NCBI GenBank assembly: GCA_017987115.1
Contig: JAGNUG010000024.1
Coordinates: forward strand, 1 to 38,980
Direction: 5' to 3'
Source of the DNA: Flavobacteriales bacterium
GTDB taxonomy: Bacteria > Bacteroidota > Bacteroidia > Flavobacteriales_F > PHOS-HE28
DNA: 38,980 nucleotides
The notes under the pieces were generated by a model. The model saw only the letters and a program-made list of their open reading frames with translations. It searched no databases and had not been told where the DNA came from. Positions within the stretch are counted from its first letter, which is position 1. Each line of letters begins with the position of its first letter. A program made the translations under genes and the position numbers. Below are positions 1-38,980 of this stretch, one piece after another.

Positions 1-665
1 GTATATAGCAACAATGCATTCGGCCATCCCGGTAGCGGGCGTGATACCGCTTCTATAACCTACACCTACGATGAGGCCGATCGTGTAACGCAACGTATGC
101 GCAATGACCTTGGTGCCATTATTCCTACACCATCGACTATGGCGTTCATGGCCTGCCCGAACGCGAAACCTATTCGCGTATCGAGAACCTTGGCACCGAC
201 AGGTATAATGTGATCCCCGGCGAGGTTACAGTGATCAGTGATGAACGCTACCGCTACGCTATGCAAAGCGATACCTTGACCAAAAAGATATTCCTGAACA
301 ATCTGGACCTACCCTACCGCGAACAATTACTTGCAAAGGATAAGAACGGTTACCTGCTCACCATCGAGGATGTGTATCTGATGAGCAACAAACGCGCGCG
401 CATCACTTTCACCTACGACGATAAAGGACGGCTCGCCGAACGCCTTGAACAACCCGATATCGGTTGGTTGCATTCCAAGAAACATACGTACACGTATGAC
501 AACGTTGGCAATCTGATGCGAGCGATCCTTTGGAAGGACAATGTGCAAAAAGAAATTACCGAATACCTGTATGAAGAAGTTTCCATGACGCTAAGCGCAC
601 GCATAACCAAGGACATGGAAACGGGACATATGAATATCGTGAAGTACGTAACTGAGAGGAAGTAG
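1..665 (+). CDS. YD-repeat (RHS-like) protein, 3' part with apparent frameshift
   Basis: The gene enters from the left edge, so only its C-terminal part is visible. Frame 1 from base 1 reads a typical YD repeat (TYTYDEADRVTQRM). From about base 126 the coding sense continues in frame 3 (YTIDYGVHGLPERETYS) and runs to the stop at 663-665, with two more YD repeats (FTYDDKGRLAERL and YTYDNVGNLMRAI). The join at about 118-126 implies one missing base. A GTG at 210 could give a 151-residue product, but that would start in the middle of a repeat, so it is probably not the real start. YD-repeat proteins are surface-exposed or secreted beta-shell proteins. The visible end has no polymorphic toxin domain and no T9SS sorting domain. 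Whether the frameshift is real or a sequencing error cannot be decided here. Confidence 0.6.
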
Positions 666-666
666 T

Positions 667-690
667 AGTTGGCAGTTGGCAGTTGGCAGG
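667..690. repeat. short tandem repeat, unit GTTGGCA
   Basis: Directly after the YD-repeat gene the heptamer GTTGGCA occurs three times in tandem (AGTTGGCAGTTGGCAGTTGG), and a related CAATTGGCAG follows at 701-710. It is noncoding and lies between two genes. It may be a dispersed intergenic repeat or replication-slippage debris. Confidence 0.6.
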
Positions 691-730
691 AAGCAAGAGG
701 CAATTGGCAGTTCGTTGAATCGTTCGAAAG

Positions 731-1231
731 ATGAGAGTATTGTTCTGTTTTATTGTTCTATTATTCGTTGGGGAACTGAATGCGCAAAGCGCGATCGTGC
801 ATTGGGCGTATGGGCCATTCGGGACCATGGGCGATGCTGCATACATCTTGGAGAACGACCGGATCTACCAAGCCTGTGGTCCCTTCGGAGAGAAAGGTGC
901 ATGCCTATTCGTGTTCGATGAAACACAAGTGTTCCGCAGCTCGGATGCTTTCGGTAGAAAAGGCACCGGCGTTTACCTTATGGAAGGCGATAACTTCTAC
1001 CGGTGTACAGGAACATTCTGCACCAAAGGACCTTGCGCGTTGCTCATGGAAGGCAACAAGATCTATCGCGGTGATGGCGCATTCTGTGCCAAGAACAGCG
1101 GTGCATTCTTCATAGAAGGCAACACCATATTCTTAGCCGAAGGCCCATTAGCAAGCAAGACCGATGCGATCCTACAGACCAAAGGAAATGTACCCCTGGT
1201 TGCGTTGCTGGCGATAATGGCGGGGTTGTGA
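731..1231 (+). CDS. secreted protein of six exact 22-residue repeats
   Basis: 166 residues. Residues 1-19 form a signal peptide (MRVLFCFIVLLFVGELNAQ). Six consecutive segments of exactly 22 residues follow with no insertions or deletions. The consensus is roughly xGxFxxKGxxxxxxEGNxIYRx. Unit starts include YGPFGTMGD, CGPFGEKGA, SDAFGRKGT, TGTFCTKGP, DGAFCAKNS and EGPLASKTD. Alternating hydrophobic positions and regular glycines suggest short beta-strands and turns, so a closed beta-repeat fold such as a small propeller or 'beta-flower' is a reasonable guess. I do not recognise the family with certainty. The last residues after repeat 6 (VALLAIMAGL) look out of frame with the T9SS tail remnant that follows in frame 1, so the protein may have been longer. 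Confidence 0.8.
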   Translation: MRVLFCFIVLLFVGELNAQSAIVHWAYGPFGTMGDAAYILENDRIYQACGPFGEKGACLFVFDETQVFRSSDAFGRKGTGVYLMEGDNFYRCTGTFCTKGPCALLMEGNKIYRGDGAFCAKNSGAFFIEGNTIFLAEGPLASKTDAILQTKGNVPLVALLAIMAGL

Positions 1232-1350
1232 TCTGGGAGTTGGAACAACTTACCGGGCAATAGGATATTCAAGCACAAGCCAAAGGGGTTTACTTGGTGC
1301 ATTTGCTGGATGGGGCACATCGCTATAGCGCGACCATTGTTTTCGAGTAG
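1201..1350 (+). pseudogene. remnant of a T9SS type A sorting domain
   Basis: Frame 1 over these bases reads VVIWELEQLTGQ, a TAG stop at 1261-1263, then AKGVYLVHLLDGAHRYS-ATIVFE and a TAG at 1348-1350. The GVYLVxLxDG...YxATIVFE pattern is characteristic of the last beta-strands of T9SS C-terminal domains. It has no intact open frame and overlaps the end of the 22-residue-repeat gene, which is in frame 2. Either the repeat protein once ended in this sorting domain and lost it by frameshift plus a nonsense mutation, or this is debris of a deleted neighbour. Confidence 0.55.
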
Positions 1351-1359
1351 CTCACTTCC

Positions 1360-2046
1360 CTACCCCTTCTTCCCCATGCCAACATTCGCGGCCTTGCCGT
1401 AATCCGGCACCAAGTATGCGAGGTCATCGAAAGCTTCTGCAGCGTAGCGCTTTTCCGCTGCTACGAACATGTATTTGGCGCTGGGCGTAATGCCTTGTAG
1501 AAAGGTGATGTTCTTGTTGCCGTTCCATAGCTCAGCGGCTTTGTCCGCACCATCGCCGAAGACCATGCGTTCGTTAGGTTCAGCGGCCCATGCAGCGTCC
1601 AAGATCAATGGTGCGGCTGGTGCCAATGGTTGCAATTCCGGTGAGTAAGGTTGAGCGAAAACTTCCATGCGGCGTGCATCCACCATCGGCCATAATTCGG
1701 CGTTACGCACTTGCGAATGGATCAATGCCCCTTGTGCCAAGGTGCCCAATGTACTGAGACCGATCACCGGGATATCCAACGCATAACACAATCCTTTTGC
1801 AGCAGATAGACCAATGCGCAGACCGGTGTAGGATCCGGGACCGATACCAACCGCAACTGCATCCAATTCCTGCAACGTGCACCCGACTTCTTGCATCACC
1901 TCTTCGATGAATACGTTCAACTTTTCGGCGTGTGCATTCGTCGTTGGGTCACTCTCACGGATGGCCAGCAATTTGCCATCACGCGCTACGGCCACGCTGC
2001 ACAACTTCGTCGCTGTCTCTATTGCAAGGATCAATGCCACGATCAC
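1360..2046 (-). CDS. tsaB: tRNA threonylcarbamoyladenosine biosynthesis protein TsaB
   Basis: 228 residues, the usual TsaB length. TsaB is the non-catalytic partner of TsaD in the complex that makes N6-threonylcarbamoyladenosine at position 37 of ANN-decoding tRNAs, in the cytoplasm. The N-terminal ASKHA-type strand ILAIETATKLCSVAV and the hallmark GIGPGSYTGLRIGLSAAKGL are present, followed by the MVDARRMEVFA segment typical of TsaB. The C-terminal half is shorter than in TsaD and lacks its metal-binding His pair, which distinguishes the two. The frame opens with GTG at 2046, overlapping the upstream tolC-like stop as GTGA. A second GTG at 2040 would give MALILAIET, which matches the family N-terminus better and is a credible alternative start. 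It is the last gene of the minus-strand run that starts at metH. Confidence 0.93.
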   Translation of the reverse strand: MIVALILAIETATKLCSVAVARDGKLLAIRESDPTTNAHAEKLNVFIEEVMQEVGCTLQELDAVAVGIGPGSYTGLRIGLSAAKGLCYALDIPVIGLSTLGTLAQGALIHSQVRNAELWPMVDARRMEVFAQPYSPELQPLAPAAPLILDAAWAAEPNERMVFGDGADKAAELWNGNKNITFLQGITPSAKYMFVAAEKRYAAEAFDDLAYLVPDYGKAANVGMGKKG

Positions 2047-3476
2047 AAAGTAACGGGTACTCCTTGCAGGATGTCCAGGTATTTCGTGGCCATCAGATAC
2101 TGATACTTGGCGCTGATCAGATCCGCCGTGGAACGGTTCAACGTGGTCTTGGATGTACTTAGTTCAATGGATGTGATCACGCCTTGATCGAAACGATCCT
2201 GTGCGTATTGCAATGCCAACGTGCCAGCTTCAACGGCTTTGTTGGCCGCCAGGTATTGCTTGTAGGCCGAGCGCTGCATCACCAAGGCATCCAAGACATT
2301 GCCCTGCAGGTCGTTCCGAACTTGGAGCGTGTAGTTGCGTGCTTTCTCGTGTTGCACCTTGGCCTGATCGATCTGGTACTTGTTCCGCATATTATTGAAG
2401 ATCGGAACGTTCAATTGAAACGCAATGGATTGGTTGAAATTCTGATCAAGTTGTTCTCCGAATGGCACCAACTCCGTATTGATCGAAAAATCCGGAGCAA
2501 AGACCGTTTCGCCGCTCGCCGTTGCACCGATCGGAACTGGGTCGTTCACTACGATATCACCAACTTGCTGCACATTCCTTCCACTGAATCCCGATCCCAG
2601 CGAACCATTGAACGAGAGCGATGGGATCACACCGGCCTTTGCAATTGCCACCGACTTCTCTGCACTTTTCACTTGCAGTTCAGCTTGTGCGTATGCAGGG
2701 TTCGTCCTGATCACATTATCAAGAACCTGTTCGGTGCTGAGCACGGGTGCAAGGATATCCGCATCATTCAATGTTGGTGCTACAATATCGAATGTTTGCA
2801 ATTCCGCAGGCTCCAATTGCATACCACGGCCCAATGCAAATAGTCGTTGGTCATGTTGGCTGTGCAGATCGGTCGCAGTGTATTCCTCCTGCGCCAACTG
2901 GGACTGCAAGGTCAATAGTTCCGCACGCGCTACGCGCCCCCCTTCAACCAAGGCATCTGTACGACTGATCTGCAATTTGGTATTTTCCACTTGTGTTTCA
3001 GCAGCACGTATCCGTTCACGTAACCCAAGTACATCCAAGAACGCTTGCACAACTGTCAAACGCACATCATTCATGGACGCTTCCATACCCATGGCCGCGG
3101 CCTCTACATCAATGCCGGCCTGTTTGATCGCGTTCTGTTTACTGAACCCTTGGAAGAGGTCCACATTACTGCTCAGATAGAAATTGTTCGTACGGACCTG
3201 GTCGGTCGCGAAGGTGTTGGTGAATCGATCGATCACACGGCCATAGTTGTATCCATGCGTGGCGCCTCCATTGAGGTCAGGAAGCAGGTTCCATTTTGCG
3301 CGCGTTTGATTCTTGCCGGCCAGTTCCATATCCAACCGGGCGTTCAGGATCGCCAAGTTGCGTTCCTCAGCACGCTGTACACACTCCTGAAGGGTCCATG
3401 CCTGTTGGGCATAGCTGCTCATACAAACCAAGAAAAATAGAAGGGCTGATAGTGATCGCATCGGCAAGGTGTTCAT
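2043..3476 (-). CDS. TolC family outer membrane protein
   Basis: About 477 residues from the ATG at 3476. This start gives a clean signal peptide (MNTLPMRSLSALLFFLVCMSSYAQ); an upstream GTG at 3572 would add an unlikely leader, and ATG 3461 is a second possible start. The mature protein opens with WTLQECVQRAEERNLAILNA, the canonical first helix of outer-membrane efflux proteins, and repeats the pattern in its second half (ANKAVEAGTLALQYAQDRFDQG and ...STSKTTLNRSTADLISA). TolC trimers form an outer-membrane channel and periplasmic tunnel for efflux pumps or type I secretion. No membrane-fusion protein or pump is adjacent, so its partner is unknown. It lies 92 bases downstream of the OmpA-like gene and abuts tsaB. 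Confidence 0.9.
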   Translation of the reverse strand: MNTLPMRSLSALLFFLVCMSSYAQQAWTLQECVQRAEERNLAILNARLDMELAGKNQTRAKWNLLPDLNGGATHGYNYGRVIDRFTNTFATDQVRTNNFYLSSNVDLFQGFSKQNAIKQAGIDVEAAAMGMEASMNDVRLTVVQAFLDVLGLRERIRAAETQVENTKLQISRTDALVEGGRVARAELLTLQSQLAQEEYTATDLHSQHDQRLFALGRGMQLEPAELQTFDIVAPTLNDADILAPVLSTEQVLDNVIRTNPAYAQAELQVKSAEKSVAIAKAGVIPSLSFNGSLGSGFSGRNVQQVGDIVVNDPVPIGATASGETVFAPDFSINTELVPFGEQLDQNFNQSIAFQLNVPIFNNMRNKYQIDQAKVQHEKARNYTLQVRNDLQGNVLDALVMQRSAYKQYLAANKAVEAGTLALQYAQDRFDQGVITSIELSTSKTTLNRSTADLISAKYQYLMATKYLDILQGVPVTL

Positions 3477-3568
3477 TCCGGTGGTTACCGGAGCGAACAA
3501 AAATACCGGGGAGTTCCCGGCATACCAAGCCCATATGATGAACGGTGGAAGAACGGTGCGGGCGGAGA

Positions 3569-4798
3569 TCACATACCCGTGATCTTTACTTCAACGCGTC
3601 GATTGGCCTCACTCTGTTCCTTATTGGTCGGCTCCGGATAGATCATTGCGGAGTTCCCGTAACCCAAATACGTCATGCGATCGGGTTCTATATCATTCAC
3701 TAAAAGATAGTTGAATATGGCTTGAGCCCGCGACGTACTGAGCTCAATGAATTCCTTCTTGTTCTTGAACGTTGGCCCATTGACATGGCCTTGGATCTCT
3801 ATGCTTACGTTGGGGTTCTCCTGCATGAAACGCGCTAGGAGAAGGAGTGACGCTTCCGAGCTGCGCACCACTTTGGATTCATTACCAACGAAATTGATAT
3901 CGTCCAGGATCACTTGCTCCCCAGGCGCAATGGGCACCAGTTTGATCTCTACCCGATTGACCGGTTCATTGTTGCCTTTCACCCTTACAGTACTGAACAT
4001 ATACCCTTTACGCGCGCAACCGATCTTCAGATTGCGGTAGAAATCCTGTTCAAAGCTATAGCTGGAGCGCCCTTTGGCCTCCAAAACTTCATCGAACTTA
4101 AGCCCATCGATGGTGATCTTCGCCATAAGCGGCTCACGAGTAACAGCGCTCATAATATGGATCTCCAATGCCTGCTTTTTCTTTTCTTCAACCTCAGGTT
4201 CCGGAGGTGGGGGTGGCGGGTCATAGTGGAACCGGATGGTATAGCCAGCTCGAGGACGCTCACTTTGGTCCACCACCAAATAGAATAGCTGCCCGGCTTC
4301 GGTCTTCAAGGAATTGCTGTAGCTCGACCCCAGGCCCGAACGAACGTAATCCTCAGTTGCGCTCTTACTCAGACCGCACTTGGATCCGATCGTGGTATCG
4401 TTACGAGAAATGTTGGAACGGAGAGGAACCACCTGCTTGGATATCACCTTATCACAGATACCTGGAATTGCACCTTCGAATACCAGAAAATCGATATCGT
4501 CACGGATGTCCTTTGGTATGATATCGAAGGTGAGGTTACATGCCACGGGAACCCTGAATTTATACCAAGTGGTATGGTGTTCACGCTCGAACCATTGCTT
4601 ATCCTCGAATGGATTCTCCTTGATCTCCAGCACATTACCGAAACCACGAACCGCCTGATCGTTCACGTAGAACGAGTCCGGAATGTAGATCGCACCGGTG
4701 CAATCACCATTCTCCTGAGTGAACGGTCGCTCTTGAGCATTGACCGCTATTACCAGAAGAATTTGAGCCAGAAAGAGAGTTTGGCGTAATGTTCTCAC
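3569..4798 (-). CDS. OmpA-like cell-envelope protein
   Basis: 409 residues starting at GTG 4798, which yields a signal peptide (MRTLRQTLFLAQILLVIAVNAQ). Residues about 30-200 form an N-terminal beta-rich domain (TTWYKFRVP, IDFLVFEG) resembling those in Bacteroidota gliding and adhesion proteins. A proline/glutamate linker (PPPPPPEPEVEEKKK) follows, then a second small beta domain. The C-terminal OmpA peptidoglycan-binding domain covers about 290-409, with INFVGNESKV, IEIQGHVNG, LSTSRAQAIFNYL and GYGNSAMIYPEPTNKEQSEANRRVE. The expected role is anchoring the outer membrane or a surface complex to peptidoglycan in the periplasm. It lies 52 bases downstream of the large metH gene on the same strand and may share its transcript. 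Confidence 0.85.
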   Translation of the reverse strand: MRTLRQTLFLAQILLVIAVNAQERPFTQENGDCTGAIYIPDSFYVNDQAVRGFGNVLEIKENPFEDKQWFEREHHTTWYKFRVPVACNLTFDIIPKDIRDDIDFLVFEGAIPGICDKVISKQVVPLRSNISRNDTTIGSKCGLSKSATEDYVRSGLGSSYSNSLKTEAGQLFYLVVDQSERPRAGYTIRFHYDPPPPPPEPEVEEKKKQALEIHIMSAVTREPLMAKITIDGLKFDEVLEAKGRSSYSFEQDFYRNLKIGCARKGYMFSTVRVKGNNEPVNRVEIKLVPIAPGEQVILDDINFVGNESKVVRSSEASLLLLARFMQENPNVSIEIQGHVNGPTFKNKKEFIELSTSRAQAIFNYLLVNDIEPDRMTYLGYGNSAMIYPEPTNKEQSEANRRVEVKITGM

Positions 4799-4850
4799 AA
4801 CGCATTGATACGAAATACAATGCCCTAGGTTTCAACCACCCGCACAAATG

Positions 4851-7568
4851 CTATCCGTATGCCAAGTTGCTACCCAACCAGCGCTCCATCCAAGCTTGAT
4901 CCTGCCCTTTTCTGGCGGCCATATCCGCTATCTGATCGGCGGACACTTTACCAACGCCAAAATACTTACTCTTCGGATGTGCGAAATAGAAACCGCTTAC
5001 TGCTGCCGTTGGCCACATGGCCAATCCTTCAGTGAGTTTGATACCTGTATGCTTCTCTGCTTCCAGCAACCTGAACAGTTCGGGTTTTTCGGTATGGTCC
5101 GGGCAAGCCGGATAGCCCGGTGCCGGCCGGATCCCGGTGTATTTTTCCTTGATCAGTTCATCATTGTTGAGCTGCTCTTTCTGTGCATAACCCCAGATCT
5201 CCTTCCGGACGGTTTCATGAAGCTTCTCAGCGAACGCTTCCGCTAAACGATCGGCCAGTGCTTTCAATAGGATCGCATTGTAATCGTCGTGTGCTTCCTC
5301 AAATCGCTTCACACGTTCATCAACGCCATGGCCCGTGGTAACCGCAAAACCACCCATCATATCCGGAGCCACATCCTTTGGGGCAACGAAGTCAGCAAGA
5401 GCGATGTAAGGCACACCGGGTGCCTTTTTGCTCTGTTGTCGCATCGTCTGATAACGACCAATTACTTTACTGCGTGAAGCATCCGCGTAGAGCTCAATAT
5501 CGTCGTCATTCACCGAATTAGCGTGCCAGATCGCAGCTACACCATGGGCTTGCAACCATTTCTCCTTTACGATGCGATCCAACATGGCAAGCGCATCGGA
5601 ATGCAGTTTCGTGGCGTGCTCCCCGACCAGTTCATCGTTCAATATTGCAGGGAATTTTCCAGCAAGCTCCCACGCCATGAAGAACGGTGTCCAATCGATA
5701 TATGGGATCAACTGATCGATCGGGAAATTCCGGAATTGGAATACCCCTGTGCTTTTGGCCAATACCGGTGGTTCGGTCTTCCAGTCGATGATGAACTTCT
5801 TTTCACGGGCTTCACTGATCGGTATGTACTCCTTGGCCCGTTGGCTGTTCTCGTAGTGCGTGCGAACCTGTTCGTATTCAGCCTTGATCTCCTTCACGAA
5901 ATTGGTGCGCTCATTCTTACTGAGCAATTTGCTCACAGCCGGAACGGATCTACTCGCATCGATGACATGTACCACCGGTTGACTGTAATGCGGTTCAATG
6001 CGCACAGCGGTATGCACGCGGCTTGTTGTTGCACCACCGATCATTAACGGAATGGTAAATTTCTCGCGCTCCATTTCCTTGGCCACATGGACCATTTCAT
6101 CCAACGATGGCGTGATCAATCCACTCAACCCGATAATGTCCACCTGCATCTCTTTGGCGGTCTTAAGGATCGTGGCACTTTGTACCATAACGCCGAGGTC
6201 GATCACCTGCCAACCGTTGCATGCGAGGATCACACCGACGATGTTCTTGCCAATATCATGGACATCGCCTTTCACGGTCGCAAGCAGGACCTTTGGCGCA
6301 CCTTCCGCGCGTGTTCCCAGAATAACTCCTTCCTGTTTTGGAGCAAGCGCATCCTTTTCTTTCTTGGCCTGCAGGAAAGGTTCCAAATACGCAACTGCAC
6401 GTTTCATTACGCGCGCACTCTTAACCACTTGCGGTAAGAACATTTTCCCGGACCCGAACAGATCACCGACCACGTTCATACCCGCCATCAACGGACCTTC
6501 GATCACTTTTACCGGATCCTCCATTGCAAGGCGGGCTTCTTCCGTATCGATCTCAATGAATTCCGTAATACCATGTACCAATGCATGTTTCAAACGTTCC
6601 GCCACGTCACCTTCGCGCCAAGCGGCCTGCTGTGCTATCACTTCCGCAGTTGGTGCTGCTTTGAATTTCTCCGCGAAGGTCACCATGCGTTCCGTAGCAT
6701 CGGGCCTACGCGCTAACAACACATCTTCCACATGTTCCAACAGGTCTTTTGGAATGTCATCGTACACACCGATCTGACCCGCGTTCACAATGCCCATGTC
6801 CATTCCTGCTTGAATTGCGTGGTACAGAAATGCTGTGTGTATCGCTTCGCGAACGGGTTCATTCCCACGGAAGCTGAAACTCACATTGCTCACGCCTCCG
6901 CTCACCAAAACACCGGGCAGATTCTTCTTGATCCATTTCACCGCTTCGATGTATTCGATGGCATAGCGATCGTGCTCGCTCATACCCGTCGCCACCGTTA
7001 GAATGTTCGGATCGATGATGATATCGTGCGGTGGAAATCCTGCCTTTTTCGTGAGCAGATCGTACACACGCTGTGCGATCTGGATCCTGCGTTCGTAATT
7101 GTCCGCCTGACCTTGCTCATCAAAACACATTACAACAACGGCAGCGCCTAGCCGACGAACGATCTTGGCCTGACGCAGGAATTCCTCCTCCCCTTCCTTC
7201 AGACTGATACTGTTCGCAATGCCTTTGCCCTGCAAACATTTCAAGCCAGCTTCGATCACGCTGAACTTACTGCTATCCACCATCACCGGAACTCGTGCAA
7301 TGTCCGGTTCGGCAGCGATCAGGTTGAGCAACTTGGTCATGGCCTGCACGCCATCGATCAAGCCTTCATCCATGTTCACGTCGATGACCTGGGCGCCATT
7401 CTCCACTTGTTGACGAGCCACTTCGACTGCTTTGTCGTAGTCGCCGGCTTTGATCAGTTTGCGAAATGCAGCACTACCAGTAACGTTCGTGCGTTCGCCG
7501 ATGTTAACGAAGTTGGCACCTTTGAATATGCGGAGTGGCTCAAGGCCGGAGTAATTTGGAATGGACAT
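4851..7568 (-). CDS. metH: methionine synthase, folate / B12 / activation half
   Basis: 905 residues from ATG 7568 ([12 protein letters not shown]); a longer frame to TTG 7589 is unlikely. The visible domains are a pterin-binding domain ([26 protein letters not shown]), a helical B12 cap domain (about 330-415), a cobalamin domain with [13 protein letters not shown] (the His that ligates cobalt is about residue 437) and a C-terminal AdoMet activation domain (about 590-905; [30 protein letters not shown]). It transfers a methyl group from methyltetrahydrofolate through cobalamin to homocysteine. It lacks the N-terminal homocysteine domain, which is supplied by the gene immediately upstream. The two-gene arrangement is known in Bacteroidota, so it is normal and not a disruption. 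Regulation is presumably by the SAM riboswitch upstream of the pair. Confidence 0.96.
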
Positions 7569-7605
7569 TTTGATCAGACAATCAGACAATTAGAAAATCA
7601 GATGC

Positions 7606-8607
7606 TCAAGAAAGGACAACCTGCTTTCTTGGTTCGTGCTTTGCGGCTTCTTTGGCCAATGCCGCTATGTGCTGTGGTGTAGTTCCGCAGCAACCACCAA
7701 TGATATTCAACCAGCCTTCTGACATGAACTCGCCTACAAGCTTCGCAGTGACCTCTGGGCTTTCGCGGTACTCACCCATTTGATCGGGTAGGCCTGCGTT
7801 CGGATAAACACTTACGCGGCAATTGGCCTGCTCGGCTATCGCTTCCAAATAGGGACGCATCTGGGCTGCACCTAACGCGCAATTCAACCCCATGCTGAAG
7901 AGTTTCACATGTGCCATGCTGATCATGAACGCATCGATCGTCTGTCCGCTCAGTGTTCTGCCGCTCGCGTCCGTGATGGTTACGCTGCACATGATCGGTA
8001 CGCGTTCGTTCCGCTTCTCGAAGACCTCTTCTATCGCATAGAATGCAGCTTTAGCATTGAGCGTATCGAAGATGGTCTCCACCAACAGCACATCCACACC
8101 ACCTTCCAACAACGCATCCACTTGCTCGCTGTATGCTGCTACCAATTGATCGAACGTCACAGCTCTGAATCCGGGATCATTCACATCCGGGCTCAAGGAT
8201 GCGGTCTTGTTCATTGGACCGATGGCCCCCGCCACAAATCGCGGTCTGGTTGGATCCAGCGCCGCGTATTTCGCACACGCTTCTTTAGCCAATTGCGCCG
8301 ATCGGATGTTCAACTCGCGAACCAGATGTTCGCACTTGTGCTCTGCTTGTGCAATGGTGGTAGCACTGAATGTATTGGTCTCCACGATGTCGGCACCGGC
8401 CTCCAAGTATTCTTCGTGGATCTTACGAATGGCATCTGGTTTTGAAAGCGAGAGCAATTCGTTGTTGCCTTGCAAGAGGATGTCATGGTCTTCCATTCCC
8501 GGTGGATGAAAGTCCTGTTCGGTAAGTCCCAGTCGCTGGATCATGGTGCCCATGGCGCCATCCAAAATGAGGATTCGTTCTTGGGCAAGTTCTTCGATGT
8601 TCTTCAT
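7606..8607 (-). CDS. metH: methionine synthase, homocysteine-binding half
   Basis: 333 residues starting at ATG 8607. This is a homocysteine S-methyltransferase (pfam02574-type) TIM barrel. It begins with [19 protein letters not shown] and carries the zinc-ligating cysteines, one in MGLNCALGA and a pair in [13 protein letters not shown]. It binds and activates homocysteine as the zinc thiolate and works with the B12 and folate domains of the next gene, 37 bases downstream (7569-7605). That gap contains short CAGACAAT repeats. Length and content match the N-terminal module of E. coli MetH, so the pair reconstitutes the full enzyme. The 5' leader holds a SAM-I riboswitch, consistent with feedback by the pathway product. 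Confidence 0.95.
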
Positions 8608-8642
8608 GTCATATCACGTTCAATTCTGCCCCGTCATCGCAC

Positions 8643-8673
8643 AAAAAAACCCCATCCGGATGTCCGGACAAGG
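8643..8673 (-). terminator. intrinsic terminator in the metH leader
   Basis: In the transcript direction CCTTGTCCGG-ACAT-CCGGATGGGG forms a 10-bp stem (including GU pairs) with a four-base loop, followed at once by seven T (complement of 8643-8649). It lies 35 bases downstream of the SAM riboswitch core and 36 bases before the metH start, the position expected for a riboswitch expression platform. I could not trace an unambiguous antiterminator by eye. Confidence 0.8.
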
Positions 8674-8707
8674 TTTGCAACGCTCAGCGCTGGGTCTTCT
8701 TGATCAC

Positions 8708-8812
8708 GGCTCATCTGTTCCCGCATGCGGGATTGGAATTGGCACCTTAACCACAATGTGGATGGTTGCCAAGGCTTCATCGGGCCAAAACCCTCTGCCT
8801 TTCTGGATAAGC
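8708..8812 (-). ncRNA. SAM-I (S-box) riboswitch
   Basis: The reverse strand carries the conserved S-box blocks in order: CTTATCCAGAAAGGCAGAGG, GGCCCGATGAAGCCTTGGCA, ACC, GGTGCCAATTCC and GAACAGATGAG. The P1 helix is closed by GCTTATC (8812 side) with GATGAGC (8708 side). The kink-turn and the GGCAACC/GGTGCCAATTCC pseudoknot elements are recognisable. SAM-I riboswitches bind S-adenosylmethionine and switch off methionine biosynthesis genes. This one precedes split metH, with a terminator-like hairpin between it and the start codon. Confidence 0.95.
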
Positions 8813-8832
8813 GAAACGAAAAGAACGAGGGG

Positions 8833-8840
8833 CAAAGGTA
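8833..8840 (-). promoter_or_regulatory. -7 promoter element of the metH riboswitch transcript
   Basis: The reverse strand reads TACCTTTG, an exact match to the Bacteroidota -7 consensus TANNTTTG, 20 bases before the riboswitch P1 helix. No good TTG was found at the -33 position. The predicted transcript start (about 8828) would leave a complete riboswitch. The remaining bases up to 9053 hold low-complexity GATCAG-type repeats and no gene. Confidence 0.55.
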
Positions 8841-9053
8841 ATTGATTAGCTGATCAGGTGATGTGATGATCAGTCGATGGAGTGTCTGATCGGTCGAAGA
8901 GTTTGGAACGCTCCCGCGTTTTTCTTCTGCGGGCTGACGCTGAAAGAGTTGATGATCGCTGAGCGAAGAATTACTCCGATAAACGTTTTGGGGGATAACT
9001 GCGTCGTGAATTCAGGATCACGGCTCGATGACCTTCCCTCAAATTGTCCGGAA

Positions 9054-9899
9054 CTACTTCTTGACCGCTTCTGCGAAGAGGGATGTCGGATCATGGACGA
9101 AGCCACCTTTTACATCCAATCCGTAATCGCTCCAGTTGGGTATTCGGCTTTCAGTAGGGCTTACAATGGAAACGTTCTCAAAGCCACACTCCTTGAGTAG
9201 CCGGGCCAGCGAGAATCGGTCGTACATCCACAAGTGGACCTCACCGCCCATTCTGAACGCCCCGACCTTTGAATTCGTGGAACGGAACGGGTTCAGTTTT
9301 TGACGCAACTTGCTGACCCCGAAATTCACGGCCTTCTTGAACATGAACATGGACGAAAACGCTCGTTTCAATGTTTCCGAGAACGATCTACCGCCACCTC
9401 CGCTCAGATAGCTGGACCGGATATCATTGCCAACGAATCCTGTTCTACCAATAACGAAATCCTCATTGACCATTTTGGGCTGCCGGAGGAACTCCACCAT
9501 ATTGCCTCCAGTGTGATTCCTGACCGTCTGATCATAGATCTCGAGCATCATCCAATCGTAATTGGCTTGGTTCATCTCGGTCGGCGATTCCAAACATTTA
9601 TTCAGGTAGTTCTTGTATTCGTCCACAATGTTCTCAAGGTCCGGAACCACTACACGAATGACCCCGTTCGGTTTTAGAACCCGACAACATTCCTTGATGA
9701 ATGCATGTGCTCGCTCCTTCGGAAAATGCTCCAGTACCTGAGAGTGGTAGACCACATCGAACGTATTGTCCGGGAATGGCATCCCTTTCAGAATGTTCGC
9801 AACGATCACATCCGGTGAGTTGGAGGCCATATCGATATTGACCCAATCGGGGTGTGTCTTGTTTCCGCAACCCACATTCAAGTAATTCAATTTCGCCAT
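9054..9899 (-). CDS. class I SAM-dependent methyltransferase
   Basis: 281 residues from ATG 9899. The N-terminal Rossmann fold begins with motif I (YLNVGCGNKTHPDWVNID), then FPDNTFDVVYHSQVLEHF and the motif-III region ECCRVLKPNGVIRVVVPD. This form (LNVGCG...WVNID) is typical of a predicted methyltransferase group often found near glycan or lipopolysaccharide genes. The middle of the protein (about 150-215) is a less conserved insert containing SGGGGRSFSETLKRAF. The C-terminus (GFVHDPTSLFAEAVKK) resembles the 'PxSLFxEAxK' end of that group. The substrate is unknown; a sugar or lipid is possible. The gene is divergent from another methyltransferase gene. Confidence 0.85.
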   Translation of the reverse strand: MAKLNYLNVGCGNKTHPDWVNIDMASNSPDVIVANILKGMPFPDNTFDVVYHSQVLEHFPKERAHAFIKECCRVLKPNGVIRVVVPDLENIVDEYKNYLNKCLESPTEMNQANYDWMMLEIYDQTVRNHTGGNMVEFLRQPKMVNEDFVIGRTGFVGNDIRSSYLSGGGGRSFSETLKRAFSSMFMFKKAVNFGVSKLRQKLNPFRSTNSKVGAFRMGGEVHLWMYDRFSLARLLKECGFENVSIVSPTESRIPNWSDYGLDVKGGFVHDPTSLFAEAVKK

Positions 9900-9988
9900 C
9901 TGAATTATTGTTTTTGCGGATCAAATGCATCATCGCTTGTGCATGATAAGCAGGCCCTTATGAGCGTGAACCTGTCGGATCCGGGCGG

Positions 9989-10018
9989 CAAAGTAGGCCG
10001 ATCTTGAACTAAAATCAA
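9989..10018 (-). promoter_or_regulatory. candidate promoter for the 9054-9899 methyltransferase
   Basis: On the reverse strand TTG (10018-10016), a 20-base spacer and TACTTTG (9995-9989) resemble the Bacteroidota TTG-N19/21-TANNTTTG promoter, with one base fewer inside the -7 element. It lies 89 bases upstream of the start, within the 172-base divergent intergenic region. This is a weak call. Confidence 0.35.
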
Positions 10019-10071
10019 CTTGGGCCATTGCAAACCAGGAAAACGCCTGATCTAGTACCTTCCCCACGTGA

Positions 10072-10983
10072 ATGGCAGCTGACCCAAAGGCGTTCTTGCG
10101 CAACCTTGTCCCTGACCCGGTTCTTGGGATCATCCGCAACTGGCGTGGATGTAAGGCGGGTCGCGCAATTGCCGATCTCCAGATCATTCTAGACACCGCC
10201 CCGGATTCACCCATATGGCTTACCACCGATCATCTTGAGCAATTGTGTGTTGAGTTCCCATTTCCTCAACCCTATGGTTACGACGAAAATGCTGTGGAAG
10301 AGCGGGGGCAACAGCGTGCGGAATTCGTGCTGAACAAATTGAACGGCAAACCGGCGCATACGTTCCTGGACCTCGCCTGCTTCGATGGCATGACCGCAGC
10401 AGCACTACAGCAACAAGGCAAACGCTGTTGGGGTGTTGATCTTACCGATAGTGGTTTCGATGCACGTGCGCGCCATGCTGGTGTGCAATTCGCTGCATTG
10501 GATGCAAGCGCCATGACATTCGATGAAGGATTCTTCGACGTCGTCTATTCGTTCAATGCCTTTGAACATTTTGGTTACCCGGAACTCGTATTGCGAGAAG
10601 CCCTTCGCGTTACAAAACCCGGCGGCCATGTAATCCTGCGTTTCGGGCCGTTATATGCATCCGCAAAAGGGTTGCACGCATACGATCGCATTCCTGTTCC
10701 ATATTGCCAATTCCTTTTTCCGTTGGAGGTGATGAACGGCTACTTAAGGAAAGGCTCAATCGAAGAGATCGACCCTGCTCATTGCAACCAATGGTCATTG
10801 CAACAGTTCCGTGAACTTTGGAGGCGTGTTAACGACCTTGCGGTGGTCCGCACGAATGAGGAGTTCACGTGGCTGGATGACTTGATGGTCGTGCGCCGCT
10901 TTCCTTCATGTTTCAAGGGAAAAGTGGGATCCGCGGAAGATCTTGCCGTGAATATTATTGAAGTGGTGCTGGAAAAGAAGTGA
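10072..10983 (+). CDS. class I SAM-dependent methyltransferase
   Basis: 303 residues from ATG 10072. A helical N-terminal region of about 95 residues precedes the methyltransferase core: motif I is HTFLDLACFDGMTAAAL, the acidic residue after strand 2 is in WGVDLTDSGFDARA, motif II is FFDVVYSFNAFEHFG, and REALRVTKPGGHVIL follows. The DLACFDG form of motif I (Cys in place of the usual Gly) is slightly unusual. The C-terminal 80 residues (NQWSLQQFRELW, TWLDDLMVVRRFPSC) are a less conserved cap. The substrate is unknown. It is the only plus-strand gene between 8.6 and 25 kb and ends 23 bases from the convergent small membrane-protein gene. Confidence 0.82.
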   Translation: MAADPKAFLRNLVPDPVLGIIRNWRGCKAGRAIADLQIILDTAPDSPIWLTTDHLEQLCVEFPFPQPYGYDENAVEERGQQRAEFVLNKLNGKPAHTFLDLACFDGMTAAALQQQGKRCWGVDLTDSGFDARARHAGVQFAALDASAMTFDEGFFDVVYSFNAFEHFGYPELVLREALRVTKPGGHVILRFGPLYASAKGLHAYDRIPVPYCQFLFPLEVMNGYLRKGSIEEIDPAHCNQWSLQQFRELWRRVNDLAVVRTNEEFTWLDDLMVVRRFPSCFKGKVGSAEDLAVNIIEVVLEKK

Positions 10984-11006
10984 GTCTTCTGATCGGGACT
11001 ATATCC

Positions 11007-11261
11007 TCAACCCTGTGCTCCCGCGAATTCCTTGAAAAACGCGACAATGCGTTTACGGAACAGCAGGAAGAGCAACACATAGGGAACAGCCATCAGATAC
11101 AGAATACCCATATTGAGGCCGTGGCCGATGGTGCCTGGTCCGGAACCACTGACACCGTTCTCAACAACTGCCTTGCACATGGAACAGCCTTGACCCAACG
11201 CTAGTTCCGGCATAAGCATGAACAGCGAAACGACAACGAAGAGTACTGACCTGGTGATCAT
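11007..11261 (-). CDS. small CxxC membrane protein of the oxidase locus
   Basis: 84 residues from ATG 11261. Residues 1-23 form a signal peptide (MITRSVLFVVVSLFMLMPELALG), then QGCSMCKAVVENG with a CxxC pair just outside the membrane, and one transmembrane helix (about 52-68, ILYLMAVPYVLLFLLFR) followed by a short basic tail. Small proteins with a CxxC plus a GILYLMxxPY segment recur next to cytochrome oxidase genes in Bacteroidota (from memory, not checked). A role in copper or thiol handling during oxidase assembly is an inference. It has its own -7 element (11269-11276), so it may be transcribed separately from DUF420. Confidence 0.7.
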   Translation of the reverse strand: MITRSVLFVVVSLFMLMPELALGQGCSMCKAVVENGVSGSGPGTIGHGLNMGILYLMAVPYVLLFLLFRKRIVAFFKEFAGAQG

Positions 11262-11268
11262 GGGAGAT

Positions 11269-11276
11269 CAAATATA
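11269..11276 (-). promoter_or_regulatory. -7 promoter element, start-proximal
   Basis: The reverse strand reads TATATTTG, an exact TANNTTTG match, with only seven bases between it and the ATG at 11261. If used, the mRNA would be leaderless or nearly so. No TTG at the -33 position was seen. Confidence 0.5.
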
Positions 11277-11368
11277 CATTCTTTAATTATCTATGCTTGT
11301 TATGGCCCGATCGCCCTGATCTGAGCTGATATCCAGTGGAACTGCAAGAAGTTGAAGTCACAGAATGA

Positions 11369-11923
11369 TCAGTAGTACGGGCTGATCAGTAAGTACACGA
11401 CAACACCTGTAACACTGACGTAGAACCAGACCGGCCATACCTTACGCGCTAGCTTTCGATGCGCTGGCCATTGCGCAGAGAGCGAGCGATATGCGGTAAG
11501 CAGAATGAATGGTAACGAAGTGGATGCCAATATGATATGCGTTGCCAGTATCACGTAATACACGATGCGTATTGATCCTTCGCCGCCGAATTTTGTTTCG
11601 CCTGCGAACAGATGATGCAGGATGTAGGAGGTCAGGAAAACGATCGATAGGACCAAGGCCGTCATCATTACATTGCGATGCAAGTTCCACTTGCCGGATC
11701 GAGCACTGAACAGCCCGACCAATAGCAGGACACTTACCATGCTATTGATCACGGCGTTCACCTTTGCAAATACATGCACGTCCCAGTTGCCTGAAGAGGG
11801 TATCTGTATCCTGTTCAAGATCACAACTGCGAGAAACACAATGGTCGAAACGATCCAGATCCAGCGTTTGGCAATGCCCTCTGCAATAGTGATCGCGCGT
11901 GCAGGATAGGGTTTATTCGTCAT
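11369..11923 (-). CDS. DUF420 membrane protein, oxidase assembly
   Basis: 184 residues from ATG 11923, with about five transmembrane helices (WIWIVSTIVFLAVVILN, VNAVINSMVSVLLLVGLF, VMMTALVLSIVFLTSYILHH, IVYYVILATHIILASTSLPF, WFYVSVTGVVVYLLI). The family residues NAVINS, LHRNVM, SYILHH, THIILA and HRKLARKVWPVW are all visible. Together they match DUF420, the family that includes CtaM, needed for heme-copper oxidase maturation in some Firmicutes. The position directly after SCO (6 bases) and subunit IV fits a cytochrome oxidase assembly role in the inner membrane. Confidence 0.9.
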   Translation of the reverse strand: MTNKPYPARAITIAEGIAKRWIWIVSTIVFLAVVILNRIQIPSSGNWDVHVFAKVNAVINSMVSVLLLVGLFSARSGKWNLHRNVMMTALVLSIVFLTSYILHHLFAGETKFGGEGSIRIVYYVILATHIILASTSLPFILLTAYRSLSAQWPAHRKLARKVWPVWFYVSVTGVVVYLLISPYY

Positions 11924-11929
11924 AGTGGA

Positions 11930-12673
11930 CTATCGCTTGGCGCGCTCGGCCTTAATTGCAGCGGCGTTCTTGATCTTCTCCTCCTTCAACAACATCTTGA
12001 TGTCGCCCGCCAAATTATTCATGGACTCTTGGTCGGTACCGTCGTAATATCCACGTATGTGCTTGTCCTTGTCAACAAGTACGAATTGCTCGGAATGCAA
12101 GAAACCATCAGGGGCCATTACGTCTTCTTTTGCGGCGAGATAGTACCCTTCTGACCCTTGTAGATAGAGATCGGCTTTCGCTCCGGTCAGGAATTTCCAA
12201 CGTGCGGTATCCGCTTCGAGCTTCTTGGAATAAGCACGCAGCACCTCAGGCGTGTCGTATTCGGGATCAACGGAATGGCTCAGAAACAGCACGTCGTCGA
12301 AGGCATCGTCATCCAATTTGAACTGCAATTGCTGCATATGGGTGCTCATCTTGGGACAGATGGTCGTACACCGTGTAAAGAAAAAATCGACCACAATGAT
12401 CTTGCCTTGAGTCCGGTCCTGAGAGAAGGGCTTGCCGAACTGATCCGTGAACGTGAACGGTGGTATTGTAGCGTAGATCGTATCAACCACCATCTCTCCC
12501 TCCTTCTCCACAAGCACGGTTTCTTTTGGTCCGTAATACGGTAGGTAGATGAAGTTATGCTTCACCAATCCCAACATGGGTGAAAAGAACAGGAAAAGAC
12601 TTAGTATGAAGACTACAAAGCCGCCAAGCACAAGGATCTTGGTCCTACGGGAAGATGGCACGCGGTCGCTCAA
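11930..12673 (-). CDS. SCO1/SenC family copper chaperone
   Basis: 247 residues. One N-terminal transmembrane anchor (about 12-32, ILVLGGFVVFILSLFLFFS) is followed by a thioredoxin-like domain with the copper-binding FTRCTTICPKM (CxxxC) and the distal His in FLHSEQFVLVDK. SCO proteins deliver copper to the CuA site of oxidase subunit II on the outer face of the inner membrane. The C-terminal 20 residues are highly charged (KIKNAAAIKAERAKR). The frame opens with TTG at 12673; GTG at 12661 is an alternative, and no ATG is available nearby. It is separated from subunit IV by 6 bases in the same operon. Confidence 0.93.
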   Translation of the reverse strand: MSDRVPSSRRTKILVLGGFVVFILSLFLFFSPMLGLVKHNFIYLPYYGPKETVLVEKEGEMVVDTIYATIPPFTFTDQFGKPFSQDRTQGKIIVVDFFFTRCTTICPKMSTHMQQLQFKLDDDAFDDVLFLSHSVDPEYDTPEVLRAYSKKLEADTARWKFLTGAKADLYLQGSEGYYLAAKEDVMAPDGFLHSEQFVLVDKDKHIRGYYDGTDQESMNNLAGDIKMLLKEEKIKNAAAIKAERAKR

Positions 12674-12679
12674 TGCAGA

Positions 12680-13048
12680 TCAAAGGAACGTTTCCCAAAG
12701 CCAATTCACGTAGTTCGATTCCCATATTGCAATAAACAGCAGATACAGGATGAACAGGCCATATGGCAACAGGATGATAGCCCGGATATTACGACGCTCA
12801 TCACCCAAGTGCATGAACGTCATGACGATGTAAGTAGCCTTTACCAATGTAAGCACCACAAAGGACCATTTCACCAGATTCCAACTGTCCGGCATCCACT
12901 CTTTCCAATAGGCACCCAAAGCCACTTCAACCGTAGTGATCACTGCCAGAAGCAGCGTAACCATCCAGATGGTCCGGCGAATTTTTCGGCCCGCCTCTTC
13001 GCTATGATGGGCGTCCAGGCTGTATTCAATAATATCGTCGCGCTCCAT
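12680..13048 (-). CDS. cytochrome c oxidase subunit IV family protein
   Basis: 122 residues from ATG 13048. An N-terminal cytosolic stretch with His (DAHHSEEAGRKIRR) precedes three transmembrane helices (TIWMVTLLLAVITTVEVALGA, LVKWSFVVLTLVKATYIVMTFMHLG, AIILLPYGLFILYLLFIAIWE). The pattern, including VKATYIVMTFMHLGDE, is the prokaryotic subunit IV (COX4/CyoD-like) signature. It is a small inner-membrane subunit that stabilises the oxidase. It lies between subunit III (6-base gap) and SCO (6-base gap). Confidence 0.9.
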   Translation of the reverse strand: MERDDIIEYSLDAHHSEEAGRKIRRTIWMVTLLLAVITTVEVALGAYWKEWMPDSWNLVKWSFVVLTLVKATYIVMTFMHLGDERRNIRAIILLPYGLFILYLLFIAIWESNYVNWLWETFL

Positions 13049-13054
13049 GGCAGA

Positions 13055-13921
13055 TCAAAGTAGATAGAAGAAGGTGAACACGAATACCCATACAAGGTCC
13101 ACGAAGTGCCAGTATAGACCAGCCTTCTCGACCATTTCGTAATGACCTCGGCGGTGGAAAACACCTCGGATCACCATGATCAGTACGATCAAATTGATGA
13201 TGACTCCGCTGAATACATGGAATCCGTGGAATCCGGTAATGAAGAAAAAGAAATTCGCGTATTGTGCCGGGCCGTATTCATTGCGGTCCATGTTTGCACC
13301 GTCGATGTAGACTACGCGATCATCCCACAGCTTCATGCTCGCTGCTTTATCCAAGTGATGCGCTCCTTCCTCTCCTACCAAATAATGGCCTGCGGCAGCT
13401 GGCACTAAATGGAAGCTGTCGTGGGCCGTTGGGTCATGTGTATCGTGCTCATCGTTGTGAACCCAGTACTTTGCTCCTGTGGTAGTAGTGATGTAACCAC
13501 CACCGCCGTGAATGAAGTGGCTCCACTCCCAAGCTTGACTACCAACGAAGAACGCTCCACCGATAACCGTAAGGAACAACCACTTGATCACGCCCTTTTT
13601 ATCCATACGGTGGCCTGCTTCAACAGCAAGAACCATGGTCACGGAACTGAAGATCAGGATCGCAGTCATCAACGCCACATAGATGAGCGGATAACTACCA
13701 TGCAGGAACGGCAATGCGCGGAAAACCTCTTCACCGATCGGCCAGGCCTCGGTTGTGCTGTGCCGCACGAAGCCATAAGCTACGAGCAGCCCAGAGAAGG
13801 TCAGTGCGTCCGACACGAGGAAGAACCACATCATCATTTTCCCGTAGCTGATGCTGAACGGGGAGCGTCCTCCTCCCCAGAGGACGTCGTTACTCAGGAC
13901 TTTACTTGCGTCTCCGGCCAT
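13055..13921 (-). CDS. cytochrome c oxidase subunit III, with His-rich insert
   Basis: 288 residues from ATG 13921. Transmembrane segments include MMMWFFLVSDALTFSGLLVAY, YPLIYVALMTAILIFSSVTMV, WLFLTVIGGAFFVGSQAWEW, FFFFITGFHGFHVFSGVIIN and LYWHFVDLVWVFVFTFFYL. The conserved Glu of GSQAWEW and the HGFHVFSG motif identify heme-copper oxidase subunit III. Between helices 3 and 4 lies an insert of about 65 residues rich in His, Asp and Thr (HNDEHDTHDPTAHDSFH) that should face the periplasm. It is the second of two tandem subunit III genes, 24 bases after the first. Subunit III helps keep proton uptake and turnover stable. Confidence 0.92.
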   Translation of the reverse strand: MAGDASKVLSNDVLWGGGRSPFSISYGKMMMWFFLVSDALTFSGLLVAYGFVRHSTTEAWPIGEEVFRALPFLHGSYPLIYVALMTAILIFSSVTMVLAVEAGHRMDKKGVIKWLFLTVIGGAFFVGSQAWEWSHFIHGGGGYITTTTGAKYWVHNDEHDTHDPTAHDSFHLVPAAAGHYLVGEEGAHHLDKAASMKLWDDRVVYIDGANMDRNEYGPAQYANFFFFITGFHGFHVFSGVIINLIVLIMVIRGVFHRRGHYEMVEKAGLYWHFVDLVWVFVFTFFYLL

Positions 13922-13945
13922 TAGTAGGTATTTCCGGTGGCAATG

Positions 13946-14677
13946 TTAGTGAACAAACTGCAAGAACAAAAGAAGATAAACCCAAAGGCCACCAAGAAAG
14001 TGCCAATAAACCGCGCCAGCCCAAAGGCCCACGTGGTCTTGCGGGGTATACCGCTTTTGCAATGCCATTACCAACATTACAACCAAACTGATCAACCCGA
14101 ACGCGGCATGCGCAAAGTGCGAACCTGTAAGGATGTAGAAATATTGACTGGCCCCATTGACCTGTTCGGCCATATCCGAATTCAATGGGGTGCTGAAGGT
14201 GACATCATCCTGTTGGAAATATTCTTCTCCCTGTTTTACCAACGGCGTATTGTTCGCCATTACAGTATAGTCCGTGCCGTAATCGCCTATGGGTTGCAAC
14301 ACATTACTGAAGCTCAATACATTTCCCATTGTGGCCAACTGGCTCCATCCTTTGAACTGATAATATCCAAATCCGATCCCTAACGCCAACGTTAACGCTA
14401 CAAATTGTGAAACCAGGCTTTGTTTACCTGCTTTTGCCAACATAAGAGCAGCTTGAACGGTAAGACTACCGCCAATAATGAATGCCGTGCTGTACCAAAA
14501 TGCAGTCGGAAGCTTGAAATTGACCCAGTATTCCGCACTACCTCGGCTCACAACATACGCACTTGTGAGACCAGCGAAGAACATCACGATGGCGAAGACG
14601 ATCAATAACGTGATCATTCGCCTGCTTCGGATAGCACGTTGAAATTCCTGTTCAGGGCTGAAAGCGATCGTTGTCAT
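13946..14677 (-). CDS. cytochrome c oxidase subunit III family protein
   Basis: 243 residues from ATG 14677, which overlaps the stop of the heme O synthase gene by four bases (ATGA). About five transmembrane helices are visible (MITLLIVFAIVMFFAGLTSAYVV, FWYSTAFIIGGSLTVQAALM, FVALTLALGIGFGYYQF, SHFAHAAFGLISLVVMLVM, VYWHFLGGLWVYLLLFLQF). SHFAHAAFGL corresponds to the HxxH region of the neighbouring subunit III, and AVYWHFLGGLWV to its last helix. The position of the conserved Glu is occupied by GYYQFKGW, so this copy lacks it. Two tandem subunit III-like genes are usual in Bacteroidota oxidase loci. Confidence 0.9.
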   Translation of the reverse strand: MTTIAFSPEQEFQRAIRSRRMITLLIVFAIVMFFAGLTSAYVVSRGSAEYWVNFKLPTAFWYSTAFIIGGSLTVQAALMLAKAGKQSLVSQFVALTLALGIGFGYYQFKGWSQLATMGNVLSFSNVLQPIGDYGTDYTVMANNTPLVKQGEEYFQQDDVTFSTPLNSDMAEQVNGASQYFYILTGSHFAHAAFGLISLVVMLVMALQKRYTPQDHVGLWAGAVYWHFLGGLWVYLLLFLQFVH

Positions 14678-15591
14678 AATCGATCAAGGGCATAAGCGAT
14701 CTGTACGATCGGGAGGTATAGAAAGCTCGCGAACATCAGTTTGCGTGCGTCCGCCTTGTCATGCGAACGGAATAATCTGAATGCCGGAACCACCATGACA
14801 AGCCCCAGAACGATACTGGTCCAAAGAGCAATTGGCCCAACAACATCATAGACCCATGGCAGCATGCCGATCGGGATAACAAATAGGGTGTACAACAAGA
14901 TCAAGAAGCCGCTGCGACCATCTCTCCCGCCAGCACTAGGTAATAATCGATATCCGGCTTTGGCATAATCATCATCCAACACCCACGCAATGGCCCAGAA
15001 GTGAGGGAACTGCCACATGAACTGCATGGCGAACAGCAGGCCCGCGATAAGGTCGAATTGTCCTGTGGCCGCGACATAACCAAGCATCGGCGGGAACGCA
15101 CCGGGAAATGCACCTACGAATACTGCCCATGACGAGTGCTTCTTCAAAGGCGTATACAAAGCGACGTACATGAACAATGAAAGGAAAGCAAGTATTCCTG
15201 TGAGCGGCCCGAACTGGAACCACAACATGAATGTGGCCAGGCCACCTGCTAAGAAAGCCGCAACAACCGCTTCGGCAGTGCTCAATGTGCCTTGCACCAA
15301 TGGACGTTGTTGTGTACGGTCCATTAACCCATCCTCCTTTATCTCCAGCACTTGGTTCAGCGCATTGCTGGCACCCGTTAATAAGGTGCCCGATATGGCC
15401 AAGCCGATAATGCCCAGCCAAGAGAATGACCCGACCGGAATACCGATCAAATAACCAAGAACAGCGCTAACCACCACCAATGAAGCAAGCCGAAGCTTGA
15501 ACAGAACCGCTACCTCACGGAATTTCGCGATCGGCGTTGTTGTAGCGGTGTATGCAGTGGACCTTTCCAAGACCGTACCCCGTTTTGGCAT
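14674..15591 (-). CDS. ctaB: heme O synthase (protoheme IX farnesyltransferase)
   Basis: 305 residues from ATG 15591. It is a UbiA-type prenyltransferase with about eight or nine membrane segments. The first active-site motif is NALNQVLEIKEDGLMDRTQQ-RPL (Asn...Asp...Asp-Arg-Thr), and VALYTPLKKHSSWAVFVGAF and WQFPHFWAIAWVLDDDYAKA are the other CtaB/CyoE signatures. It attaches farnesyl to heme B to give heme O, for heme O- or A-type oxidases. It is the first gene of the oxidase operon seen here, with a -7 element 25 bases upstream. Subunits I and II, often just upstream in relatives, are absent; a capsule gene lies there instead. Confidence 0.95.
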   Translation of the reverse strand: MPKRGTVLERSTAYTATTTPIAKFREVAVLFKLRLASLVVVSAVLGYLIGIPVGSFSWLGIIGLAISGTLLTGASNALNQVLEIKEDGLMDRTQQRPLVQGTLSTAEAVVAAFLAGGLATFMLWFQFGPLTGILAFLSLFMYVALYTPLKKHSSWAVFVGAFPGAFPPMLGYVAATGQFDLIAGLLFAMQFMWQFPHFWAIAWVLDDDYAKAGYRLLPSAGGRDGRSGFLILLYTLFVIPIGMLPWVYDVVGPIALWTSIVLGLVMVVPAFRLFRSHDKADARKLMFASFLYLPIVQIAYALDRL

Positions 15592-15616
15592 ATTCTGCTC
15601 AGGGGCTTAGAAGCCG

Positions 15617-15624
15617 CAAAAGTA
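15617..15624 (-). promoter_or_regulatory. -7 promoter element of the oxidase operon
   Basis: The reverse strand reads TACTTTTG, an exact TANNTTTG match, 25 bases upstream of the ctaB ATG. No TTG is seen at the usual -33 spacing. The site argues that the truncated oxidase operon begins here rather than being read through from a lost upstream gene. Confidence 0.5.
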
Positions 15625-15728
15625 TCCATTGAATTGGAATTGTGATACTTCGCGACGCGCCTTTTTTATAGCACTTCGAATGTCCTTGACGATCAACCAA
15701 CTACGGAACGTGAATGATATACGATCCA

Positions 15729-17330
15729 CTAAGGCAACCTATACCGGACCTGTTGCTCCACATGTCGATCACGGAAGTAACAGACAATACCCAAACGGAA
15801 GACCAGATCAGTTGTGCTCGTACCAAGTGCTGAAGATGCCGACCGCACCAAAGCACTGGCCTCCAACCGGGTGGATGTAGCTGGGTCCAGGAGATATCCA
15901 GCACGGATCTCACCATGGAATACGTTCAAGTTCGCAACACCTCCCATGTAGTAACCAAAGTCATCCGGCTTGCCCTCATCATTCAAGGGACGCTCATTCT
16001 CTGGTCGGAATATGTTGTTTCCATAACTGTACGTTCCCGTATCCGTTCCAAGGATCGCGTAGCTTGTATGAAGGCTGTAACGCATTCGCCCTTTCAGAAG
16101 ATCGGCCTGCAGTACGAACTCGTTCGAATTACTTCCGTACGGGTGCGCAAGTGGTTGGCCGAATTGCGCATAATTCTGTCGTGTATCCGAATGGGTATAG
16201 ATGAACGGCCGTATATAATTCCATTCCAAACGAAGCGTTAGATCCTTTACCTTGAACGCATCCCTTGCTACAATTCCAAGCTGCACAGCCTGTTTATTCG
16301 CATACCACCCTCTCCCTTCCCGTACTCGGAAGAACAGCATCTCATCCAGCATGATCTGGGAATAGACCAGAACGTGCTTGCCCGCTTTAACATTGATAGC
16401 AATTCCTACCAAGGCGTTGTCCGGCGATCCAATACTGTATTCCGCTGGTCGATAGAATAGGACCGGGTTGACATAATTCATGTCGAAACCACGCGGATAC
16501 AGGCTATCACCGGCACTGAACACGATCCCTTCGAACACTGCGAAATTGATACGGGGGGTAACGTTATATGATAAGTAATGCATGCTAGCGTACTTCCTAC
16601 GGTAGTCGCTAACAACTCCGTTGGCACCCCGAATATCATTCATCATCGTGAAAAGGTTCACGTATTTGATGTGCCAAACGCTTGTCGTGATCTTCAGATA
16701 CGGGTAGCTGTATGCTTCATCCGAAAGGAACAACGATCGATATCCTTCACCGAACGAATTCTTGCCCTTTCCGAGTGTGAAATTGAAGTATTTGCTCGCG
16801 TCCCAGCTCACATACCCATTCCAGTCATAATGCACATAGTTCGGCTTCGAACCATAAGCATATCCCTCACCCGGGGTTACTTGGGTTGCTTGAATAAGGG
16901 TATCGACATAATTCGCGAACCGCTCGCTCCACGCTTGAGCATCCAAATGGAACGTGAGCTTGTCATTCACATTATAATCCGACCAGAATCCGGCGCCTCC
17001 GCGATGGATCACTGCGCCCTCCGCACCGGTGTCATAGCCTCCGTTGGCATCCAACAAAGGGCCCCATCGAAATTTTCGTTCATCAATTGCACCGGCCCAT
17101 TTATCCAACACTTTCAACGCAGCTTCAGGGCGAAGTGAATCAGCGCCATTGAGCAAGGATATATCCGATCGACGATAAGGACGAATAGCGGTATGTTCAT
17201 TGGCCTTATAAGCCTGTTGTGCTGTGGCATAGGGCATCTCCACATCACGGCTCAACGGCAACCAATCCGCCTGGGCAAGGACGTCGGTCCCGAATAGCAA
17301 CAGACAGAGAATAGGAAGGAAGGCCCTCAT
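15729..17330 (-). CDS. Wzi-like capsule assembly beta-barrel protein (second copy)
   Basis: 533 residues from ATG 17330, chosen because it gives a signal peptide (MRAFLPILCLLLFGTDVLAQ) and an ATGA overlap with the upstream WecA-like gene; a frame to 17420 would lie inside that gene. The mature part is rich in alternating beta-strands. The family block is LGKGKNSFGEGYRSLFLSD followed by YPYLKITTSVWHIKYVNLF, which matches the capsule assembly Wzi family. The related block in the other Wzi-like gene here is LGHGKHFVGHGYRSVLLSD. It ends in a strand with an arginine-rich tail rather than a typical aromatic outer-membrane signal. Expected role: outer-membrane anchoring or assembly of surface polysaccharide. 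Confidence 0.82.
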   Translation of the reverse strand: MRAFLPILCLLLFGTDVLAQADWLPLSRDVEMPYATAQQAYKANEHTAIRPYRRSDISLLNGADSLRPEAALKVLDKWAGAIDERKFRWGPLLDANGGYDTGAEGAVIHRGGAGFWSDYNVNDKLTFHLDAQAWSERFANYVDTLIQATQVTPGEGYAYGSKPNYVHYDWNGYVSWDASKYFNFTLGKGKNSFGEGYRSLFLSDEAYSYPYLKITTSVWHIKYVNLFTMMNDIRGANGVVSDYRRKYASMHYLSYNVTPRINFAVFEGIVFSAGDSLYPRGFDMNYVNPVLFYRPAEYSIGSPDNALVGIAINVKAGKHVLVYSQIMLDEMLFFRVREGRGWYANKQAVQLGIVARDAFKVKDLTLRLEWNYIRPFIYTHSDTRQNYAQFGQPLAHPYGSNSNEFVLQADLLKGRMRYSLHTSYAILGTDTGTYSYGNNIFRPENERPLNDEGKPDDFGYYMGGVANLNVFHGEIRAGYLLDPATSTRLEASALVRSASSALGTSTTDLVFRLGIVCYFRDRHVEQQVRYRLP

Positions 17331-18442
17331 TTTCGTTCGCGCTTTGGCCATACGAATGGGAGCATGGCCAATACGACCGCAGAGATCCCTAATACCATCA
17401 ACCCGATATTGGGGTGCCATTTACGCGTAACCAAGCTCAATGCAATAATGACACACGCGTAACCATATAAACTGAATGTAGTTCCTCTATGCCCAAAACC
17501 CAGGTCGAGCAACCTGTGGTGTATATGATTGCGATCCGCGGTAAATGGCGACACACCGCTTGCCGCGCGTACAATGAACACGCGCAAGGTGTCCACCAAC
17601 GGATACGCTAATACGGCCATCGCAAAGATCGGCGTAGGGATCTGCTGGAGATAGACCGGCAAACGCGAAGTATCATGATCGATAACGCGAATAGCAAGAA
17701 CAGCGAGGATCGCTCCTATCATCAACGAGCCACTATCGCCCATGAATATCCGGGCAGGATGACTATTGAACACCAGAAACCCGACCAAGGAACCGGCAAG
17801 GACGAATGCCAGCAACGCCATAGCGACATCACCAGCCATTAAGAGCCACCATCCAAAGGTTAGCGCGGCTATCAGGCCAATTCCACCTGCAAGACCATCT
17901 ACACCATCGATCAGGTTGAAGGCATTCACTAGAACGATATAGACAAAGAACGAAAAGGCAATGCTCAAAGTGATCGGTAATTCGTAGACACCGAACAAGC
18001 CATGCATATCCTTGACTCTGATATCTGCCATCACCACCAGGATATACCCAACTACCATGTGGCCTACCAATTTTTTGACCGGCGAGAACCCGATGATGTC
18101 ATCCTTCACACCAATGAAGAAAAGTAGGACCATGGATGCCAGGAGAAACTTGAAGTCCGTGTATGCCAACCCCATGGCCTTGTACAGCATTCGATAATCC
18201 GCGTCCGGTAAACCCAGCATGGCGCCTTTGGGAAACCATAAGGCATATGAGAAGATGATCGCCGCGAAGATGATGATACCACCAATGGTCGGTACGCTTC
18301 GTTGGTGTAATTTCCGAGCTTCGGATGGCTCATCGACCAAATGCTTCATTCGCGCCACTTTGATCAATGACGGCATGGTGAACAGTACCACGAAGAATGA
18401 CGTGAGAAAGCCCAATAGGATTATGTAACCGTGTTCCTTCAC
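17327..18442 (-). CDS. WecA-like polyprenyl-phosphate glycosyl-1-phosphate transferase
   Basis: 371 residues from GTG 18442 (MKEHGYIILLGFLTSFF), five bases after the upstream stop. A TTG at 18484 would overlap the upstream gene by 38 bases and is less likely. There are about ten or eleven membrane segments. The GT4 (MraY/WecA) signatures are present: LHQRSVPTIGG, FIGVKDDIIGFSPVKKL (the DD metal pair), NAFNLIDGVDGLAGG, FMGDSGSLMIG and TADRNHIHHRLLDLG. The HIHHR form marks the WecA/TagO branch rather than MraY. It transfers a sugar-1-phosphate from a UDP-sugar to undecaprenyl phosphate, starting a surface glycan. It lies between two Wzi-like outer-membrane genes. Confidence 0.92.
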   Translation of the reverse strand: MKEHGYIILLGFLTSFFVVLFTMPSLIKVARMKHLVDEPSEARKLHQRSVPTIGGIIIFAAIIFSYALWFPKGAMLGLPDADYRMLYKAMGLAYTDFKFLLASMVLLFFIGVKDDIIGFSPVKKLVGHMVVGYILVVMADIRVKDMHGLFGVYELPITLSIAFSFFVYIVLVNAFNLIDGVDGLAGGIGLIAALTFGWWLLMAGDVAMALLAFVLAGSLVGFLVFNSHPARIFMGDSGSLMIGAILAVLAIRVIDHDTSRLPVYLQQIPTPIFAMAVLAYPLVDTLRVFIVRAASGVSPFTADRNHIHHRLLDLGFGHRGTTFSLYGYACVIIALSLVTRKWHPNIGLMVLGISAVVLAMLPFVWPKRERK

Positions 18443-18446
18443 GTGA

Positions 18447-20027
18447 TCAAAAGTCGTAATATCGGTTAAAGAGCGATGTCCCAAAAACTACATACACATA
18501 GGTACTTTGAACATTGTCCGAAGCATCCTGAAGATCCCTTCTGCGCATGCCTAAGGTAAAACGCAAATTCGTTTTCGGATTGAATAAATATGAGGCATTC
18601 ACATCCATGAAAAGAAGTTGTTGTTCCGGACCTTCGGTCGTTGGGACACCGGTATCCGATCGAAATAAACTACTTCCTCTATTGGTCATTGCCGCAGTAT
18701 CCGGGTGATACAGCGCAAGATTCAACTTAGCCTGCAAACGTAACCGATCCTTGAAGGTCTTATCAACGATCGCGACCGCCTCGCTGAAATTTGCTCCCAT
18801 CGGATGTGCCATGGCCAATCCACTGTGGATATAGTTCAACTGTTCGGGGTCCGCCATGTACATAAAGGGCTGTACGGAGTTGTATTCCAACTGAATGTTC
18901 AAGTCTTTAATGCCAAGGTCGAAAATGCGGACGCCAGACTGCCAAGCAAAACGTTGGCGCTCTGGATCATCTGTCGCAAATTGACCATAGATGTAACCCT
19001 TGTCATACAGTTTCAACTTCAAGTCAGCACCTACGAGACTTTTATAAGGACCACGGAATCCATTGGATGCTACATTAACACCGATCACTGGATTCAATTC
19101 CAGAACATCAAACGGCCTTACCCCATTGTTGTCGATATTGCGAAAGATCGTACTTTCGAAAATGCCGATCTCCACTCTGCCCAAGTTGACACCTAGGTGA
19201 TGGAAGCGAGCACGCATCCATGAGAACAATGATTCACTGGAGGCTCCGGTCGGTAGGCGATCCGAAAGTCCAACGCCATGTTGCAACTTGGTATGCCATG
19301 TGGTGTATTGCCAGCGCTTGTTCAAACTAATGAAACTGAACTCATAATACGGAGCTGGCAAAGTATTGTCACTTAATAGGACCGACCTATAACCATGACC
19401 TACGAAGTGCTTTCCGTGACCTAGCTGGATATTGAACCATTTGGCCGGTGAGTATGAAACATTCGCTTGCGAAAAACCATAATCCATCTTTGCACCTGCC
19501 GGAAATTTTACACGTGCTTGGCCACTGATCACACCATGAAGACGGCTATCCAGAAAGAGGTACTGCGGTAGGATCGTTTGCGTTTCATGGAACATGGTCT
19601 GGAACGAAACTTTCGGACCAAGATCCGCTGTGATACGGAACCCACGTGTATTCTGATAGTATCTATTGGTATCGGAATAAAGCGTCGCGTCACCCGGATC
19701 AAATCCAACCTCGAAAGCAAAAAGGGGGTCGATGGTAAGCCTTGCATCGCCTTCATGCACATCGAGAAAGTGATCGCGATACAGCTTCTCCGTTAAACCA
19801 TAATAGTACTTGGTGGAATCCTTAATATATCCAAGTGTTCCGCTAAGATCCATACGCGACTCAAGCATTGGCTTCAGTCCTGAGATGGCCCGACTTTCAA
19901 TTCTTGTCGATGTACGTTCAATGCTTCCGCTATAATCGTTCTGTAGGGTCACCACGTTCTGTTGCGCGAACGCGGTAGAACATCCCCAAACGAACAAGAG
20001 AACGGCAAATATGCGGATGGTGTTCAC
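18447..20027 (-). CDS. Wzi-like capsule assembly beta-barrel protein (first copy)
   Basis: 526 residues starting at GTG 20027. Signal peptide MNTIRIFAVLLFVWGCSTAFA is followed by QQNVVTLQNDYSG. The protein is almost all predicted amphipathic beta-strand. Its centre carries the family block WFNIQLGHGKHFVGHGYRSV, LLSD, then APYYEFSFISLNKRWQYT. The end (STYVYVVFGTSLFNRYYDF) has the aromatic terminus of outer-membrane barrels. It shares the GYRS..LSD block with the gene two positions downstream, so the two are paralogues flanking the WecA-like gene. It is the first gene of a three-gene operon and starts 147 bases after the fcl stop. Confidence 0.85.
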   Translation of the reverse strand: MNTIRIFAVLLFVWGCSTAFAQQNVVTLQNDYSGSIERTSTRIESRAISGLKPMLESRMDLSGTLGYIKDSTKYYYGLTEKLYRDHFLDVHEGDARLTIDPLFAFEVGFDPGDATLYSDTNRYYQNTRGFRITADLGPKVSFQTMFHETQTILPQYLFLDSRLHGVISGQARVKFPAGAKMDYGFSQANVSYSPAKWFNIQLGHGKHFVGHGYRSVLLSDNTLPAPYYEFSFISLNKRWQYTTWHTKLQHGVGLSDRLPTGASSESLFSWMRARFHHLGVNLGRVEIGIFESTIFRNIDNNGVRPFDVLELNPVIGVNVASNGFRGPYKSLVGADLKLKLYDKGYIYGQFATDDPERQRFAWQSGVRIFDLGIKDLNIQLEYNSVQPFMYMADPEQLNYIHSGLAMAHPMGANFSEAVAIVDKTFKDRLRLQAKLNLALYHPDTAAMTNRGSSLFRSDTGVPTTEGPEQQLLFMDVNASYLFNPKTNLRFTLGMRRRDLQDASDNVQSTYVYVVFGTSLFNRYYDF

Positions 20028-20124
20028 TGTAAATTCGCGTATAGGCCTGCAATGTAGGGCGGAAGTTCTTCATGAGATACACGTTCCTGTCGTGCATATG
20101 GAACGCAACTCGGCTAACCCTATC

Positions 20125-20152
20125 ACGAAGAACGCCCGACTTCAGCCGGGCG
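20125..20152 (-). terminator. terminator downstream of fcl
   Basis: In transcript direction CGCCCGGC-TGAA-GTCGGGCG folds into an eight-pair stem (one GU) with a TGAA tetraloop at 20152-20133, followed by the T-rich TTCTTCGT. It begins 22 bases after the fcl stop and precedes the next gene by about 100 bases. The T-tract is interrupted, so termination may be partial. Confidence 0.55.
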
Positions 20153-20174
20153 CTCATTTCGATCCGAATAAGTT

Positions 20175-21113
20175 CTAAGCCTTGGCCAGCTCGCTTTTCG
20201 CAAACTCAGCGTAAACAGCAGATATACCGTCACGTAGGTCGATCTTGTGTTTCCAGCCCAGCTTGTGGAGCTTGCCGACATCCATCAATTTACGTGGTGT
20301 ACCATCGGGCTTCTCCGTATTCCATTTTAGTTCTCCGTCATACCCAACGATGTCCTTGATCATCTCCGCAAGTGCTTTGATCGTTAGATCCTCACCGGTA
20401 CCAATGTTCACGAATAACTCGTCGTTGTAGTTATTAAGCAGGAAATAGCACGCGTCCGCCAGGTCATCCACATGCAGGAATTCACGCATCGGCGAACCTG
20501 TTCCCCACACTTCAACACTCGGAGCATTGGTGATCTTGGCCGTGTGGAACTTGCGGATCAACGCGGGTAATACGTGACTGTTGTTCAGGTCGTAATTATC
20601 ATTCGGGCCATAGAGGTTCGTCGGCATGGCGCTGATGTAGTTACGGTCATACTGTTTCCGATAGCTCTCAGCCAACTTGATACCTGCGATCTTGGCAATG
20701 GCGTACGGCTCGTTGGTCTGTTCCAACAGGCCGGTCAACAGGCTCTCTTCCTTTAATGGCTGTGGAGCCATTTTAGGATAGATACAAGAGCTGCCCAAGA
20801 ACAACAGTTTCTTCACGTCGTTCTCATGACTTGAATGGATGATGTTGCTCTCGATCATCAGGTTCTCATAAAGGAACTGGGCACGGTAAACATTGTTCGC
20901 GTGGATGCCACCCACCTTCGCTGCTGCGAGAATTACATAAGCTGGTTTCTCTTCCGCGAAGAACTCCCGAACGGCCTGTTGATCCTTGAGGTCCAGTTCC
21001 TTGCTCGTCCGGTACACCAGGTTCGTATGCCCTTCAGTAGTAAGCTTGCGCACCAAAGCACTGCCCACCATTCCCCGGTGGCCAGCTATGTAGATCTTGT
21101 CTGTCTTGTTCAT
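20175..21113 (-). CDS. fcl: GDP-L-fucose synthase
   Basis: 312 residues from ATG 21113, the usual length. It is a short-chain dehydrogenase-type NADP enzyme with the glycine motif [11 protein letters not shown], the catalytic [16 protein letters not shown] and [11 protein letters not shown] (Tyr-xxx-Lys), then [12 protein letters not shown] and the [14 protein letters not shown] region. It converts GDP-4-keto-6-deoxymannose to GDP-L-fucose by epimerisation and reduction, in the cytoplasm. The upstream neighbour is gmd, which makes its substrate. The gap between them holds two hairpins. The product would feed fucosylated surface glycans, consistent with the WecA/Wzi genes downstream. Confidence 0.97.
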
Positions 21114-21155
21114 TGTTTTCTCTTTGTTCTTGCGGGCTTAACATGTCCCTCATCC

Positions 21156-21208
21156 GGGCGATACATGCATCGCCCCTCCTCGGAATGATCGCCAGTGGCG
21201 ATCATTCC
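21156..21208 (-). other. two strong hairpins between gmd and fcl
   Basis: Hairpin A: GGAATGATCGCC and its perfect complement (21182-21193 and 21197-21208, three-base loop) span the gmd stop codon itself. Hairpin B: GGGCGAT and ATCGCCC (21156-21162 and 21169-21175, six-base loop). Neither is followed by a T-run, so they are more likely mRNA-stability or processing elements than terminators. Confidence 0.65.
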
Positions 21209-22419
21209 TGCTCGTGCAAAATGGTATGACCGCCTTTCTTCAGGTAGACATCACGCTTGAACAATTCAATATCACTTTGAACCATTTCAGATACCAAAGC
21301 TTTGAGGTCATATTTATGTTTCCAACCAAGAATGCGCCGTGCTTTGGAAGGATCGCCCTCCAAATGATCCACTTCCGCAGGACGGTAGTAGCGTGGATCA
21401 ATGGCAACCACCATCTTTCCTGTTTTCTTATCGTAGCCCTTCTCCTTCACCCCTTTCCCTTTCCATTCCAACTTAACACCGGTCTGTGCAAACGCCAGCT
21501 CAATGAAATGACGAACGGTGTAGGTCTTTCCGGTAGCTAGAACGAAGTCATCCGGCTTCTTGGCCTGCAGCATCAACCACATTCCTTCCACGTAGTCCTT
21601 TGCATGGCCCCAATCGCGCTTCGCATCGATATTCCCGAGGTACAATGCATCCTGTAGGCCCAACTTGATCTTTGCCACAGCACGTGTGATCTTACGCGTT
21701 ACGAAGGTCTCACCACGCAACGGACTTTCATGATTGAACAAGATACCATTGCAAGCGAACATGTTATAGCTCTCGCGGTAATTCTTGGTGATCCAGAACC
21801 CATATAGCTTGGCTACGCCATAAGGGCTCTTCGGATAGAATGGGGTATCCTCATTCTGTGCCCTTGGCAACACACCACCATATAGCTCGCTTGTGCTGGC
21901 CTGGTAGAAACGGGTCTTCTTTTCCATGCCGAGGATACGGATGGCTTCCAGAAAACGCAATGTTCCAATACCGTCAGCATTGGCAGTGTATTCCGGCATT
22001 TCAAAGCTCACGGCAACATGGCTCATTGCCGCCAGATTATAGATCTCATCCGGCTGGATCTCCTTGACCAAACGGAGGCAATTAACGCTGTCAGTGAGGT
22101 CACCATAATGCAAATGGAATGGACGACCTTTCTCATGCATATCATGATACAAGTGATCAATACGGTCCGTATTGAACAAAGAGCTACGGCGCTTCACGCC
22201 ATGAACTTCATATCCTTTGTTCAGCAATAGTTCGCTCAAGTACGCTCCGTCCTGCCCGGTAACACCAGTGATCAGCGCGACTTTGCGCTTCTTGGGTGCA
22301 GCGGCTGGCGTTTTGGCCTTGGTCGTTTTCTTGGAGGCTGCTTTTGCAGTTGGCTTCTTCGCAGCGGCAACTTTAGTTACTGGCTTGCGCGTCTTCGTTG
22401 ACTTCTTTTTGGTGGTCAT
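21202..22419 (-). CDS. gmd: GDP-mannose 4,6-dehydratase with histone-H1-like N-terminal tail
   Basis: 405 residues from ATG 22419. Residues about 48-400 are a standard Gmd: [19 protein letters not shown] (NADP-binding), ASTSELYG (catalytic Ser/Glu), [15 protein letters not shown] (Tyr-xxx-Lys), [17 protein letters not shown] and [16 protein letters not shown]. It converts GDP-D-mannose to GDP-4-keto-6-deoxymannose, the first step to GDP-L-fucose. The unusual part is residues 1-46, with 16 Lys, 2 Arg and no acidic residue, rich in Ala, Thr and Pro (e.g. [18 protein letters not shown]). This resembles bacterial histone-H1-like tails; typical Gmd starts directly at the Rossmann strand. No other ATG lies between the tail and the domain, so the tail belongs to the frame. 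Upstream cysQ ends six bases away. Confidence 0.96.
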
Positions 22420-22425
22420 ATGTGC

Positions 22426-23265
22426 TTATTGTACGATGAACCAATTGTTCACCAATTCGTTCTTGTTGTATCTCATTGGACCTTCCGTGGTCACGTCGAT
22501 CAATTCCTTTCCAGCTTCGTTCGCTATGGCATGTCCGGCAGCGGTGTCCCACTCCATAGTTGGTGCGTACCGCGGATATACATCAGCCTTACCCTCTGCT
22601 ACCAGACAGATCTTCAACGCACTGCCCATGGCCGCCAATTCCACTGTGCCATGTTCCTTCTCCTTGTTGGCTATGAATGCGGCCGTCTCCGGACTTTGAT
22701 GGGAACGACTGGCTACAATGGTGTAGTTCGCGGTCTTCTGGACCAATGGCAATTTGTGCGACATAGCGGCACGTTCATACGCGCCGGAAGCGGAAAAGGT
22801 TGCTGCGTGCTCGTGCTTGTATGCACCACCGCCGGCCCAAGAGAAATACAGCACATCCGTAACGGGTACATACAATACACCAATGATCGGCGAACTTGTT
22901 CCTAGCGGACCCGCCGGCTGATCGTCGCGCTCCATCAAAGCGATGTTCACTGTGAACTCACCATTGCGTTTTACGAATTCCTTGGTTCCGTCCAAAGGGT
23001 CCACTAACCAGTATCGGTCCCATTTCTGGCGTTCAGTCGCGGTCAATGTCCTTCCTTCTTCACTCAATACCGGATAGCCTGTTCCAGCTAACACTTTTAC
23101 GATGGCCGCATGCGCGCGCAGATCCGCTTCCGTAAGTGGCGAACGATCATCTTTCAAGGTTACTTCAACAGGTCTGGAATAGACTTCCAGGATCTCTTCT
23201 CCAGCCTTGAACGCAGCATTGATAGCGGCGTTCAAGTGTGGCAACAGTTCGGTTCCAGATCGCAT
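22426..23265 (-). CDS. cysQ: 3'(2'),5'-bisphosphate nucleotidase CysQ
   Basis: 279 residues from ATG 23265 (MRSGTELLPHLNAAINAAF). The open frame reaches 23319, but ATG 23265 is favoured because a -7 promoter element lies eight bases in front of it. It is an inositol-monophosphatase-fold enzyme with the metal-binding motifs SEEG, WLVDPLDGTKEFVKR and EWDTAAGHAIANEAG. CysQ removes the 3'-phosphate from adenosine 3',5'-bisphosphate, the toxic by-product of sulfate assimilation and sulfotransfer. It is co-oriented with gmd and fcl, six bases from gmd. Pairing with a glycan cluster might hint at sulfated polysaccharide, but no sulfotransferase is visible, so that is only a thought. Confidence 0.92.
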   Translation of the reverse strand: MRSGTELLPHLNAAINAAFKAGEEILEVYSRPVEVTLKDDRSPLTEADLRAHAAIVKVLAGTGYPVLSEEGRTLTATERQKWDRYWLVDPLDGTKEFVKRNGEFTVNIALMERDDQPAGPLGTSSPIIGVLYVPVTDVLYFSWAGGGAYKHEHAATFSASGAYERAAMSHKLPLVQKTANYTIVASRSHQSPETAAFIANKEKEHGTVELAAMGSALKICLVAEGKADVYPRYAPTMEWDTAAGHAIANEAGKELIDVTTEGPMRYNKNELVNNWFIVQ

Positions 23266-23273
23266 GCAACGGC

Positions 23274-23281
23274 CAAAGTTA
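23274..23281 (-). promoter_or_regulatory. -7 promoter element of the cysQ-gmd-fcl operon
   Basis: The reverse strand reads TAACTTTG, exact for TANNTTTG, ending eight bases before the cysQ ATG. The transcript would be leaderless or nearly so. No TTG at -33. The rest of the 306-base interval to the zinc-ribbon gene (23266-23571) holds only the terminator described next; I see no other gene in it. Confidence 0.5.
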
Positions 23282-23481
23282 ACCGGGCATGTCCGCAGCG
23301 AACTACGGAGAAGCGACAAATGTCAAAACCGAATTGTGTGTATTTCCGAGCAAGCAAGAATTATACAATGGGCTTTCCACCTTCGATCTCGTTGGTAGTG
23401 GTTACTGACCCGGGTTCAACTCGTAGGCTGAATTGTTATAAGCCAACGGAACCGAAAGATCGCTGGATGTTTGCAACAACG

Positions 23482-23530
23482 AAAAACCCGGTAGCCTGTG
23501 GTCCGCATGCGCAGAACCAAGACTACCGGG
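23482..23530 (-). terminator. intrinsic terminator after the zinc-ribbon gene
   Basis: The stem CCCGGTAG / CTACCGGG (23530-23523 with 23494-23487) is perfect over eight pairs, with an inner TGGT/ACCA stem and the palindrome CGCATGCG in the loop. It is followed directly by five T (complement of 23482-23486). A second small hairpin (TGGACCT-CCGT-AGGTCCA) lies at 23540-23557. Both sit between the stop at 23572 and the cysQ promoter. Confidence 0.8.
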
Positions 23531-23571
23531 AAGCTCTTATGGACCTACGGAGGTCCAAGTATGCTATCCGA

Positions 23572-23727
23572 TCAGGCCTTCCCCATGATCTTGAACATGC
23601 CAGTGCCGCACGTGGTACATGTGCCCTTCATGGCACGACGACCGTTGGCCATAATGTTCTCTTTCGGATCTTTCATCATCCGTTTTGCTTTGCACTTTAC
23701 GCAATAGCCTTCTACGCCATCTGCCAT
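23572..23727 (-). CDS. small zinc-ribbon protein (DUF5679-like)
   Basis: 51 residues from ATG 23727. Two CxxC pairs, in EGYCVKCKAKRMMKDPKE and MKGTCTTCGTGMFKIMGKA, are separated by 24 residues with the basic stretch NIMANGRRAM. The arrangement YCVKCKAKR...DP...NGRxAxKGxCxxCGxxMFxI matches the small DUF5679 family as I remember it. It probably binds one zinc ion; the function is unknown, possibly nucleic-acid or ribosome binding. It is preceded by the csaA-like gene (83-base gap) and followed by a strong terminator, so it closes that transcription unit. Confidence 0.85.
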   Translation of the reverse strand: MADGVEGYCVKCKAKRMMKDPKENIMANGRRAMKGTCTTCGTGMFKIMGKA

Positions 23728-23810
23728 TTTCTTTGGTGTTTTGAGGTTACTTAATGTGATGCAAGGTAGTTGGAATGCGGGCTTTTCGTTCTATTGGTTT
23801 TCAACACGTG

Positions 23811-24146
23811 TTAGCGGATAACCGTGCCGTTCGGCACCTTTCGTTCCACCGAAGCAAGTACAATGTGACCATTCTCATCCGGAAAACCTGTCACCAAACA
23901 CTGCGACATCACCCTGCCTATCTGCTTTTCCGGGAAATTCATCACGGCCATCACCTGCATCTCAATAAGGTCCTTCTTTGAGTAGTTCCCGGTTACCTGT
24001 GCACTGCTTCGCTTAATACCATATGGGCCAAAGTCGATGGTCAGGACGTATGCAGGATTGCGCGCGTTGGGCAGATCGCTCGCGGAGAGAACAGTGCCCA
24101 CACAGAACAGCACTTTCTCAAGATCGGATGATCGGACCATTTCCAT
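23811..24146 (-). CDS. csaA: CsaA-like tRNA-binding domain protein
   Basis: 111 residues from ATG 24146 (MEMVRSSDLEKVLF); ATG 24140 is equally possible, and a GTG at 24170 would overlap the upstream gene. The single OB-fold of the EMAP/tRNA-binding type shows VGTVLSASDLPNARNPAYVL, TIDFGPYGIKRSSAQVTGNY, MQVMAVMNFPEKQIGRVMSQ and CLVTGFPDE. This pattern is typical of CsaA/YgjH. CsaA of Bacillus has been described as a secretion-related chaperone, and the domain binds tRNA; the role here is uncertain. It lies 20 bases after the SRPBCC gene in the ArsR-controlled run. Confidence 0.88.
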   Translation of the reverse strand: MEMVRSSDLEKVLFCVGTVLSASDLPNARNPAYVLTIDFGPYGIKRSSAQVTGNYSKKDLIEMQVMAVMNFPEKQIGRVMSQCLVTGFPDENGHIVLASVERKVPNGTVIR

Positions 24147-24166
24147 TACTATCTGACGCGATCGTC

Positions 24167-24703
24167 TCACGCTTTATCCAAACGCGCTTGATATTCGGCG
24201 TTCAAGAGGTTGTGCTTCGGCCAGAATGCTGGCGCGATCCTGTCGTTCAAATGTTCAAAAAGGATATCCAAATGTGTGTGCCAACCACCTGAAATACTAA
24301 GTAGATCCTTGCGGTCAGGTAATCGGTGGTGTGCTAATACCAAGAGGACTTCATTGTCCTTTTCCGTTAATTCGAATACCACCTCGGAGAGTGCATCCTC
24401 GCGAGCACCCCATGTGAAACTGAGCACATTGGGTGGTTCGCAACGCGTTATCCTGGCAACCATTCTGTGACCCTGTGCGTATTTCTCAGGCGTCTCACTG
24501 GGCTCAGCATCCAACATGCTATGTAACCAGAATAGCTCCACTTTACCGCCAACACGCAGTTCCATGTTACCACTAGCAAGCCATTTGGCACGTTTTTCCG
24601 ACTCCGTAAGGTAAGCCCATACGCGGTCGATGGGTCCGGGTAATACGCGCTCGAAGCGAATGGTGTTCGGTTCTGTGACGATTCCGTACTTGTTCATTTT
24701 CAT
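24167..24703 (-). CDS. SRPBCC family protein (AHSA1-type)
   Basis: 178 residues from ATG 24703 (MKMNKYGIVTEPNTIRFERV); an ATG at 24736 would overlap the arsR gene by 17 bases and is less likely. The START/SRPBCC hydrophobic-pocket fold is indicated by RVLPGPIDRVWAYLTESEKR, AKWLASG, VARITRCEPPNVLSFTWG, and VLLVLAHHRLPDRKDLLSIS with GGWHTHLDILFEHL at the end. Members of this group are usually encoded directly after an ArsR regulator, as here. They bind hydrophobic ligands; the actual ligand and function are unknown. Confidence 0.9.
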   Translation of the reverse strand: MKMNKYGIVTEPNTIRFERVLPGPIDRVWAYLTESEKRAKWLASGNMELRVGGKVELFWLHSMLDAEPSETPEKYAQGHRMVARITRCEPPNVLSFTWGAREDALSEVVFELTEKDNEVLLVLAHHRLPDRKDLLSISGGWHTHLDILFEHLNDRIAPAFWPKHNLLNAEYQARLDKA

Positions 24704-24719
24704 TGTTGTTAGGTGAAAT

Positions 24720-25055
24720 TCATTTATTGGTCTCATCCTCTGTTATCAGCAATTGTTCCAACGCATCCAAGCGACCACCCCAGAAACTCCGGGTCTCCTC
24801 CATCCAATGCGCAGCAGAATCCAAAGGACCGGATCGGTAACTCAGAAAATGGTCGCGCCCTATCCTGCGACGCTTGACCAGTTTGGCCCGCTCAAGTACG
24901 AGGATATGTTTGCTCACGGCATTCAGCGACAACCGAAATGGCTGGGCCAACTCAGTCACACGTGCCTCGCCCATTGATAAGCGTTCCAGGATCGCACGAC
25001 GCGTTGGATCCGCAAGTGCTAGGAGTGTCTTATCAATGGTTCCTTGATGGGTCAT
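24720..25055 (-). CDS. ArsR family transcriptional regulator
   Basis: 111 residues from ATG 25055 (MTHQGTIDKTLLALADPTRR); the frame extends to a TTG at 25064. The winged helix-turn-helix is clear: LADPTRRAILERL, ARVTELAQPFRLSLNAVSKH, ILVLERAKLVKRRRIGRDHF. There are no metal-binding Cys residues in the alpha3 region (LSLNAVSKH), so it is not a classical metal sensor. The C-terminal WMEETRSFWGGRLDALEQLL is the usual extension of ArsR proteins paired with SRPBCC genes. A perfect 11-bp inverted repeat overlaps its promoter, so it probably represses its own operon. Confidence 0.93.
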   Translation of the reverse strand: MTHQGTIDKTLLALADPTRRAILERLSMGEARVTELAQPFRLSLNAVSKHILVLERAKLVKRRRIGRDHFLSYRSGPLDSAAHWMEETRSFWGGRLDALEQLLITEDETNK

Positions 25056-25061
25056 CGGGTG

Positions 25062-25091
25062 CAAATATATTCAACCTTTTGGTTGAATATA
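25062..25091 (-). promoter_or_regulatory. arsR promoter with perfect palindromic operator
   Basis: The reverse strand has the -7 element TATATTTG (25069-25062), six bases before the arsR ATG. Overlapping it is a perfect inverted repeat, TATATTCAACC-TTTT-GGTTGAATATA, with arms 25066-25076 and 25081-25091. The arms cover the -7 element and the -7/-33 spacer, the expected placement for a repressor site. ArsR-type proteins bind such palindromes as dimers. That the cognate protein is the downstream ArsR is inference. Confidence 0.8.
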
Positions 25092-25167
25092 AAAAACACA
25101 CTTTATTCAGCGGATATCCTACTTGAGAACGAAACAATTCTTGGTTCAAACCCGAACTTGAACACGT

Positions 25168-25175
25168 TACTTTTG
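25168..25175 (+). promoter_or_regulatory. -7 promoter element of the 25186 methyltransferase
   Basis: TACTTTTG, an exact TANNTTTG match, ends ten bases before the ATG at 25186. A TTG lies at 25141-25143, but the spacer (24 bases) is longer than usual. It is divergent from arsR, whose operator lies about 80 bases away. Confidence 0.5.
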
Positions 25176-25185
25176 TTCCACTCGG

Positions 25186-25842
25186 ATGCCGATAACAATT
25201 CCGCAACACCGATCCGACCCTAAATGGGTTGAAGCTCGATTTGATCGGATCGCAGGATCGTATTGGTTGTTCGAACGCTTGTTCCTCGTATCACGATCAG
25301 CACGAACCCGAGCTATTGGGAAACTGGACTTAGGGCGGGATGACCGCGTTCTTACAGTTGGATGTGGGAGGTTCCCCGAACTGCTCGAACTATCGAACAT
25401 TGTCGGGCCGAATGGCACCGTTGTTGGAATCGACCTCTCCATGAAAATGCTTGACGGGGCTTGTGTAAAAAACGCTGAGCATCAACTCAACAATACGGAG
25501 TTATTCCATGCCAACATATTCAATTACACCAACTCTCGGTCGTTCAACGCGATCTACTTCCCTTATTCACTAACAAGTTTCGGAGAACCTCATCGTTCAT
25601 TGGAATACGCTTGGAATTTATTGGAGCCTGGAGGAAAACTGGTGGTTCTTGATGTACAGATACCCGTAAGGATCCGTCCATGGGCTGGACCAGCGATGCC
25701 GTTGATCCGATCTTTTATGGAACGAACCGTACTTGGCGACCCGGACATGGATCCAATTGCAGAATTGAAAAAACTCGCTTCACCCATTCAAGTGGAATAC
25801 ATGCGCGGTGGTGCGCATTTCATCGCGCAGATCGAAAAATAG
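25186..25842 (+). CDS. class I SAM-dependent methyltransferase
   Basis: 218 residues from ATG 25186. Motif I is degenerate (DDRVLTVGCGRFPELLELSN, with Val-Gly-Cys-Gly kept), followed by GTVVGIDLSMKMLDGACVKN (acidic loop), FNAIYFPYSLTSFGEPHRSL and WNLLEPGGKLVVLDVQIP. Spacing and the RFDRIAGSYWLFERLF start resemble the UbiE/COQ5-like group acting on quinones, sterols or other small molecules. The substrate is not evident. It is divergent from the ArsR cassette and followed after 60 bases by a T9SS gene with its own candidate promoter. Confidence 0.85.
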   Translation: MPITIPQHRSDPKWVEARFDRIAGSYWLFERLFLVSRSARTRAIGKLDLGRDDRVLTVGCGRFPELLELSNIVGPNGTVVGIDLSMKMLDGACVKNAEHQLNNTELFHANIFNYTNSRSFNAIYFPYSLTSFGEPHRSLEYAWNLLEPGGKLVVLDVQIPVRIRPWAGPAMPLIRSFMERTVLGDPDMDPIAELKKLASPIQVEYMRGGAHFIAQIEK

Positions 25843-25855
25843 CTCCGTCGCTCTG

Positions 25856-25884
25856 TTGTTCCTTCAACTAGATCGAGTAGTTTG
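25856..25884 (+). promoter_or_regulatory. candidate promoter of the 25903 T9SS gene
   Basis: TTG (25856-25858), a 19-base spacer and TAGTTTG (25878-25884) resemble the Bacteroidota promoter with one base fewer in the -7 element. It ends 18 bases before the ATG at 25903. Confidence 0.35.
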
Positions 25885-25902
25885 GTCAAATAAATCATAT
25901 GC

Positions 25903-26946
25903 ATGAAGAACTTTCTTACCACTTTGGCAATTTGCTTTTCGATTGCTCCTTGTAAAGCGCAGACATTGCTGGACAGCATCCCTTTTCCGGGATCAAATGC
26001 TTCATTTTGGGGGATCCACGTAGACTCCGATACGATCTTCATTGGTGCAGATGGTCCTGGTGATATCGTCTTCATGGATCCTAATGGAAACATAGTAGGG
26101 AGCTTGCCGACCGGGCACACCTTCAATCATGGTCTGATCAAGCGCCAAAGTTCCTACTTGATCGCTCAGGATTATACATCGGCAGGTGCGAATTTGTATG
26201 AGATCAGTCTTACAGGATCATCGCTTAATACTTGGACATTCCCGCCCGTTATCGGTGGCAACTCTTCAGGGATCGGTGATCTGTTCCCAGACGGTAATGC
26301 GGTCTGGTACACGATGTATTACCCGGATTTCGACAATGACCCATTCGCATATGCATACAAATGGATACCAGGAGATCCTGCACCAATGGACACGGTTCCG
26401 CTACATGGTGAACAACCTTACGGTGTAGCAGTGAAAGGTGACACAATGTTCTACGTTACGGACAACTTGAACGGTGATCAGGAACGCATCTATGCCTATG
26501 ACCTCACCAACGAACAGGATATTGGTTGGATCGAATTGCCGGATACACCGACCGACAACGACATGTCTCCACGCGGTATGTACTACGATGGTGAGTTCCT
26601 GTACTTGATCGCGAACAGACAAGGCGGAAGTGCATTCGCTTATCAAACGATCTATATCTATGGATTCGATGGAACGAACGGGATCCAAGAAATACGGTCA
26701 ACGGAGCACATCGATGTGCGTCCGAACCCAGCTGATGATCATGTGTTCTTCGATCTGCCATTCGTATCATCTCAAGCGCCATGGATCGTTCAAGTATTCG
26801 ATGCAAGCGGCGGTCTAGTGCATACGCAACAACTTCGTGGGGGGCAGGAACACTACGAAACTGCCCGATGGACAGTAGGTACATACTCGCTCACCGCAAT
26901 TTCAGGTGCGCGAAAGATCACGGGAAAGATCGTAATTGCCCGTTAA
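25903..26946 (+). CDS. T9SS-exported protein with propeller-like domain
   Basis: 347 residues. Signal peptide MKNFLTTLAICFSIAPCKA is followed by about 250 residues of beta-propeller-like repeats (FWGIHVDSDTIFIGADGPGD, PYGVAVKGDTMFYVTDNLNG, SPRGMYYDGEFLYLIANR). The C-terminal T9SS type A sorting domain starts at about 265 (VRPNPADDHVFFDLP) and ends GTYSLTAISGARKITGKIVI-AR. Such domains direct export across the outer membrane and are usually cleaved with attachment to the cell surface. The ligand or enzyme activity, if any, is unknown. It ends nine bases from the convergent outer-membrane protein gene. Confidence 0.88.
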   Translation: MKNFLTTLAICFSIAPCKAQTLLDSIPFPGSNASFWGIHVDSDTIFIGADGPGDIVFMDPNGNIVGSLPTGHTFNHGLIKRQSSYLIAQDYTSAGANLYEISLTGSSLNTWTFPPVIGGNSSGIGDLFPDGNAVWYTMYYPDFDNDPFAYAYKWIPGDPAPMDTVPLHGEQPYGVAVKGDTMFYVTDNLNGDQERIYAYDLTNEQDIGWIELPDTPTDNDMSPRGMYYDGEFLYLIANRQGGSAFAYQTIYIYGFDGTNGIQEIRSTEHIDVRPNPADDHVFFDLPFVSSQAPWIVQVFDASGGLVHTQQLRGGQEHYETARWTVGTYSLTAISGARKITGKIVIAR

Positions 26947-26955
26947 GCCAAGGTC

Positions 26956-27678
26956 TCAGAAATGATAGTTGACCGATAACGTGCGCAACGGATCAGCGAA
27001 ATGAACGAACTCGCTCTTCCCTTGTTCCGCTTTTACATTGTCACGCGTTCTACCAATACCAAATGCATAACTCGCTTCGCCGGAAATGGAGAACCGATCC
27101 GTGGCACGGAACCGTATTCCGAACAACGGTGAAGCAAGGAATTGTTTGGTGACAGAATTGATCTCCGCTGATGTAGGAACCAGCAACGGACCCGCGTAAT
27201 TCTCATACAGGCCTTTTTTCTGGATCCGGCGATAGGAAAAATCCACTCCGACAAATGGCTGCAAACGTGAACTGCACAATGTCCGCTCCATTCCCAAGCG
27301 TGCTTCAACCGTTGTAACGTTCACCGACTTGTAAAAATCGCTGGCCACCGGAACATCAGCACCTTCCAACTTGTTACCGACTTGGTATTTGCTGCGGAAG
27401 ACATCCAGACCCATCCGCAAAGCACCTTTATCGCAATGTGCTTTGTACAGGAATCCATTGCCGTAGCTCCAATCGCCTCCTTTCGGACCTTTCTTGCCTA
27501 CCTCGGCATTGATCCAACTTACGGCGTTAATGCCGATCTCCTGTTTTCCGAAATCCGGTGCTTGGCTGAAGAACGGACAAGCGCCATTCGCTATCGGGCA
27601 TTCTTTCTGTGCGGTTACTCCAAGTTGGAATGTGCCTAGAACTATGCTGAGCACTAGTATACGATACTGCTGTAACAT
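26956..27678 (-). CDS. outer membrane beta-barrel protein
   Basis: 240 residues from ATG 27678; the frame opens earlier at 27705, but this start gives the best signal peptide (MLQQYRILVLSIVLGTFQLGVTAQ). After a short Cys-containing segment (KECPIANGACPFF) come regular amphipathic beta-strands (GALRMGLDVFRSKYQV, SRLQPFVGVDFSYRRIQ, FGIRFRATDRFSISGEASYAF), ending in LRTLSVNYHF with the terminal Phe typical of barrels assembled by BamA. The four Cys of the whole protein could form disulfides. The specific function is unknown. Confidence 0.75.
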   Translation of the reverse strand: MLQQYRILVLSIVLGTFQLGVTAQKECPIANGACPFFSQAPDFGKQEIGINAVSWINAEVGKKGPKGGDWSYGNGFLYKAHCDKGALRMGLDVFRSKYQVGNKLEGADVPVASDFYKSVNVTTVEARLGMERTLCSSRLQPFVGVDFSYRRIQKKGLYENYAGPLLVPTSAEINSVTKQFLASPLFGIRFRATDRFSISGEASYAFGIGRTRDNVKAEQGKSEFVHFADPLRTLSVNYHF

Positions 27679-27771
27679 GACGCTATGGTTTTTACGAAGG
27701 TACATTATGAAAGGAGTATCCGGAAAACGACCTCGTCGGAAGTTTCCTGATCACTAACGAATGAACACATT

Positions 27772-28749
27772 TCAATACCCACCACCACCACCCTGTCCAG
27801 CTTCGATCGGGTGCCACGTGGTCTTTACTTCCTGGGTATCGAGGATCATATATGGATCCTCGGCATCTGCTTTCATCCAATCTTTCACTTTCGGAACAAC
27901 TACACGCTTCATGTTGGTCGCACTTTCGGTATCCAACAACATGCGCTCTTCCTTGGTAGGTTGATCACAGACAACAGCATTTACATCCATATGCGAAACG
28001 AGCGGCTTCAATAACTCGCTTCGAAGACCGGTAAGCAAATTCACAACGCCACCGGGCAGATCGCTTGTAGCGAGAACTTCTGCGAAGGTTACCGCTGGCA
28101 ATGGGTGTTCTTCGCTTGCAACAACGATGCAGGCATTGCCTCCGGTAATGATCGGACCCACCATGCTGACCAAGCCGATAAGGCCACTTGAACCGGGTGC
28201 CATTACGCCAACAACCCCGGTAGGTTCGTACACACTGAAGTTGAAATGCGAACTGTTCGTCGGGTTCACGCTGCTGAAGATCGCCTGGTACTTATCGCAC
28301 CATCCTGCATAATAGACCCAACGGTCTATTGCCGCAGCAACCTCGGCTTCCGCATGCTTCCTAGTGGCTCCGTGGAGCATGAGCTCATGCACGAATTGCA
28401 CACTTCGACCTTCCAACATTTCACCAATGCGATATAGGATCTGTCCGCGATTGAACGCACTGCGACCAGCCCAACCACCAATTGCACCACGCGCTGCGAT
28501 CACACTTTCGCGCACATCCTTTCGACTGCTTCGGCACACGTTAGCCAACGGTTTTCCATCCGTGCCTTTCGGTTGATAATAACGCCCGCTTTCCGTACGT
28601 GGGAATTTACCACCGATGTAGATCTTGTACGTCTTCATCACCGGGACACGCTCCTTGCTCGCAGTAGTACCATTCGTTCCATGACCGTTCAAATCCGGCT
28701 TGGCCACTGTGTTTTTGGAGGACGTTTTCTTGGTAATGGTCTTGGACAT
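27772..28749 (-). CDS. short aldehyde dehydrogenase homologue lacking the catalytic half
   Basis: 325 residues against about 490 for active aldehyde dehydrogenases. Residues 1-36 are a Lys/Ser/Thr-rich polar tail (MSKTITKKTSSKNTVAKPDL). The ALDH N-terminal NAD-binding half follows: YIGGKFPRTESGRYYQ, the helical region EMLEGRSVQFVHELMLHG, GVMAPGSSGLIGLVSMVGPI, TGGNACIVVASEEHPLPAVT and DLPGGVVNLLTG. The conserved Lys of the 'KPSE' position is replaced (VVASEE), and the WNFP/WNYP active-site Asn is missing. The frame ends at GQGGGGGY, before the ELGGK and Cys motifs. There is no sign of frameshift or decay, so it is probably a maintained non-catalytic homologue. A full-type ALDH ends 10 kb upstream on the same strand. 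Confidence 0.85.
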   Translation of the reverse strand: MSKTITKKTSSKNTVAKPDLNGHGTNGTTASKERVPVMKTYKIYIGGKFPRTESGRYYQPKGTDGKPLANVCRSSRKDVRESVIAARGAIGGWAGRSAFNRGQILYRIGEMLEGRSVQFVHELMLHGATRKHAEAEVAAAIDRWVYYAGWCDKYQAIFSSVNPTNSSHFNFSVYEPTGVVGVMAPGSSGLIGLVSMVGPIITGGNACIVVASEEHPLPAVTFAEVLATSDLPGGVVNLLTGLRSELLKPLVSHMDVNAVVCDQPTKEERMLLDTESATNMKRVVVPKVKDWMKADAEDPYMILDTQEVKTTWHPIEAGQGGGGGY

Positions 28750-29048
28750 GGTAAGGGTTGTTCGTAGGCGAAGTTACAACTTGGCCTTGGAGTCATTGAA
28801 TGCAGCAGAAAATGCTAAGTGGTTACCATTCAGCTGGTCGTAGCCGAGTTCACTCAACCGCGATATCCTCGTAATTGTGAAACTACTTTGGAAAACGCTC
28901 TCTTGACGTCCCGAATGAAACCTAGAGGAATAATGGAAACCGTGCCACATGTGACACGAAAGGATAGTTGTCAGAGACGAATACAAGAACATTATCGACG
29001 AATACTCCGTAACAAGCCGCACCGGTCCTAGCCGGGTACAATACGGCC

Positions 29049-32000
29049 ATGCGTCGCTCATTCCTGCCTCTGCTCTACTGGATAGTTTCTGTTCCAGTAC
29101 TTGGACAAACACCCGGAGGCATAGGTACCAATCTTCAACTTTGGCTACGCGCTGAGGGCTATACTGGTGGTGCCACCTGGACGGATGCCAGCGGGAATGG
29201 ACGTAACGCGACCAAGGTGGGTACCGTGGCAAATACCGCGCTTTACAATTTTCAGAATGTTCCCTCGGGCTTGACGACAACACGCTATTTCTTCGTGCCA
29301 CACAACAACGCCTTGAACGCAAACAACGGTGCGATCTCCGTATTCGCGGTGGGCTTGGCCGGAGGAGGTGTTTACTCACCTTTCGCATCGAAGACCGCCG
29401 ATCAGACTTGGCCATCCGGATGGGTGCTGGCCACCTCGGACCCGATCTCGCATTTAGGTTTTACGACTGGTAACTGGGACGGTACGGGTACAACCAACGT
29501 AGCCAAGCAGACCGGGGTGCCCACCGCAATACCGTACATCGCTAGCGGTTTCGGCAGTGGCGCGAGCACCAACGTGGTCTCTGTGTGCTACAACGGCACC
29601 GCTGTTGCTACCAACACCAGTGACAAGACCACAAGCACCGTACCGTTCTATGTAGGATTCGACGGTGATGCGTATGGCTTCAATGGTGGAAACATCGCTG
29701 AGGTGATCATGTACAATAGCAGTTTGAGCGCTGGACAACGCCAACAGGTGTGGTCCTACCTTGCTATCAAATATGGCATCACTCTGAACAACGGAGCGAC
29801 CAACTACCTGAGCAGTGGCGCTAGCATCGTATGGAATACCGCCACCAATACCGGTTACAACAACAACATCTTCGGCATCGGCTTGGACAATACGAGCGGC
29901 CTTCATCAGCGACAAAGCGTATCGATCAACGGCGGGCTACAACCGGTGATCGCCCATGGTACAACCATGGTTACCCTGAATAGTGGTGGAGCGAATCTTA
30001 GCACAAACAACTCCTTCCTGATCGCAGGTTCAGACAATGGTTCCTTAACGTTCACCACGGACCTTACAGGCCTCGCAGGGATCAACCAACGTTTGGGGCG
30101 CATTTGGAAAGTGCAGGAGACCGGCACCATCGGCAACGTAACGATCGCCTGGCCCGACAACGATGCTTCGATCCAATTGATCGTGAGCAACGATGCCGTT
30201 TTCAATGGATCGGACAACGCCATTGCCACCACGGCCATAACCATAAATGGCACTCCTTATCGGCAAGCGATTGTGAACCTAACCACTGGACAATTCTTCA
30301 CCTTCGGCAACATGGTTGTAGCGCCGGGCGGTGTGGTCTCCAGTTTGTCCTTATGGCTGGCCTCCGATGCATCTGGTGTTGCCCCCGGCAGCAACGCGCC
30401 GGATTGGGATGACCTATCGCGCTCCAACAACCCGGTTGAGACCGTGGGGACTCGCACCCTCCAAGCCGCGAATGCTGCCCACAATTTCCAACCCTACTTC
30501 AACAGCTTCAGTGCGGCAAATCACTTCAAGGACTCGAACAGTTCACTCGCTCCGCAAAATACTTTCGAAGCAACCGAGATGACCCTTTTCGCTGTAGCGC
30601 GGATCAACCACGCAACCAACGATGGCCGCATAATGGGCATTGATGATGGCAACCTCAACGGTGGTGATCCCGGATTGAGCATCTTCGACGCGAGCCCTCG
30701 GTTCCACCGGGTGTCCACCAGTACCGTAACGTACACCAGTGCTTTGAATGCATCGGTGGATCGGTCCGGTATTTTCTCCGCCTATACCGCTGGCACCACG
30801 CTCGGTGTCGGCTTGGATGGCGAATACACGACCACCGCGATCACCGCTGGTGGAGGAATGCGCGGTGATATCCTGATGATCGGTTACGGGAACCTTGCCC
30901 CAAATGGCGCCCTGCCTGGCGATCTCCAGGAAGTGATCTGGTACAAAAAGACCTTGAGCGCTACCGAAAGCAAACAAGTAGAGACCTACCTATCCCTTAA
31001 ACACGGGATCACTATGGGTGGTAATTCCGGTACAAGTGCCACCTACAATTATTTGGACTCTCGCGGTGCCACCGTTTGGAACAAGACCACCAACGCGGGT
31101 TACAATAACGACATAGCAGGTTTAGCAAAGGATGATGGGACGGCTTTGCTGCAAAAGCAATCCAACAGTGTCAACTCTACGGGCAGTGTGACGATGGGGC
31201 TAGGAACCATCGCCGCTAGCAACGCAGCTAATGCAAGCTCTTTCTTGCAGGATCGTTCTTTCCTGATCTGGGGGCATGATGGCGGTGCGCACAACTCCGT
31301 ATTCAACGACCCCGCTTGCTTCAACCAACTCCCAGCCGGTGTTGAAGCCCGCATCCAACGCAAGTGGAAAGTGCAAATGACCAACTTCACTCAGAACGTG
31401 ACCGTCGCATTCGACCAAAGCGCACTTATGGGATACACCGCGCTCTCCAACCTTCGCCTTCTGGTGGATGATGATGGTTCGAACTGGACGAACGCCACAG
31501 TGTATTCCGGAGCAACATCCGTTGGCGGCAGAGTGGTTTTCAACAGTGTGGACTTCACGGCGGGATCATTCTTCACGTTGGCTACGGTGAACTTCCTCCT
31601 CACACCACTTCCGATCGAACTGCTCAATTTCCTAGGAGAGACCACTGGTTCCACGAATCAATTGACATGGACGACAGCCACAGAACTCAACAACGATCAC
31701 TTCGTTTTGGAGCGGAGCGCGGATGGGATCGCCTTCGAGGCTATCGGTAACTTACCCGGTGCAGGCACAACCCAACAGGTTACCCACTACGCATTTGAAG
31801 ACGACCGACCACACCAGGGCCTCAACTATTACCGCTTGTTACAAGTGGACCTCGACGGCACCAGTACTTACTCCTATGTCTTATCACTAACAAACAGGTT
31901 GGAAGAGGACAAGGATTGCATTGTACGTACGCTGGACCCGGAGGGCCTCTATGCTCTTGCTTGCACATTAGGTGAATACGCAACAATGGAACTATTCAGC

Positions 32001-32144
32001 TCAGCTGGGCAACCTTTGAAACTCATTCGCTTCAACAGTGATGGAACTCAAGATGTCGATCTTCGGTCACTCGCTTCGGGCCTGTACATCGTGCGCATCA
32101 CGGATGGTGATCGCGTGAAGAGCTACAAGTTGTTGAGGCCATAA
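29049..32144 (+). CDS. large T9SS cargo protein with two LamG-like modules
   Basis: 1031 residues from ATG 29049. Signal peptide MRRSFLPLLYWIVSVPVLGQ. Two similar modules follow. Module 1 (about 25-430) has NLQLWLRAEGYTGGATWTDA, SGNGRNAT, YLAIKYGITLNNG, NTATNTGYNNNIFGIGLDN and RIWKVQETGTIGNVTI. Module 2 (about 440-860) has SLSLWLASDASG, DWDDLSRSNNP, YLSLKHGITMGG, NKTTNAGYNNDIAGLAKDD and RKWKVQMTNFTQNVTV. Each combines a concanavalin/LamG-type domain with a Bacteroidota-specific partner. Next is PLPIELLNFLGE with a fibronectin-like segment (TWTTATELNNDHFVLERSAD, YYRLLQVDLDG), then a T9SS sorting domain ending LASGLYIVRITDGDRVKSYK-LLRP. It is probably a surface-attached adhesin or glycan-binding protein. 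Opposite-strand frames are shadows. Confidence 0.88.
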   Translation: MRRSFLPLLYWIVSVPVLGQTPGGIGTNLQLWLRAEGYTGGATWTDASGNGRNATKVGTVANTALYNFQNVPSGLTTTRYFFVPHNNALNANNGAISVFAVGLAGGGVYSPFASKTADQTWPSGWVLATSDPISHLGFTTGNWDGTGTTNVAKQTGVPTAIPYIASGFGSGASTNVVSVCYNGTAVATNTSDKTTSTVPFYVGFDGDAYGFNGGNIAEVIMYNSSLSAGQRQQVWSYLAIKYGITLNNGATNYLSSGASIVWNTATNTGYNNNIFGIGLDNTSGLHQRQSVSINGGLQPVIAHGTTMVTLNSGGANLSTNNSFLIAGSDNGSLTFTTDLTGLAGINQRLGRIWKVQETGTIGNVTIAWPDNDASIQLIVSNDAVFNGSDNAIATTAITINGTPYRQAIVNLTTGQFFTFGNMVVAPGGVVSSLSLWLASDASGVAPGSNAPDWDDLSRSNNPVETVGTRTLQAANAAHNFQPYFNSFSAANHFKDSNSSLAPQNTFEATEMTLFAVARINHATNDGRIMGIDDGNLNGGDPGLSIFDASPRFHRVSTSTVTYTSALNASVDRSGIFSAYTAGTTLGVGLDGEYTTTAITAGGGMRGDILMIGYGNLAPNGALPGDLQEVIWYKKTLSATESKQVETYLSLKHGITMGGNSGTSATYNYLDSRGATVWNKTTNAGYNNDIAGLAKDDGTALLQKQSNSVNSTGSVTMGLGTIAASNAANASSFLQDRSFLIWGHDGGAHNSVFNDPACFNQLPAGVEARIQRKWKVQMTNFTQNVTVAFDQSALMGYTALSNLRLLVDDDGSNWTNATVYSGATSVGGRVVFNSVDFTAGSFFTLATVNFLLTPLPIELLNFLGETTGSTNQLTWTTATELNNDHFVLERSADGIAFEAIGNLPGAGTTQQVTHYAFEDDRPHQGLNYYRLLQVDLDGTSTYSYVLSLTNRLEEDKDCIVRTLDPEGLYALACTLGEYATMELFSSAGQPLKLIRFNSDGTQDVDLRSLASGLYIVRITDGDRVKSYKLLRP

Positions 32145-32307
32145 TACGTTGAACCGGTTCTGCAGCGTTAGGACAACTTTGGGTACAGTGCTTATGGATG
32201 AGATCTAATTTGTCGTGGCGTTTGACACTGAAAATTGGGATTCTAGATGAAGTTCCGATGTCATGGAAATAACAACTACTGAGTTCAATTAGGAAATATT
32301 ACCAGCG

Positions 32308-32782
32308 TCAATCGTTACCAATAGTCACCGAATTATCATCCAATTCCTTACCGTTCAAGATCCCTTCCATGGCCTTTGCAACCTATCCTCGCTGGTCTTG
32401 GCTTGATTGGCCGATAAGATGTGCAAGAGGTAGCCACGTTGCCGTCCGGGCATAAGGGCATAAAAGGCTTTCTTCAACTTGGGCAATTTCTCCAATTGGA
32501 CTTTGAACTCTTCCGACATTTCGAATTCGGCGGTCTTTTTGTGTTCCACGTTCAGGCCGGCTTGTTCTACTTCGATGGCTTCTTGGATGATGGCCTTTAC
32601 CTGCTGCGCTTGCTTGCGGATCTATTGAAGACCGGTGAAGCGGATCTGGCGATCGTGTAACACGGAAAGCCCCATTTCAGTTCTTCCTCTAACCCACAGT
32701 CCAGTACGATCGTTTGCAACTGCGCCAAGTACTCTTGCCACTTTTTGGCTTTGTAGAAATAGAAATCGACGTTGGGGTTCAT
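32308..32782 (-). pseudogene. broken YdeI/DUF1801-type gene
   Basis: The start is intact at ATG 32782 (MNPNVDFYFYKAKKWQEYLA, QLQTIVLDCGLEEELKWGFP). After CYTI about 55 residues of the family (the IVLIHGFKEY region) are missing. The reading then continues in another frame with RQIRFTGLQ, a TAG stop, IRKQAQQVKAIIQEAIEVEQ and EHKKTAEFEMSEEF, KKAFYALMPGRQRGYLLHIL, SANQAKTSEDR, and a further frame change to VAKAMEGILNGKELDDN with a TGA at 32308-32310. So one deletion, two frameshifts and a nonsense codon separate it from a working gene. Flanking bases 32145-32307 and 32783-33062 show no gene. Confidence 0.85.
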
Positions 32783-33062
32783 GCGGTGAAACTATGAACA
32801 TGGGTTGAAGTGCTTAACTGTGGCACATTCGTTATAATTGAGCACAGAACAGCAGACATCGCGTCGTGTACTTTACAGTCTGTCCGATCCGCGTCATGAT
32901 CAAGAACATTGGTATTGGCCGTATGTTCGCCATGTGGGCGACATTCTCCAGTAGCTGACCAATGCACACAAGACCGAACAGAATCTACATGCCATCATCA
33001 TCGACCGGTAACTCGGCACGGTCGCTAACAAGCAGGACAGCACCGTTCAAGGTTGATCTTTC

Positions 33063-35033
33063 ATGAGGCATCTTGGACAAGTCTATTTGTTTGCAGGGAT
33101 CCTTGGCGTTACAGCCAGTGCTGCCCCACCACAGAACGATTCGCTCTGGGGTATTTGGAGTACAACCCACCTTCCGGACAGCGCCAGATTGAAAGCCATG
33201 CAGATCCTCGCTTGGCGGGCCGTTTTCGTACAACCCGATAGCGGCATGGCCCTTGCGCAAATGCAATTGGTCTTGGCCGATAGTGCCAGCGATGACCGAG
33301 CGCGATACGAGGCATATACCACCTTGGCTGTGGGTAGCAGTATGAAAAGCGACTATCCATTGGCCTTATCACATCTGCAGCAATGCTTGACCATTTCCCG
33401 GAAAATGGGCGATCTGAACCGCGAGGCGAACGCCTATAGCAACCTTAGCAACGTATACCGAAATCTGGGCGATCTGCCAACAGCTCTAACACAGTTGCAA
33501 AAGAGCCTGCGCATCGATACGCAACTTGGCAATGACGAAGGGCTGGCCGGCACTTATAACAACATCGGCAACGTGCATACTGAGCTGCATGATCTGGCCG
33601 AGGCCTTGGAGAACTACGAACTCAGTGCCGCACTATACGCCAAAGGGAACAATGTAAAGGGCCGTGCACAAGCACTGATGAATTTGGGCGCCACACACCT
33701 GGACCTGGGTGAGCGGACCTTGGCACTGGAAGAGTTCAACGAGAGCTTGGCACTTTACCGCAGTATGGGACGCACGCTGGAAACGGGAATGGCATACAAC
33801 AATCTGGGCCGTAACTATGGAGAGCTTGGTCGGATCCAAGAGGCATATGCCGCACTCGATTCCGCACACGCCTTATTCACGGAGATCGGTAGCGCTCGGC
33901 AGCTTTCCCGCAACCTATACCACAGGGGTACTTTGCTGTTGAAACAAGGCAATGCCATTGCGGCCCGCAACGCTTGTGACAAAGGTCTAAAGGTCGCTCG
34001 CAAGTCGGACCTCGACCTACAGCGCAAGGAGTGCAGCGAATGCTTAATGCAGGCATACGAGCAGCTCGGCGATCTGTCCAGCGCGTTCCATGCACAGAAG
34101 GAATACATGGCCGTCAGCGATTCGCTGGACCAACGCAATAATGCCAAGGAAGTGTTGCGACTTGACCTGCAAAGGCAGTTCCAGCAGCAGCAGATAGCGG
34201 ACAGTTTAGTGGCGGAACGAGCGCGCTTTGCCGTTGAGCTTTCACATAGTAAGGAACTGGGCCGTGAAGAACGGAGGCGCAACTTGCTGATCTTGGGTGC
34301 AGCCATGCTGCTCTTACTGGCGGGAGGATTATGGAACCGCTTGCGATTCACCCACCGTTCGCGAAGCGCCATCGCACGCGAAAAAGAGCGCAGCGACGAC
34401 CTCCTGCACAACATCCTACCTCAGGAGGTGGCCTCCGAACTGAAGGAGAAAGGTCGTGCCCAAGCACGCCACTTGGATGAGGTCACTGTGCTGTTCACTG
34501 ACCTCAAAGGATTCACCCAGATCAGCAAACAGTTCTCCCCAGCCGAGCTCGTGGCTGAATTGGATACCTGTTTCCGGGCCTTTGATGCGATCGTCGGTAA
34601 ATATCAAGTAGAGAAGATCAAGACCATCGGCGACGCGTACATGGCCGCAGGTGGCGTGCCCGAAGCACGGAACGGATCGGCGGTGGACACCGTGTGTGCC
34701 GCGCTGGCCATGCAGAAATTCATGGTAGAGCGCTATCGTGAACGCAGCGTCTTAGGCTTGCCCGCCTTCCAAATGCGTGTGGGCTGCCACAGTGGTCCGG
34801 TGGTTGCAGGCATTGTGGGTAGCCGCAAGTTCCAATACGACATTTGGGGCGACACCGTGAACACTGCCAGCCGTATGGAAAGCAGCGGCGAAGTGGGCCA
34901 AGTGAACATCAGTGCGGCAACGTTGGCCTTATTGCAGGTTCAAGCCGCCAACGAATTCCAATTTACCGCGCGTGGATTGATGGATGCCAAGGGTAAAGGC
35001 GCCTTGGAAATGTTCTTTGTGTCCGAAGTCTGA
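33063..35033 (+). CDS. TPR-containing class III adenylate cyclase
   Basis: 656 residues from ATG 33063. A signal-like start (YLFAGILGVTASAAPP) is followed by about eight TPR repeats (about 85-335; AYSNLSNVYRNLGDLPTALT, TYNNIGNVHTELHDLAEALE, AQALMNLGATHLDLGERTLA, AYNNLGRNYGELGRIQEAYA), a coiled coil (LQRQFQQQQIADSLVAERAR), one transmembrane helix (about 407-425, NLLILGAAMLLLLAGGLW) and a cytoplasmic cyclase domain (about 470-655). Cyclase motifs are VTVLFTDLKGFTQISKQFSP (metal Asp), VEKIKTIGDAYMAAGG (Lys for adenine) and FQYDIWGDTVNTASRMESSG (Asp for adenine; Arg and Asn catalytic). The Lys/Asp pair argues for ATP rather than GTP. Periplasmic TPRs probably sense a protein or envelope signal. 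It ends six bases from a convergent gene. Confidence 0.93.
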   Translation: MRHLGQVYLFAGILGVTASAAPPQNDSLWGIWSTTHLPDSARLKAMQILAWRAVFVQPDSGMALAQMQLVLADSASDDRARYEAYTTLAVGSSMKSDYPLALSHLQQCLTISRKMGDLNREANAYSNLSNVYRNLGDLPTALTQLQKSLRIDTQLGNDEGLAGTYNNIGNVHTELHDLAEALENYELSAALYAKGNNVKGRAQALMNLGATHLDLGERTLALEEFNESLALYRSMGRTLETGMAYNNLGRNYGELGRIQEAYAALDSAHALFTEIGSARQLSRNLYHRGTLLLKQGNAIAARNACDKGLKVARKSDLDLQRKECSECLMQAYEQLGDLSSAFHAQKEYMAVSDSLDQRNNAKEVLRLDLQRQFQQQQIADSLVAERARFAVELSHSKELGREERRRNLLILGAAMLLLLAGGLWNRLRFTHRSRSAIAREKERSDDLLHNILPQEVASELKEKGRAQARHLDEVTVLFTDLKGFTQISKQFSPAELVAELDTCFRAFDAIVGKYQVEKIKTIGDAYMAAGGVPEARNGSAVDTVCAALAMQKFMVERYRERSVLGLPAFQMRVGCHSGPVVAGIVGSRKFQYDIWGDTVNTASRMESSGEVGQVNISAATLALLQVQAANEFQFTARGLMDAKGKGALEMFFVSEV

Positions 35034-35039
35034 AGCGGC

Positions 35040-36002
35040 CTATTTAACGAGCAACCGATCAGTGACCACACCTTGGGGCGAACGCAGCACAACCGTATAG
35101 ATCCCTGGAACCAGGTGCTGCAGATCCACTATGATCTGCTGGGCTACACCGGCCAGCTCCAGCTCCCGTACCGTTCGCCCGGAAGCATCAAGCAGATGAC
35201 CTGAAGCAGGCTGCGTAGACCAGCGCAGAACGACTTGATCATGCGCTGGATTAGGAACTATTTGTAGGGGCTTGCCTATTCCTGTTTGCGGTATGCCAAG
35301 CACCGCGCCTGAACGCAGCCCTTCGTATGCTTCGTCCGTGAAAGATGAACCGTTCACCTGGATCACATCAACCCCATCGCATCGCACTTTCAAATGACCT
35401 CCGGCGATACCATTGCTACCAGCATCGCTCAATTCCACACCGAAACAGGCATTTACAGGCAGACTTAGCCATTGCGTTTCAGTGCTCGTCGGATTGGTAT
35501 AAGGACCGCCTTGCGCCAAGACTTGCCCCAGGTCATTGCGGATCAACCAAGTGGTCTCGCTTGGCTGCTCATCCGTGAGCACCTCAACCTCCACTGTCTG
35601 TAGTCCACAGGTAGTGGCAGCTGCGCCAACCGTAAAGCTGGACACATTGCCCGTACTGTCCTCATCGGGGACTCCGTTCACCGAGATGATGTGGAATTCA
35701 AGCACATCCCCTTCAACGGCGGACACGGTGGGCATGGCGGGTTGGCGCACCTCGTCGGTTACCGCTGGCACAGCCAGCTGCCAGTTGAATGAGTTCAGGA
35801 TAAGCCCATTCTTCCACGTCTCTACTACACAAGCTCCCATACTTTGCGTACCAACGTTCTGGATGCGCAACACCGGTGTTACGGAATCACCGCACGCAAA
35901 GCGCAATCCCCGATAAGCCAAGATGCGGGCATCATGATCCTGCTGCGCCCGGAGATCAGCAACTGCGAGAAGGAGCAGGAAAAGGAGCAGTAGGTTCTTC
36001 AT
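35040..36002 (-). CDS. T9SS-exported hypothetical protein
   Basis: 320 residues from ATG 36002 (a GTG sits one codon earlier). Signal peptide MKNLLLLFLLLLAVADLRAQ. Residues about 25-120 form a CARDB-like beta domain (GDSVTPVLRIQNVGTQSMGA and CVVETWKNG). A second beta domain (about 130-230) carries TVEVEVLTDEQPSETTWLIR, CFGVELSDAGSNGIAGGHLK and VRCDG, and resembles domains found in Bacteroidota metalloprotease tails. The T9SS sorting domain (about 245-320) has IVPNPAHDQVVLRW, LLDASGRTVRELELAGVAQQ and LVPGIYTVVLRS. There is no recognisable catalytic motif. Confidence 0.85.
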   Translation of the reverse strand: MKNLLLLFLLLLAVADLRAQQDHDARILAYRGLRFACGDSVTPVLRIQNVGTQSMGACVVETWKNGLILNSFNWQLAVPAVTDEVRQPAMPTVSAVEGDVLEFHIISVNGVPDEDSTGNVSSFTVGAAATTCGLQTVEVEVLTDEQPSETTWLIRNDLGQVLAQGGPYTNPTSTETQWLSLPVNACFGVELSDAGSNGIAGGHLKVRCDGVDVIQVNGSSFTDEAYEGLRSGAVLGIPQTGIGKPLQIVPNPAHDQVVLRWSTQPASGHLLDASGRTVRELELAGVAQQIIVDLQHLVPGIYTVVLRSPQGVVTDRLLVK

Positions 36003-36021
36003 CACATAATCTGTTAGCTCG

Positions 36022-36029
36022 CAAAAATA
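36022..36029 (-). promoter_or_regulatory. -7 promoter element of the 36002 gene
   Basis: The reverse strand reads TATTTTTG, exact for TANNTTTG, 19 bases upstream of the ATG at 36002. No TTG at the usual -33 spacing. Confidence 0.45.
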
Positions 36030-36385
36030 GCGTGCCGATGGACCATGCGACCATAGAACATTGGTTGACAGCGCGGACTTGTTTCAGTCAAGCAAGAAAG
36101 GTCCTTATGCTTTGCAAAGGCTAAGATCCCATGACATGCTTCATTCTAACGTGATCTACACTGCGTGGAACTATGAAGTCGGATATCGATCTCGTGATCC
36201 TGCACCAGACCGAACAGGCTATCAGAACTGAATAGCATACCTGACAGCGTGGGTCCGATCAGCGCTCGAACGGAAAAAACGTTTCGCCAGAATACGCAAG
36301 GCCAATTGAAATTTTATAATCATGTGCAGATCATTGGATCAATATCGATCTTGATCGAACAAGGTGAAGTCGTTTCCCCAACTTC
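36030..36385. other. intergenic stretch without recognised content
   Basis: 356 bases between the T9SS gene promoter and the DUF2200 stop. I see no credible reading frame on either strand, no RNA-gene signature, and no inverted repeat followed by a T-run. Confidence 0.6.
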
Positions 36386-36736
36386 TCACTTCCTCAAGAT
36401 CGACTCCATTTTCTTTCCCCGTGCCAGCTCATCCACCAACTTGTCCAAGTAACGGATCTGTTGCATGAGCGGGTCTTCTATGTCTTCTACTCGATAGCCG
36501 CAGATCAAGCCTGTGATCTTGGAGACGTTCGGATTCATCTTCGGTGCTTTGGCAAAGAATGTTTCGAAGTCGATCTTCTTATCGAGCACTTTTTGGAGCG
36601 CTTTCTCATTGTAGCCAGTTAGCCAATGGATGACGGTGTGCAGCTCCTCTATTGTGCGACCTTTCTTTTCCACTTTGGTGACGTAATGGGGATAGACGCT
36701 CGCGAAGGACATGCGGAAAACTCTTGTGTAGTCCAT
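36386..36736 (-). CDS. DUF2200 family protein
   Basis: 116 residues from ATG 36736 ([20 protein letters not shown]); the frame opens earlier at a TTG (36757), which is unlikely. The full DUF2200 pattern is visible: [74 protein letters not shown] and [19 protein letters not shown]. It is a small cytoplasmic protein of unknown function, usually encoded alone. The family is scattered across bacteria, consistent with horizontal spread. Here it is isolated among T9SS genes and divergent from the next one. Confidence 0.92.
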
Positions 36737-36951
36737 GGTGGTTGTGGTTGACTTCAAAGGTGTGAATATTGCAGTTAGACAAGAGGCAATCGGTGAGATG
36801 GGTATTCATTAATTGATTCATCTTAATTCTCTTCGTTCCTTATACGATTTAGTGGGACATGAGCCAGTTGCCTGTTCTGTCTATATTCGTAGTAACATCT
36901 TACACTGCTGGCATCGCTACTTCGGCCGTTCAATTAACATTAAGTATAGAA

Positions 36952-38649
36952 ATGAATACCAGACTCTTGATCCTGACTCTATGCTTTCCGATGCTTGTCC
37001 ATGCTCAAACTGTTCATTGGGCAAATGGCTATGGCGGACCAGATAGTGATAAGGGCAATGCGGTTGCAGTGGATACCGAAGACAATGTGCTCATAACCGG
37101 TTCTTTCAGCGACAGCTTTGAGTTAGGCACATCTGGCATAACCCTTACATCTGCTGGTGGTACGGACATCTTCGTTGCCAAGATAGGACCAGATGGAATT
37201 CTAGCTTGGGCGTTCGGAATCGGTGTTGGTGGTACATACAACGATGAAGGCAAAGGAATCGCCTCGGATGCACAAGGCAACGTGTATGTGACTGGTAGTT
37301 TTAAGGGAACGGATGTGGACTTCGACCCGGGACCGGATACCTTCCCGATGACTTCAGTGAATCAGGAGGATATATTCGTATGCAAATTCTCTCCCATTGG
37401 TGAATTGATATGGGCTTATTCCTTCGGTGGCTCATCCCCAGACCGAGGGAATGGGATCACCGTCGATGATACGGGAAATGTCTTTGTAGTTGGCCGTGTC
37501 GCAGGCACTGTTGATTTCGATCCAGGGCCGGAAAACCACTCGCTAATTACCGATACTTATGATGCATTCGTCTTGTCGGTGGATACTGATGGCAACTACC
37601 GTTGGGCGGTCAACTTTCTAGGAACCGGTGCTGATGAAGGACATGATGTTGCGTTGGATGATGCCGGTAATGTCTTTGTCTCCGGAGAATACCTTGTTGA
37701 TATTGACTTAGACCCTGGACCAAATACAGTATTCGTAGCGGATGCCGGTCCTTCTACGGATGCGTTCATTTGTAAACTGGATCCCAATGGCGAATATCTG
37801 TGGTCAGCGACATTGGCCTCCGCGGCAGGGGCTGATCAGGTACTAGCACTTGCAATAGATGATCAAGGAAATGTTTTTGGCACTGGAGAGTTTCACGGTG
37901 ATCCCCTCACCGTAGCCACTCCCTCCGATACCATCGACATACCCTACACCGGCGAAACCGATGTCTTCATAATAAAGCTCAACAACGCCGGCCCCTTGGA
38001 ATGGGCTCGAGCGATAGCTGGGCCACAAGCGCAGCACGCGTACGCTATTGCGGTTGATCAAGAAGGGTATGTGTACACCACGGGGTATGTGAATTCGAAC
38101 AGCGTAACCGACTTTGACCCTGGGCCTGAAGTGTATAACATTGCTGCTAGCAACCCGTCCTTGTTCCTGTCCGTGTTGAATTCAGCGGGGGAGTTCGAAT
38201 GCGCGAAGATTACGACATCTTCTTCGGGTTGGGACCAGGGAAACGGCATCGCATTGGACGGCGATGACAATCTTTATCTCACAGGTTATTTCAACAATAC
38301 GACTGACTTCGACCTCAGCGAAGAAGGAACCGCAGAACTTCTGACCGCAGGCACGGCAGACATATTCGTACTTAAGATGACCAGCGCTTGCTCGATAATT
38401 TTGGACATCGAAGGAATTACCTCAAGCACAATGCGAATTTCACCAAACCCTGCTGGTGAAATACTACGTGTAGAGTTATTGGACGTAAGTGGAAGGGCAA
38501 CTCTGGACATTCTCGACCTGACCGGTAAGCACGTGCTGTCCCAAACGTTAAAGTGCACGACATCAATTGTAGATGTGACAAGTCTTCAGCCAGGCATCTA
38601 CTTGATAAAAACAGATGGCCAACCACCAGTACGCTTTGTAAAAATGTAG
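36952..38649 (+). CDS. T9SS cargo protein with SBBP-type beta-propeller repeats
   Basis: 565 residues from ATG 36952, chosen for its signal peptide (MNTRLLILTLCFPMLVHAQ); the frame opens at 36859. Residues about 25-490 contain seven or so blade-like repeats of the form GIAxDxxGNVYVTGxFxGxxDFDPGP...DIFVxKxxxxGELxWA (e.g. GIASDAQGNVYVTGSFKGTD, GITVDDTGNVFVVGRVAGTV, DVALDDAGNVFVSGEYLVDI, AIAVDQEGYVYTTGYVNSNS). FDPGP or a close variant recurs at least four times. This is the SBBP (beta-propeller) family. The C-terminal T9SS domain (about 490-565) has MRISPNPAGEILRVELLDV and LQPGIYLIKTDGQPPVRFVK. Probably a surface-exposed propeller; ligand unknown. Confidence 0.88.
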   Translation: MNTRLLILTLCFPMLVHAQTVHWANGYGGPDSDKGNAVAVDTEDNVLITGSFSDSFELGTSGITLTSAGGTDIFVAKIGPDGILAWAFGIGVGGTYNDEGKGIASDAQGNVYVTGSFKGTDVDFDPGPDTFPMTSVNQEDIFVCKFSPIGELIWAYSFGGSSPDRGNGITVDDTGNVFVVGRVAGTVDFDPGPENHSLITDTYDAFVLSVDTDGNYRWAVNFLGTGADEGHDVALDDAGNVFVSGEYLVDIDLDPGPNTVFVADAGPSTDAFICKLDPNGEYLWSATLASAAGADQVLALAIDDQGNVFGTGEFHGDPLTVATPSDTIDIPYTGETDVFIIKLNNAGPLEWARAIAGPQAQHAYAIAVDQEGYVYTTGYVNSNSVTDFDPGPEVYNIAASNPSLFLSVLNSAGEFECAKITTSSSGWDQGNGIALDGDDNLYLTGYFNNTTDFDLSEEGTAELLTAGTADIFVLKMTSACSIILDIEGITSSTMRISPNPAGEILRVELLDVSGRATLDILDLTGKHVLSQTLKCTTSIVDVTSLQPGIYLIKTDGQPPVRFVKM

Positions 38650-38712
38650 CTATTGCGTGAGAGATTGAAGCGGAAAGCCCGACCCGAGGTTTTGCGAGGG
38701 GATCGCCCAAAA

Positions 38713-38752
38713 AGAATATCGAACAAGGAACATCGAATGATGAATTTCGAAG
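38713..38752. repeat. ATCGAA/TTCGAA-rich dispersed-repeat-like segment
   Basis: The intergenic segment reads AGAATATCGAACAAGGAACA then TCGAATGATGAATTTCGAAG, with ATCGAA twice and TTCGAA once in 40 bases. From memory, strings of this kind recur between genes in many Bacteroidota genomes. Only one copy is in this window, so dispersal cannot be shown here. Confidence 0.4.
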
Positions 38753-38768
38753 TGCTCCTTGCCGTGCA

Positions 38769-38980
38769 TCAATTCAAATTCAAGTACGCACCCAGCCCGT
38801 GCACGCCACCCTCTCTTCCGTACCCACTTTCCTTGTAGCCGCCGAACGGTGAGGTGGGATCGAACTTGTTGAAGGTGTTGGCCCAGATGACGCCTGCGCG
38901 GAGTTTGGTGGTGAGGTTGAAGATCTTGGAGCCTTTGTCCGTCCACACGCCGGCGCTTAGGCCGTAGGGGGTGTTGTTGG
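38769..38980 (-). CDS. aldehyde dehydrogenase, C-terminal end
   Basis: The gene enters from the right edge on the minus strand; only the last 70 codons are visible, with the stop at 38771-38769. The segment reads NNTPYGLSAGVWTDKGSKIF, LRAGVIWANTFNKFDPTSPF and GGYKESGYGREGGVHGLGAY, ending LNLN. This is the conserved C-terminal part of NAD(P)-dependent aldehyde dehydrogenases (GxxWxNxxN...PFGGxKxSGxGREGG). In related bacteria such a gene often precedes the short ALDH homologue (here at 27772-28749), but about 10 kb of other genes now separate the two. The active-site part lies outside the window. Confidence 0.93.
   Translation of the reverse strand, partial: NNTPYGLSAGVWTDKGSKIFNLTTKLRAGVIWANTFNKFDPTSPFGGYKESGYGREGGVHGLGAYLNLN

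Follow-up and report, generated by a model that had tools for sequence, protein, structure and literature searches.

A conserved gene array with DUF255 and YD genes encodes a probable divergent six-fold beta-flower built of 22-residue units

The DNA analysed here, referred to as the window, comprises 38,980 nucleotides of contig JAGNUG010000024.1 from a Flavobacteriales bacterium. Close to its left end an open reading frame with an ATG start encodes a protein of 166 amino acids, which is preceded on the same strand by the C-terminal part of a YD/RHS-like exported sheet protein (denoted YD) and followed by a convergent gene that we take to be tsaB-like (Table 1). The gap between the YD stop and the start codon harbors three tandem GTTGGCA heptamers, the exact 22-mer of which occurs once in the genome. 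Further along the window, a methionine synthase seems to be split over two ORFs (4851-8607, minus strand), with the homocysteine S-methyltransferase part (PF02574) apart from a 912-residue ORF which, judged from its sequence, is presumably another part of the same enzyme. In the ORF at 27772-28749 (minus strand) a basic N-terminus is followed by only about half of the aldehyde dehydrogenase domain, covering positions 15-233 of the 461 in PF00171, and the product of 36859-38649 (plus strand) combines SBBP beta-propeller repeats with a Por secretion tail.

Table 1. Features at the beta-flower locus, in window coordinates.
Feature	Position	Strand	Basis or remark
YD/RHS-like exported sheet protein, C-terminal part	1..665	+	truncated at the contig edge; frame shifted near base 114
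65-nt interval from YD stop to beta-flower start	666..730	+	GTTGGCA run at 668-689
Putatively exported six-fold beta-flower-like protein, 166 aa	731..1231	+	Pfam match, alignment, predicted fold, structure comparison
Putative signal peptide, residues 1-19	731..787	+	by eye; low pLDDT there; no lipobox Cys seen
N-terminal strand, residues 21-27	791..811	+	alignment, AlphaFold2 model
Unit 1, residues 28-49	812..877	+	periodicity, unit alignment
Unit 2, residues 50-71	878..943	+	periodicity, unit alignment
Unit 3, residues 72-93	944..1009	+	periodicity, unit alignment
Unit 4, residues 94-115	1010..1075	+	periodicity, unit alignment
Unit 5, residues 116-137	1076..1141	+	periodicity, unit alignment
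Unit 6, residues 138-159	1142..1207	+	periodicity, unit alignment, AlphaFold2 model
C-terminal hydrophobic helix, residues 156-165	1196..1225	+	alignment, AlphaFold2 model
tsaB-like gene (presumed), convergent neighbour	1360..2046	-	alongside 16 of the 18 beta-flower loci examined

Six units of 22 residues each follow one another without a gap over residues 28-159. The BLOSUM62 self-similarity of the chain amounts to 1.58 at lag 22, 1.38 at lag 44 and 0.85 at lag 66, the sole further lag above 0.3 being 52 (0.33), and none of 2000 shuffles of the core reaches the lag-22 value at any lag from 8 to 49. In an alignment of 20 rows, the window included, lag 22 ranks best in 19 and second in L012, where lag 44 comes first. 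Eighteen of the 20 rows keep the register, with a core free of insertions and deletions; in the other two (L011 and L013) the first hairpin turn is longer by 6 inserted residues. The exact 22-residue periodicity proposed in the initial annotation is thereby confirmed. Its statement that the whole mature protein consists of the six units holds for the units themselves and not for the chain, which after residue 19 counts 147 residues instead of the 132 of 6 x 22 and includes a strand ahead of unit 1 and a helix at the C-terminal end. This helix and the gene array described below had gone unmentioned there.

Each unit roughly follows the pattern G-[PA]-F-[GC]-x-[KR]-G, strand, [ED]-G-[ND], second strand. 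Gln19, the segment Ala26-Tyr27-Gly28-Pro29 as well as Ala158 and Leu159 are invariant in the 20-row alignment, and three cysteines are conserved, namely Cys58 in unit 2 (20/20 rows), Cys119 in unit 5 (19/20) and Cys97 in unit 4 (18/20).

The best Pfam family for the ORF is PF21786 (Bflower_3, six-fold beta-flower, Tubby clan), which matches residues 32-159 with an E-value of 2.3e-5 at a score of 24.7 bits, below the Pfam gathering cut-off of 34 bits; a match at E<=0.1 is obtained for eight of the 20 rows. The link to accepted members of the family is provided by five distant relatives (L054-L058), which are found by the 20-row profile at E-values of 7e-9 to 3.5e-5 and themselves score 122-145 bits on PF21786. 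They contain six 20-residue units and a hydrophobic segment at the end. Alignment of this family against the distant relatives with hhalign gives a probability of 97.5 and an E-value of 7e-12 over 148 columns, for one pair of alignments in which repeats can inflate the score. The hairpin tip mostly reads [ED]-G-[ND], with Asp or Glu in 101 of 120 cells at unit position 14 and Gly in 70% at position 15; the motif of PF21786 at the hairpin tip is [DNEQ]xxG, of which the tip here may be a counterpart. When the window's own genome was searched with PF21786, ORF 731-1231 was not picked up at E<=10. Of 395 genomes of the class, 36 from 29 genera match the model at E<=1e-4 (33 over the cut-off), none of them among the 16 genomes of the window's genus within this sample. 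Searches of other collections gave a best E-value of 0.16 in NCBIfam and no match in PADLOC (E<=0.1) or PHROGs (E<=0.01), and therefore lend no support to a phage or defence role. Judged from these sequence relations, the protein, for which the initial annotation named no family, most likely belongs to PF21786 as a divergent branch of six-fold beta-flowers with 22-residue units that is missed by the curated model.

The same assignment is suggested by structure prediction. AlphaFold2 on the 20-row alignment yields a model with a mean pLDDT of 92.1 (84.9-92.1 for the five models), in which 12 strands, two per unit, are followed by the helix 156-165; the second half of unit 6 forms no strand and continues into this helix. 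The predicted fold is regular and supports the closed beta-repeat architecture guessed at the outset; the N-terminal strand would complete the barrel, and the hydrophobic helix would plug it. Six units and 12 strands, as in PF21786, are present in the prediction, and the barrel that they form is presumably closed. Superposition with VIA-align on 990 solved chains, as ranked by Foldseek, gives as best match the Tubby/scramblase-like structure 1zxu (Z 6.9, rmsd 4.6 for 109 aligned residues; next row Z 3.6). A Z of 6.9 falls where VIA-align cautions of mere common arrangements and would weigh little alone, yet it counts here because the sequence route independently reaches the same place. Foldseek found no match for the model at E<=0.001, neither in the PDB nor among viral models, and a sequence search for solved relatives gave no hit better than an E-value of 0.75. 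According to the passages on beta-flowers in Durairaj et al. (PMC10584680), Foldseek and HHPred gave no PDB similarity for those proteins either, and the structure with which the beta-flower is compared there is 1zxu, an Arabidopsis protein described as a putative scramblase of phospholipids. Taken together, the model very probably represents a six-fold beta-flower, a Tubby-like closed barrel.

A parallel beta-helix was considered as well and rejected. Rungs of parallel beta-helices usually measure about 22 residues, and PF13229 (Beta_helix) reaches 23.1 of the 25.9 bits of its cut-off and matches two of the 20 rows at E<=0.1. However, PF21786 scores better and in more rows, each unit contributes two strands to the model, which ends in a helix, and no entry titled beta-helix is found among the best 50 Foldseek and the best 39 VIA-align matches listed, which makes this fold the least probable of all the alternatives weighed here.

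The surface of the beta-flower was assessed by counting residues at each unit position over 20 rows and six units, i.e. 120 cells per position. Position 3 is aromatic in 98 and position 6 Lys or Arg in 96 cells. Within positions 2-7, a cut of our own choice on which the picture of a basic rim depends, 112 of 720 residues are Lys or Arg and a single one is acidic (Glu54 of the window). Acids flank this segment at position 8 (64/120), position 22 (41/120) and position 1 (20/120), so that positions 1-8 contain 112 basic and 85 acidic residues in 960, and positions 1-4, which are loop by DSSP in five of the six units, contain no basic and 20 acidic residues in 480. In the turns on the other side (positions 13-18), 66 of 720 residues are basic and 169 acidic. 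The protein as a whole is net acidic (-2). The petal side is hence the less acidic one and displays Phe together with Lys/Arg, without forming a purely basic rim.

The beta-flower gene is the third in an array that starts with the gene of a DUF255/thioredoxin protein, followed by YD. In all 26 loci of a profile scan, YD lies directly upstream on the same strand and encodes a product of about 300 residues, interrupted by masked bases in one locus and with a broken start in another. The beta-flower ATG overlaps the YD stop in 24 of these loci, by 4 bases in 18 and by 1 base in six; in the remaining two the genes are separated by gaps of 41 and about 153. Upstream of YD lies the DUF255 (Thioredox_DsbH) gene, and in 21 of the 24 loci that could be assessed the two share 4 bases (L022 and L026 were left out of this count and of the YD alignment). 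A further survey of adjacent genes was confounded by ORFs on the wrong strand, and the statements on neighbours are based on the other counts. A loose lipobox pattern is found on 14 of 24 DUF255 proteins, at least 4 of the 24 ORFs, one among the 14, being wrongly picked. The array is likely a functional operon. The position of a beta-flower gene as the third in an array with DUF255 and YD is new.

In the window the array is truncated, and its upstream part is found at the end of another contig of the same genome (C1, 5343 bases, L090), which carries the start of YD and a DUF255 gene sharing 59% identity with its L047 counterpart. Window positions 1-240 pair with the last 241 bases of C1 without a mismatch, and a single gap base shifts the YD frame of the window. 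Since the YD frame stays open in C1 across the site of the window's frameshift near base 114, the shift probably reflects a difference in assembly or strain. The predicted model of YD (pLDDT 90.6) resembles RHS shells in Foldseek with a best E-value of 3.2e-9 but a TM-score of 0.33, and porin- and LolA-like sheets in VIA-align with Z up to 9.8.

When 58 related genomes were searched with the protein, 20 gave a match, and each of these, the window's own genome among them, belongs to the window's genus, which is represented by 35 genomes. The 20-row profile detects the protein in 28 of 45 genus genomes and in 16 of 395 class genomes (11 in the genus, five distant), and in 395 genomes across the phylum finds the window's own only. 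The 26 loci from the profile scan of a contig collection are titled Flavobacteriales or Bacteroidota/Bacteroidetes MAGs, with one Chryseobacterium gleum; a single-protein scan of the same collection found no relative. The loci L022-L047 and the G-numbered loci are partly the same contigs and their counts are not added. No second copy is found in the window's genome at E<=10.

YD is more widespread, being present in 31 of the 35 genus genomes (the four others are 66-82% complete). The beta-flower occurs in 20, all with YD, and is absent from 15; 11 genomes contain YD without it, and the DUF255-YD pair therefore lives without the beta-flower. In 28 YD loci tested, DUF255 lies upstream in every case, the beta-flower downstream in 18 and the tsaB-like gene in 17 (L079, L089, the window and the second YD copy of G019 were left out of this set and of the tree). 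A quick tree of the 28 YD proteins has one long branch (G013) and leaves 11 of its 25 inner branches open; in it the beta-flower label changes twice as compared to a shuffled mean of 8.4, and the starred branches force only one of these changes. Nine rows lacking the beta-flower form one starred group, and G010 is alone in lacking it among beta-flower rows, its YD being followed by the tsaB-like gene. On the simplest reading, an older DUF255-YD pair would have gained the beta-flower, or lost it in one group, with a further loss in G010.

The explanation that we prefer, at a probability of roughly 0.43 for the whole, is that of a protein exported to the periplasm or cell surface, where its six hairpin petals would close into a shallow barrel around the protein's own hydrophobic C-terminal helix. 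It would be made together with YD and the DUF255 thioredoxin-domain protein and cooperate with them, and its conserved cysteines might be a target of the redox partner. Docking on a membrane or polyanion of the envelope, most simply on phospholipid head groups or LPS, would take place through the petal rim, where each of six loops offers an aromatic residue followed by Lys/Arg, and the protein would thus serve lipid binding or act as an adaptor at the membrane periphery. Taken by itself, such docking on lipid or LPS is doubtful, and our odds for it were lowered after the petal recount with its flanking acids. Against the explanation also speak the Pfam score below the cut-off, the absence of a significant Foldseek match in the PDB, the net acidic charge, the mostly Ser, Thr, Asn or Tyr petals of PF21786 members and the genus genomes in which the DUF255-YD pair lives without the beta-flower.

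The same acids beside the petal Lys/Arg would fit a mixed-charge protein surface, and with the same fold the rim might bind something other than lipid, for example the adjacent YD sheet protein, an exopolysaccharide or peptidoglycan. This is a tentative but real possibility, for which the tight coupling with the YD gene and the resemblance of the YD model to RHS shells and LolA/porin-like sheets speak, while the 11 genus genomes with YD and no beta-flower argue against it. Neither YD nor DUF255 was detected by tblastn (E<=0.01) within about 1.5 kb on each side of PF21786 members in 12 of 12 loci, a weak counter-argument given that the beta-flower itself was missed there too. A surface or matrix structural protein or adhesin without specific ligand would agree with a small, repeat-built and putatively exported chain which in the searches run is confined to part of one genus and known from metagenome genomes. 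However, the aromatic and Lys/Arg petal positions are conserved and no anchoring or C-terminal sorting domain was found by Pfam, which renders this role improbable. Given the clan-level resemblance, the protein might also behave like the Tubby-like scramblases and scramble phospholipids or transfer lipid. No catalytic or transport feature is seen, though, and the parts of Durairaj et al. (PMC10584680) concerned with beta-flowers assign them no function, so that such an activity is highly improbable.

Returning to the exported, rim-docking beta-flower, a more far-reaching version would see the three products (DUF255 redox protein, RHS/LolA-like curved sheet and Tubby-like beta-flower) as an exported module, confined to one Flavobacteriales genus, that binds or carries an anionic envelope lipid, the beta-flower having been recruited as the membrane-docking part of the older DUF255-YD pair; we consider this unlikely. 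Six-fold beta-flowers are a recently named fold for which no functional study was found in a literature search. The locus adds a new branch of this fold which lies below the curated Pfam cut-off and yet within a conserved array of overlapping genes, and thereby supplies concrete partners and a testable surface.

The beta-flower fold was named by Durairaj et al. 2023 (PMC10584680). As described there, the Tubby C-terminal or scramblase-like fold (1zxu, clan CL0395) is a 12-stranded barrel round a hydrophobic helix, and beta-flowers differ from it by a circular permutation and by shorter strands and loops. In the present protein 12 strands and a helix are likewise predicted, the helix perhaps lying inside the barrel, whereas no sequence match to the Tubby/scramblase-like fold was found. 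The five-fold beta-flower A0A494VZL1 is described in the same source as having ten strands in 96 residues, with long loops on one rim, some of them bearing Arg/Lys, and Phe at the tips, which compares with a six-fold arrangement of 12 predicted strands and Phe plus Lys/Arg petals here. The closest likeness is to PF21786, with six hairpin units, a C-terminal hydrophobic segment and, in most members, a signal peptide. Unit length varies by branch (19, 20 or 22 residues) with six units kept: 22 residues are found here as opposed to 20 in ten of 11 parsed members, in one of which lag 40 ranks highest, and 19 in one (L093), the 11 including L054 and L055 and leaving L100 unparsed. The petals of the members mostly carry Ser, Thr, Asn or Tyr, whereas those of the present branch show aromatic-x-x-[KR], and the branch is further set apart by its gene array with YD and DUF255.
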